In this document: positions 1 to 44,324 of the stretch, in pieces
Numbering within the stretch: position 1 is the first letter of the stretch
How the letters are laid out: each line of letters begins with the position of its first letter
DNA from: a bacterium
Lineage (GTDB): Bacteria > Auribacterota > UBA3054 > JAAYZF01
Length of the DNA stretch: 44,324 bases
NCBI GenBank assembly: GCA_012514975.1
Contig: JAAYZF010000300.1
Location: 1 to 44,324 of the forward strand
Reading direction: 5' to 3'
Made by a program: the position numbers and the translations under genes
The notes under the pieces: model-generated
What the model saw: the letters and a program-made list of their open reading frames with translations, nothing else
Databases searched by the model: none
What the model was told of the DNA's origin: nothing

Positions 1-1
1 C

Positions 2-112
2 GCACCTGAAGTGGATGGTCCCGCCCTGCTGGATTGGCGAGTACTTGCGTCCACGCTCCTGCCGCCATGGACGCGGGTGATCGTGTACGCAGAAGTCCGC
101 GGCTTGGTTTGA
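2..112 (+). CDS. possible 3' end of an unidentified gene (partial)
   Basis: The frame is open from the left edge for 36 codons and stops with TGA at 110-112. Its tail contains the stretch LLDWRVLAST followed by a hydrophobic and aromatic run ending in EVRGLV. I recognise no family. The third-position GC bias is weaker than in the confident genes, so this may be chance. It would be the end of a gene starting outside the window. Confidence 0.22.
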   Translation, partial: APEVDGPALLDWRVLASTLLPPWTRVIVYAEVRGLV

Positions 113-196
113 AGTACCACCTTCAGGTGGGCCGTCTGTGCGTCCTTGCCACGCCGCCCACGGATGTAGACCCCGATCCCGCATGCAGTATCGGCG

Positions 197-215
197 CGCG
201 GGATGCCATCCCGCG
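197..215. repeat. short perfect hairpin, REP-like
   Basis: CGCGGGAT / ATCCCGCG arms of 8 bp enclose a GCC loop. It lies in the gene-poor left edge (1-328). That edge otherwise holds only a doubtful partial reading frame and the short repeats at 248-320. It resembles the small dispersed palindromes found between genes in many bacteria, but only one copy of this exact sequence was noticed in the window. Confidence 0.45.
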
Positions 216-247
216 TCTACAGTGGCTGGCAACACGCAGCGCACCGG

Positions 248-320
248 AATGCCAAATGTCGAATGTCAAATGCCCAATGGCAAATGCTCAATGATCTTTT
301 GACCCTTGACCCTTGGCCCC
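248..320. repeat. imperfect short tandem repeats (AAATGnC, then CCCTTGA)
   Basis: Successive words of the type AAATGTC, GAATGTC, AAATGCC, CAATGGC, AAATGCT are followed by GACCCTTGACCCTTGG. The block sits directly upstream of the small gene at 329 and has no convincing promoter. It is one of several low-complexity repeat blocks in spacers of this window. Confidence 0.6.
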
Positions 321-328
321 TTCCCCGC

Positions 329-589
329 ATGTCCGCCCCCGTTCATGATCGCGTGGCTGTCTACACGGTGTTCAACGACAGCCGCGAGAAACTCCGGCCG
401 GTGAAGTTCCGGTGGCGCAATCGTGTCTGCGCAATCAAGGAGATAACCTACGCGTGGGAAACCCGCCACGGCAGCACCACCTGCCGCCATTTCGCCGCGA
501 GCGACGGTGCAAACCTCTACGAACTCGTGTTCAACACCACCGCGCTCACGTGGGAATTGTGCAACGTCCAGCCTCTGAATGAACTGTGA
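329..589 (+). CDS. small DUF6504-like protein of unknown function
   Basis: An 86-residue protein. The ATG at 329 was chosen because upstream in-frame codons translate the low-complexity repeat block. The core reads PVKFRWRNR, then a Glu-Ile-Thr-Tyr-x-Trp strand, then DGANLYELVF and a final Trp. This is the pattern of small all-beta proteins of the DUF6504 type (F-x-W-R-x-R, T/Y-x-W, D-G-x-x-Y-E-L). Such proteins are often near translesion-polymerase genes in other bacteria; any such neighbour here would be outside the window. No enzyme motif or signal peptide is visible. The family assignment comes from memory of the pattern and is moderate at best; the existence of the gene is more secure. 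Confidence 0.55.
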   Translation: MSAPVHDRVAVYTVFNDSREKLRPVKFRWRNRVCAIKEITYAWETRHGSTTCRHFAASDGANLYELVFNTTALTWELCNVQPLNEL

Positions 590-598
590 AATGTGGGA

Positions 599-616
599 GG
601 CACAGTCCTCTGTGCC
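599..616. repeat. hairpin between convergent genes
   Basis: GGCACAG / CTGTGCC arms of 7 bp enclose a TCCT loop. It lies 9 bp past the stop of the small + gene and about 60 bp past the stop of the minus-strand dehydrogenase. There is no T tract on either side, so it is either a weak bidirectional terminator or a REP-like palindrome. A second, poorer inverted motif (GCGGA-act-CCGC) follows at about 625. Confidence 0.4.
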
Positions 617-674
617 GATGCCGTGCGGAACTCCGCTCAGAGCCTTCTCCCCCGCGTAAAGGCCGCATCTCCCT

Positions 675-1652
675 TTACTTCATGCGCCAGTCGATCACCA
701 CCTTGACAACATCCCGCGCCGTGCGCACAAGCTCAACTGCCTCCGCGCACCGCCGCGCCGGCATCACCGCCGTGACGAGCCGTGCCAGCGGCACCGCGCC
801 GCCAACAGCCAGCCGCACGGCTTCATCCCACGCGCCGGCGCTGGCATTCGACCCGGCCAATGTCAGTTCCTTGTGCAGCACCGTGTTCCAGTCCACCAAG
901 TCCTGTCGGTTGCCGTAATCGCCAATGATGAGCACGCGTGCCTGCGCTGCCGCGCAATCGAGCGCGGTAAGCATGCCCTTCGCGGAGCCGCTGGCCTCGA
1001 TAACGCCCGCCGGCGCGCAGCCCAGCGCCGCACGCACCGCGGCGGCCGCGTCGCCGCCGTGCTCGTGGTAATTCACCATGCAATCCGCGCCGAGTCCCCG
1101 CGCCAGCGCAAGGCGCGACGGCCGGCCGCCAATACAGCAGACACGCTCCACCCGCGCAGCCTTGAGCAGCGGCAGCAGCAGCAACCCGATCGGACCGTCA
1201 CCGATCACAACCGCGCTACGGCATTCACCAAGCGAGAGACGCTTCAGGCCGTGGACGCACACAGCAAGCGGCTCGATCAGCGCTGCGGCGGCAAGGTCGA
1301 ATCCAGCCGGAAGCACGCGCACGTTGCGCGCCTCGGTCACGATGTATTCGCCATACCCACCGGGATGCTCGAAGCCCACTTCGCTGCCATCCGCGAGCAC
1401 GTTCTCGGCCACACACGGCGCGCCAAGCAGCGCGCGGTCAACACCAGGCCCGAGCGCCTCGACCACGCCGGACCACTCATGGCCGGGGACGACTGGAAAG
1501 CCCGTGCGCGGCCAGCCGGCGATCATCTCGAGGTCCGTCGCGCAGATGCCGCAGCACGCCGTGCGCACACGCACCTGGCCGGGGCCGGGCTCAGGTGTCG
1601 GCCAGTCCTTCCACTCGACGACGCCTGCGGCTGTGTTGACGGTCGCCTTCAC
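675..1652 (-). CDS. zinc-dependent alcohol dehydrogenase (MDR superfamily)
   Basis: A 325-residue medium-chain dehydrogenase/reductase, expected to oxidise a secondary alcohol or polyol with NAD(P). The catalytic-zinc set is visible: Cys37 in CCGICATD, His58-Glu59 in PGHEW, and Glu127 in ALIEPLA. The Rossmann motif GDGPIG is at about 151-156. Unlike its operon partner it lacks the four-cysteine structural-zinc lobe; that region is a short GAPCVAENV segment. Its ATG overlaps the stop of the upstream dehydrogenase by 4 bp (ATGA), so the two are translationally coupled. The substrate cannot be read from sequence; threonine-3-dehydrogenase, sorbitol and glucose dehydrogenases all share this fold. 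Confidence 0.88.
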   Translation of the reverse strand: MKATVNTAAGVVEWKDWPTPEPGPGQVRVRTACCGICATDLEMIAGWPRTGFPVVPGHEWSGVVEALGPGVDRALLGAPCVAENVLADGSEVGFEHPGGYGEYIVTEARNVRVLPAGFDLAAAALIEPLAVCVHGLKRLSLGECRSAVVIGDGPIGLLLLPLLKAARVERVCCIGGRPSRLALARGLGADCMVNYHEHGGDAAAAVRAALGCAPAGVIEASGSAKGMLTALDCAAAQARVLIIGDYGNRQDLVDWNTVLHKELTLAGSNASAGAWDEAVRLAVGGAVPLARLVTAVMPARRCAEAVELVRTARDVVKVVIDWRMK

Positions 1653-2680
1653 GGGTTGATGATCACCTTGTTGCGCTCAGGCTGGCCCATGACCTCGACG
1701 GCCTTGTGAATGTCCTTCAGCGGGAAGCGGTGCGAGATGATCTCCCCGGCGTTGACCAGTCCTGTTTCCATCAGGCGGATCGCCGCCTGCATCGCGCGTG
1801 GCGTGGTGCCGAAGCTTGCATCCATCCGGCCCTCGAGGAAATGCGTGCGCCCGCCATCGAGCTCGAATGTCTCGTGCGTGGTGATGCCGAACACGTTCCA
1901 CCGCGTGCCGCGCCGGCGCAGGTCAACCATCAGCGTGACCGCGGAGATCGGCCCCGCCGCTTCAATGACAAGATCCGGTCCCTCGGGAATGATGTCATAG
2001 ACAGCCTTGCGCGCATCGCCCTTCGAGGGATCCACCGCATGCGTCGCGCCAAGGCGCAGGGCATGCTCGCGCGCGTACGCGCTCGGATCAACCGCGATCA
2101 GCCTGCCGGCGCCCGCGGCGCGCGCAACCATCAGGCACAACAGCCCGATGCCCCCGACGCCGAGCACGACAACATCATCGGCGAGCTTCATCTCGCTGTA
2201 CTGGATGACGCCTTTCCATGCGCCGGACAGCGGCTCTGTCAGTGCCGCCGCATCGAACGACAGACTTGTCGGCTTGGCAAACAGGGACGCCGCGTTCGTC
2301 TTCATGTACTCGGCGAACGCGCCTGGCCGCACATCGTCCGGCCCGTCGCCACCGGTGGCGAATGACTGTGCGCAATAGTGTGCGTTGCCTTCCCTGCAAT
2401 GGCGGCACACGCCGCACGAGCCCGTGGGCTGGCAGATGACCTCATCGCCTTCCTTGAAATGCTGCACGCCCGGGCCGACCTTGGCGACCACGCCCGAAGG
2501 CTCGTGGCCCACGATGCACGGGAATCTGACGTTCCGCCTGATGCCTTTGATGGCCTTGTAGTCGGTGGCACAAAAGCCGCAGCTCTTGATGCGCACGACC
2601 ACCTCACCCATGCCGGGCTCCGGCACAGGCACATCTTCGAGAACGAGCTTGTTGAAGTCATGCAGGACTGCCGCAAGCAT
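1649..2680 (-). CDS. zinc-dependent alcohol/polyol dehydrogenase (MDR), first gene of the pair
   Basis: A 343-residue cytosolic MDR dehydrogenase. Catalytic zinc ligands are Cys37 (CGFCATD), His59-Glu60 (GHE) and Glu149 (LTEPLSG). The structural zinc cysteines are complete at 89, 92, 95 and 103. The NAD-binding GVGGIG is at about 174-179. The ATG at 2680 is chosen over an upstream in-frame start because GGAGG lies 5 bp before it. It resembles L-threonine 3-dehydrogenase and sorbitol dehydrogenase; the exact substrate is unknown. It is the first gene of a two-gene operon with the promoter at 2807-2779. Two related but non-identical dehydrogenases in one operon suggest consecutive oxidations of a sugar alcohol, but that is inference. 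Confidence 0.9.
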   Translation of the reverse strand: MLAAVLHDFNKLVLEDVPVPEPGMGEVVVRIKSCGFCATDYKAIKGIRRNVRFPCIVGHEPSGVVAKVGPGVQHFKEGDEVICQPTGSCGVCRHCREGNAHYCAQSFATGGDGPDDVRPGAFAEYMKTNAASLFAKPTSLSFDAAALTEPLSGAWKGVIQYSEMKLADDVVVLGVGGIGLLCLMVARAAGAGRLIAVDPSAYAREHALRLGATHAVDPSKGDARKAVYDIIPEGPDLVIEAAGPISAVTLMVDLRRRGTRWNVFGITTHETFELDGGRTHFLEGRMDASFGTTPRAMQAAIRLMETGLVNAGEIISHRFPLKDIHKAVEVMGQPERNKVIINP

Positions 2681-2778
2681 GATGACCTCCCTGTGCAGCG
2701 CACTCGACGTGCTGTTGGCGCGCAGTGAAAAGATGATCAGCCGCTGCCGGGCCCAGCGGAACGCACATAACAGCAAGT

Positions 2779-2807
2779 AGTATCCTATTTCGCTGAATGC
2801 GTGTCAA
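2779..2807 (-). promoter_or_regulatory. promoter of the dehydrogenase operon
   Basis: On the minus strand TTGACA (2807-2802) is separated by 17 bp from GATACT (2784-2779). The leader to the ATG at 2680 would be about 90 nt. It is divergent from the promoter at 2842-2870. Confidence 0.65.
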
Positions 2808-2841
2808 GCGGCCCGCTTGCCCAAACCATGCGCCCGCCGTG

Positions 2842-2870
2842 TGGATGTTCGCGAGCCATTGTGCTATACT
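2842..2870 (+). promoter_or_regulatory. extended -10 promoter of the protease gene
   Basis: TGcTATACT is an extended -10 (hexamer 2865-2870). The -35 is poor (TGGATG, 17 bp spacing). Transcription would start about 30 nt before the ATG at 2906. Confidence 0.55.
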
Positions 2871-2905
2871 ATGCACCTCAGCGAAACGACCGTCTCGGAG
2901 GATAC

Positions 2906-4000
2906 ATGAGGTTACAACTGTTCTGCAGTGTGGCAGTGCTCTGCCTGACAGGAACGACCGCCGTGCATGCCGCAAACACGAACGCGGCGAACAGCAGGGC
3001 TCCAACCAACGGTGCTGCCGGATCGGCCGCATCTGCGCAAGCAGCGACCAACTACCCGAGCGACTACCGCGGCTGGCGCGATGTGCAGAAGAGGTTCATC
3101 GTCGCGCGCGTTGTGGGTTTCGAGGGTGACAGCGTGAAGCTGGCGCGCAAGGACGGTGTCGTTGCCTGTGTGCCACTGATGCAGTTGAGCGAGTGGGACC
3201 GACGGTACCTGGGGCGCATCCGGCGTGCGGCAGAAGCAGCCACATACGCTGGCCCGCAGTGCCCCAGGACTTCGCTGCCCGGCACGTTCTCGCTGCGTCC
3301 GGAGTACGAACGGCTGGGCGTGGATGTGCGCGACCAGGGGCGGCGCGGGTCGTGCACCATCTTCGGCGTGCTCAGCCCGCTGGAGTTCCAGCTCGCGCGC
3401 AACGGGCAGGCGGACCGCCTGTCTGAACGGTTTGCGATGTGGGCGGCGAACCTGTATCGCGGCCGGACCGGCGGGAACGAGAGCTACTCGGTCGGCGACG
3501 TCGTCGAGGCACTTCGTATCTACGGCTGTACCACTGAGTCCGCGCACAGTGGCAAGTACAAAGACCACGGCGCTGTCGCCGCTCCTTCCAAGGACGTTCA
3601 ACAGGATGCCGGCATGCGCAAGGATCTGCACGTCCAATGGCTCTACACCAACGAAGGCGTACCGAACGCCCTGCCAACGGAGGACGTTCTCACGAGCATC
3701 TGTGCCATCCTCCTCACGACGAATCCGGTTACGTTGTCGCTGGCCTGGCCGAACAAGGTGCGGCTGAGCTCGACGAAGATCATCCAGGACGGGGCGGCAT
3801 GGAACCACGGGCACGTCGTCGTGGCTGTGGGCTTCAGGATGACCGGAAGTCGCTACGGTAGCGGCCTGTTTGAGCTGCGCAACTCATGGGGCGAGCGCTG
3901 GGGCGATGACGGCTATGCCTTCATTGCATTCGACACGCTCAAGAGGAACCTGCACACGGCTGTTGCCGTTGCGCCGGGGGTATCGCCAGGTCCCGAGTAG
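2906..4000 (+). CDS. secreted papain-family (C1) cysteine protease with N-terminal SHD1-like domain
   Basis: A 364-residue exported protein. Residues 1-22 form a signal peptide (MRLQLFCSVAVLCLTG.., cut near VHA). Residues 55-105 match the SLA1-homology-1 (SHD1)-like domain common in planctomycetes and relatives (YRGWRDVQKRF.. EGDSVKLARKDG.. VPLMQLSEWD). Residues 135-345 are a C1 peptidase: oxyanion Gln144 and nucleophile Cys150 in QGRRGSC, His303 in HVVVAVGF, Asn326 in NSWG. The usual GxCGSCW motif is altered: the first cysteine is Arg and the tryptophan is Thr, so one conserved disulfide is missing while the triad is intact. The start at 2906 has a GGAGG 5 bp upstream; codons before it would bury the signal peptide. 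It is monocistronic. Confidence 0.85.
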   Translation: MRLQLFCSVAVLCLTGTTAVHAANTNAANSRAPTNGAAGSAASAQAATNYPSDYRGWRDVQKRFIVARVVGFEGDSVKLARKDGVVACVPLMQLSEWDRRYLGRIRRAAEAATYAGPQCPRTSLPGTFSLRPEYERLGVDVRDQGRRGSCTIFGVLSPLEFQLARNGQADRLSERFAMWAANLYRGRTGGNESYSVGDVVEALRIYGCTTESAHSGKYKDHGAVAAPSKDVQQDAGMRKDLHVQWLYTNEGVPNALPTEDVLTSICAILLTTNPVTLSLAWPNKVRLSSTKIIQDGAAWNHGHVVVAVGFRMTGSRYGSGLFELRNSWGERWGDDGYAFIAFDTLKRNLHTAVAVAPGVSPGPE

Positions 4001-4132
4001 CAGGCACCCGTGTCGCAGGATACAGCCTCTTCCCGGAACCCGCGCCGGCACTGGCCGCGTACATCCGCGAAGGCTTCCGCCCGATGGCAACGCCCGGGCT
4101 CTCTGACATCCTTGGCGTAATGCAGGTGCCGC

Positions 4133-4162
4133 TTGCCCGCCCGTGACGGGAAATGTTATACT
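4133..4162 (+). promoter_or_regulatory. extended -10 promoter abutting the PEP-CTERM gene
   Basis: TTGCCC (4133-4138), 18 bp, then TGtTATACT with the hexamer at 4157-4162. Only five bases separate the -10 from the ATG at 4168, so the transcript would be leaderless. The alternative ATG at 4153 lies upstream of the -10 hexamer and could not be used from this promoter. Confidence 0.55.
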
Positions 4163-4167
4163 GGCGT

Positions 4168-6216
4168 ATGCACAACGTTCTTCGCACGCCAGCGCTCTCT
4201 GCCGTCCGATCGGCGCCTCGTCTCACGCTGTGGGTCACGCTGTGGATGGCCCTCGCTGTCATCGCCCTGGCCGCCCATGCGCTGCCGCGCGATGCAAACG
4301 GCTGGACGGTCTTCACGCCCAGTGCGGACACGCGGCTGATCTACGTCAGCAGCAGCGAGGGCAGCAACGCCACCGCGCAGTGGTACGCGCCCACGAACGC
4401 CGTCATCGGCGGCGATCCCTTCAACCCGACGGGCGCTGTCAAGGCGTATGCGACGCTCTCGAGTGCGTTCCTCCTCGCGCGCAACGGCTATCCCGACTGG
4501 GTGCTGCTCAAGCGCGGCGATACGTTCTACGAGTCGCTGTCACTGCGCGACGGGCGCACAAACGACGCGCGATTCGTCTACGGCGCGTATGGCGGCGCCA
4601 CGAACCGGCCCGTCCTGAAAGTCGGCTCGCGCAGCGCCCTTTCCGGCATCGCAGGCATAGAGTACGCCGCGGTGGTCAGCCTCGACTTCTACGCCCACAC
4701 GCGCGATCCAAACTCGCCTGAGTACACGGGCGGCGAGGGCAGCACGCTGCTCTCCATCCTGAACATTCATTACAGCGGAACCAACATCGTCGCTCTGCTG
4801 GTCGAAGACTGCCTTCTCCGCTTTGGCGTGACTGACCTCATCGTCCAGAATTTCGGCACGTGCAGCGATGTGGTCATCCGCCGCAATGTGCTCGTCGATT
4901 CGTACAGCACCAACAGCCATTCCCAGGGCATGTATGCGCATCACGCTCCCCTTGTGCTCGAGGAGAACGTCTTCGATCATTGCGGCTGGCTGGTCCAGGG
5001 CAACGGGGACAACAAGCAGGGGCTGGGCGGCGCGACGATGTTCAACCACGACACCTATTTCTCGACATGCTCCGACGTGCTCTTCCGCAATAACATCTTC
5101 CTGCGCTCATCGAGCATCAACAACAAGTGGACCGCGAACGAGGGGTATGGCTGCTCGACCAACCTCGCCATGATCGACAACCTCTACGTCGACGGCGAGA
5201 TCGGCATCAGCATCGGCGGCAACACCATGGGCCCGCTGCGCTTCGCAGGCATCTCCATCCTCAGCAACGTGTTCTACGACATCGGCCTCTCGCGCCCCAC
5301 GGGCCGCACGCTGGGCTGGGGCATCGAGCTGATCGAATGGGACGGCGGCGTGGTGGGCGACAACCTCCTTCTGCACAACACCAACACGCTGGTCAACAAC
5401 GTCTACGGCATCAACCTCACCGGCAGCGGCAGCCGCAACGTGCGCGTGCGCGACAATGTGCTCCACGGCCTGCGCGCCGCCACCGGCATCATGGCCACTG
5501 ACGCCTCGAGCAACCAGTGCATCGCGTTCTCCGGGAACAAGGTGCAGTTCCCAGGCCTCGACGCACGCCTCGCGCGCACGTACACGGCGCTGTCAGCAAT
5601 CTCGTTCGAGGATTCGACATATTACACCGACCGCGCAAGCGGCACCTGGTTTTACGTCACGGGAACCGACCGGCCGTTCGCCTACTGGCAGACCAGTCTT
5701 CCGGAACGAAGTGCCGTCGCGCACAAGCTCACCTTTCCCGCGGCAGACCGCACGATCGAGTCGTACATGGCATCAATCGGCGAAACGCCAACGCGCGAAG
5801 CATTCATCGCCGCCGTCCGCGCGCAGTCGAAGATGAACTGGCGGCCCGAGCTCTGCGCGCACGCGATCAACGAGTATTTCCGCGAGGGATTCAGGTCTCT
5901 CGATGTCGCGACGACGGACCTTCCCGGCGCAATGGCCGGCCAGCCGTACAATGCCGCGCTCGCGGCGGTCAACGCATCGGGAGACGTGTATTGGACGATG
6001 CATGCGGGCGCACTTCCCGGCGGGCTGTCGCTCGGCTCGAACGGCGTGATCAGCGGCACGGCGCACGCGGTGGCTGTCGTGACGACCAGCAGTTTCACCG
6101 TGCTCGCACACGATGCCGTGAACGTCGATCCGAAGACGCTGTCAATCGTGGTGATTCCCGAGCCGGGAGTGCTGCTCGGCGTGGGTGTAGTGTGCCTGCG
6201 GCGCAGGAGGAGCTAA
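4168..6216 (+). CDS. PEP-CTERM-anchored right-handed beta-helix protein with a putative Ig domain
   Basis: A 682-residue exported surface protein. Residues 1-40 form a long signal peptide with a hydrophobic LTLWVTLWMALAVIALAA core. Residues about 50-480 contain the irregular Asn/Val/Ile-rich rungs of a parallel beta-helix (VVIRRNVLVDS, VLFRNNIFLRSS, VRVRDNVLHG), as in polysaccharide lyases and hydrolases. Residues about 590-660 look like a He_PIG-type Ig domain (LPGGLSLGSNGVISGTA). The C-terminus is a PEP-CTERM sorting tag: PEP, a short hydrophobic LLGVGVVCL segment and RRRRS. An exosortase would be required and is not in the window. A catalytic residue cannot be assigned. The ATG at 4153 is possible but sits upstream of the -10 box. 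Confidence 0.85.
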   Translation: MHNVLRTPALSAVRSAPRLTLWVTLWMALAVIALAAHALPRDANGWTVFTPSADTRLIYVSSSEGSNATAQWYAPTNAVIGGDPFNPTGAVKAYATLSSAFLLARNGYPDWVLLKRGDTFYESLSLRDGRTNDARFVYGAYGGATNRPVLKVGSRSALSGIAGIEYAAVVSLDFYAHTRDPNSPEYTGGEGSTLLSILNIHYSGTNIVALLVEDCLLRFGVTDLIVQNFGTCSDVVIRRNVLVDSYSTNSHSQGMYAHHAPLVLEENVFDHCGWLVQGNGDNKQGLGGATMFNHDTYFSTCSDVLFRNNIFLRSSSINNKWTANEGYGCSTNLAMIDNLYVDGEIGISIGGNTMGPLRFAGISILSNVFYDIGLSRPTGRTLGWGIELIEWDGGVVGDNLLLHNTNTLVNNVYGINLTGSGSRNVRVRDNVLHGLRAATGIMATDASSNQCIAFSGNKVQFPGLDARLARTYTALSAISFEDSTYYTDRASGTWFYVTGTDRPFAYWQTSLPERSAVAHKLTFPAADRTIESYMASIGETPTREAFIAAVRAQSKMNWRPELCAHAINEYFREGFRSLDVATTDLPGAMAGQPYNAALAAVNASGDVYWTMHAGALPGGLSLGSNGVISGTAHAVAVVTTSSFTVLAHDAVNVDPKTLSIVVIPEPGVLLGVGVVCLRRRRS

Positions 6217-6218
6217 AC

Positions 6219-6233
6219 GGGGGCAAAGCCCCC
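6219..6233. terminator. GC hairpin after the PEP-CTERM gene
   Basis: GGGGGC-AAA-GCCCCC begins 2 bp after the stop codon at 6216, between convergent genes. It is a very stable 6-bp stem but no T run follows on either strand. It is therefore a probable but atypical terminator. Confidence 0.5.
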
Positions 6234-6297
6234 ATCCACATTCGCGATGCAGGCCCGCGCGTCGCCAAAGTGCCCCGCATTCGACGCCGGACGACTT

Positions 6298-7236
6298 TCA
6301 CTTCGCTGCCGTGCCCGCATCCTCCGCGGGCGCGCATCCCGTCAGCTCATTCGCGCACACGACGTTCCAGACTGTCTCCTGTATGATCCGCGCCACAGTG
6401 TCCGAAACCTTCTCGCACTGCGCGGCGTTTGGCAGGCCGACGGGGCTTTGCCGGAACAACACCGCGTAGAACGTGCACTTCACCGCATAGTTGCCCGTCG
6501 CGTTCAGATGAATACCGTCCTTGTAGAGATCGCGGACGGACGTGAAGCCCGGCACGCGCCCGGCGCGCATCATGCCATCAAGCTCGTACAATACATCGCC
6601 CGCGGGGATGAGCAAGACCGGGTTCTGCACCGCCGGCAGCTCCCTGCGCAGCATCTGCACCAGGTTCTGGCAGTAGTCGCGGCAGGGCACGCCGCCGGTG
6701 CGCTGGCCTGTGTACTGCGCGTCCCACGTCCGGGCGAATGCGTCAGGCGCGTTCGTGCCGGGCCGCGGCGGCCACGTTGCATAGATGTACACCTGGACGC
6801 CGGGGCTGCGGCGCGTGGCAAGCTTGATGAAGTTGCGGCATTCGGCAAGGTCGCCCTTGTCGCCCGTGATGCCGCTCGCGTACGGCTGCAGCGTAAGCAC
6901 ATCCCAGTCGAACTGTGTGAGCGCGTGGCTGAACGTGCCGAAGGGCGCCAGCGTCACATTGTTGCTCGAAGGGTTGTCCCAGATGCGCGACAGCGGGCTG
7001 CCCCAGAGGATGTGCATGCCGCGGACGTACGCGCCGCCCCTGCTCGCGAACAGCTTGTCCGTCTGGTCGTTGGGAAACACGCCGAATGTAAGGCTGTTGC
7101 CGATGTGATACGCGCGGAGCGTGCGATTGGACGCGGTGGCGCCGGCCTGCGTGGCGGCGCGGCAGCGGCAGGCGGCGCCAAGCAGCAGCGCGGCGGCGGC
7201 GATGCGAGCGGTGGCGATGGCGGTACGTGTCGTCAT
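6298..7236 (-). CDS. secreted SGNH/GDSL-type hydrolase-like protein
   Basis: A 312-residue exported protein. The signal peptide covers about 1-27 (ARIAAAALLLGAACRCRA). SGNH blocks are visible: HIGNSLTFG at about 44-52 (block I, nucleophile Ser), LTLQPY near 115 where block III would lie, and a final DGIHLN at about 244-249 carrying the Asp-x-x-His dyad. The fold is used by esterases and carbohydrate deacetylases; which bond is cut cannot be told. The start has GAGGAG 7 bp upstream. It follows the URO-D-like gene by 43 bp on the same strand, so the two probably share a transcript. The export signal contrasts with the cytosolic partner. Confidence 0.78.
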   Translation of the reverse strand: MTTRTAIATARIAAAALLLGAACRCRAATQAGATASNRTLRAYHIGNSLTFGVFPNDQTDKLFASRGGAYVRGMHILWGSPLSRIWDNPSSNNVTLAPFGTFSHALTQFDWDVLTLQPYASGITGDKGDLAECRNFIKLATRRSPGVQVYIYATWPPRPGTNAPDAFARTWDAQYTGQRTGGVPCRDYCQNLVQMLRRELPAVQNPVLLIPAGDVLYELDGMMRAGRVPGFTSVRDLYKDGIHLNATGNYAVKCTFYAVLFRQSPVGLPNAAQCEKVSDTVARIIQETVWNVVCANELTGCAPAEDAGTAAK

Positions 7237-7279
7237 GGTGGTCTCCTCGTTGTGTGCATTCCACGCCGGCGCGGCATGG

Positions 7280-8515
7280 TCATCCGCCCACGACGTCCAT
7301 CGCGATGCGCGCCCATTCCGTCAGGCGCCGCGGCTCGTAGCGCACGGTGCTGATGTCCTTGAGAATCAGTTCGAGCGGGCAGCCGTTCCTGTCGCAGACG
7401 TTCCTCGTGGTCTCGAGATCTTTGCGCACGAGCCCGGGGTCGAACGTGTCCGTCGCGACGAGCGCCGGGCTTGGCTTGCGCGAATAGACGTACTGCCGGC
7501 CTATCTCCGCCGCGCCGCGCTCCTCGTTCACCCAGGGGCTCATCGAGACATTGCGCACGTTCGGTATCATGCGCACTTCGTTCATCTTGCCGTCAAGCGG
7601 GTCGCAGCATCCGTAGTACACGAGGCCGAACCGCTCGCAAATGCGGCCGGCATACTCGACCTCGAACTCCTTGAACATCCGCGGCGAGACGGTGGAGAAC
7701 ATCTGCGCGAGGCCGAACATCCAGATGTCCTTCGTGCGCGGCCTGGCCGGGTCGTAGCCCGGCGCGGGCAGCTCATCGGTGTAGGCGCCGGTGCAATGAA
7801 TGAGCGACTGCGGGCCGCACAACAGGCCCTGTTCCTCGAGCTGGTCGAGCATGCCGAGGTAGCCATCCGTCATCCGGCCGACAAGGCGGTGCATGAATGC
7901 GGGCCGGTCGATCAGCGCGTACAGCGCGTTCTCAACGCCCATCCACATGCTGATCGGGTCCCACAGCGAAAGATAGCAGTCCGCTCCCCACGGACGCACA
8001 TCGAGCATGCCGTCGAACAGCTCGTGCGCAACGGCCAGGCGGCGTTCGGTTTCGGCCGCATCGTGGCGTATGCGCGGCGAATGGACTTTGCCGAGATCGT
8101 CGTCCGTCTGGAACTGATTGATGAAGAGGTGGCCGACGACGCTGTTCGCGGGGTCAGTAACCGCGGTGCGTTCCTGCACGCGGACGCCGAACCCGGTGTT
8201 GAGGATCGCCTTGGGCACGCGGATGAACGGTTCGACCACCATGTCCACCCGGAAATGCGTCCACTGGAACAACACGCGGCGAAGCTGCTCCTCGTAGCCG
8301 CGGCACTCAGCGTCCGTGCACTGCAGCGTCAGCTCGCCGCCCGTATTCATCTCGTTCCAGCACACCTGGTCGATCATCACCATGGGCCGCGCGGGTGTGA
8401 GGGCGTTGAGCTTGCGCCACAGCGCGCGCTTCTCTTCCTGCACAGGCAGCGCGGCGATCTCCGCCGCACGCGCCGCCAGGCCCCGGATGACTGCGACATC
8501 GTCTTTGTTCAGCAT
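7280..8515 (-). CDS. uroporphyrinogen-decarboxylase-like (URO-D/methyltransferase family) protein
   Basis: A 411-residue cytosolic TIM-barrel protein of the URO-D superfamily. It belongs to the subgroup annotated as URO-D or corrinoid methyltransferase that is abundant in Lentisphaerae and related anaerobes. Diagnostic segments are VYYGCCDPLDGK (putative metal-thiolate site) followed by IPNVRNVSMSPW, and the C-terminal YVYSRKPSPA. Classical haem-pathway HemE motifs are absent, so haem synthesis is unlikely. A methyl-transfer role is inferred from the family, with no corrinoid protein nearby. It is the first gene of a pair with the SGNH protein and has its own promoter at 8573-8545. The start ATG at 8515 lacks a strong Shine-Dalgarno. 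Confidence 0.82.
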   Translation of the reverse strand: MLNKDDVAVIRGLAARAAEIAALPVQEEKRALWRKLNALTPARPMVMIDQVCWNEMNTGGELTLQCTDAECRGYEEQLRRVLFQWTHFRVDMVVEPFIRVPKAILNTGFGVRVQERTAVTDPANSVVGHLFINQFQTDDDLGKVHSPRIRHDAAETERRLAVAHELFDGMLDVRPWGADCYLSLWDPISMWMGVENALYALIDRPAFMHRLVGRMTDGYLGMLDQLEEQGLLCGPQSLIHCTGAYTDELPAPGYDPARPRTKDIWMFGLAQMFSTVSPRMFKEFEVEYAGRICERFGLVYYGCCDPLDGKMNEVRMIPNVRNVSMSPWVNEERGAAEIGRQYVYSRKPSPALVATDTFDPGLVRKDLETTRNVCDRNGCPLELILKDISTVRYEPRRLTEWARIAMDVVGG

Positions 8516-8544
8516 AAACGGTTCCCCATGGGATTGCCGCTGCC

Positions 8545-8573
8545 ACTATAGCAAACACATGTGGAAAAGGCAA
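8545..8573 (-). promoter_or_regulatory. promoter of the URO-D-like/SGNH operon
   Basis: On the minus strand TTGCCT (8573-8568), 17 bp, then TGcTATAGT with the hexamer at 8550-8545. Transcription would start about 20 nt before the ATG at 8515. Confidence 0.6.
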
Positions 8574-8669
8574 CACGGCGTGCGTTCCGCCTGCCGTTCC
8601 GTGCGCAACAGGTGAGCATGGGCGGCACGTGCGTGGGGCGCTGTCACCGGTGAAACACGCCAGGCATCC

Positions 8670-9443
8670 TCACAGGTTCACCACGCCCCTGCAGCCGGGA
8701 TAGGCTGAGCAGCCCCAGAACTGCTTGCCGGCGTTCTGCCCGGTCTTCACCGTGCGCAGCACCATGGCACTGCCGCAGCGCGGGCACTGCGGGGTGACAT
8801 CCGACTGATCCGACTGATCCGACTGATCTGTCTGATCGTTTCGTTTTCGTTTCCGTTGCCTCTCGGCAAGGCGGGCGGTGGCGAGTTGCTCGGTGTAGCC
8901 GCCTTCTTCGACGAACCGCGCCTCTGCCGCGGCAATCTGTTGATCCAGCAGGAAGTTTGCCTGGTGGATCAGGCAGATCAGCGCGTTCGCGCGCACGGCA
9001 GGGTCGTCGCTCTCCAGCCAGGGCGCGTACAGCGCCCATCGCTCCCGATCCGTCAGATCAGTCAGATCGGACTGATCAGCCCGATCTTTCTTGTAGTTCT
9101 GCGGCACGTTGCGCACGGCTCGCGCCTCGGGACTGTCAGGCGCCCATTGCGGCAGGCGCCGCTGACGCAGGAAATCCTCGCAGTCAAGCAGCAGTTCTTC
9201 AAGGCTTGCGCGGGCAACATTGAGCAAGCGCAGTTCAGTCTGCGATGACGTGGCAGCCGCGCGGCTGCCTTCCGCGTTGTTCTGGCGGCCGGAACGGGCG
9301 GCCTGCACCATCTGGTCCGTCATGCGGGATCGCGGGTCAAGAAACCGTTCGCAGAACCAGTACGTGCCATCGTAGATGATGGTTGACGTCTGGAAGCTCG
9401 CGGTCGCGCGGTATCCGCCGCTATGGCGGAGTTTGGTGGCCAT
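8670..9443 (-). CDS. four-helix-bundle suffix protein with C-terminal topoisomerase-type zinc finger (copy 2)
   Basis: A 257-residue protein. Residues about 11-95 resemble the S23/Avd-like four-helix bundle (ARSGRQNNAEGS; LNVARASLEELLLDCEDFL). Residues about 134-200 are the helical suffix domain (ERWALYAPWLE; RANALICLIHQANFLLDQQI). Residues 220-257 form a topoisomerase-I C4 zinc finger with Cys220, Cys223, Cys245 and Cys251 (CPRCGS; GKQFWGC). Both interdomain linkers are made of Asp/Gln/Ser repeats (DQSDLTDLTD; DQTDQSDQSDQSD) encoded by 9-bp GATC repeats. The start at 9443 is fixed by GGAGGAGATC just upstream. It is a tandem paralog of the gene at 9580-10305. Nucleic-acid binding is likely from the zinc finger; the biological role is unknown. 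Confidence 0.85.
   Translation of the reverse strand: MATKLRHSGGYRATASFQTSTIIYDGTYWFCERFLDPRSRMTDQMVQAARSGRQNNAEGSRAAATSSQTELRLLNVARASLEELLLDCEDFLRQRRLPQWAPDSPEARAVRNVPQNYKKDRADQSDLTDLTDRERWALYAPWLESDDPAVRANALICLIHQANFLLDQQIAAAEARFVEEGGYTEQLATARLAERQRKRKRNDQTDQSDQSDQSDVTPQCPRCGSAMVLRTVKTGQNAGKQFWGCSAYPGCRGVVNL
8801..8837. repeat. GATC array, 9-bp period, inside copy 2 (linker before the zinc finger)
   Basis: GATC occurs at 8807, 8816, 8825 and 8834, exactly 9 bp apart, within CCGACTGAT units. Read on the minus strand it encodes Ser/Thr-Asp-Gln triplets. Confidence 0.95.
9047..9086. repeat. GATC array, 9-bp period, inside copy 2 (linker before the suffix domain)
   Basis: GATC occurs at 9047, 9056, 9065, 9074 and 9083, exactly 9 bp apart. 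The five spacers differ in sequence while the tetramer is kept. It encodes the DQSDLTDLTDRE linker. Confidence 0.95.
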
Positions 9444-9470
9444 GATCTCCTCCTTGTCGTCGATGTTGTC

Positions 9471-9542
9471 CGACCGATCGGACCGATCCGACCGATCCGA
9501 CTGATCTGACGGATCCGGCTGACCGGTCTGATCTGACTGATA
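9471..9542. repeat. GATC array, 9-bp period, in the spacer between the two paralogs
   Basis: GATC occurs at 9476, 9485, 9494, 9503, 9512 and 9530, with degenerate GACC at 9521 and GATA at 9539, all on one 9-bp register. This eight-unit block lies just upstream of the copy 2 Shine-Dalgarno (about 9445-9455). Confidence 0.95.
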
Positions 9543-9579
9543 TGTGTGGCCCGGTATCGCCACCGGGCACGGAGAGTGC

Positions 9580-10305
9580 TCACAGGTTCACCACGCCGCG
9601 GCAATCCGGGTAGCCCGTGCAGCCCCAGAATTGTTTGCCGGCGTTCTGCCCGGTCTTCACCGTGCGCAGCACCATGTCCTTGCCGCATCGCGGGCACGCG
9701 GGGATCTGATCAGACGAATCCGACTGACCTGTCCGATCGGTCTGATTGTTTCTCTGTTGCCGATCGGCGAAGCCGTTCCCGGCGAGGCGCGCATCAGCTT
9801 CCGCAATCTGCTGGTCCAGCAGGAAGTGTGCCTGATGGATCAGGCAGATGAGCGCGTTCGCGCGCACAGCGGGGTCCTTGTGCTCGAGCCAGGGCGCGTA
9901 GAGCGCCCACCGCTCCTGATCAGGCAGATTCGACTGATCCGACCGGTCTTTTCTGCCGTTTTTGGACGCGTCATGCACGGCTCTTGCCTCAGCGCTGCCG
10001 GCCGCCCATTGGGGCAGACGGCGGTGGCGGAGGAAATCCTCGAAGTCCAACTGCAGCTCCTCGAGCCGTGCGCGGCCGGCCTTGAGGATGCGCAGATCGA
10101 CCTTCGAGGGCGCCACCATTGCGCGGATGCCTTCAGCGCTTTTCTGGCGGCCGTAGCGCGCAGCCTGGATCATCTCATCGGCCATGCGCGATCGCGGCTC
10201 GAGGCACTGTTCGCAGAACCAGTACGTGCCGTCGTAGATGATCGTGGCAACCTGGAAGGTGGCGGTAGTGCGGAAGCCGCCGTTGGGGATGGGGGGCGTG
10301 CTCAT
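9580..10305 (-). CDS. four-helix-bundle suffix protein with C-terminal topoisomerase-type zinc finger (copy 1)
   Basis: A 241-residue protein, the upstream member of the tandem pair. The order of domains is as in the downstream copy: four-helix bundle at about 11-95 (IIYDGTYWFCE, identical in both), suffix domain at about 130-175 (ERWALYAPWLE; ALICLIHQAHFLLDQQI), and a C4 zinc finger with Cys204, Cys207, Cys229 and Cys235. Its linkers are shorter and more degenerate versions of the Asp-Gln-Ser repeats (RSDQSNLPDQ; NNQTDRTGQSDSSDQ). The start at 10305 is preceded by AGGAG. Longer upstream in-frame readings pass through the repeat array and are rejected. The duplicates share repeat positions but not repeat lengths. 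Confidence 0.85.
   Translation of the reverse strand: MSTPPIPNGGFRTTATFQVATIIYDGTYWFCEQCLEPRSRMADEMIQAARYGRQKSAEGIRAMVAPSKVDLRILKAGRARLEELQLDFEDFLRHRRLPQWAAGSAEARAVHDASKNGRKDRSDQSNLPDQERWALYAPWLEHKDPAVRANALICLIHQAHFLLDQQIAEADARLAGNGFADRQQRNNQTDRTGQSDSSDQIPACPRCGKDMVLRTVKTGQNAGKQFWGCTGYPDCRGVVNL
9703..9747. repeat. degenerate GATC array inside copy 1 (linker before the zinc finger)
   Basis: GATC or one-base variants occur at 9708, 9717, 9726, 9735 and 9744 on a 9-bp register, plus an extra GATC at 9703. This is the same position in the gene as 8801-8837 in the paralog. Confidence 0.85.
9918..9948. repeat. degenerate GATC array inside copy 1 (linker before the suffix domain)
   Basis: GATC, GATT, GATC and GGTC occur at 9918, 9927, 9936 and 9945, 9 bp apart. 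This is homologous in position to 9047-9086. Confidence 0.85.
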
Positions 10306-10329
10306 CGTGTTTCTCCTGTCAGTTAAGGT

Positions 10330-10369
10330 GATCCGACTGATCCGACTGATCCGGCTGATCGGACTGATC
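10330..10369. repeat. GATC array, 9-bp period, upstream of copy 1
   Basis: GATC occurs at 10330, 10339, 10348, 10357 and 10366, exactly 9 bp apart, about 25 bp upstream of the copy 1 start. The rest of the 368-bp gap (10306-10673) holds the pgmB promoter at 10550-10578 and no gene I can support. Confidence 0.95.
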
Positions 10370-10549
10370 GGGTTAAGAGTTGCGCAGCAACGCGTGGGCG
10401 TCTTGTGCACCGGCATCGTGCTGCACCAGCCTTTCGCGCCGCTCGCGCGAGGCCTTGCTCCGCAAAGAGCAGCGTTCACGATGGTATACGCGAAAGCGCC
10501 GCGTCTCTTGCAGAGGAACGCGGGAGGGGCTGAATGGTGCGTGGGTTCA

Positions 10550-10578
10550 TTGACACCGCCTGCGCGGTACGGTATAAT
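10550..10578 (+). promoter_or_regulatory. consensus sigma70 promoter of pgmB
   Basis: TTGACA (10550-10555), 17 bp, TATAAT (10573-10578): a perfect match to consensus in both hexamers and spacing. The leader to the pgmB ATG at 10674 would be about 90 nt. It probably also drives the two genes downstream of pgmB. Confidence 0.8.
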
Positions 10579-10673
10579 CTGCATGGCCAGGCTGCTGTGG
10601 GCCCCGGCGCGCGCATGCCGCGCTGCGGCCCGCCTTGGCTGACGAGACCCGACAACCATTAGATGACCATGCC

Positions 10674-11333
10674 ATGGCGGAACTGAAGGCGGTATTGTTC
10701 GACTTGGACGGTGTCCTTGTCGATTCCCACAGACTGCACTACCGGAGCTGGCAGCAGCTTGCCGACGAGTTGGGCCTCCATTTCAACGAGCAGCTCGGAG
10801 ACCGCTACCGCGGCATGGAGCGCTACGAGTGCATGCGCATCATGTTCGAGGAGTTCAACCACAGGCCGGCGCCGGATCGGCGGACCATTCACGAGCTTAC
10901 CGAGCGCAAGAACGCGTACTACCAGAAACTGCTTGAACACGCCGGGCCTGAAGACCTTGTCCTTCCCGGCTCGGTCGAGTTGCTCGAGGCGCTGCGTGCG
11001 GCGCAGATCACGGCGGTTGTTGCCTCGGGCAGCAAGAACGCACACCAGGTGATCGACCATGCGGGAATCCGCGGCTATCTCGACGCCGTGGTCGACCGCT
11101 ATGACGTGGCCGAGACGAAGCCCGACCCGGCGATCTTCCGCGTGGCGCTCGACAAGGCGGGCGTGCCGGCCGCACACGCCGTCGGCGTCGAGGACGCCGT
11201 CCTTGGCGTCGAGTCGCTTCACCGCGCAGGCATCAAGGCCATTGGCGTCGGCCACTACGTCAAGGACGCCGACCTCGTCGTGGACGCCATCAGGCATCTG
11301 ACGGTCGGGATGATGCGCCGCGTCCTCGAATAG
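10674..11333 (+). CDS. pgmB: beta-phosphoglucomutase-like HAD phosphatase/mutase
   Basis: A 219-residue HAD-superfamily enzyme matching beta-phosphoglucomutase, which interconverts beta-glucose 1-phosphate and glucose 6-phosphate in maltose or trehalose phosphorolysis. Motif I is FDLDGVLVDS with nucleophile Asp10 and acid/base Asp12, motif II is Ser118 in VASGSKNA, motif III is Lys149 in ETKPDP, and motif IV is Glu173-Asp174 in GVEDAVLG. These are the counterparts of Ser114, Lys145, Glu169 and Asp170 of the lactococcal enzyme. A broader sugar-phosphatase function is possible since no glycoside phosphorylase is in the window. The ATG at 10674 begins right at the HAD core; an in-frame start at 10635 would add 13 unmatched residues. 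No clear Shine-Dalgarno is seen. Confidence 0.85.
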   Translation: MAELKAVLFDLDGVLVDSHRLHYRSWQQLADELGLHFNEQLGDRYRGMERYECMRIMFEEFNHRPAPDRRTIHELTERKNAYYQKLLEHAGPEDLVLPGSVELLEALRAAQITAVVASGSKNAHQVIDHAGIRGYLDAVVDRYDVAETKPDPAIFRVALDKAGVPAAHAVGVEDAVLGVESLHRAGIKAIGVGHYVKDADLVVDAIRHLTVGMMRRVLE

Positions 11334-11390
11334 CCGGCCGGAGGCACCGTACCGTGCCGGCGGTTTTCATCTGCTGACGTGTCTTTCCCC

Positions 11391-12806
11391 ATGACGGCAC
11401 CGCAGACACAGCCGGCGCAGCGAACCGCTGAAAGGATCATGCGGGAACTCGTTGCCGCCGGCTTTGCCGCGTATCGTGTTGGCGGGTGCGTGCGCGACCG
11501 GCTGCGCGGCGTGCCGCCGGGCGACATCGACGTCGCCACCAACGCGCCGCTGGACAGGATCACGGCGCTCTTCCCCTCGGCAAGGATCGTCGGCGAGGCG
11601 TTCGGAGTCGCCTTGGTCGACGGCATCGAGGTGGCCACGTTCCGCCAGGACGGCCCGTATTCCGACTTTCGTCATCCCGACTACGTCACGCGTGTGAGCA
11701 CCATCGAGGAGGACCTCGCACGGCGCGATTTCACGGTCAACGCCATTGCGGAGGACCTCACCGGCACGATCATAGATCCCTTCCATGGCAGGCAGGACCT
11801 CGAGGCGGCGCGGATACGGTTCGTCGGCGACGCCCGGCAGCGGCTGCGCGAGGATCCGATCCGCGCGTTGCGCGCCTGCCGGTTCGCCGCGCTGATTGGC
11901 GGGACGCTTGACGAGGCCGCGCGCACGGCGATCGAGGCGGGGCGCCATCTTCTTGAGAAGGTGCCGCGTGAGCGCATCCAGCTCGAGCTGAACAAGATGC
12001 TGATGCTTGACGACCGCGAAGCGGCCCTGCTCACTCTTTCCGGCCTGAACCTGCTGCCGCACGTGCTGCCTGCGCTTGCCCGCTCGATCGGCGTGCCGCA
12101 GGAGGGCCACCATGCGGAGGACTGCTGGGTCCACGCGGTGAAAACCGTCCAGGCCGTGCGAAAAGAATCCCTTCCGCTCAGGCTCGCCGCGCTCGTGCAC
12201 GACATTGCCAAGCCGCACACGCGCATGCGCGGCGAGGATGGCATTGACCATTTCTACCAGCACGAGACCCTCGGTGAACGCCTGGTCGAGACCGAGCTGC
12301 AGAACCTGCGGTACAGCGGCGATACCATCGCGTACGTCAAGGAGGCGGTGCGGCATCATCTCGACCGCATCATGTTCCGGCCGGAGATGAAGGATGCGAC
12401 CATCCGCCGCCACATGAGCGCGCTGCAACACCTGCCCGTGCGCGACCTCCTGCGCCTTCAGCTCGCCGATCTCGAAGCGAACCTCGCCGAGCCGTACACC
12501 CGGGCTGAGCGGCTCGACCACCTTCGGTACGCCCTCCGGCGCATCCGCGCCATCGAGGCACAGGCCCATGCGCTCAGAATCGCAGACCTGGCCATTGACG
12601 GCCGCGATGTCATGCAGGCGTTCCACCTCCCCCCCGGCCCGGCCGTCGGGCGCGCGCTTGCATTGTGCTTCGAGCGCGTGCTCCAGCAGCCGCAGATGAA
12701 CACGCGCAGCACGCTGCTCGGCCTGCTTCACGAGCAGCCCGGCTGGCGCCACGCGGCAGGAACCCCGCGGAACAATAAAACGGCCGCGGACACGTCAGCA
12801 AGCTGA
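11391..12806 (+). CDS. tRNA nucleotidyltransferase / poly(A) polymerase family enzyme with HD domain
   Basis: A 471-residue class II nucleotidyltransferase, adding CCA (or A) to tRNA 3' ends. The head domain has GGCVRD at 31-36, the metal pair Asp45 and Asp47 in GDIDVAT, and the RRDFTVNAIA motif at about 111-120. The neck carries DPIRALRACRFAA. An HD domain follows (His248; His270-Asp271 in LVHDIAKPH), as in CCA enzymes with phosphohydrolase activity. CCA-adding and A-adding paralogs cannot be told apart by eye. The ATG at 11391 is preferred; a GTG at 11379 in the same frame is possible. It lies 57 bp after pgmB on the same strand, so it is probably co-transcribed. Confidence 0.88.
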   Translation: MTAPQTQPAQRTAERIMRELVAAGFAAYRVGGCVRDRLRGVPPGDIDVATNAPLDRITALFPSARIVGEAFGVALVDGIEVATFRQDGPYSDFRHPDYVTRVSTIEEDLARRDFTVNAIAEDLTGTIIDPFHGRQDLEAARIRFVGDARQRLREDPIRALRACRFAALIGGTLDEAARTAIEAGRHLLEKVPRERIQLELNKMLMLDDREAALLTLSGLNLLPHVLPALARSIGVPQEGHHAEDCWVHAVKTVQAVRKESLPLRLAALVHDIAKPHTRMRGEDGIDHFYQHETLGERLVETELQNLRYSGDTIAYVKEAVRHHLDRIMFRPEMKDATIRRHMSALQHLPVRDLLRLQLADLEANLAEPYTRAERLDHLRYALRRIRAIEAQAHALRIADLAIDGRDVMQAFHLPPGPAVGRALALCFERVLQQPQMNTRSTLLGLLHEQPGWRHAAGTPRNNKTAADTSAS

Positions 12807-12833
12807 ACCAATGTATGGACACAAGGAGCAGCT

Positions 12834-13841
12834 ATGAAGGAATCGACCACGAAACTGCTTGTGCTCGCGGCGCTTGTCATCGCCGTCATCTCGTTCGCCC
12901 AGTCCGCGTACCTGCTTGTGCGCCCGCGCCCGGTAACGTCTCCCGCCGGAAGCTCGGAGCCTGACAGCAGCGCGCTCCAGGCCGAGGTGCGCCGCCTGCA
13001 AGACCAGGTTGCCTCAATGACCGACACGCTCGCGTCGCTCAGCAGGCAGAAACCGACGTTTGCGCCCGCCAACACCGCCGCGTCCGCGGAGCAGGACGAT
13101 GCCGGCGCCGCCGGTGTCGCACTGCTCGATGACGCCATCAGCCGGCTCGAACAGATTGTCGACTCCGTCGGGCTCGAACAGCTTGCCACGAACGAGCGGA
13201 TGAATCCGGCGTACATGCGCGACATGTACTCCGAGTACGCGGAACGCAAGATGGCCGAGGAGGCCCGTCAGCGCGGCAGGGAGATCAGCGCGCAGTTGAT
13301 GGAGGCTGACCGGGCGAAGTATGGCGATGAAGTCCAGACGCTGTTTGACCAGGCGCGCCAGCGCGGCGGCCGCGGCCGCGGCAATCGTGGAACCGATGAG
13401 GAACGCGCTGCGCAGGACGCCGAGCGCGAGAAAGCGCTGAACGACCTGATCGCGAAGTATCCGGATGCGAACATGACGGGCATGCTGCTCACCGAACGCG
13501 CGGTCGGCGCCACCTTTCGCGGCGACACGGCAACGGTTGAGAAGTACTACCAGCAGCTCACGGCGAACCGGAATTTCGCCGGTCTGACGACCGAATGGGG
13601 CGTCCAGGCCGTGCCGAGCGTCCAGTACATGCTTGCCAGCCGTTATATCAACGAGGGACGCAGCGCCGAGGCCGAGGCGGTGATCTCCGCGCTCGAACGC
13701 GACTACGGGGAGAGCAAGATCTACACGATGGGCGGCCGCGGCGGCCGCGGTGGCCGCGGGCCCGGCGGCCCCCCGAGCCTGCAGTCAGGCAGCAGCGCCG
13801 CGGCGCAGTTGCGCCAGCGGATGAACGCGCCGCGGAACTAG
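12834..13841 (+). CDS. membrane-anchored coiled-coil protein with Gly/Arg-rich segments, function unknown
   Basis: A 335-residue protein I cannot assign to a family. Residues 8-29 form one N-terminal membrane segment, so the rest is probably periplasmic. Residues about 45-75 are predicted coiled coil (LQAEVRRLQDQVASMTDTLASL). Residues about 95-230 are charged and helical (MRDMYSEYAERKMAEEARQRG), and about 230-285 look TPR-like (AVPSVQYMLASRYINEG). Two Gly/Arg-rich runs stand out: GGRGRGNRG near 180 and GGRGGRGGRGPGG near 303-315. AAGGAG lies 7 bp before the ATG. It follows the nucleotidyltransferase by 27 bp, so it is likely the third gene of the pgmB operon. It ends 8 bp from the convergent exbD gene. 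Confidence 0.75.
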   Translation: MKESTTKLLVLAALVIAVISFAQSAYLLVRPRPVTSPAGSSEPDSSALQAEVRRLQDQVASMTDTLASLSRQKPTFAPANTAASAEQDDAGAAGVALLDDAISRLEQIVDSVGLEQLATNERMNPAYMRDMYSEYAERKMAEEARQRGREISAQLMEADRAKYGDEVQTLFDQARQRGGRGRGNRGTDEERAAQDAEREKALNDLIAKYPDANMTGMLLTERAVGATFRGDTATVEKYYQQLTANRNFAGLTTEWGVQAVPSVQYMLASRYINEGRSAEAEAVISALERDYGESKIYTMGGRGGRGGRGPGGPPSLQSGSSAAAQLRQRMNAPRN

Positions 13842-13849
13842 GCGCCGCG

Positions 13850-14320
13850 TCAATCAACCGTGGCCGTCGTCTGGTACGACTCGCCCAGGGCCCCTCCAAA
13901 AGCGATGCGCCGCAGGCCTGCTTCGCGCACCATCTCGACGAGGCTCAGAAGAAAGCCGTGGCGCACATTGCTGTCGGCGCGAAGAATGACCACGCCGTCG
14001 GGATGATGGCGCTTGAACTCGCGCAACTGGGAAAGGATCGCCTCGCGGAGCACAAGCGGCTGGGCAGTGCCCGAGACGTACACGCGCTCGTCCCTGGTGA
14101 TGGTCAGCGTCAGTGTTCTGCCGCGGATCGCGTCGGGGTTTCTCACCACGGGAATGTCGATCTGCACGCCGGGCTGGTAGATGAACCCGGTGGCCATGAG
14201 CGAGAAGATCACGAGGAGCAGGACGACGTTGAGCACGGGCGCAAGGTCGACCGCGCCGATCGAGATCGAGCGGTGCCATGGCATCGAGGGAACGTACTCA
14301 TCGCGCCAGTTGCTAGTCAT
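13850..14320 (-). CDS. exbD: ExbD/TolR-type biopolymer transport protein
   Basis: A 156-residue inner-membrane protein that couples the ExbB/TolQ proton channel to work at the outer membrane. One N-terminal membrane helix (AVDLAPVLNVVLLLVIFSL, about 23-41) holds the conserved Asp25. The remainder is the periplasmic peptidoglycan-associated domain (VVILRADSNVRHGFLLSLVEMVREAGL), typical of the family. The start at 14320 overlaps the exbB stop by 8 bp, with AGGAG upstream, so the two are translationally coupled. It is the last gene of the TPR-glmM-exbB-exbD operon. Whether it serves Tol-type envelope constriction or TonB-type uptake is not resolved; no TonB or TolB gene is in the window. Confidence 0.88.
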   Translation of the reverse strand: MTSNWRDEYVPSMPWHRSISIGAVDLAPVLNVVLLLVIFSLMATGFIYQPGVQIDIPVVRNPDAIRGRTLTLTITRDERVYVSGTAQPLVLREAILSQLREFKRHHPDGVVILRADSNVRHGFLLSLVEMVREAGLRRIAFGGALGESYQTTATVD

Positions 14321-14939
14321 GCGGGCTGATCTCCTGGATGACCTGGATGATGTCGGCGGCGCTGCGGTCCATCTCGGCGGCGAAGCCGCGGACGCGGGCG
14401 ACGAGGTAGTCGTACGCGACATGGCATGGGATGGCGACGACAAGGCCGAATGCCGTGGCAATCAGCGCCTCCCAGATGCCGCGTGCCAGGGACGCGGGCT
14501 GGACGAAGGGCGCCTGCGCCTGGATCACCTGGAACGTCTTGATCATGCCGGCAACGGTGCCGAGCAGGCCGAGCAGCGGCGTCACGCGCGCCAGGGTGGA
14601 GAGCACGGTGAGGTTGTGTTCGAGCCGTTGCAGCTCGAACCGGGCCGAGCGGTCCACTGCCTCCTCGATCTGCTGGCGCGGCTGCCCGTGTGAGATGAGC
14701 ACGCTGCGAAGGACGGCGGCGACCGGGCCGGGCGTTTCAGTGCACAGCGTGATCGACTCCGTGAGCCGCTTGTTCCTCACGTGGTTGCGGATGCCGGCCG
14801 TGAACTCCGCCGTGTCGATCGTCGCGCGGCGGAAGCGGATGAAGCGTTCGAGGAACACCCACAGCGCCACAATCGAGCAGATGCCGATCGGGTAGACCAC
14901 GTACCCGCCGCGGTTTATCAGTTCAAACAGGGCAGTCAT
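14313..14939 (-). CDS. exbB: MotA/TolQ/ExbB proton-channel family protein
   Basis: A 208-residue inner-membrane protein with three membrane helices (about 13-30, 115-140 and 155-177). The signature segment is RVTPLLGLLGTVAGMIKTF, followed by ALIATAFGLVVAIPCHVAYDYL, the proton-channel helices of ExbB and TolQ. It forms a pentameric channel around the ExbD helix in the known complexes. Its ATG lies 3 bp after the glmM stop, and exbD overlaps its 3' end. The operon context with a large periplasmic TPR protein and GlmM suggests an envelope-maintenance (Tol-Pal-like) function rather than iron uptake; that is inference. Confidence 0.9.
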   Translation of the reverse strand: MTALFELINRGGYVVYPIGICSIVALWVFLERFIRFRRATIDTAEFTAGIRNHVRNKRLTESITLCTETPGPVAAVLRSVLISHGQPRQQIEEAVDRSARFELQRLEHNLTVLSTLARVTPLLGLLGTVAGMIKTFQVIQAQAPFVQPASLARGIWEALIATAFGLVVAIPCHVAYDYLVARVRGFAAEMDRSAADIIQVIQEISPHD

Positions 14940-14942
14940 AGG

Positions 14943-16313
14943 TCACGCGCCAATGTCCTTTTTGGCCGCCGCGGCAAGGTCGTGGGCCATGGTGTTGATT
15001 TCGCGGTAGTCCTTGCCTTCCACCAGAATGCGCAGTTTGTTCTCAGTGCCGGAGTAGCGGATGATGATACGACCGTCGTTCCCGAGCTTCTGCGCGCATT
15101 TCCGCCATGCATCCTGCAACTGACCGAGCTCTTCGAGCGGCGGTTTCTCCCTGACAGGCACGTTGACGCCCGCGGAGGGGAACTTGACGATGTCGCGGCA
15201 CAGCTTGCTGAGCGACACGTCATGCTGCTTCATCGCCGCGAGCACCTGGAGCGCGGCCATGATGCCGTCCCCGGTGGTGTTCACATCGTGCACGATGATG
15301 TGGCCGCAGGATTCGCCGCCGATCTCCGCGCCGCACTCCTTCATGGTGTAGATCACGTTGCGGTCGCCCACGTCGCTGCGGACAACCTCGATCCCCTGCT
15401 GGCGGAGATAGCACTCGATGCCCATGTTGCCGACGGTCGTGGTGACCACCCGGCCGCTGTGCAGCCGGCCCGACTCCTTCCACTGCCTGCCGATGACCGC
15501 AAGGATGAAGTCGCCGTCAATCTCGCGCGCGTCCTCGTCGGCCATGATGACGCGGTCCGCATCGCCGTCCACGGCGATGCCGACATCCGCGTGATGCTCG
15601 ATGACCGCCTTGCGCACCGCCTCGGGATGCGTGCTGCCGCAGTTGAGATTGATGTTCACACCGTTCGGCTCGTTGGCGATGACGATGACCTCGGCGCCAA
15701 GCTCGCGCAGGACGCATGGCGCGGCCTTGTACGCCGCGCCGTTCGCGCAGTCGACGACAATGCGCAGGCCCTCGAGCGTCATCCCGCGCGGGAACGTCTG
15801 CTTGGCGAACTCGACGTACCGGCCGAGGGCGTCGTCAATGCGGTAGGCCTTGCCGACGGCGGTCTCGGTGGGGCGGATGCTGTCAAGCTCGCCGGTGGCG
15901 ATGAGGCTCTCGATGCGGGCCTCGCGGTCGTGCGACAGCTTGTAGCCGTCCGCGCCGAAAAACTTGATCCCGTTGTCCTGGTAGAGGTTGTGGGACGCGG
16001 AGATGACGATGCCGGCATCGGCGCGCAGGCTGCGCGTGATGAACGCCACGCCCGGCGTCGGCAGCGGGCCGACGAGGAGGACGTCGACGCCCATCGAGCA
16101 GATGCCCGCGCCGAGGGCGTTCTCGATCATGTAGCACGACAGGCGCGTATCCTTGCCGATGACAATGGCATGGCGGCGCCGTGCGTCGCGCCGGAAGACA
16201 TAGGCGGCGGCGCGGCCGAGCTTGAGTGCCGTCTCGACCGTCAGGGGCTCGATGTTGGCAATGCCACGAACGCCGTCGGTGCCGAAGATGCGCGTTCCGT
16301 TTGGTGCGGTCAT
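14943..16313 (-). CDS. glmM: phosphoglucosamine mutase
   Basis: A 456-residue alpha-D-phosphohexomutase converting glucosamine 6-phosphate to glucosamine 1-phosphate, the step before UDP-GlcNAc for peptidoglycan and LPS. The GlmM N-terminus FGTDGVRG is intact. The phosphoserine is Ser107 in ISASHN, the Mg loop is DGDADR at 249-254, the sugar-binding GGESCGH stands for the usual GGEQSGH, and the phosphate-binding loop is RYSGTEN near the C-terminus. The Ser-to-Cys position in the sugar loop is a mild oddity. GGGAG precedes the ATG by about 8 bp. It lies between the TPR protein and exbB on one transcript, linking cell-wall precursor synthesis to an envelope complex. Confidence 0.93.
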   Translation of the reverse strand: MTAPNGTRIFGTDGVRGIANIEPLTVETALKLGRAAAYVFRRDARRRHAIVIGKDTRLSCYMIENALGAGICSMGVDVLLVGPLPTPGVAFITRSLRADAGIVISASHNLYQDNGIKFFGADGYKLSHDREARIESLIATGELDSIRPTETAVGKAYRIDDALGRYVEFAKQTFPRGMTLEGLRIVVDCANGAAYKAAPCVLRELGAEVIVIANEPNGVNINLNCGSTHPEAVRKAVIEHHADVGIAVDGDADRVIMADEDAREIDGDFILAVIGRQWKESGRLHSGRVVTTTVGNMGIECYLRQQGIEVVRSDVGDRNVIYTMKECGAEIGGESCGHIIVHDVNTTGDGIMAALQVLAAMKQHDVSLSKLCRDIVKFPSAGVNVPVREKPPLEELGQLQDAWRKCAQKLGNDGRIIIRYSGTENKLRILVEGKDYREINTMAHDLAAAAKKDIGA

Positions 16314-16348
16314 GTGTGGTGCTCCCTGGTTACAAAGCGCTCCCTGTG

Positions 16349-18712
16349 CTATGGCGCGGCAGCCTGCCGTGCGGCGGCGTCCGTGCGGAGGCGGTAAAGG
16401 TACTCGGCCTTGTCAGGCTCGCCGAGGCGCTCGTAGAGGCGGCCGGCGGCGTCAACCGCCTCGTCGAACGATGCCTGCTGGTCGCGGTGTTCGTAGACCA
16501 CGCCGAGCCATGCGTCAAGCGCCCCACGTTCGTCCTGCGCGGCAAGACGCGCCGAGCCGAGGAGGACGCGCGCGCGCGCCTTTGTATCCGGCGCGTCATC
16601 GGCGCTCAACTGGGTGAAGACCTGTGTTGCCTGCGGCCAGTTTGACGCGGACAGCGCACAGGCGCCATACTGGAACGCCGCCTCGATCCCGATATACGAG
16701 TTCGACCCGCGCTCCATTGCCTGCCGGTATGCCTGCGCCGCGTCCGCCGTGTCGCCCAGCGCGGACAATGCGTCGCCCTTCAGCAGCAACGCAGCCGGCA
16801 GGAGCTGCGTATCGGCAATGCGCTCCCAGTGCTGCGTGAGGATCGACAAGGCATCAGCAGGCTCGCCCAGGCGGATGGCCGAGACGCCCGCCCAGTACGC
16901 CGCCGGGCCTGCGTAGGCGCTCGCCGGATGCTTCTCCGGGATGCGCAGGAAGGTGCTGCGCGCGTGGCTGTAGTCGTCCATGTTGAAATACGTTTCGCCA
17001 AGGTAGTACGAGACGTCGTCACTGAGCGGCGACGAGGGGAACGTGGTGGCAAAGGCGGCGAACTGGGCGACGGCATCATTCTGCCTGCCCTGGCGGCTGT
17101 AGACCCAGCCGAGCTCATACGCAGCCTGCTGGGCGCGCACGGCGTCACGCGTGTTGGTTGCGATGCCGGCGAAGAGCTGCTCGGCGCGGCTGAAATCGCC
17201 CTGGTGATACGCAAGCCGTCCGAGCTCGAGCGCGGCGCTCGCGGCATAGCGGCCCGTCGGGTGCGCGTCCAGCACCTGGGTGATTGCGGCTTCCGCCTGC
17301 CGCGGCGCCCCGGCGCGCAGCCAGCACCACGCGACACGGATCAGCGCATCCTCATGCCGTTCAGCAGACGCTCCGGGTGAATGAACCACCGCTTCAAATC
17401 CCTGCCGCGCGGCATCATAGTTTCCCAGGGCATACTGCGCCAGCGCAAGCCGGTATCGCGCCTCGGCCGAAAGCACGGCATTGGAGCTTGTGGCAATCGC
17501 GCGGGTGTAGTGGCTGGCGGCTTCGAGCAGGTTGCTCCGGCTGAGTGCGATGTCTCCCTGGAGCATCCTGCCCTGCGCACGAATGTCCGGGTCGGGCTCC
17601 GCGGCAACGCGTTCGAGCAGCTGCTCGGCGAGGCCGGGCGCGCCGGCGCGGACATGGCATGCCGCCAGCTTCACCGCTGCCTCGCCCGCGGCGGGAGACG
17701 AGGGATAGCGTTCGAGGCACGCGGCGAACCGCCGGCGCGCATCCGCGTCGTTGCCCGCCGCGACCTCCAGCGTGCCCAGGGCTGTCAGCGCCTGGGCTGC
17801 CGGGAAACCCGGCGGCAGCAGAAGCATGAAGTCGGCATCAGGCGCCGTGGGCTCCTCGGCCTTCCGGGCGGCGAGTTCGAACAGTGAGGCGGCCGTTGCG
17901 CTGTCGCCGCGCTCGATGGCGCGCTGCGCCTGATAGTAGGCGGCAAGGGCTGCCACGGGCGCGGGCTCGTTGGCCGTGGCGATTGCATCGAGCGTCGTGA
18001 AGGCGGAGTTGGTCATGCCGAGCGCCAGCTCGGCGCGCGCGAGCGCAGCCTGCAGATAGGCAAGCGCCGGGCCGCTTCCCGCAGCCTCAACGCCCCGCGC
18101 GGCAGACGAATGCGCGAGCTGGGCCTCTCCGCCGGCAAGCGCCGCCTGGCTGAGCCAGAAGAGCGCCTCGACCACCTGCCTGCCTTCAGCGGCAACGAGG
18201 GCGTTCGATGCCGCGACCGCCGCGGCGGCGATGTTCCGCGCGCGCGCATGCAGTCGCGCCAGCGCCAGCGCCGCCGGGGTGTAGAACGCGGTCTCCGGCC
18301 CTGCCGCAACCGCCTGTGCATGGAAGAACACGGCGCGCGATTCGTCCGCCAGTCGTTCGCATGCCCGGCCCAGCCAATAGTACACTTCCGCACGACGGTA
18401 CGGGCTCGCATCGCGCAGTTTAACCTGGCCGAAGGCGATGTAGCTGTTGCTCCACGCCCCGAGCTCATAGTACGACCTGCCGAGGAGGAAACGCGCCTTC
18501 TGTTTCTGCGGATGCTCGGGGTGCGCGGTGAGGAAGAGGTCGAACGCGACGGCCGCATTCGAGTACGCAGCCGCATCGAATGCGCTCTTGGCCGCCTCGT
18601 ACGCGTCGTCCGCGCCGTCGGCGCGTGCAATGGCGCAAAGGGCCGAGGCGAGCAGGGCGCACAGAAGCCCTGCCTTGCGCGGCCGCGCGGGAATGTTCAC
18701 GCAGCTGGTCAT
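16349..18712 (-). CDS. large periplasmic TPR protein, first gene of the envelope operon
   Basis: A 787-residue exported protein. The signal peptide covers 1-31 (LLCALLASALCA, Ala-Arg-Ala cut site). The mature part is built almost entirely of tetratricopeptide-like helical repeats, for example AARFLLGRSYYELG-type, YRLALAQYALGNYDAA, AAYELGWVYSRQG and VSYYLGETYFNM. Several resemble YbgF/CpoB and BamD-type units that partner with Tol-Pal or the outer-membrane assembly machinery. No catalytic motif is seen. Its promoter overlaps the end of the sulfatase gene upstream, and the -10 lies 8 bp from the ATG, so it would be translated from a leaderless mRNA. A scaffold role for ExbB-ExbD is inferred from the operon. 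Confidence 0.85.
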   Translation of the reverse strand: MTSCVNIPARPRKAGLLCALLASALCAIARADGADDAYEAAKSAFDAAAYSNAAVAFDLFLTAHPEHPQKQKARFLLGRSYYELGAWSNSYIAFGQVKLRDASPYRRAEVYYWLGRACERLADESRAVFFHAQAVAAGPETAFYTPAALALARLHARARNIAAAAVAASNALVAAEGRQVVEALFWLSQAALAGGEAQLAHSSAARGVEAAGSGPALAYLQAALARAELALGMTNSAFTTLDAIATANEPAPVAALAAYYQAQRAIERGDSATAASLFELAARKAEEPTAPDADFMLLLPPGFPAAQALTALGTLEVAAGNDADARRRFAACLERYPSSPAAGEAAVKLAACHVRAGAPGLAEQLLERVAAEPDPDIRAQGRMLQGDIALSRSNLLEAASHYTRAIATSSNAVLSAEARYRLALAQYALGNYDAARQGFEAVVHSPGASAERHEDALIRVAWCWLRAGAPRQAEAAITQVLDAHPTGRYAASAALELGRLAYHQGDFSRAEQLFAGIATNTRDAVRAQQAAYELGWVYSRQGRQNDAVAQFAAFATTFPSSPLSDDVSYYLGETYFNMDDYSHARSTFLRIPEKHPASAYAGPAAYWAGVSAIRLGEPADALSILTQHWERIADTQLLPAALLLKGDALSALGDTADAAQAYRQAMERGSNSYIGIEAAFQYGACALSASNWPQATQVFTQLSADDAPDTKARARVLLGSARLAAQDERGALDAWLGVVYEHRDQQASFDEAVDAAGRLYERLGEPDKAEYLYRLRTDAAARQAAAP

Positions 18713-18720
18713 GCTGCGTG

Positions 18721-18749
18721 ATTATAGCATTTTCGGCGGCATGCCTCAA
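18721..18749 (-). promoter_or_regulatory. promoter of the TPR-glmM-exbB-exbD operon
   Basis: On the minus strand TTGAGG (18749-18744), 17 bp, TGcTATAAT with the hexamer at 18726-18721. Eight bases separate it from the ATG at 18712, which predicts a leaderless transcript. The -35 overlaps the stop codon of the sulfatase gene. Confidence 0.65.
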
Positions 18750-20152
18750 TGCCCGGCGTCCTTGATGAACCCTTTTGCGCGGGCCTCGGCCTCGTCGCCG
18801 GGCATGCCGTCGAAGCAGCCAAAGCTGGGGCGCTCGCGCCGCCGGGGCACGTCGTCCCGCAGCACGAAGTCATCCGTGTCGCGCATCCACTGCGACAGGC
18901 GCTCATCAAGGTCGTGCTGGATGGCGCGGAACTCAGGCCGGCCGGCGATGTTCACGAATTCCTGCGGGTCATGACGCGTATGATACAGCTCGATTTCCTG
19001 CCGTGGCTCGCGCGGCCTGGGCAGGGCAAACTCGATGCTGTCCGCCTCGGGCACGCACCGGGCATCCACTTCGAACGGGAGCCATGGCCGGCACTTCACC
19101 TGCGGATCGAAATGCCTGATCAGGTGGAAGTCGCGGGTGCGGATTGCGCGCACGGGGTCGTAGCGGTCGATGAACTCGCCTTGTCTGCCGAACACCCTGC
19201 TCTCGCCGTGAAAGTTGCGCTCGATGAAGATGGCGTCGTGCGGCGTGTAGGCGGCCTCGTTCAGCAGCGGCCAGAACGAGCGGCCCTGCATGCGCCCCGG
19301 TACGGGCACGCCCGCCGCGTCGAGCAGTGTCGGCGCAAGATCGATGTTCTGGACCAGGTGGTCCGCCCGTGTGCCCGCGAGGCGCCCGCCGGGCAGCCTG
19401 ACGAGCAGGGCGGTCTCGACGCCGCGATCATACAGCGTTCCCTTGGCGCGCGGTGCGGAGATGCCGTGGTCTGTGGTAAAGATGACGATGGTATCGCGGT
19501 CGTGCCCCAGCGTCCCGAGCCCCTCGATCAGCCGGCCGAAATGCGCATCCATGTACCTGATGGCCGCCTGAAACCTCCCGAGGTCGCGCCGGATCGACGG
19601 CAGATCGGGCAGGTACGGTGGAATATACACGTCCTCCGGCGGAACGGGCCCGCCGTACAGGTCGTCTGTGCGGCGCCACGTGCTTGCGTGCGGCTGCTGG
19701 CTGCCGATGTTGAGATAGAACGGCTTGCTGCGATCGCGCGTGCCGAGGTAGGCGAGCGCGTCGTCAACGCCGCGCTGCGTGTTGTACGAGTTCCAATGCA
19801 CTTCGAGGTCAACGGCGTAGTGATTCTCGCGCGGATGGCGCTCATGTTCCATGCCGCTGTGGATGGTTTCATACCCGGCGTCGTTGAAACAGTCGACGAT
19901 GGTCGGCACGTCCTGCGCGAGCGGCCAGCCAATGTGGGCAAGACCGACGCCGCCGGTCGTGTGCGCGTACATGCCCGTCATGGCGCAGATGCGCGAGGGC
20001 GTGCACGCGGGTGAATTGCAGAACGCGTTGTCGAAACGCACGGCCGAGTCGGCGAACGCATCCAGGTGTGGCGAGGCGACACGGGCGCCATAGCAGCCGA
20101 GGTGGCGTCCGACGTCGTGTGCGATGAAGTAAAGGATGTTTGGCGTGTTCAT
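18746..20152 (-). CDS. type I sulfatase (heparan N-sulfatase-like subgroup)
   Basis: A 468-residue formylglycine sulfatase. The FGly signature is Cys50-Thr-Pro-Ser-Arg54 (PACTPSR). The metal site begins with HDVGRHLGCYG at about 12-22, the variant seen in N-sulfoglucosamine-sulfohydrolase-like sulfatases rather than the usual Asp-Asp pair. A second metal motif is TTDHG near 230. No signal peptide is visible, so it may be cytosolic or need another start. The ATG at 20152 overlaps the stop of the GH36-like gene by 4 bp, so the two are coupled. The context suggests stepwise breakdown of a sulfated, alpha-galactose-containing glycan, with substrate unknown. An FGE or anaerobic maturase must be encoded elsewhere. 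Confidence 0.88.
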   Translation of the reverse strand: MNTPNILYFIAHDVGRHLGCYGARVASPHLDAFADSAVRFDNAFCNSPACTPSRICAMTGMYAHTTGGVGLAHIGWPLAQDVPTIVDCFNDAGYETIHSGMEHERHPRENHYAVDLEVHWNSYNTQRGVDDALAYLGTRDRSKPFYLNIGSQQPHASTWRRTDDLYGGPVPPEDVYIPPYLPDLPSIRRDLGRFQAAIRYMDAHFGRLIEGLGTLGHDRDTIVIFTTDHGISAPRAKGTLYDRGVETALLVRLPGGRLAGTRADHLVQNIDLAPTLLDAAGVPVPGRMQGRSFWPLLNEAAYTPHDAIFIERNFHGESRVFGRQGEFIDRYDPVRAIRTRDFHLIRHFDPQVKCRPWLPFEVDARCVPEADSIEFALPRPREPRQEIELYHTRHDPQEFVNIAGRPEFRAIQHDLDERLSQWMRDTDDFVLRDDVPRRRERPSFGCFDGMPGDEAEARAKGFIKDAGH

Positions 20153-22068
20153 GGCAGGGAAGCTGGGTGGGTATGAAGGAGCAGGCAGCAGTGTGGCTGA
20201 AGGAGATGGCGGCTGAGCTGTTGCGTGGAGAACGACCGGCCGGTCCACGCGTCAGTCCACGCGGCATCAGGCACGCCTGCGGCGCACGAGCGGGGCAGGG
20301 CGGGCGCGGGCGTTTCATCCCAGTTGATGCAGGCGAGCAGCGTCGTGCGGCCGTTCTTCATTGCGCAGCGCGGCAGCGGACGGCCGAATTCGAGCGGCCG
20401 GGCCGCCGGGCCGCCGGCCAGGCGGCAGACGGTCCGGGCGATGCGCATCCCTTCGTCATTCAGCCCGGCGATGCGGTCTGAAAGCGTGACGAGGCCGCCG
20501 GAGAGGATGACGCACGCGGCCCATGTGCGCGCTTCATCAACGGAGAAGACCGGCCCGGATTGCGGCGCGTCAGGGCTGTAGGGCTTCGTCCCTTCGGGCG
20601 GCACATCGAGCATGCCTGGCTTGCTCGTGTCGCGCCCGCGCACGACGAGGAAATCAGGATCATTGAGCCAGAGCGCGCCGTGCGCGTGGCTGTTCCAGAA
20701 CACCGAGTATGCGCATGTGCGGATTTCGGGCCAGTAGATGGCGATGTCGCTGCTCATGCGCGATGCATCCATCAGGCCCGCGCCGGTGGCCCAGATGCTT
20801 CCGCAGCCGAGCCAGAAGCTTTCCGGGCCGATCACGCCGCGGATGCCTTCCATGCACTGGCGGTGCGGCTGATGCAGGCCGCCGCTCGCATCATGGAAGC
20901 GCAGCGCTTCGCCGCGGTCCGCCTCATCGCGGTCGTGTGCTGCCTTGAACGGATTGGAGAGGAAGTCGGTCTTGAAGTACCGCATGCCCCAGCCATGGAA
21001 TTTCTCATACATGCGGCGGACATGGCGGTGTACGGCAGGATGCGTCGGGTCAAGGTAATAGCGGTCGCCCCACAGGCCCGTGCAGCCCATGTCGCGCAGG
21101 GGCGAATAGGGAGCGCCGTCCTTCTGCACGCACCATTCGGGGTGGCTGGCAAACAGCTTCGTGTTGCAGTTGATGAAAAAGGGCGCAGACCACATGCCGG
21201 GCACAAACCCCGCTGCGCGTATCTCCGCCGCCAGCGCGGCCATGCCGCCCGGGAACTTGTCGTTCGCCTCCCATTCCCCGTCAAGGGTCTGCCAGCCGTC
21301 ATCGACGACGATGTACTTCACGAACCTGCGCAGCGTTTCATCCGCCTTGATCGCCTCGAGGTTCTCGCGCACATCGTCCGCGCTGACGTCGAGCTTGTAG
21401 TAGTCCCAACTGTTCCACGCGCCGTGCGCCGCGGCGTCGTCGGCGTGGCGCCGGCTGATGTGAAACGACAGCGGCCCGGCCAGCGATGACGCCAGCCCCC
21501 TGCCACCGCCAGGTTCATGCACCATCGGCACATCAAAAGCGAGCGCCATCACGTCGTTTCGCCACTCACCGCCCGCGGCGACATCCGCATCGATGCGCGA
21601 CTCGATGCGGAACCCGCCGGCCGCCGCACTGAACGTATGCATCCATCGCGCAGGCAGCTTGTACGAGCAGACATGGCCGCGGCCGGTGTGCGGGTTCATG
21701 AGCGCGGCGCGCCAGAAGGGGCGATGGCCGGGCCGTGCGCGTGCGGACGTGACGCCGGGCCGGCCCCAGACGTCGTACGTCATGTGCCAGAGCACTGCGT
21801 CATCGGGAAGGCCGGTCGCGGCGTGCCAGACGCACTCGACAAGCCTGGCGGCAACGTCCATGCGCAGTGAATGTTCGAGAATGACGTACTCATCCTCGCG
21901 GCGCGTCGTGACGCGGCACTCCATGACGGCGTTGCGCGCCGTGACGCCCGCGCTGCCGGCATCAGCGTCCGGATGGTGAAGCGGCTCCCATTGGTGCGTG
22001 CCTGTGGCGTCCTGCCAATGGATGACGAGGTTCACCGTGCAGTTGCCGCCGGGTGTCGGGAGCGTCAT
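20149..22068 (-). CDS. alpha-galactosidase-like glycoside hydrolase (clan GH-D, GH36/GH31-like)
   Basis: A 639-residue retaining glycosidase of clan GH-D. The N-terminal beta domain spans about 1-205. The TIM barrel begins with GAWNSWDYYKLDVS (about 216-229), then VVDDGWQ at 254-260, PGMWSAPF, and the nucleophile motif RYFKTDF with Asp368. The acid/base motif RMSSD puts Asp441 in place. A C-terminal beta domain closes the protein. No signal peptide is seen from the ATG at 22068, which follows the promoter at 22170-22142; earlier in-frame starts lie upstream of that promoter. It overlaps the sulfatase gene and heads the operon. Specificity for alpha-galactose or N-acetylgalactosamine is inferred from the family. 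Confidence 0.85.
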   Translation of the reverse strand: MTLPTPGGNCTVNLVIHWQDATGTHQWEPLHHPDADAGSAGVTARNAVMECRVTTRREDEYVILEHSLRMDVAARLVECVWHAATGLPDDAVLWHMTYDVWGRPGVTSARARPGHRPFWRAALMNPHTGRGHVCSYKLPARWMHTFSAAAGGFRIESRIDADVAAGGEWRNDVMALAFDVPMVHEPGGGRGLASSLAGPLSFHISRRHADDAAAHGAWNSWDYYKLDVSADDVRENLEAIKADETLRRFVKYIVVDDGWQTLDGEWEANDKFPGGMAALAAEIRAAGFVPGMWSAPFFINCNTKLFASHPEWCVQKDGAPYSPLRDMGCTGLWGDRYYLDPTHPAVHRHVRRMYEKFHGWGMRYFKTDFLSNPFKAAHDRDEADRGEALRFHDASGGLHQPHRQCMEGIRGVIGPESFWLGCGSIWATGAGLMDASRMSSDIAIYWPEIRTCAYSVFWNSHAHGALWLNDPDFLVVRGRDTSKPGMLDVPPEGTKPYSPDAPQSGPVFSVDEARTWAACVILSGGLVTLSDRIAGLNDEGMRIARTVCRLAGGPAARPLEFGRPLPRCAMKNGRTTLLACINWDETPAPALPRSCAAGVPDAAWTDAWTGRSFSTQQLSRHLLQPHCCLLLHTHPASLP

Positions 22069-22106
22069 GGCAGGTGTATGGTGCCGGAGTTCATTTGTGC
22101 GTGCCG

Positions 22107-22132
22107 GGCGGTCAGCCTCGGAGCTGACCGCC
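22107..22132. promoter_or_regulatory. hairpin in the 5' leader of the GH36-sulfatase operon
   Basis: Perfect 10-bp arms GGCGGTCAGC / GCTGACCGCC flank a 6-nt loop. With transcription starting near 22135 it lies at the very 5' end of the leader, about 40-65 nt before the ATG at 22068. It could be an operator or an mRNA-stabilising stem. Confidence 0.55.
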
Positions 22133-22141
22133 GGGCCCAAG

Positions 22142-22170
22142 AGTGTGGCATCTTTCGGCGGCGTTGTCAA
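22142..22170 (-). promoter_or_regulatory. promoter of the GH36-sulfatase operon
   Basis: On the minus strand TTGACA (22170-22165), 17 bp, TGcCACACT with the hexamer at 22147-22142. It is back to back with the promoter at 22178-22206. Confidence 0.55.
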
Positions 22171-22177
22171 GGCGCGG

Positions 22178-22206
22178 TTGCCTGCCCGGGGCGATTTTGG
22201 TACACT
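22178..22206 (+). promoter_or_regulatory. promoter of the ABC transporter operon
   Basis: TTGCCT (22178-22183), 17 bp, TGgTACACT with the hexamer at 22201-22206. The leader to the ATG at 22239 is about 25 nt. It is divergent from the GH36 promoter with 7 bp between the two -35 boxes. Confidence 0.55.
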
Positions 22207-22238
22207 TTTCGTGCAGCCAAGGCTGTCTGGCATGTGTC

Positions 22239-23018
22239 ATGAACGAACGGAACACTACAACAAGCGTCATCGACCTGTGCTCTCTGGTCAAGGAGTATCC
22301 GGCGGGCCTGCTGCCAGGCCGGACGTTCCGCGCGCTCGACCGCGTCTCGTTTGGCGTGCGCAGGGGCGAGGTGTTCGGGTTCCTTGGGCCAAACGGCGCG
22401 GGCAAGACGACGACGCTCAAGATCATCCTTGGCTTCCTGCGGGCAACGGCTGGCGAGGCCTTTCTGCTCGGCAGGCCTGCACGCGACGTTGCCGCGCGGG
22501 AGGTGGTGGGATATCTGCCCGAAACGGCGGTCTATCCCGAGTATCTTACGGCGCGCGAGGCCGTGTCATACTACGCCCGGCTTGGCGGGCTCCGTGGCGC
22601 CCGGGTGCGCGCGCGCACGGACGCGGTGCTCGATCTCGCCGGCCTTGGCGACGACGCGGACAGGCCGCTGAAGTTCCATTCGAAGGGCATGCGCCAGCGC
22701 GTCGGCCTCGCGCAGGCGATGGTGCATGAGCCCCAGTGCCTGATCCTTGACGAGCCCGCATCGGGCCTTGACCCCCTGGGCCGGCGGCAGGTGCGCGAGA
22801 TCATCCAGCGCCTGCGCGGCGAGGGCATGACGATCTTCTTCAGCTCCCACGAGCTGTCCGAGGTCGAGGCGATCTGCGACACGGTGGCCGTGCTGCACCG
22901 CGGCAGGCTGCGCGCGCTGGGCCCGCTTGACGAGCTGCTGGCCGGGCGCACGGGATACCGCACGCGGGCCGAGGCACTTGAATCATTCTTCGTGGACACC
23001 ATACACCAGGCCGTATGA
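22239..23018 (+). CDS. ABC transporter ATP-binding protein (ABC-2 type)
   Basis: A 259-residue cytosolic ATPase subunit. Walker A is GPNGAGKTT at 50-58, the signature is a variant SKGMRQRVGLA, Walker B is CLILDEP followed by the D-loop SGLDP, and the switch His is in FSSHELSE. This is the drug/lipid-export (CcmA/NatA-like) type that pairs with ABC-2 permeases. The ATG at 22239 is chosen because upstream in-frame codons run through the divergent promoters. The stop overlaps the permease start by 4 bp (ATGA). The substrate is unknown. Confidence 0.9.
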   Translation: MNERNTTTSVIDLCSLVKEYPAGLLPGRTFRALDRVSFGVRRGEVFGFLGPNGAGKTTTLKIILGFLRATAGEAFLLGRPARDVAAREVVGYLPETAVYPEYLTAREAVSYYARLGGLRGARVRARTDAVLDLAGLGDDADRPLKFHSKGMRQRVGLAQAMVHEPQCLILDEPASGLDPLGRRQVREIIQRLRGEGMTIFFSSHELSEVEAICDTVAVLHRGRLRALGPLDELLAGRTGYRTRAEALESFFVDTIHQAV

Positions 23019-23791
23019 ACTCGATGCGGACCATAGGGCTGATTGCGTACGACACAGTGCGCCGCGCGCGGCGCAGGCGGCACCTGCCGGTGCTGCTCGT
23101 CGTGGCGCTCGCCGTCGCGGGCGGCGTGAGCTACATCACGTTTTTCGGCTCGAAGCAGTACGAGCAGTTCTACTTCCAGCTCATGATGCTCGTGCTGCCT
23201 TTGATGAGCGTGCTGGCGGCGGTGCTCTCGAGCGCATGGGTGCTGCCGCAGGAGATCGCGGACCGCGCGCTGCACCTGGTGCTTGCGCGGCCGGTGCGGC
23301 GCTGGGAGGTGATCGCGGGAACGTACCTTGGCGCGCTGGCGGCCGGGCTGGGCATGTTCGCGGTGTTGACGGTGATTTTCCTGACGGCGTTTTCGTGGCG
23401 CGGCATCGCCTTCCCGCCGGCGCTGGCGCACGCCGTGGTGTTGCTGGGCGTGCAGGTGGCGCTGTTCACTGCGCTTGCGCAGTTCCTCTCGCTGCTCACC
23501 ACGCCGCCGATGGCTGCCATCGTCTGCATTCTCTACTACTTCCTCGGGCAGCTTGTCCAGCCGACGCTTTCGCCGATGCTCGGCGCCGCGGGCACGGCAA
23601 GCCGGCCGGTTGTCTGGGCGCTGTACGTCTCGCTGCCCCATCTTAACTACTTCAACCTCACGACGCCGGTCGTGCATTCCTGGCCCGCCGTGCCCTTCGC
23701 CGCGGTCGTTCCCGCCGTGCTCTACGGCGCCGGATGGGCCGCGTTGTTCGTGTTACTCGCCATGATCAGGTTCGAGCGATGCGAGTTGTAG
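23015..23791 (+). CDS. ABC-2 type transporter permease
   Basis: A 258-residue integral membrane protein with six hydrophobic helices (roughly 25-48, 55-80, 103-128, 135-160, 165-182 and 230-252) and a basic N-terminus (TVRRARRRRH). Helix 2 contains SSAWVLPQEIADRALHLVL, resembling the coupling region E-x-x-x-R-x-L in ABC-2 permeases of the NatB/NosY type. It overlaps the ATPase gene by 4 bp and the following gene by 13 bp, so all three are translationally coupled. It would form a homodimer with the ATPase; the direction is presumably export. The cargo cannot be inferred. Confidence 0.85.
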   Translation: MNSMRTIGLIAYDTVRRARRRRHLPVLLVVALAVAGGVSYITFFGSKQYEQFYFQLMMLVLPLMSVLAAVLSSAWVLPQEIADRALHLVLARPVRRWEVIAGTYLGALAAGLGMFAVLTVIFLTAFSWRGIAFPPALAHAVVLLGVQVALFTALAQFLSLLTTPPMAAIVCILYYFLGQLVQPTLSPMLGAAGTASRPVVWALYVSLPHLNYFNLTTPVVHSWPAVPFAAVVPAVLYGAGWAALFVLLAMIRFERCEL

Positions 23792-24585
23792 CAGCTCTTG
23801 TCCTCTTCATCGCCCTCGCGGCAGCCAATGCCGCGCATGTGCGCTGGCTTGCCTATCCGGCGGACAAGCCCGAGACGCTCGTGCACCGCCTCCTGCAGAC
23901 AGTGCGCGTGTTCGTCGGCGACGTGGCATGGATGCAGGGAGACCTGTACCTGCACCGCGGCATCGCCGGAGACGAGCAGCGTTCACTGTACAACGTGTTC
24001 CGGCCGTACTCGCCGTTCAGCTTCCCGGGCGGGGGCAATCACCACGAGGGCACGGAGCATGCCGGCGGAGACGCCCACGGGGACGAAGAGGCGGCAGCAG
24101 GCACCGCGGCGCTCGACACGTTGTGCGAAGGCCACGAAGGCCAGGAAGTCGCGCACGTCCACCTGAAGGATGACACGCAGTTGCTTCCCCTGTTCTGGAT
24201 CACGGCGCAGATGGACCCGTGGAACATCCAGAACTGGGTCGTCGGGTCATACTGGCTTGTCCGCGCGGGGAAGACGAACGAAGCGATCACGTTCCTTGAC
24301 AACGGCCTGCGGCACAATCCGGAGGACCCGGACATCGAGCTCGAACTTGGGGTGCGGCTGTACTATGCCGGGTCGTTTGATCGCGCCGCGCTGCATCTCT
24401 ACGGCTCGCTGTTCTCGCTGACGAACACCATCAGCCGGCGGCGGGCGTACACATATCTCGGCCGGAGCTGCGAGCGGCTGGGGTGCCTGCGCTTCGTGCC
24501 GCTGCTCCGCGCTGAGTGGATCGCGCGGCATCCTGGCGAGCCGCTGCCGCCGGCGCTCTGTGTCGGCCAGGCGGCCGGCGACTAG
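23779..24585 (+). CDS. exported or membrane-anchored TPR-like protein with His/Glu-rich loop, function unknown
   Basis: A 268-residue protein. Residues 1-19 form a signal peptide or anchor (MRVVAALVLFIALAAANAA). Residues about 80-130 include a loop rich in His, Asp, Glu and Gly (GNHHEGTEHAGGDAHGDEE and later CEGHEGQEVAHVH) that could bind divalent metal. After that come TPR-like helices (NWVVGSYWLVRAGKTNEAI; DIELELGVRLYYAGSFDRAA; RRAYTYLGRSCERLG). The ATG at 23779 lies inside the permease gene, 13 bp before its stop, which ties it to the ABC transporter. I know of no named family; the neighbouring ZIP and Cbi metal transporters make metal handling a fair guess but not more. Confidence 0.7.
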   Translation: MRVVAALVLFIALAAANAAHVRWLAYPADKPETLVHRLLQTVRVFVGDVAWMQGDLYLHRGIAGDEQRSLYNVFRPYSPFSFPGGGNHHEGTEHAGGDAHGDEEAAAGTAALDTLCEGHEGQEVAHVHLKDDTQLLPLFWITAQMDPWNIQNWVVGSYWLVRAGKTNEAITFLDNGLRHNPEDPDIELELGVRLYYAGSFDRAALHLYGSLFSLTNTISRRRAYTYLGRSCERLGCLRFVPLLRAEWIARHPGEPLPPALCVGQAAGD

Positions 24586-24601
24586 CCGCACCGCGCGCCG
24601 C

Positions 24602-24630
24602 TTGCCGTCCACGAACGGTTTGTGTATCAT
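24602..24630 (+). promoter_or_regulatory. promoter of the nucleotidyltransferase/metal-transport run
   Basis: TTGCCG (24602-24607), 17 bp, TATCAT (24625-24630). AAAAGGA lies about 8 bp before the ATG at 24676, so this gene has an ordinary leader of about 40 nt. Confidence 0.55.
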
Positions 24631-24675
24631 ATGAAGGTTCTGCATTAATGGTAACGGCACTTAAAAGGATGTGAC

Positions 24676-25575
24676 ATGAAACCAACACTCCTGATCCTCG
24701 CGGCCGGAATGGGCAGCCGGTATGGCGGGCTCAAGCAGCTCGACCCGGTGGGCCCGTCAGGCGAAGTCATCATGGACTACTCGGTGTACGACGCCATCCA
24801 GGCCGGGTTCGGCAAGGTGGTGTTCGTCATCCGCCGCGACTTCGAGGAGCAGTTCAAGACGCATATCGGCACACGGTTCGAGACGCGGATCGAGACGGAG
24901 TACGCGTTTCAGTCGCTCGACGACCTGCCGCGCGGGTTCGCCGTGCCGGCCGGGCGCGAGAAGCCATGGGGAACGTCGCACGCCATTCTTGCCGCGCGGT
25001 CGGTCATCAAGGAGCCGTTCTGCATGATCAACGCGGATGATTTCTACGGCAGCGAGTCGTACCGGAGCGTGTGCGCGTGGCTGTCAAAGGCCAGCCCCGA
25101 CGGGAAGGGCTGGTGCATGGCGGGGTACAAGATCGGCAACACGCTCTCCGCGTATGGCGGCGTCACGCGGGCGCTGTGCATCGTCAAGGAGGGAAGGCTG
25201 GCGCGCGTCGTCGAGAAATTCAAGATTGTGCGCGACGGCACCACGGCAGTGTGTACGAACGCCGATGGCACGAGCGAGCGCGTGCCTCTTGACACGCCGG
25301 TATCGATGAATTTCTGGGGATTCACGCCGAAGCTGTTCGCCGCGCTCGAAGACGGCTTTGTCCGCTTTCTCGAACAGCACGGGACGGACCCCAAGGCCGA
25401 GTACCTCATCCCCACCGCCGTTGACGAGCTCATCCAGTCAGGGGCGGCGGCGATGACCGTCCTGCGGACGGACGCATCATGGTTCGGCGTCACGTATCCT
25501 GAAGACAAGGCGCGCGTGCAGCAGTCGGTGCGGCAGCTGGTCGACGGCGGCGTCTATCCCTCGCCCCTGTGGTGA
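24676..25575 (+). CDS. sugar-phosphate nucleotidyltransferase-like protein
   Basis: A 299-residue GT-A-fold nucleotidyltransferase. The N-terminal LILAAGMGSRYGG is the nucleotide-binding signature, followed by KQLDPVGPSGE and a metal-binding INADDFYG near 116-123. WGTSHAILAAR resembles the base-recognition segment of this superfamily. It differs from GalU, RmlA and GlmU in detail, so the sugar and nucleotide are uncertain. These proteins are cytosolic and activate sugar 1-phosphates. The stop overlaps the start of the ZIP transporter gene by one base (TGATG). It is odd beside metal transporters and may simply share their transcript. Confidence 0.82.
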   Translation: MKPTLLILAAGMGSRYGGLKQLDPVGPSGEVIMDYSVYDAIQAGFGKVVFVIRRDFEEQFKTHIGTRFETRIETEYAFQSLDDLPRGFAVPAGREKPWGTSHAILAARSVIKEPFCMINADDFYGSESYRSVCAWLSKASPDGKGWCMAGYKIGNTLSAYGGVTRALCIVKEGRLARVVEKFKIVRDGTTAVCTNADGTSERVPLDTPVSMNFWGFTPKLFAALEDGFVRFLEQHGTDPKAEYLIPTAVDELIQSGAAAMTVLRTDASWFGVTYPEDKARVQQSVRQLVDGGVYPSPLW

Positions 25576-26327
25576 TGCGGGTGTGGCTCTACAGCCTCGC
25601 GGCCGTGCTCGTGGTGAGCGCCGTGTCGCTTGTCGGCGTCTGTACGCTGGCGCTGAGCGGACGGCGACTGCAGCGGGTGCTGGCGGTGCTGGTGAGTTTC
25701 GCCGCGGGCGCACTGTTCGGCGATGCGTTCATCCACCTGCTGCCCGAAACGTTCAGGGAGCATTCCGGGCAGGTCCAGGGGTCGTTGCTGGTCATCGCCG
25801 GCGTCCTGCTGTTCTTCATCCTCGAGAAATTCCTCCGATGGCGCCACTGTCACGTCGTTGCGCACCAGGAAGACCACCGCACTCACCCGTTGGCGGCAAT
25901 GAATCTGATTGGCGACGCGGTGCACAATCTGATCGACGGCGTGCTGATCGCCGCGAGCTTCAGCGAGAGCGCCTCGCTTGGCATGGCGACGACCATCGCC
26001 GTCGTGCTCCATGAAATCCCGCAGGAGATCGGCGACTTTGGCGTGCTGGTGCACGGCGGGCTGAGCGTGCGGCGCGCGCTGCTGTTCAACTTCCTCTGCG
26101 GGCTGACGGCCGTCGCGGGCGCGGCCATCTCGCTGGCGCTCGGCAGGTACGTTGCCGGCTACGCCACGGCCCTGCTGCCCATCACGGCCGGCGGGTTCAT
26201 CTATATCGCGGGATCGGACCTCATTCCAGAGCTGCAGCACGACACGGAGCCCGCGCGGTCATGTGCGCAGCTTGCCGGCATTGCCGCCGGCGTTGCCGTC
26301 ATGGCGGCGCTGACGCTGGTTGACTAG
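25575..26327 (+). CDS. ZIP-family divalent metal transporter
   Basis: A 250-residue inner-membrane protein with about eight helices. Metal-site helix IV contains NLIGDAVHNLIDGVLIAASF (His-Asn-x-x-Asp-Gly) and helix V contains VVLHEIPQEIGDFG (His-Glu-x-Pro-x-Glu), the paired binuclear-site motifs of the ZIP family. The loop before helix IV has a His cluster (RWRHCHVVAHQEDHRTH) of the kind seen in metal-sensing ZIP loops. The family imports zinc, iron, manganese or cobalt; specificity is not readable. The ATG at 25575 shares its A with the upstream stop. cbiM follows after 9 bp, placing several metal importers on one run. Confidence 0.92.
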   Translation: MRVWLYSLAAVLVVSAVSLVGVCTLALSGRRLQRVLAVLVSFAAGALFGDAFIHLLPETFREHSGQVQGSLLVIAGVLLFFILEKFLRWRHCHVVAHQEDHRTHPLAAMNLIGDAVHNLIDGVLIAASFSESASLGMATTIAVVLHEIPQEIGDFGVLVHGGLSVRRALLFNFLCGLTAVAGAAISLALGRYVAGYATALLPITAGGFIYIAGSDLIPELQHDTEPARSCAQLAGIAAGVAVMAALTLVD

Positions 26328-26336
26328 GGGAGCGAT

Positions 26337-27002
26337 ATGCACATCATGGAAGGATATCTGCCGGCAGCGCATGCGCTTGCATGGGGCGTGGTCGCGGCGC
26401 CGTTCGTCGGCGCCGGGCTGTACAGCATCCACAAGCAGTTCCAGCAGCATCCGCAGACGAAACTGCTGATGGGCGCCTCGGGCGCCTTCGCCTTCGTGCT
26501 CTCGTCGCTCAAGCTGCCATCCCTGACGGGAAGCTGTTCACACCCGACAGGGACGGGCCTTGGCGCGATCCTGTTCGGCCCGTCACCCATGGCCGTGCTC
26601 GGGTTGATCGTCCTGCTGTTCCAGGCGCTGCTGCTTGCACACGGAGGGCTGACGACACTGGGCGCGAACACGTTCTCGATGGCTGTCGCGGGGCCGTGGG
26701 TGGCGTACGCCGTGTTCAAGTCGCTGCGCATGTTGGTCAAGTCGCTCGCCGTGCCCACGTTCCTTGCCGCCACGCTGGGCAACCTGGCAACGTACATGGT
26801 CACCGCGCTGCAGCTTGCACTGGCCTTCCCCGACGCGCGCAGCGGGTATGCCGGCGCACTCGTCAAGTTTCTTGGCATCTTCGCGGTGACGCAGGTGCCG
26901 CTGGCAGTCAGCGAAGGGCTGCTTACCGTCGTCGTCATGAATTTCCTCGTCAGCCACAGCCGCAGCGAACTCGCCTCGCTCGATTCGCTGCGAAGGGGGT
27001 GA
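26337..27002 (+). CDS. cbiM: energy-coupling-factor cobalt/nickel transporter substrate-binding subunit CbiM
   Basis: A 221-residue inner-membrane S component. The N-terminus MHIMEGYLP is the hallmark in which His2 and neighbours coordinate Co2+ or Ni2+ in known CbiM/NikM structures. Further family segments are [20 protein letters not shown] and [21 protein letters not shown]. Co2+ is more likely than Ni2+ because cbiN follows rather than nikN, though this is a family rule. No cobalamin riboswitch could fit in the 9-bp gap upstream, so regulation must come from further up. Confidence 0.95.
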
Positions 27003-27007
27003 GAACG

Positions 27008-27328
27008 ATGCGGCGCACGAACCTGATACTTCTTACGCTCGTCGTGCTGCTGGCCGTCGTGCCGCTGTTCCTTGCCACGCGTCACGGCGGATCGTTCAGC
27101 GGCGCCGACAGCCAGGCGCAGGAGCTCATCGATCAGACGCATCCGGAGTACAAGCCCTGGTTCCACGCCATCTGGACGCCGCCAAGCAAGGAGATCGAAA
27201 GCCTGCTCTTCGCGCTCCAGGCAGCCATCGGTGCGGGCGTCCTCGGCTATTACATGGGGCTGAAACGCGGGAAGGCGGCAGCGGCGCGCGCGCGCCAGGA
27301 CGAACCGGGCGGGACAGAAGGGCGGTAG
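27008..27328 (+). CDS. cbiN: cobalt transporter auxiliary subunit CbiN
   Basis: A 106-residue protein with two membrane helices, one at each end. The loop reads GADSQAQELIDQTHPEYKPW and then IESLLFALQAAIGAGVLGYY, the CbiN signature. The C-terminal tail is longer and more basic than usual. It starts 5 bp after the cbiM stop. In characterised systems CbiN inserts a loop near the CbiM metal site and is needed for metal loading. Confidence 0.93.
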   Translation: MRRTNLILLTLVVLLAVVPLFLATRHGGSFSGADSQAQELIDQTHPEYKPWFHAIWTPPSKEIESLLFALQAAIGAGVLGYYMGLKRGKAAAARARQDEPGGTEGR

Positions 27329-27351
27329 ACTGGAGATTGCGGATCCGCTCA

Positions 27352-27425
27352 GCCGTTCCATCATCCCACCATTCCACCATCCCACCATTCCATCATTCCA
27401 TCATTCCATTGTCCCATTGCCCCCT
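27352..27425. repeat. CATTCCAT-type short tandem repeats between cbiN and cbiQ
   Basis: About seven imperfect units of CATTCCA / CATCCCAC follow one another. They fill much of the 171-bp gap that splits the otherwise compact cbiMNQO cluster. No gene or cobalamin-riboswitch-like sequence is visible in the gap. Confidence 0.75.
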
Positions 27426-27478
27426 CCCCGGCTCCGCGCGCCGCACGGCCTGCCCTCCCAATTTCGCCGGGGAAATGG

Positions 27479-27491
27479 TAGAATCTATAAT
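27479..27491 (+). promoter_or_regulatory. -10 region(s) just upstream of cbiQ
   Basis: Two candidate -10 boxes overlap here: extended TGgTAGAAT (hexamer 27479-27484) and TATAAT (27486-27491). The ATG of cbiQ is at 27500, so the transcript would have a leader of 0-9 nt. The -35 matches are weak. Confidence 0.4.
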
Positions 27492-27499
27492 TGACAACC

Positions 27500-28186
27500 A
27501 TGATAGACGTTCTTGACAAGCTTTCCTACACGAACCGGCTGCGGCGCTGGCACCCGGGGACAAAGGTGTGCATCGTGTGCGTGATGTTCGCGCTGTGCAT
27601 GCTGCTGCCGCCGCTGTACGCCGCGCCGCCGGTGTTCGTCGTGATGGTCTTCGCCGCGGTGGTGGTGGCGGGCATACCGGCGCGCACCTACATCCGCATC
27701 CTGCTGACGCCGCTGGGGTTCATCATTGCGGGCTCGATCACCATGGCGTTCAGCATCACCGGCACACCGGGCGGGGGGCTGTCCATCCGGGTGGACCCTG
27801 CGGGGGTGGGGATGGCATTGCGCGTGTCGTTGCGCGCGCTGGCGGCGGTATCGTGCCTGTTCTTCCTTTCGATGACGACGCCGGTGGTGGACATTGTGCA
27901 TGTGCTGAACGCGTGCCGGCTGCCCAGGGTGTTCATCGAGCTGCTCCTGTTGTCGTACCGGTTCCTGTTCGTGTTCAGCGAGACGATGTACCGGATGCAG
28001 ACGGCGCAGGCGGCGCGGCTGGGCTACACGGGTGTGCGCGAGAGCTTCCGCTCCGCCGGCATGCTGGCGGCGGTGCTGTTTGTGCGCGTGCTTGACCGCG
28101 TGCAGCGGCTCGAGACAGGGCTCGCGGCGCGGAACTATGACGGCACGCTGCGGATGCTGCCTTTCAATGCGAGGTCCGATGCGTGA
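27500..28186 (+). CDS. cbiQ: energy-coupling-factor transporter transmembrane (T) subunit CbiQ
   Basis: A 228-residue inner-membrane protein with five or so helices. The two cytoplasmic coupling motifs for the ATPase are present: QAARLGYTG near 170 and LAARNYDG near 211, matching the Ala-Arg-x-x-x-Gly pattern of ECF T components. The start at 27500 gives MIDVLDKLSY; an in-frame TTG at 27491 is less likely. Its stop overlaps the cbiO start by 8 bp. Together with CbiM, CbiN and CbiO it makes a complete group I ECF importer. Confidence 0.93.
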   Translation: MIDVLDKLSYTNRLRRWHPGTKVCIVCVMFALCMLLPPLYAAPPVFVVMVFAAVVVAGIPARTYIRILLTPLGFIIAGSITMAFSITGTPGGGLSIRVDPAGVGMALRVSLRALAAVSCLFFLSMTTPVVDIVHVLNACRLPRVFIELLLLSYRFLFVFSETMYRMQTAQAARLGYTGVRESFRSAGMLAAVLFVRVLDRVQRLETGLAARNYDGTLRMLPFNARSDA

Positions 28187-29045
28187 GAGCATTCTCGAGA
28201 TGCAGGGCGTGACGTACGAATACGCCGGCGGGTTCTCCGCGCTGCGCGAGGTCAACCTGCGCGTCACCCGCGGGTCGCGCACGGCGCTCCTTGGCGCCAA
28301 CGGTTCAGGGAAGACGACGCTGCTCGCGCACCTCAACGGCACGCTCAGGCCGGCGAGCGGCCGCGTTGTCTTCAACAACAGGCCCGTCGAGTACTCACGC
28401 CACGGCCTCGCGTCCCTCCGCCAGAAGGTCGGGCTGATCTTCCAGGATCCGGACGACCAGTTGTTCTCCGCGCGTGTCTACCAGGATGTGTCCTTCGGGC
28501 CGATGAACCTGAGAATGGCCGAGGCGGACGTCAAGCAATGCGTGAACGACGCGCTCAAGGCAATGGAGATCGAGGAGCTGTGGGACCGGCCGACGCACAT
28601 GCTCAGCTATGGCCAGAAAAAACGCGTCGCCATTGCCGGCGTCCTCGCCATGAATCCCGAGGTCGTGCTGCTCGATGAACCGACCGCGGGGCTCGACCAC
28701 GACGGCACGGAGAAGCTGATCGCCACGCTCGATGCGCTGCACACGCGCGGCACCACGCTGCTGCTGGCGACACACGACATCGACCTGGCGTACCGCTGGG
28801 CGGACGAGGTGGCCGTGGTCAGCGACGGCGCCATTGTCCAGCATGGCACGCCCGAGGCGGTCCTGTGCAATGCCATGCTGGTGACCAGCGCGCAGTTGAA
28901 CACGCCGCTGATGCTCGAGATCAGCGTCCTTCTCCGCGAGCTTGGCGGGCTGGCCGAGGAAGCGCCGTTTCCCCGCACCCGCGAGGAGATGCTCACCTAT
29001 CTGCGCGTGCTGGTCGACCAGCGCGCCGCTGGCAGGTCACTGTGA
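28179..29045 (+). CDS. cbiO: cobalt ECF transporter ATPase CbiO
   Basis: A 288-residue ATPase. Walker A is GANGSGKTT near 46, the ECF-type Q-loop region is FQDPDDQLFSARVYQDVSFGP, the signature is LSYGQKKRVAIA, Walker B is VVLLDEPTAGLD, and the switch is THDIDL. The DPDDQ segment is typical of ECF and cobalt/nickel ATPases. It overlaps cbiQ by 8 bp, and its own stop shares a base with the start of the M24 peptidase (TGATG). Confidence 0.95.
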   Translation: MRESILEMQGVTYEYAGGFSALREVNLRVTRGSRTALLGANGSGKTTLLAHLNGTLRPASGRVVFNNRPVEYSRHGLASLRQKVGLIFQDPDDQLFSARVYQDVSFGPMNLRMAEADVKQCVNDALKAMEIEELWDRPTHMLSYGQKKRVAIAGVLAMNPEVVLLDEPTAGLDHDGTEKLIATLDALHTRGTTLLLATHDIDLAYRWADEVAVVSDGAIVQHGTPEAVLCNAMLVTSAQLNTPLMLEISVLLRELGGLAEEAPFPRTREEMLTYLRVLVDQRAAGRSL

Positions 29046-30124
29046 TGACGTGTGACGCACGACGCACCGCGGTAAGGAACACGCTCGCACGCAACCGCGC
29101 GCAGGCGCTTCTCGTCTCTGATCCCGTCAATGTGCGCTACCTCACCGGCTTCGAGAGTTCGAATGCCTTCCTGCTGATCGCGACCGAAGGCGCCGCGCTG
29201 TTCACTGACTTCCGTTACAGGGACGCCGCGGAGGAACTGGCGCGGCGCCAGGGGCTCGAGACGGTCATCATCACCAAGGGCCTCGCACGCGCCGTCGCCG
29301 GTTGGTGCCGCGCGCACGGCATCCGGCGCGCAGCGTTCGAGGACCATCACCTGACGGTGGCGTCCTTCAGGCTGCTGAGAACGAAGGCGCGCGGCATTGC
29401 GTGGCTGCCCGCGGCGGTTCCCGTGGCGTCAATCCGCGCAGTAAAGGATGCGGCCGAGCTGCGCGCCATCCGCCGGGCAGTCACCGTGGCCGAAGACGCA
29501 TTCCGCAGCATCCCGCCGCGCGCGTGGGTCGGGCTCACGGAACTCGAAGCCGCAGAGATGCTCGAGGAACGCATGCGCGCCGCCGCGCGACGGCACGGAT
29601 GGCATGCCGACCGCGCGTTCAGCTCCATCGTCGCCGCGGGCGCGAATGCCTCCATGCCACACCACACGCCGTCAGCCGCGCGGATACGGGCAGGCACGCT
29701 GCTGAAAATCGACTGGGGTGCGCGCGTGGATGGCTACTGCTCGGACATCACGCGCACGCTCTATCTCGGCCGGCCGGACCGGCGGTTCAAGAGCATCTAT
29801 GCAACGGTGCTCGAGGCGCAACGCGCGGCGATCAAGGCGGTGAAACCGGGCGTCAGACTCAAGGATGTGGACGCGGCGGCACGCACCGTCATTGCGAGGG
29901 CGGGACATGGGGAGTGCTTTGGCCACGGCACGGGCCACGGCATCGGCATGCAGGTGCACGAGGGAATTGCCGTCAATGCAAGGAGCGGGGACGAAGCCAA
30001 GCCAGGCATGGTCTTCACCATTGAGCCGGGGATATACGTTCCCGGCTGGGGGGGAATCAGGGTGGAAGACATGGTGGTGGTGACTCGAACAGGGGTCCGG
30101 GTGCTGACGCGCCTGGCAAAATAG
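29045..30124 (+). CDS. M24-family metallopeptidase (Xaa-Pro aminopeptidase-like)
   Basis: A 359-residue cytosolic pita-bread-fold enzyme that removes N-terminal residues preceding proline. The N-terminal creatinase-like domain covers about 1-130. The dinuclear metal site is complete: Asp223 (KIDWGA), Asp234 (CSDITR), His298 (GTGHGIG), Glu327 (TIEPGIY) and Glu341 (VEDMVV). Such enzymes work with Mn2+ or Co2+. It is translationally coupled to cbiO by a TGATG overlap, which is unusual and suggests that the peptidase is expressed along with the cobalt importer. Xaa-Pro dipeptidase is an alternative label. Confidence 0.9.
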   Translation: MTCDARRTAVRNTLARNRAQALLVSDPVNVRYLTGFESSNAFLLIATEGAALFTDFRYRDAAEELARRQGLETVIITKGLARAVAGWCRAHGIRRAAFEDHHLTVASFRLLRTKARGIAWLPAAVPVASIRAVKDAAELRAIRRAVTVAEDAFRSIPPRAWVGLTELEAAEMLEERMRAAARRHGWHADRAFSSIVAAGANASMPHHTPSAARIRAGTLLKIDWGARVDGYCSDITRTLYLGRPDRRFKSIYATVLEAQRAAIKAVKPGVRLKDVDAAARTVIARAGHGECFGHGTGHGIGMQVHEGIAVNARSGDEAKPGMVFTIEPGIYVPGWGGIRVEDMVVVTRTGVRVLTRLAK

Positions 30125-30142
30125 ACATTTTTGTATCAAGCA

Positions 30143-30199
30143 CATCAACCAAACGATGATTTTCCCTAGACCAACGGTTGATGCGGCATCAACCGTTGG
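30143..30199. promoter_or_regulatory. 13-bp perfect palindrome with a partial direct copy, possible operator
   Basis: Arms CCAACGGTTGATG (30171-30183) and CATCAACCGTTGG (30187-30199) flank a CGG loop. A related half-site CATCAACC-aaa-CGATGAT lies at 30143-30160 and matches the right half CATCAACC-gtt-GGATGAT at 30187. No T tract follows on either strand, so a transcription-factor site about 90 bp upstream of the response-regulator promoter fits better than a terminator. Confidence 0.5.
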
Positions 30200-30288
30200 A
30201 TGATAACTTCATTGTAAGCAGTTCATCATGTGGGTGTTAGAAAGAACGCGGGAGCACACCTCCGGACTTGAAGGGCAAAAATCCCGGC

Positions 30289-30317
30289 TTGTCAGCCCTT
30301 GCTTTTTCTGGTATAAT
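30289..30317 (+). promoter_or_regulatory. promoter of the response regulator gene
   Basis: TTGTCA (30289-30294), 17 bp, TGgTATAAT with the hexamer at 30312-30317. This is a near-consensus extended promoter; the leader to the ATG at 30371 is about 45 nt. Confidence 0.75.
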
Positions 30318-30370
30318 TCGCTACGGCCGGTTCACTTGAACTCCATGTTATGTGGTTTACCAGCACTACA

Positions 30371-31015
30371 ATGGCCACACGGATCCTGATAGTTGACGAT
30401 CATCCGATCATGTGTCAAGGCCTGCGCACGGCGCTCAGCAAGCACACCGATGTTGAAATCGTGGGCGAGGCGAACTGCGGGCTGGATGCCGTCCGCCGCG
30501 TCGAGGAGCTCAATCCGGATGTCGTAATCATGGATGTCGAGCTGCCGGACATTGACGGCATCGAGGCCACGCGGCAGATCGTCAGCGACCATCGGACAAA
30601 GATCATCGCCTTCTCCGGCTATGCGCGCGGGTCGTATGCGCAGGGCATGTTCGACGCCGGCGCACGGGCGTACCTGCTGAAGCAATGCATCGAGAAGGAG
30701 CTCATGGAGGCGATCAACGCGGTCATGGCCGGGCAGACGTATCTGAGCGCCGACATGGCAAAGACCATGGGCTATGAGCAGGCCGCGGGCATTATTGACC
30801 GGAAGGGGGCGCAGCTCGAGGGCTTGACGTCACGCGAGCGCGAAGTGCTCAAGCTCCTGGCGGAAGGCAAGACCACATCTGACATCGCCGACGCGCTGCA
30901 CGTCGACGTCAGCACGGTGAAGACGCACCGGATGCATCTTGAGAACAAGCTGAAGCTGCACAGCACGGCCGACCTCATCAAGTTCGCCATCAAGGCCGGC
31001 CTGGTCCACTTGTAA
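30371..31015 (+). CDS. orphan NarL/FixJ-type response regulator
   Basis: A 214-residue two-domain regulator. The receiver domain (1-120) has the acidic pair Asp9-Asp10, the phosphorylation site Asp55 in VIMDVELPD, Ser82 in AFSGYA and Lys104 in YLLKQ. The C-terminal LuxR-type helix-turn-helix (about 148-210) reads LTSREREVLKLLAEGKTTSDIA then VSTVKTHRMHL. No histidine kinase is adjacent, so its input is unknown. An in-frame ATG at 30350 would add seven residues and is less likely. A terminator candidate follows at 31091. The palindrome about 90 bp upstream of its promoter may be its own or another factor's site. Confidence 0.92.
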   Translation: MATRILIVDDHPIMCQGLRTALSKHTDVEIVGEANCGLDAVRRVEELNPDVVIMDVELPDIDGIEATRQIVSDHRTKIIAFSGYARGSYAQGMFDAGARAYLLKQCIEKELMEAINAVMAGQTYLSADMAKTMGYEQAAGIIDRKGAQLEGLTSREREVLKLLAEGKTTSDIADALHVDVSTVKTHRMHLENKLKLHSTADLIKFAIKAGLVHL

Positions 31016-31090
31016 GCACGAATGCCGCGGATTGCGTCGTGGGAAACGAAGCAGGCCGTGGCGCCCGCACGGGGCTGCGTGAACCTTGAC

Positions 31091-31122
31091 GGGCCGGCAC
31101 ACATGCCGGCTCGTTGCTTTTT
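31091..31122 (+). terminator. rho-independent terminator candidate after the response regulator
   Basis: A 9-bp stem (GGGCCGGCA with TGCCGGCTC, one G-U pair) encloses a CACA loop. A T-rich GTTGCTTTTT follows and ends at 31122. The stem starts 75 nt after the stop codon. Confidence 0.6.
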
Positions 31123-31131
31123 CCGCCGCGC

Positions 31132-31160
31132 TTTACTTCCACGGGCATTCATGCTATACT
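31132..31160 (+). promoter_or_regulatory. promoter of the thioredoxin-like gene
   Basis: TTTACT (31132-31137), 17 bp, TGcTATACT with the hexamer at 31155-31160. The leader to the ATG at 31239 is about 70 nt. Confidence 0.55.
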
Positions 31161-31238
31161 ATGGGGTTAATGTGCCGGCCGGCGGCATCATCACAGTGAT
31201 GGTCAACACGGCCGAGGCAACTCAATGGAGTGCAAGGA

Positions 31239-31745
31239 ATGCAGAGCATGATGCACCTCACCGCGCTCATCGGCGCGGCGATGATCTGTTCGCTGGCCTC
31301 GGCCGGCGAATGGGAAACTGATTTCGAAAAGGCGCAGCGGCTTGCCAGGGCCACCGACAGGTACCTTCTCGTTGATTTCACCGGTTCGGACTGGTGCCCT
31401 TGGTGCATCAAACTCGAGAGCCGCGTGTTCAGCACCAGCGCGTTCAGAACGTTTGCGGCCACAAACTTCGTCCGCGTGATGGTTGACTTCCCGCGGCGGA
31501 AACAGTTGCCCCGGCAGGAACAGAAACGCAACCAGGCGCTCCTCGAACGGTACGGCGTCTCCGGCCTGCCCACCGTGCTCGTCATGAGCGCCGATGGCAC
31601 GGTCATCGGCCGCACGGGATACCGCGACGCGAGCGCTGAGGAATATATCAGGTCTCTCGAGGGAATACTGCAGCGGCACAGGGCCTCCGCCAGAACGTCC
31701 CGCGCCGTGTCGCGACCGTCGCGGAAGCCGCCCCGCGACGCATAA
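31239..31745 (+). CDS. exported thioredoxin-like protein (thioredoxin_7/DsbD-gamma type)
   Basis: A 168-residue periplasmic-type protein. Residues 1-22 form a signal peptide (LIGAAMICSLASAG). The active site is Cys53-Pro-Trp-Cys56 in DFTGSDWCPWCIKLE, and the cis-proline is in VSGLPTVLVM. The FTGSDWCxWC form is typical of the thioredoxin_7 group found in many PVC bacteria. The basic C-terminal tail (about 150-168) is low complexity. Starts at 31239, 31248 and 31251 are all plausible; GGAG and AAGGA stand at suitable distances from the first two. The lipoprotein gene follows after 36 bp, so the two may be co-transcribed. A redox role in the envelope is inferred. Confidence 0.82.
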   Translation: MQSMMHLTALIGAAMICSLASAGEWETDFEKAQRLARATDRYLLVDFTGSDWCPWCIKLESRVFSTSAFRTFAATNFVRVMVDFPRRKQLPRQEQKRNQALLERYGVSGLPTVLVMSADGTVIGRTGYRDASAEEYIRSLEGILQRHRASARTSRAVSRPSRKPPRDA

Positions 31746-31781
31746 ACTGCATGACCCGCTGCCGCTGCCGGCAGTGCTGAA

Positions 31782-33596
31782 ATGACCGTCCGCGCGTTCA
31801 TCCCCGCGTACACCTGCGCCGGCGTGCTTGCTGTGCTGATCGCCGGCTGTTCGACGTTGTTCACCGGCCCGCATGCGCCGGGCGTTCTCTCCGTCGGCAG
31901 TACCACACTTGCCGAGCGGTGGACGCGCGATGGCGCGCGGTATCTCGTCTGGCCGGCTGATGATGCGGCGCCCGTGTCAGGCGACCTGTGGGTCGTTCTC
32001 CATGACGACGCCGCAGTGCCGGAGCAGTTGCCGTTGCGCGACCTGTGCCGCGCTGCCGGCGAGCGCGGCGCATCGCTCCTCCTTCCCCAAGGCAGTGTCC
32101 CGTCCAGTTCTTCGTTCGGTTGGCAGCCTGCGCGCGACGCGCGTGCCGCCATGGCCGCCATCAACGACCTGCGTGCAGCACGCGCCATCAACAACGCACA
32201 GACGGGCCTCATCGGCATGGGCGCAGGGTGCGCTGTCGCGTGGCGGCTGATTGCCGACCACCCCGGCGTGTTCTGGTGCGCCGGCATGGTCTTCGGCGAA
32301 CTGCCCGGCGATGAGCAGCTCCTGCGCCGTCTGCCCGCACGCCTGGCCGGCCTGTCCCTGTTCTGCGCCGTCGACGACACGGAGGAATCGACCAACCTTG
32401 TCTCGTGGCTCGCCGCGCACCACATTGACGCGCGGATACGCAGTGCGAGCGCCGGGATGTACTCCTTCACCCCGGAGCTCAAACAGGCGCTGTGTGCGTT
32501 CATCGACGGGGAGCGTGAGCGCACGTGCCCGGTCGCCCTTGTTGCGCCGCCGCATGGCATGCGCGTGCCTGTCGGCGCGCCGGTGCGCCTTGAAGCCGCG
32601 ATCTCGCCCGGCGCGCCGGCTGTGACCGCGGTGTGGTTCGAAGCATGCAGCGATACGCGCGATGACGCATTCTCGCGGTGTGCATCAGCCACCACGCAGC
32701 CGTTTGCGGCTTCCTGGACGCCGGAACGGGAAGGGCGCTACCGCCTCCGCGCGCGCACGTTCTTCGCCGCCGGCGGCTGGCGCGTATCGGAGGAGATATC
32801 AGCCCTGGCGGGCAGCGCCATCATGATGCCCCCTGCGGGCGCCATCCTCTCACCGCCACGCTGGGCGACACTGCTCGAGCGGGCCCTGACGCACGTTGAT
32901 GCGGAAGTGCAGGACGCGGACGGACAGGTGACCAACGTGGTGTTTTCCGCACTCGAGGCCGGGCCGCTCGGCGTTGTCACGCAGGCGCCCTGGCGCATCG
33001 CGTGGTCGCCACGGCAGTGCGGGTTCGTCACGCTTGGCGGATGCATGACTGACAACACCGGTCTGACGAACTGGTTCGCCCCTGTCCCCGTTGCCGTCCT
33101 CGCCGCCGGGCAGCGCCGCATGGGATTCACGGGAATGCCCACACCCATCCCCGGCAGAATTGACGCGGAGAACTACGATTTCGGCGGCGCGGACATTGGC
33201 GCACATGACACCGACCCGGTTGATCGGGGGGCGGGCGGCTGCTACCGGGGGGGCGAGGGCGTGGACATCGCATTGCCCGGTGACGGCATGGTGTACGTCA
33301 CCGACACCGCGCCCGGCGAATGGCTTACCTACTCGATTTCCTGCGACGAGCCCGGGTGGTACGAGCCCACCGTCGTTGCGGCCACGGCGTTCGGCGGCGC
33401 CTCGGTTGCCCTCAGCGTGGATGGCACGGGTGTCACGAACATGGTGCATCTGGCGCAGACAGGAGGCTGGCGCTCATTCCGGCCGGCCAAGGCCGCGCCA
33501 ATGCGCATCGGGGCGGGAACGCATGTCCTGCGCGTCGCCTTTCCTGATGGCGGCGTGAATCTTGACGCGATCATCTTCCGGCGTCCGGCACCGTGA
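31782..33596 (+). CDS. lipoprotein with degenerate alpha/beta-hydrolase domain and C-terminal CBM6
   Basis: A 604-residue lipoprotein. The lipobox is LIAGC with Cys23. Residues about 60-250 resemble an esterase/PHB-depolymerase-like alpha/beta hydrolase (GDLWVVLHDD; ASLLLPQG), but the nucleophile elbow is GMGAG at 145-149, with Gly in place of Ser, so catalysis is doubtful. Residues about 255-340 look like an Ig-type domain (PPHGMRVPVGAPVRLEAAIS), followed by a second similar one. Residues about 460-604 are a carbohydrate-binding module of family 6 (PGRIDAENYD; APGEWLTYSI; GAGTHVLRVAF; GVNLDAIIFRR). It may bind a polysaccharide at the outer membrane without cutting it. The domain borders are approximate. 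Confidence 0.78.
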   Translation: MTVRAFIPAYTCAGVLAVLIAGCSTLFTGPHAPGVLSVGSTTLAERWTRDGARYLVWPADDAAPVSGDLWVVLHDDAAVPEQLPLRDLCRAAGERGASLLLPQGSVPSSSSFGWQPARDARAAMAAINDLRAARAINNAQTGLIGMGAGCAVAWRLIADHPGVFWCAGMVFGELPGDEQLLRRLPARLAGLSLFCAVDDTEESTNLVSWLAAHHIDARIRSASAGMYSFTPELKQALCAFIDGERERTCPVALVAPPHGMRVPVGAPVRLEAAISPGAPAVTAVWFEACSDTRDDAFSRCASATTQPFAASWTPEREGRYRLRARTFFAAGGWRVSEEISALAGSAIMMPPAGAILSPPRWATLLERALTHVDAEVQDADGQVTNVVFSALEAGPLGVVTQAPWRIAWSPRQCGFVTLGGCMTDNTGLTNWFAPVPVAVLAAGQRRMGFTGMPTPIPGRIDAENYDFGGADIGAHDTDPVDRGAGGCYRGGEGVDIALPGDGMVYVTDTAPGEWLTYSISCDEPGWYEPTVVAATAFGGASVALSVDGTGVTNMVHLAQTGGWRSFRPAKAAPMRIGAGTHVLRVAFPDGGVNLDAIIFRRPAP

Positions 33597-33642
33597 CGCC
33601 CCGCTCGATCATGCACGCGTGCCGGCGCGGTGGTGCGCTGCA

Positions 33643-34224
33643 CTACCGTTCATTCCGCCACGCAGGCGCATTCGTCGCGCTCAGCTCCCTCGCCAGCGCC
33701 GCAACGGCATCGACCGTCTGCCGTTCCTTCCCGTCATTGAGGCCATAGCGGCATGCCTCCTTCAGCGCGTGCTCCCATGTCCAGCCTTCCGTGACGACGC
33801 GGTGGAGCGCGATCATCCAGCCTGTCCGCTCGACGCCGGCGCCGCAATGGACGAGCACGGGCCAGTTGTTCGAGTCGGCGAGCGCATCAAGGAACGCAAC
33901 CGCTTCCTCGCGCGACGGCGGCCGGCTCGCCCCCATGGGCAGCGAGACGTGGTGCACGCCGCTCGATGCGGTGAACGCGTAGAACTCCTTGTACTCGTCC
34001 GTCGTGTCGCCCGAGAGGGAAACGACGGTCTTCACCGGGCGTTTCTCCATGAGCGCAGCCAGCCCCGCTGCCGTGGGAAAGCCCGAGCGGTACACGCGCC
34101 CCTCGTACACAACATGGAACCGTTTAACCGGCGTCCTCTTGCTCGCCAGCACGATCCCGATGCCGATGCACATGGCGATGACGACGGCCACGAATAACAG
34201 AAGGTTTCTTGATGCGCGTTTCAT
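33643..34224 (-). CDS. membrane-anchored CX5R (dual-specificity-like) phosphatase
   Basis: A 193-residue protein with one N-terminal membrane helix (about 8-27) and a phosphatase domain. The P-loop is HCGAGVERTG, with nucleophile Cys127 and Arg133, the DSP/tyrosine phosphatase signature. An upstream segment VYEGRVYRSGFPT resembles the start of the Siw14/DSP-like fold. The topology suggests that the catalytic domain is outside the cytoplasm, so the substrate may be a phospholipid or polyprenyl phosphate rather than a protein; that is inference. GGGAG stands 6 bp before the ATG at 34224. It follows the epimerase by 23 bp, so it is probably co-transcribed. Confidence 0.82.
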   Translation of the reverse strand: MKRASRNLLLFVAVVIAMCIGIGIVLASKRTPVKRFHVVYEGRVYRSGFPTAAGLAALMEKRPVKTVVSLSGDTTDEYKEFYAFTASSGVHHVSLPMGASRPPSREEAVAFLDALADSNNWPVLVHCGAGVERTGWMIALHRVVTEGWTWEHALKEACRYGLNDGKERQTVDAVAALARELSATNAPAWRNER

Positions 34225-34247
34225 TGGTGCTCCCACTGCGACACGGG

Positions 34248-35207
34248 TTATGCGTACAACCGCTGGTGCTCGCGGTACCAGGCGACGAACGCGCGGATGC
34301 CCTGCTCGAACGGCGTGTGCGGCTCATATCCGAGGAGGCGGCGCGCCTTTGCCGTGTCGGCGCATGTGCGCTCGACGTCGCCCGGCTGCATCGGCTCCTC
34401 CCTGATCACCGCGGCCTTGCCGACGGCCTCGGCGATCATCCTGATGAAATCGTTGAGCGCAACCGGCCGGCAGTTGCCCAGGTTGATGACCTCGCACGGC
34501 AACTCCCTGTCGAGCGCGGCGACGACGCCCTGCACGATGTCGTCGATGAACGTGTAATCCCGCTCCGTCGTGCCATCGCCGAACCGCCTGACCGGCTCGC
34601 CGCGCATGATGCTCCGCGTGAACAGGAACGGCGCCATGTCCGGCCTGCCTGCCGGGCCGTACACGGTGAAAAACCGCAGGCCCGTCGTGTGAAGCCCGTA
34701 CAGGTGATGGTACGTGTAGGCGAACAGCTCGCACGCAAGTTTCGTCGCCGCATACGGGCTCACCGGCCTGTCGATCCGCGCGTCTTCACGGAACGGCACC
34801 TCCTTCATGTTGCCATACACGGACGACGACGAGGCGTACACAAAACTCTTCACGCGGTGCTCCACGGCGAGCGCGAGCAGGTGAAGCGTGCCCTGCACAT
34901 TCACCTGTTCGTAGAGCACGGGGCGTTCGAGGCTCGGGCGCACGCCGGCGCGCGCGGCGAGGTGGCACACCTTGTCCGGCTTCTCGCGCTCGAACACGCG
35001 CGCAAGGAACGCCGCGTCGCGAATGTCGCCTTCATGCACCGTCACGGGCTTGACCGCGGCGAGCTGCGCGGCGTTGTAGCGCTTCACGGCCGGGGCGTAG
35101 TAATCGTTGAAATCATCGACGATGGCAACGCGGTCGCCCCGCGCGAGCAGCGCGCGCGCCACGTGCGAGCCGATGAACCCTGCGCCCCCGGTGACCAGAA
35201 TCGTCAT
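34248..35207 (-). CDS. NAD-dependent sugar epimerase, UDP-glucuronate 4-epimerase-like
   Basis: A 319-residue extended short-chain dehydrogenase. The NAD motif is TGGAGFIGSH at 6-15, the catalytic pair is Tyr152 and Lys156 in SPYAATK, and the Ser site is in ASSSSVYG. DFNDYYAPAVKRYN and GRPDMAPFLFT are characteristic of UDP-glucuronate (galacturonate) 4-epimerases. It would supply UDP-galacturonate or a related sugar for the glycosyltransferases encoded upstream. Its promoter sits 6 bp before the ATG (TGgTACAAT), predicting a leaderless mRNA, and it lies 31 bp after the GT39-like gene. UDP-glucose 4-epimerase is an alternative. Confidence 0.88.
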   Translation of the reverse strand: MTILVTGGAGFIGSHVARALLARGDRVAIVDDFNDYYAPAVKRYNAAQLAAVKPVTVHEGDIRDAAFLARVFEREKPDKVCHLAARAGVRPSLERPVLYEQVNVQGTLHLLALAVEHRVKSFVYASSSSVYGNMKEVPFREDARIDRPVSPYAATKLACELFAYTYHHLYGLHTTGLRFFTVYGPAGRPDMAPFLFTRSIMRGEPVRRFGDGTTERDYTFIDDIVQGVVAALDRELPCEVINLGNCRPVALNDFIRMIAEAVGKAAVIREEPMQPGDVERTCADTAKARRLLGYEPHTPFEQGIRAFVAWYREHQRLYA

Positions 35208-35213
35208 GCGCTT

Positions 35214-35222
35214 ATTGTACCA
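35214..35222 (-). promoter_or_regulatory. extended -10 element abutting the epimerase gene
   Basis: On the minus strand TGgTACAAT (hexamer 35219-35214) is followed by six bases and the ATG at 35207. The -35 is not recognisable. It predicts a leaderless transcript. Confidence 0.5.
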
Positions 35223-35238
35223 TATCGGCCGGCATCGC

Positions 35239-36759
35239 TCATTTCAGCGTGTGCCAGCGGTTGAGCCCGCGGCCCAGATAGAGATGGAACCGCCGGCCGC
35301 CAGGCTCGGTCACCACTTCGCCCGCGTCTTCGAGAAAGCTGAAGTACGTCCTCATCTCAGCCGATGGCTGCCGCTTCGCGTCCATGACAACCAGTCCGTT
35401 CCACCCGAGTTTGTTCGTAGGCCCGCCCCAGACGCCATACTGGGACTGGACGTAGATGTCCATGGGCCATTCGTACACCTGCGGCCTGCCGGGCAGGTAG
35501 AACGCCAGCTCGGCCGTCACCTCACGCCGCACGCCGGCGATGAACACGCGGTCGCGATCAGGCAGCGCGGCGAACCTCTCGCCGACCTGCCGGCCAAGGC
35601 TGCGCCAGCCGCCAAGGCCTTTGGCCAGCACCTTCTCGCCGAGCGCCGAGCTCGCCGCAAGCGGGAAGCCCGCGGCGGCAACGACGCTCATCAGCACGCC
35701 AAGTCCGAGCGCGTAACGGTAATACCGCCGCGCATAATCAACCACCGTGCCGCAGCTCACGCCGCCGCACGCCCATGCGCCCGCAAGCACGCTGCCCGCG
35801 ATGTAGAACACGGCCGGCCAGTTCGGATGAATCCTCTGGCGAAGGCTCATCAGCGCCACCACCGCCAGCGGTAGCGCGGTCAGCACGAGCAGAAAACGCA
35901 CACGCTCGTCCGCCGTGCGCACATGCCGCGCCGTCATGACGATCACCGCCACAAACACCAGCCACATCAGCGGCGAGATGACGCACATCTGCGTGCCGAC
36001 GAAGTAGAAGAACGTGCTGATGAACCTGAAGAACGAGACGCGCCCGGGGTTGAAATGCTCGCCCGTGTGCCGCAGCGTCACCCAGTTGTGCCCGATGTTC
36101 CAGTGGATGATCGGCACGAGACCCAGCAGCGTGATGATGATGAAAAGATAGACGCCCGGCCGGCGCAGCGCCGCGCGGTGGCGCGGGCAGAACGCAAGAT
36201 GGACAAGCACGAGCGCCGGCATCGCCAGCATCATCTGCTTGCTCAACACCCCCAGCGCGCCGCACACGCCCGCGGCCAGCCACCACCACAGACCGCCATC
36301 CTCCGCGGCCACCGCGCGCCACAACAGGTAGAGCGACAGCGACCAGAAGGCGATCAACGGCGGATCGATCGTCGAAAGCGTGCCCGCGAAGAAATTGCCC
36401 GGCGTGACGAGAAACGACACCGCGGCCATGAAACCCGCCGCGCTGCCGAACATCGCACGGCCAAGCAGAAACACCGCCGCAAGCGCCGCCGTGTTAAGCA
36501 CCGCCGCCTGCAGCCGCACGGCGAATTCGCTCACGCCAAACAGCCGCGTCGACAATGCCATCAGCCATGCCACCATCGGCGGCTTGCTGTAGTAGCACCA
36601 GTCGAGCCGTCGCGACCAGTCCCAGTAATACGCTTCGTCCGGCACGAGATCGATCGGCACAAGTGCAAGATAGGCAAGCCGGAAGACGAACACGCCGGCC
36701 AGCACGAGCCAGAAGCGGCGCGTCCATTCCTGCGCGGATGGAGAATGATCCGTGTTCAT
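35239..36759 (-). CDS. GT39/ArnT-like polyprenyl-phosphate-sugar glycosyltransferase
   Basis: A 506-residue integral membrane GT-C enzyme with about ten helices. The first periplasmic loop carries the catalytic-type Asp41-Glu42 (LVPDEAYYWDWSRRLDWCYYSKPPMVAW-type segment, with SKPP following), matching the PMT_2/ArnT family. A second family marker is PGNFFAGTLSTIDPPL. It would use undecaprenyl- or dolichyl-phosphate-sugar to modify a lipid or protein outside the membrane. The ATG at 36759 shares a base with the stop of the TVP38-like gene (TGATG). The acceptor is unknown; the context with an ArnC-like GT2 supports lipid or glycan modification. Confidence 0.85.
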   Translation of the reverse strand: MNTDHSPSAQEWTRRFWLVLAGVFVFRLAYLALVPIDLVPDEAYYWDWSRRLDWCYYSKPPMVAWLMALSTRLFGVSEFAVRLQAAVLNTAALAAVFLLGRAMFGSAAGFMAAVSFLVTPGNFFAGTLSTIDPPLIAFWSLSLYLLWRAVAAEDGGLWWWLAAGVCGALGVLSKQMMLAMPALVLVHLAFCPRHRAALRRPGVYLFIIITLLGLVPIIHWNIGHNWVTLRHTGEHFNPGRVSFFRFISTFFYFVGTQMCVISPLMWLVFVAVIVMTARHVRTADERVRFLLVLTALPLAVVALMSLRQRIHPNWPAVFYIAGSVLAGAWACGGVSCGTVVDYARRYYRYALGLGVLMSVVAAAGFPLAASSALGEKVLAKGLGGWRSLGRQVGERFAALPDRDRVFIAGVRREVTAELAFYLPGRPQVYEWPMDIYVQSQYGVWGGPTNKLGWNGLVVMDAKRQPSAEMRTYFSFLEDAGEVVTEPGGRRFHLYLGRGLNRWHTLK

Positions 36760-37490
36760 CAGCATTGCGAATGGTGTTGAATGCGCGCCTTCCGGTACAG
36801 CATGAACACGCAGCGCGCGCTGATCGCGGCGCAGACGAGCGCAAGCCCTATCTGCACCCACGCCAGCACTGGCGACGCCTTGCCGATACCGCTGCCCACG
36901 AGCGTCGCCACCGTCGCCAGCGGCAGGAAGCCGAAGAACGACCCGACAAGGAAATCACGGTGCGAAACCGAGGTGGCGCCGAACAGCACGTTCAACGCCA
37001 GCCCGTGCACCGGCAGTTGCCGCACAAGGAACACCGACACCGGCGTGTGCTCGTCAAGCAGCGCCTTGGCAAACGGATGGCGCGCCACCTGCCGCGCCGC
37101 CCAGTGCACGCCTGTCCACCGTACGAACAGGAACGTCAGGTATGCCGACGCAAGCGTCGCGATCTGCATCACCGCAAGACCCTGGACGAATCCGAACAAC
37201 AGGCCCGCAATCCCGCACAGCATAAGCCGCGGCACACCCATGGCAACCAGCGCCGTGGCGGCCAGCGCGCTCAGCGCGGGCGCCCATGCCCCCGCGCCGT
37301 GCACCCAGCCCTTCAGCGCCTGCACGTTCTTCAACTGCTCCTTCAGCGGCGTGAACTGCACGATGAGCAGCACCGCCGCAACCACCAGCACGAATACGGC
37401 GAGCTTCCTGAACGAGAACAGGCGCTCCTCGGGCGCCCATGCACCCTCCGCCGTGTTCCCGCCTGTGCGTGATTGCTGCTCCCCGGTCAT
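36759..37490 (-). CDS. TVP38/TMEM64 (VTT domain) membrane protein
   Basis: A 243-residue inner-membrane protein with about six hydrophobic segments. The VTT core is visible: LMLCGIAGLLFGFVQGL, then a re-entrant stretch, FLVRQLPVHGLALNVLFGATSV and FLVGSFFGFLPLATVATLVGS. The wider DedA/VTT group includes undecaprenyl-phosphate translocases and lipid scramblases, so a lipid-recycling role next to two polyprenyl-phosphate glycosyltransferases is attractive but unproven. It starts 6 bp after the GT2 stop and overlaps GT39 by one base; all three form one operon. Confidence 0.85.
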   Translation of the reverse strand: MTGEQQSRTGGNTAEGAWAPEERLFSFRKLAVFVLVVAAVLLIVQFTPLKEQLKNVQALKGWVHGAGAWAPALSALAATALVAMGVPRLMLCGIAGLLFGFVQGLAVMQIATLASAYLTFLFVRWTGVHWAARQVARHPFAKALLDEHTPVSVFLVRQLPVHGLALNVLFGATSVSHRDFLVGSFFGFLPLATVATLVGSGIGKASPVLAWVQIGLALVCAAISARCVFMLYRKARIQHHSQC

Positions 37491-37496
37491 GGCTGG

Positions 37497-38243
37497 CTAC
37501 TGTCGTGCACCGTCAGGATACTCCGCGCGGACGGCGGGATAGACGAGCCTCCGGCGCATCCAGCATACCGCGTACAGGTCGGCGATGCCGACCCAGAGGC
37601 GGTTGCCGACGCCGTACTTGGTGACGCCGCGTGTGCGCGGCCGGTGGTTCACCGGCAGCTCGGTGATCGCAAACCCGCGCATGACGGCCAGCGCGGGCAG
37701 AAAGCGGTGCGTGCCCTTGAACATGATGATGTTCTCGACGCACGCGCGGCTGAACACGCGCAGCGCGCAGCCCGTGTCGCTCACATGGTCATGCAGCACT
37801 GCATTGCGCACGCGGTTGGCGATGCGGGACGAGAGTTTCCTGACCCACGAGTCCCTGCGTTTCGCGCGCACGCCGTTGACCATGGCGACGTCGCCCTGTC
37901 TGAGCCGTTCGAGCAGCCGGGGAATCTCCGCCGGGTCGTTCTGCCCGTCGCCGTCAAGCGTGGCGAACACCTCGCCCCTCGCGCGCGAGAACCCGATGCA
38001 CAGCGCGGCCGACTGCCCGTAGTTCCCGTCCAGATCGATGATCCGGTGCGGCGGCATGCGCGCGGCGACGCCCTTGAGCGCCCCGAGCGTCCCGTCGGTC
38101 GAGCCGTCATTCACCCAGACGCACTCCCACGAGACGCCTGACGGCGCGAGCGCGTCGGTGATCTCCTGCGCGAGCGCCGCGACATTCTCCTCCTCGTTCT
38201 TGACGGGAACAATGACGCTGAGGCAGGGGGTGCCGGTATTCAT
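37497..38243 (-). CDS. GT2 polyprenyl-phosphate glycosyltransferase (DPM1/ArnC-like)
   Basis: A 248-residue GT-A enzyme. The N-terminus [13 protein letters not shown], the NDGSTDGT motif, and the [11 protein letters not shown] metal-binding motif identify the dolichol-phosphate-mannose synthase/ArnC group. [10 protein letters not shown] and THRFLPAL lie in the acceptor region typical of that group. Unlike ArnC it has no C-terminal membrane helices; it ends soon after [20 protein letters not shown]. It would make polyprenyl-phosphate-sugar from an NDP-sugar. The ATG at 38243 is 9 bp from a TATAAT, predicting a leaderless mRNA; upstream in-frame starts lie before that promoter. Confidence 0.88.
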
Positions 38244-38252
38244 AGCAGTGCT

Positions 38253-38281
38253 ATTATAGTGAATCAGGCTGTGAAGCGCAA
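38253..38281 (-). promoter_or_regulatory. promoter of the GT2-TVP38-GT39 operon
   Basis: On the minus strand TTGCGC (38281-38276), 17 bp, TATAAT (38258-38253). Nine bases separate it from the ATG at 38243, so the leader is only about 0-3 nt. The terminator of the upstream etf operon ends just before it. Confidence 0.65.
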
Positions 38282-38293
38282 CGAACGGCGCGC

Positions 38294-38333
38294 CAAACAA
38301 ACGCCCCTGAACGCCATCCGGCATCCAGGGGCG
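38294..38333 (-). terminator. rho-independent terminator of the acd-etfBA operon
   Basis: On the minus strand CGCCCCTG (38333-38326) pairs with CAGGGGCG (38309-38302), followed by TTTGTTT. It lies 30 nt past the etfA stop codon. Confidence 0.72.
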
Positions 38334-38362
38334 AACTGCTCCTCACGTCTACCCGCGCCGGC

Positions 38363-39553
38363 TCAACCCGCCTGCCTGATGATCTCAGGAATGATCTCGA
38401 ACAGGTCGCCGCACAGGGCGAATGTCGCGATCTTCATCATCGGCGCATCAGGGTCCTTGTTGATCGCCACAATGATGTCGGCCGATTGCATGCCGATCAG
38501 ATGCTGGATCTGGCCGGAGATGCCGCACGCGATGTACACCTTCGGGTTCACCGTCTTGCCCGTCTGGCCCACCTGGTGCGAGTAGGGAATCCAGCCTTCG
38601 TCAACGGCCGCGCGGCTCGCGCCCACCGCGCCGCCGACGGCCTTTGCGAGGTCGTGCAGCAGGGCGAAGTTCTCCGGCTTCTTCATGCCGCGTCCGCCGC
38701 TGATGATGATGCTTGCCTCGGTGATGTTGACCGTGTCTTCGGGAATGGTGATCGCTTCGAGCACGCGGCTCAGCGAGAACGAATCGCCCGGGTCGAATGC
38801 CTCCTTGACCACCTGGCCCGTGCGGCTCGAATCGGGCTGCGCCTCGGGCATCACCTTGTGCCGCACGGTCGCCATCTGCGGCCGGTGATTGGGGCAGAGG
38901 ATCGTGGCCATGATGTTGCCGCCGAACGCCGGGCGCGTCTGGCGGAGCAGGCCGGTCTCGCCGTCAATGTCCAGCCCCGTGCAGTCTGCCGTCAGCCCCG
39001 TGCCCACCTGGACGGCGACGCGCGGGATGAGCGAGCGGCCGATGGCCGTCGCGCCCGTCAGCACCGCCTCGGGCTTGTATTTCCTGATCAGCCGCGTCAG
39101 CACGTTCGAGTAGGCGCCGTCCTCGAAGTGTTCGAGCGCGGGATCGTCCACGACGATCACACCGTCCGCGCCGCGCGCGATAAGGTCCTGTGTCGTATGC
39201 CCCACGTTCCTGCCAAGCAGCACGGCCCAGACCTGCTGCTGGCGGATGTCGGCGAGCTGGCGCGCCTTGCCGAGCAGTTCATACACAACGCCCTGGATGA
39301 CGCCCTTCTTCTGTTCGGCGAACACCCAGACGTTCCTGTATTCATCAAGCTTCCTGTTCCGCTTCGCCTTGTCGAGCCGCACCTCGATCGCCTGGAACGG
39401 GCAAACCCGCGGCTTGCCGCACACGCCGCACATCGTGCATGCCGCCTCGTCAACCTGTGCAAGCTTGTCGACGATCAGCAACGCCTTGAACGGGCACGCC
39501 TTCACGCACAATCCGCAACCGGTACACTTGTCTTTGTCTATGATGACTGGCAT
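38363..39553 (-). CDS. etfA: electron transfer flavoprotein alpha subunit with N-terminal 2[4Fe-4S] ferredoxin domain
   Basis: A 396-residue cytosolic flavoprotein. Residues 1-60 form a two-cluster ferredoxin domain: Cys10, Cys13, Cys16, Cys20 ([12 protein letters not shown]) and Cys39, Cys42, Cys45, Cys51, the second with a longer Cys-x5-Cys gap. The EtfA N-domain follows ([10 protein letters not shown]), and the C-terminal FAD-binding part has [21 protein letters not shown] and GISGQIQHL. The fused ferredoxin domain is known from EtfA of anaerobes such as CarE and LctC, which take part in flavin-based electron bifurcation. The ATG at 39553 has AGGA 7 bp upstream. It is the third gene after acyl-CoA dehydrogenase and etfB. 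Confidence 0.94.
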
Positions 39554-39583
39554 GGCACTGTCCTGACTGCATCGCATGAAGAA

Positions 39584-40369
39584 CTAGAGAACCTGAAGGG
39601 CCTTGAGCTCCTTCACCAGCTCGGCCGCCATCTCGGCGGGCGCGCCTTCGAGACGCCGGCCGCCGCCGCGCGCCGGCGGGGCGAACACTTCGGCCACCCA
39701 CGTCGGCGAGCCGTCAAGCCCCAGCCGCGCCCGGTCAGCGCCGATTGCCTCGGCGGTCATGACGGGGACCGTGGCCTTCTTCGCGTTCATCTTGCCCTTG
39801 AGGCTGGCAATGCGCGGCTGGTTGATCTCCTTGACCACCGAGATCACCACCGGCATCTGCGCCTCGACCACGTCATACCCCTCCTCCGTCATCCTCTCCG
39901 CCACGATCGTCGCGTTCTCGATCTTCTCGATCTTGCGCACGAACGTGATCTGCGGATACCCAAGGTGCACCGCGATGCCCGGGCCCACCTGCGCCGTGTC
40001 CCCGTCCACCGCCTGCTTGCCGCAGATGATGATGTCGACAACGCCGAGCTTCTTGATCGTCGTGGCAAGCGTGTACGACGTGGCCAGCGTGTCCGAGCCG
40101 GCGAACGCCCGGTCGCTCACCAGCACCGCCTCGTCTGCTCCCAGGCTGATCGCCTCGCGCAACGCGGCTTCCGCCTGCGGCGGCCCCATGGACACGACAA
40201 TCACCTTCCCGCCAAACCGCTCCTTCAGCCGCACGCCCTCCTCGAGCGCATAGCAGTCGAACGGGTTGATGATCGACACGACGCCCTCGCGCATCAGCGT
40301 CTTCGTCTCCGGGTTGATCTTCACGTTCCCCGTGTTGGGAACCTGCTTGATGCACACAACGATGGTCAT
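39584..40369 (-). CDS. etfB: electron transfer flavoprotein beta subunit
   Basis: A 261-residue cytosolic protein. Family markers are VVCIKQVPNT at the N-terminus, FDCYALEEGVRLKE, and CGKQAVDGDTAQVGPGIAVHLG in the middle; the last is the nucleotide-binding signature of EtfB. It forms a heterodimer with EtfA and passes electrons to or from the acyl-CoA dehydrogenase. No good Shine-Dalgarno precedes the ATG; instead a block of short repeats begins 8 bp upstream. The 128-bp gap to acd is filled by those repeats, yet the three genes remain in order on one strand and share a terminator. Confidence 0.94.
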   Translation of the reverse strand: MTIVVCIKQVPNTGNVKINPETKTLMREGVVSIINPFDCYALEEGVRLKERFGGKVIVVSMGPPQAEAALREAISLGADEAVLVSDRAFAGSDTLATSYTLATTIKKLGVVDIIICGKQAVDGDTAQVGPGIAVHLGYPQITFVRKIEKIENATIVAERMTEEGYDVVEAQMPVVISVVKEINQPRIASLKGKMNAKKATVPVMTAEAIGADRARLGLDGSPTWVAEVFAPPARGGGRRLEGAPAEMAAELVKELKALQVL

Positions 40370-40377
40370 AGGGGCAC

Positions 40378-40490
40378 TTGATGACTTGATGATGTGATGA
40401 CTTGATGACTTGATGATCTATGATTTCAGACTGAACACTGAACACTGAACACTATCAGTTCACCGATTACCGATCACCGATTACCGATCT
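40378..40490. repeat. three successive short-repeat families between acd and etfB
   Basis: TGATGACT-type units (40380-40418) are followed by three copies of CTGAACA (40430-40452) and then by CCGATTA / CCGATCA units (about 40461-40488). The block fills the 128-bp gap between two genes of a functional unit. No promoter or hairpin is obvious in it. Confidence 0.85.
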
Positions 40491-40497
40491 CCGGTCG

Positions 40498-41670
40498 TCA
40501 CTCTCCGCTCGCGGCTTCCTTGACGAGCTGGAGGCCGATGACGTCGCGCTGAATCTGGTTCGTACCTTCGTAAATCTGCGTGATCTTTGCGTCGCGCATG
40601 CGTTTTTCCATCGGATATTCCTTCATGTACCCGTAGCCGCCGAACACCTGCACGGCATCGGTCGTCACCTGCATCGCGATATCCGACGCGTACGTCTTGG
40701 CGATGGCTGATTCCTTCGAGCACTTGTGGTCGCCGCTGTCGATCGAGCGGGCGACGGCATACACCATCGCACGCGCCGTTTCGACCCGGATCGACATGTC
40801 GGCGAGGAGGAAGCGCAGGCCCTGGTTGCTGACGATCGGCTTGCCGAACTGCTCGCGCGTGCGGGCGTACGCCACGGCGTCATCGAGCGCGCCGCCCGCA
40901 ATGCCGAGCGCCTGGGCCGCAACGCCCGGGCGCGACATGTCGAACGTGCGCATTGCGGTGAGGAATCCCATGCCTTCCTTGCCGAGCATGTTGGCCGCGG
41001 GCACGCGGCAGTCTTCGAACACGAGCTCGTACGTGCTCGAGGCGCGGATGCCCATCTTGTCCTCCTTCTTGCCGAAAGAGAAGCCCGGTGTGCCCTTCTC
41101 GACGATGAAGGCCGACGCGCCGCGCGCGCCCTTCTTCTTGTCCGTCATGGCGACGATGCTGTACGTCTCGGCCACCTCGCCGTTGGTGATCCACTGCTTG
41201 GTGCCGTTGAGAATGTAGTGATCGCCGTCGCGTTTCGCGGTCGTCTGGATGCTGCCTGCGTCGGAGCCGGCGCCCGCTTCAGTCAGGCCGAACGCGGCGA
41301 TCTTCTTGCCGGAGGCCAGGTCGGGCAGGTACTTCTTCTTCTGCTCCTCACTCCCCATCAGGATGATCGGAATCGTGCCGAGCGCCGTTGCCGCGAGGCA
41401 GAGCGATATGCCGCCGCACGCCTTGCTCAGCTCCTCGGTCGCGATCACGAGGTTCATGATGCCCATGCCGTCGTCCGGGCCGAGCATGCCGCCGTATTCC
41501 TCGCTGACATACACGCCGAACAGGCCGGCATCGGCGATGACTTTCTGGATGTCCCAGGGGAATTCGTTTTTCTCGTCAAACTCGATTGCCGCAGGTTTGA
41601 TCACCTTCTGCGCGATCTCCCGCGCGGTCTCCTTGATCATCTGCTGAGTTTCGGTCAGGAACCAGTTCAT
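40498..41670 (-). CDS. acyl-CoA dehydrogenase
   Basis: A 390-residue FAD enzyme forming the alpha,beta double bond in acyl-CoA, or reducing enoyl-CoA if coupled to a bifurcating ETF. FAD- and substrate-binding motifs are AAFGLTEAGAGSDAG and QWITNGEVA. The catalytic base is Glu368 in QIYEGTNQIQRD, the position used by short-chain enzymes such as butyryl-CoA dehydrogenase. The start at 41670 has AAGGA 6 bp upstream. It heads the acd-etfB-etfA unit behind a strong promoter at 41820-41792. No thiolase, crotonase or hydroxyacyl-CoA dehydrogenase is in the window, so the pathway is uncertain. Confidence 0.94.
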   Translation of the reverse strand: MNWFLTETQQMIKETAREIAQKVIKPAAIEFDEKNEFPWDIQKVIADAGLFGVYVSEEYGGMLGPDDGMGIMNLVIATEELSKACGGISLCLAATALGTIPIILMGSEEQKKKYLPDLASGKKIAAFGLTEAGAGSDAGSIQTTAKRDGDHYILNGTKQWITNGEVAETYSIVAMTDKKKGARGASAFIVEKGTPGFSFGKKEDKMGIRASSTYELVFEDCRVPAANMLGKEGMGFLTAMRTFDMSRPGVAAQALGIAGGALDDAVAYARTREQFGKPIVSNQGLRFLLADMSIRVETARAMVYAVARSIDSGDHKCSKESAIAKTYASDIAMQVTTDAVQVFGGYGYMKEYPMEKRMRDAKITQIYEGTNQIQRDVIGLQLVKEAASGE

Positions 41671-41791
41671 AGCATCCTTCGTGGTCTCGACGGTTACCGG
41701 CACGACCAGTGCCGCTGTGCAATACTACTCATGCCCGGCTGCGAACGACTGCTCGTCCGGGCGCGTGTCCCTTCTACAAAAAACGCCTGAT

Positions 41792-41820
41792 AGTATATCA
41801 AAACGCGCCCTGACGGTCAA
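41792..41820 (-). promoter_or_regulatory. promoter of the acd-etfBA operon
   Basis: On the minus strand TTGACC (41820-41815), 17 bp, TGaTATACT with the hexamer at 41797-41792. The leader to the ATG at 41670 is about 115 nt. Confidence 0.7.
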
Positions 41821-41886
41821 ATCAAAACGAAAAACGGCGGCGCAACGGATTCGAGTGCCGTACCGAGGGGCGAGGTGGGCTGCAGC

Positions 41887-42348
41887 ATGGGTACATCGGC
41901 ACAGGAACGCTTGCGGACGCGTGTCAGCATGCTCGTACGGCAGGCAGCGACTCCGGTCGCGGCCAAATCGTTCGCGCGAACGGGAGCGCTGTGGCTGTTG
42001 GCGCGGCACAGCCGCGGGCGATTGAGCGCGCGCGAGATTGGAGAAGCGATGGGCGGGATCACGACGAGCGCCATCACGCACGCGAAGCGGCTGATGGAGG
42101 AAACGCTGCGGAAGAGCACGACGTTCCATCGGCGTGTCGCCACGCGCCAGCACAAGACGCAGCCGGGCAAGACTGTCGTCATGGGCTCTCACTCGATTGT
42201 CACGGAATGGGGCATCTACCGGTTCACCTACTGGTTCAGCGTGCCGGAAGACGCCTGGAAGACACCGCAGAGCGACACGCTGGGCAGGACGTCGGTATGT
42301 GAAGCCGGGAGTCTGTGGGTCTTCCTGTACAACTGGGTGCTGTCGTGA
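41887..42348 (+). CDS. small protein with DnaA-domain-IV-like helix-turn-helix, function unknown
   Basis: A 153-residue protein. Residues about 25-75 resemble the C-terminal DNA-binding domain of DnaA: an Ala/Leu/Arg helix (ALWLLARHSRG), LSAREIGEAMGG as first helix and turn, and TSAITHAKRLMEE as the recognition helix. The same domain also occurs at the end of some REP-associated Y1 transposases, but no transposase catalytic motif is present here. The remaining half (about 95-153) is basic then aromatic (WGIYRFTYWFSV; SLWVFLYNWVLS) and unknown to me. The ATG at 41887 has GAGG about 11 bp upstream; a GTG at 41875 is possible. It is convergent with the ferritin-like gene. Confidence 0.68.
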   Translation: MGTSAQERLRTRVSMLVRQAATPVAAKSFARTGALWLLARHSRGRLSAREIGEAMGGITTSAITHAKRLMEETLRKSTTFHRRVATRQHKTQPGKTVVMGSHSIVTEWGIYRFTYWFSVPEDAWKTPQSDTLGRTSVCEAGSLWVFLYNWVLS

Positions 42349-42363
42349 TCACTCGAGGACTCT

Positions 42364-42651
42364 TCAGTCGTGCGCGACAGGCCTGGTCGTGAAAAGGTAA
42401 TCCTTCAGTTCCTTGGAGAACGCAGGGTCTTTCCTGCGAATCCACTCGAGGACCATCGCGGCATGCTCCTTTTCCTCGTCGCGGTTGTGCGCGAGAATCG
42501 CCTTCAGCTTCCGGTCCTTGCATGCATCAGCCCTCTGGTTGTACCAGTCAACCGCCTCGAGCTCTTCAACGAGCGAGACGATGGCGCGATGCATGTCTTT
42601 TGTCTCGTCAGACAAATCCGCAGCTTGCTCGTGCAGGCCGATACTTGACAT
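42364..42651 (-). CDS. encapsulated ferritin-like protein (EncFtn-like), without adjacent encapsulin
   Basis: A 95-residue two-helix ferritin-like protein. The core MHRAIVSLVEELEAVDWYNQR and ILAHNRDEEKEHAAMVLEW is nearly the canonical encapsulated-ferritin sequence. The ferroxidase ligands correspond to Glu30, Glu60 and His63, with Trp36 conserved. Such proteins form a ring decamer and oxidise Fe2+ for storage inside an encapsulin shell. Here the chain ends at YLFTTRPVAHD, without the C-terminal cargo-loading peptide, and no encapsulin gene is present on either side. AGGAG precedes the ATG. The promoter is at 42734-42706. Confidence 0.92.
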   Translation of the reverse strand: MSSIGLHEQAADLSDETKDMHRAIVSLVEELEAVDWYNQRADACKDRKLKAILAHNRDEEKEHAAMVLEWIRRKDPAFSKELKDYLFTTRPVAHD

Positions 42652-42705
42652 TACGGTTTCTCCTGTGTGTCGGTTGGGTGATCGAACGGCTTCATATGCA
42701 GACCT

Positions 42706-42734
42706 ATTCTACAGAAACGACCTGATCTGATCAA
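42706..42734 (-). promoter_or_regulatory. promoter of the ferritin-like gene
   Basis: On the minus strand TTGATC (42734-42729), 17 bp, TAGAAT (42711-42706), preceded by TG. The leader to the ATG at 42651 is about 45-50 nt. Confidence 0.55.
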
Positions 42735-42743
42735 CAAGGCGCC

Positions 42744-44123
42744 TCACCCGCGGTCCGCAAGATCATACTCTGCAATGATATACGGGTGCTGCGGATCGTA
42801 CTTCGTCAGCGGCGTGGCATTTGCGACGCGGCCGGGCGGGCGGCAGTTCGCGCCCGCAGTGCCGGACGCCTTGTCGCCAAGGTCGGCGCGGCAGGCATCG
42901 AGCTTCGCCTGCAGTCCCTTCACGATTTCCGGATGCTGAGCCGCGACATCCGTCGTCTCGCCGATGTCGGCAACGAGGTCGTACAGCGCGAACATTGTCT
43001 CGCCTCTTTTGCGCACATGGAGTTTCCATCTGCCCGAGCGGACCGCTTCGAGATCATTGGCGCAGTAGTAGAAGAACGTGTCGCGCGGGCTGCGTGAGCC
43101 GGCGGGATTGCGCAGCAGGGCGCTGAAGTCCCTGCCGTCGATGATGCGGTCTTCCGGCGGCGCGCCACCGGCCAATCGTACGAAAGTGGGCAGGAAATCG
43201 ATCGAGGAAACGATCTCGCCCGAGACGGCGCCGGCAGGGATCGTGCCGGGCCAGTACGCGATGCAGGGGACGCGCTGGCCGCCTTCCCAAGTGGTGCCCT
43301 TCGTGCCGCGCAGGGGGACGTTGCTGCCTCCGTGGTCGCCGCGCGAGCCGTTGTCGGACGTGAAGATCACGAGCGTCTGCGTGTCAATGCCCAGCTCCCG
43401 CAGCTCATGGAGCAGCACGCGCACGCTCCAGTCGACGCACGCCACCGCGCCGCCGTAGGCGCCATTGCGCGATCTGTCGGCGAACGTCTTCGGCGGGTAG
43501 ATCGGCAGATGGACGTACATCTGGGCGAAATAGAGGAAGAAGGGCCGGTCGTGGTTCGCGCGGATGAACCGGACGCATTCGTCCACATAGCGTTCGGTGA
43601 GCGCGGCCTGGTCGGGCTGCTGCTGGATGACGTCCTCATCGAGCAACAGCGGCAGGGGCGGACGATTCCTCTGGTTGTCGTTGACCTGGCGGCCCATGTC
43701 GTTGCTGTACGGGATGCCGAAGTAGCTGTCGAAGCCATGGCGTGTCGGCAGGAACTCGGGCTGATCGCCGCAATGCCATTTGCCTACGATCTTCGTCGCA
43801 TAGCCCTGTTGTTTGAGCAGCGAGGCGACGGTCGCCTCCTTGGTGCTGAGGCCGGTTGCATGGCCTGGGAAGAGCACCCAGGCATCGTTGTCGAACGTGC
43901 CGAATCCGATGCGGCGCGGATAGCATCCGGTCATCATCGCGCCGCGTGAAGGCGAGCAGACGGGCGAAGCCATGTAGAAATCGGTGAAGCGGATGCCCTC
44001 GGCAGCCATGCGGTCGAGCGTTGGCGTGTCGTTCACCGGCGAGCCATAGCATCCAAGGTCGCCATAGCCAAGGTCATCGCAGTTGATGAGGATGATGTTG
44101 GGCTGCTGCCGCTGCGTGCTCAT
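42744..44123 (-). CDS. type I sulfatase (arylsulfatase A-like)
   Basis: A 459-residue sulfatase. The metal-binding Asp16-Asp17 are in NCDDLGYGDLGCYG, the formylglycine site is Cys56-Ser-Pro-Ser-Arg60 (SPVCSPSR), and the next helix has TGCYPRR. The second metal motif is FTSDNGSRGDHGG, and the conserved GKWHCGDQPE and GTKGTTWEGG are present. No signal peptide is visible at the ATG at 44123, which has AGGA 7 bp upstream. It belongs to a different subgroup from the sulfatase at 18746. It is monocistronic, with its own promoter, divergent from the LOG-family gene. Substrate unknown. Confidence 0.9.
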   Translation of the reverse strand: MSTQRQQPNIILINCDDLGYGDLGCYGSPVNDTPTLDRMAAEGIRFTDFYMASPVCSPSRGAMMTGCYPRRIGFGTFDNDAWVLFPGHATGLSTKEATVASLLKQQGYATKIVGKWHCGDQPEFLPTRHGFDSYFGIPYSNDMGRQVNDNQRNRPPLPLLLDEDVIQQQPDQAALTERYVDECVRFIRANHDRPFFLYFAQMYVHLPIYPPKTFADRSRNGAYGGAVACVDWSVRVLLHELRELGIDTQTLVIFTSDNGSRGDHGGSNVPLRGTKGTTWEGGQRVPCIAYWPGTIPAGAVSGEIVSSIDFLPTFVRLAGGAPPEDRIIDGRDFSALLRNPAGSRSPRDTFFYYCANDLEAVRSGRWKLHVRKRGETMFALYDLVADIGETTDVAAQHPEIVKGLQAKLDACRADLGDKASGTAGANCRPPGRVANATPLTKYDPQHPYIIAEYDLADRG

Positions 44124-44166
44124 GGGACATCCTGTTGGTTGTTGATGAGAGCCGGTCATGTGTGAA

Positions 44167-44196
44167 ATGATAGCACAGACCGGACGGGAATGTCAA
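44167..44196 (-). promoter_or_regulatory. promoter of the arylsulfatase-like gene
   Basis: On the minus strand TTGACA (44196-44191), 18 bp, TGcTATCAT with the hexamer at 44172-44167. The leader is about 40 nt. Confidence 0.6.
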
Positions 44197-44218
44197 AGAG
44201 GAGCGGCGAGGACGTTTT

Positions 44219-44227
44219 TGGTACAAT
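44219..44227 (+). promoter_or_regulatory. extended -10 element abutting the LOG-family gene
   Basis: TGgTACAAT (hexamer 44222-44227) lies eight bases before the ATG at 44236, predicting a leaderless transcript. No clear -35 is seen. Confidence 0.5.
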
Positions 44228-44235
44228 GAAGGCGT

Positions 44236-44324
44236 ATGCACGCCGTGTGCGTCAACTGCGGTTCAAGCCCCGGCGCGCTGCCCGCCTATACCGAGGCGGC
44301 GCGCGCGCTGGGAATGCTGCTTGC
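44236..44324 (+). CDS. LOG-family protein (cytokinin riboside 5'-monophosphate phosphoribohydrolase-like), 5' end only
   Basis: The first 29 codons are in the window and the gene runs off the right edge. The translation begins MHAVCVNCGSSPGALPAY followed by TEAARALGMLL, which matches the start of TIGR00730/LOG Rossmann-fold proteins (C-V-x-C-G-S-S-x-G, then A-A-x-x-L-G). Members cleave the N-glycosidic bond of nucleoside 5'-monophosphates. The catalytic GGxGTxxE lies beyond the window, so activity cannot be judged. The ATG lies eight bases after an extended -10 and has no separate Shine-Dalgarno. Confidence 0.75.
   Translation, partial: MHAVCVNCGSSPGALPAYTEAARALGMLL

Follow-up and report, generated by a model that had tools for sequence, protein, structure and literature searches.

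Within a bacterial DNA stretch of 44,324 nucleotides (the window), two paralogous genes carry the tetramer GATC at a spacing of exactly 9 bp, both inside their coding sequences and in the DNA beside them. What maintains such a pattern across coding and non-coding DNA was the question raised by this locus. All six period-9 arrays that had been predicted were present (Table 1), and each paralogue, also as predicted, had an array 5' of its start and two more inside, preceding the suffix helix and the zinc ribbon, respectively. A search for GATC-N5-GATC-N5-GATC with at most one mismatch found 18 matches in the window where 0.24 would be expected by chance, and 16 of these 18 lay within 8798-10369. 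The two degenerate blocks (9708-9747 and 9918-9948) contained tetramers such as AATC, GACC and GATT.

When the 25 units of the window were compared, G at position 6 and C at position 8 were invariant, position 7 was usually A or T, and almost no constraint was visible at positions 5 and 9. The original prediction had singled out GATC as the conserved element, to be given up if the remaining five positions proved to be conserved as well as the tetramer. GATC is indeed kept, but it is not the sole conserved part, as two of the other five positions (G6 and C8) are equally conserved. Read in register, the consensus GATC-N-G-W-C-N is identical to its reverse complement. There was no array 3' of gene 1 at this locus, where palindromic arrays take the place of inverted arms. 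The window also contains more intergenic tandem arrays, with a period of 7-8, at 248-319, 27356-27409 and 40376-40493. Their units are AATGTCA, TTCCATCA and ACTTGATG/ACCGATT, respectively, and no four-helix-bundle gene is nearby; the last array lies between acyl-CoA-dehydrogenase-like and electron-transfer-flavoprotein-like genes (named by eye).

Table 1. Genes, domains and period-9 arrays of the locus, in window coordinates.
Feature	Position	Strand	Basis or remark
Gene 1: four-helix-bundle protein with fourth-helix suffix and C4 zinc ribbon of Top1 type	8670-9443	-	257 aa, ATG at 9443
Gene 2: diverged paralogue of gene 1, suffix part shortened	9580-10305	-	241 aa, ATG at 10305
Gene 1, helices 1-3 of four-helix bundle	9162-9401	-	AlphaFold model: H15-34, H40-62, H67-94
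Gene 1, TIGR04258 'suffix' (long fourth helix)	8829-9002	-	Profile and AlphaFold model (H148-180, H183-205)
Gene 1, C4 zinc ribbon, Top1 type	8676-8795	-	Pfam profile match
GATCNGWCN array 5' of gene 2, 4 units and final GATC	10330-10369		Sequence
GATCNGWCN array, degenerate, gene 2 linker between helices 3 and 4	9918-9948		Sequence
GATCNGWCN array, degenerate, linker before gene 2 zinc ribbon	9708-9747		Sequence
GATCNGWCN array of 7 units between the two genes	9476-9542		Sequence
GATCNGWCN array, gene 1 linker between helices 3 and 4	9047-9086		Sequence and AlphaFold model
GATCNGWCN array, linker before gene 1 zinc ribbon	8807-8837		Sequence and AlphaFold model

In profile searches, gene 1 matched TIGR04258 (68.6 bits, cut-off 40), Zn_ribbon_Top1 (35.1 bits, cut-off 32) and TIGR02436 (26.3 bits, cut-off 24); its match to PF05635 (22 bits, cut-off 33.8) covered profile positions 27-72 only. 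Gene 2 matched Zn_ribbon_Top1 (38 bits) and, under the cut-off of 40, TIGR04258 (30.2 bits), with neither PF05635 nor TIGR02436 among the matches listed. At usable scores, Pfam gave only four-helix-bundle and zinc-ribbon matches, and no Y1 HUH transposase was encoded by the window genes. The protein has no known catalytic domain. A Foldseek search against the PDB matched S23 and Avd structures (Avd: 8ub7) with weak E-values. In the AlphaFold model of the gene 1 product (pLDDT 85), helix H67-94 is followed by a poorly ordered stretch holding the first in-gene array, and then by helix 148-180; given this order of the modelled helices (H15-34, H40-62, H67-94, then 148-180), the TIGR04258 suffix would be the source of the fourth helix. 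The array of the helix 3-helix 4 linker falls on a low-confidence loop at about residues 118-131, and that of the linker before the zinc ribbon on residues 206-214, which are disordered (pLDDT below 50). The arrays within gene 1 are predicted by the model to encode surface loops. Gene 2 forms a very long branch beside gene 1 in the tree and has lost several family-conserved residues and part of the suffix. It is possibly decaying, though its frame is still open.

Whether the arrays are constrained as DNA or as protein was examined in relatives of this locus. Among 245 in-gene units from related loci in ten-odd phyla, position 5, which is the second codon position in the main frame, was A in 26, C in 31, G in 23 and T in 20 percent (0.02 bit). 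Position 6 was G in 94% and position 8 was C in 98%; in these unit profile counts, the information at positions 1-4 is inflated by the search pattern and positions 5-9 are unaffected. As position 5 is random, the constraint lies on the DNA and not on the protein, and 111 units from non-coding flanks had the same profile. A pattern-independent count took 30 zinc-finger genes and identified the repeat from its peptide, D-x-[ST]-D-x-[ST]-D. Asp codons, with GAT given first, were used in a ratio of 150:46 within the repeats thus defined and 164:204 outside (p 2e-13). The middle codon of the repeats had the form C-N-G, its second base being free, and AGY serine codons numbered 0 of 148 within the repeats versus 238 of 880 elsewhere. 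This codon bias indicates that the protein sequence of the linkers is a by-product of the DNA pattern, in agreement with the prediction of selection or spread at the DNA level rather than at that of the protein. Within these genes, constraint on the DNA thus takes precedence over constraint on the protein.

As causes, protein binding, adenine methylation and a spreading repeat had been named. The first and the last remain in keeping with our results; methylation has become superfluous. A Dam-type methylation or mismatch-repair signal would account for the tetramer of the arrays being GATC. However, no clear Dam-like methylase was found in the genome, the one weak D12 match lying inside an 880-aa frame. 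The unit pattern also exceeds GATC, including G6, W7 and C8, and sister clades hold GTC-GAC or ATAGG units, that is, arrays without GATC, in the same linker. We regard this explanation as scarcely credible.

A scan of bacterial genomes revealed at least 556 relatives, of which 80, from more than 10 phyla, were retrieved. The relatives carry arrays in the same linker, with the unit types GATCNGWCN, GTCNGACNN, ATAGGNCCT, CACGGACNNN and GTGGACNNN. The first three are palindromic; with CACGGACNNN and GTGGACNNN, the array is followed by its own inverted copy in the loci that were read closely (C92, C219 and C238). On a suffix-family tree built without the linkers, the unit type required 18 changes versus 40.8 with shuffled labels, none of 200 shuffles being as low, and the hosts were mixed across phyla. 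The unit type (GATC, GTC-GAC, ATAGG or CACGGAC) tracks the protein tree and not the host. Similarity between linker and flank within a locus was mildly enriched (25.9% versus 11.8% at a score of 24), an enrichment due in part to the sharing of unit types by different loci.

Self-complementary arrays also accompany the plain relatives of these genes. The window's own genome contains 14 PF05635 matches, and at these loci the gene stands between two short arrays that face opposite ways and whose unit is peculiar to the locus, as in (ATTGCCG)n ... (CGGCAAT)n. Of 94 PF05635 loci in the phylum, 59 had upstream and downstream flanks that matched each other as reverse complements (score 36 or more), and about a third were without clear inverted arms. 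As controls, direct matches were seen at 6 of the 94 loci, and 472 mismatched pairs gave 1.5%. The corresponding values in other phyla were 14 of 28, 3 of 28 and 0.13%. Inverted arrays were also present on named cyanobacterial plasmids, such as (TAGGGAG)n ... (CTCCCTA)n in Nostoc edaphicum. Away from four-helix-bundle genes, 0 of 15 arrays had an inverted partner. Most arms had a period of 7 or 8. The cassettes, with a median span of 522 bp, were intergenic between protein genes at the loci examined. One locus (L104:650-780) has a complete inverted array pair (a hairpin) on its upstream side and a third array downstream. On cyanobacterial plasmids, four-helix-bundle genes were found inside CRISPR-Cas operons (L275, L277 and L280), where they separate cas10/cmr2 from cmr3, or cas6 from cas4. 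Rather than belonging to the CRISPR system, they may have inserted there, a point that matters for screens based on association.

The inverted arms raised the possibility of an element acting as RNA, in which the arrays form a transcript stem cut by RNase III and base pairing is selected. The protein family is that of the S23p elements of 23S rRNA, the inverted termini surround an ORF as in the RNase III-cut intervening sequence of Coxiella (PMC4990558), and 36 of 57 cassettes had both neighbours on the same strand as the gene. However, G-U pairs on the sense strand of the arms (136) were not in excess of A-C mismatches (139), so that selection on an RNA stem is unsupported. Such cutting would also affect the in-frame arrays of coding linkers, and some cassettes, including that of Nostoc edaphicum, are antisense to their neighbours. 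No rRNA was seen among the flanking genes at the loci examined; window positions 8400-10700 gave no rRNA match, and Rfam gave nothing real. The parity of G-U and A-C favours a process at the DNA level, for example DNA recognition or the use of one arm as the template for the other, and RNA structures may still form. We consider selection on RNA pairing rather unlikely.

Similarity between the units of arms rose with protein identity, in the same orientation only: an arm score of at least 22 was reached by 35% of pairs at 60% or more protein identity versus 0.7% of those below 30%. One and the same intergenic slot was occupied across species by related cassettes with drifted units or by unrelated cassettes with unrelated units (for example, L014/L084/L089). 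At L103, a 512-bp cassette was absent in four relatives, which had 0-12 bp instead, and L104 likewise had an empty counterpart in relatives. At these two loci, array, gene and inverted array were gained or lost as one piece.

These results bear on whether the arrays are host regulatory sites, the protein being a regulator and the arrays near genes its operators. Solo arrays of the GATC pattern were intergenic on five other contigs, as operators might be; in Geobacter metallireducens, tandem octamers that occur in pairs on opposite strands have been called sites of a global regulator (PMC2700814). On the other hand, the units vary from cassette to cassette within a single genome and, at one and the same slot, from species to species, cassettes come and go as a unit, and arrays occur within the linkers of the gene itself. 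A role as operators is in our judgement distinctly unlikely.

Array load was compared in stretches sampled without regard to four-helix-bundle genes. The 17 genomes that lack PF05635 yielded 4 arrays of period 6-9 over 354 kb, and the 14 that have it yielded 52 over 530 kb. This approximately ninefold difference (Spearman 0.71, p 9e-6, kinship ignored) comes from small samples of related genomes, includes exceptions (G031 and G014) and sister cases that differ both ways, and is used here as supporting evidence only. A long solo array with no adjoining four-helix-bundle gene (L022:3264-3385) changes its unit midway from GATCAGTGA to GATCAGCCG, and a cluster of direct heptamer arrays spanning 1.1 kb without an inverted partner (L044:12507-13624) drifts stepwise through GTTAGTG, GTTCATC, CATCGTC and CGTACAT. 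Polymerase slippage on short inverted repeats, acting neutrally and independently of the protein, would fit the fast turnover of arrays, and slippage is among the earlier proposals for heptamer repeats, as cited in PMC4692102. It leaves unexplained that inverted copies are confined to four-helix-bundle genes, that units track the protein tree across phyla, and that positions 1-4, 6 and 8 are fixed beside random positions 5 and 9. We find slippage alone very unlikely.

Our observations, then, comprise the association of arrays with genes, self-complementarity, constraint at the DNA level, the match between unit and protein lineage, presence or absence as a unit, and the correlation with array load. 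We think it likely that the GATC arrays are a lineage-specific form of self-complementary arrays that travel and evolve together with four-helix-bundle genes of the S23p/IVP/Avd fold, whose products probably bind and drive them. Weighing against this reading are the lack of a known catalytic domain in the protein, the missing reverse transcriptase in the 76%-complete genome, the third of PF05635 loci without clear inverted arms, and the predominance of solo arrays in the genome. The simple cassette would consist, in about 0.5 kb placed between other genes, of an array, the four-helix-bundle gene and the same array inverted. In the suffix form, represented by the window, arrays would additionally be accommodated in frame, in the loop between helices 3 and 4 and before the zinc ribbon; a period of 9 would preserve the reading frame, and palindromic units would make arrays at all positions equivalent on both strands. 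The four-helix-bundle protein probably recognizes its own arrays, binding its unit as DNA in the form of an oligomeric ring that reads a repeated short motif. PF05635 proteins of solved structure are pentameric rings, among them the Xanthomonas S23p cited in PMC4990558, and such rings would suit the binding of repeated short motifs. The zinc ribbon may add a DNA contact in the window genes, and binding would drive copying, concerted turnover and movement with the help of host enzymes. A broader proposal, which we put forward only tentatively, is that these genes represent a widespread bacterial class of mobile cassettes without transposase, in which an oligomeric four-helix-bundle protein recognizes its own short unit and causes it to be copied at both ends, in its own linkers and at other sites, and that this class is the source of the unexplained 6-9-bp arrays in many bacterial genomes.

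Several known systems resemble the arrangement described here. REPtrons consist of RAYT (TnpA-REP) genes with a Y1/HUH transposase domain, flanked by inverted REP sequences that form single hairpins. The cassettes share with them the inverted-repeat flanks, the dispersal of related solo repeats and the tie between repeat type and protein lineage, but have no Y1/HUH domain, and they differ in their short tandem units, in a unit that changes from locus to locus and in their in-gene arrays. Short tandem repeats (STRR) and heptameric SSR arrays have been described in Nostoc and Xanthomonas (PMC4692102) and in Beggiatoaceae (PMC4679880), where a hypothetical repeat-binding protein was suggested as the mobile element, and surveyed in 7006 genomes (PMC6344855). 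No intergenic tandem repeats are commoner in prokaryotes than heptamer and related arrays, for whose function that survey gives 'no clear clue'. They resemble our arrays in their period of 6-9, dispersal, mostly intergenic location and fast-changing units, the in-gene arrays here being an exception. Those repeats, however, were described alone, whereas the arrays here are tied to four-helix-bundle genes. In our search of open-access journal papers, none was found that links the two, and the arrangement is widespread and apparently undescribed. 'Four helix bundle protein / S23 ribosomal protein', a common annotation without a function, would become a candidate partner of the unexplained repeats of 7-9 bases.

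Avd of diversity-generating retroelements has a fold homologous to PF05635 (PMC10053308), but no pair of template and variable repeats was seen here, and the window genome (76% complete) contained no PF00078 reverse transcriptase. A counterpart in architecture is the intervening sequence (IVS) of 23S rRNA that encodes S23p/IVP, for example in Coxiella burnetii (PMC4990558), a small ORF of the same four-helix-bundle family within terminal inverted repeats. An S23p-type ORF bordered by complementary termini is what we found at 59 of 94 PF05635 loci, and our cassettes would also share the sporadic, selfish character attributed to IVS elements. S23p elements with inverted ends are thus already known in rRNA, but the rRNA location does not hold here: an IVS lies inside an rRNA gene and its ends form one stem, whereas the cassettes lie between protein genes and end in tandem arrays of 6-10-bp units. 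Unlike the IVS, they give no sign of selection on an RNA stem, and the suffix genes carry arrays within their coding sequence. The finding may illuminate the origin of both Avd and the intervening sequences of 23S rRNA.
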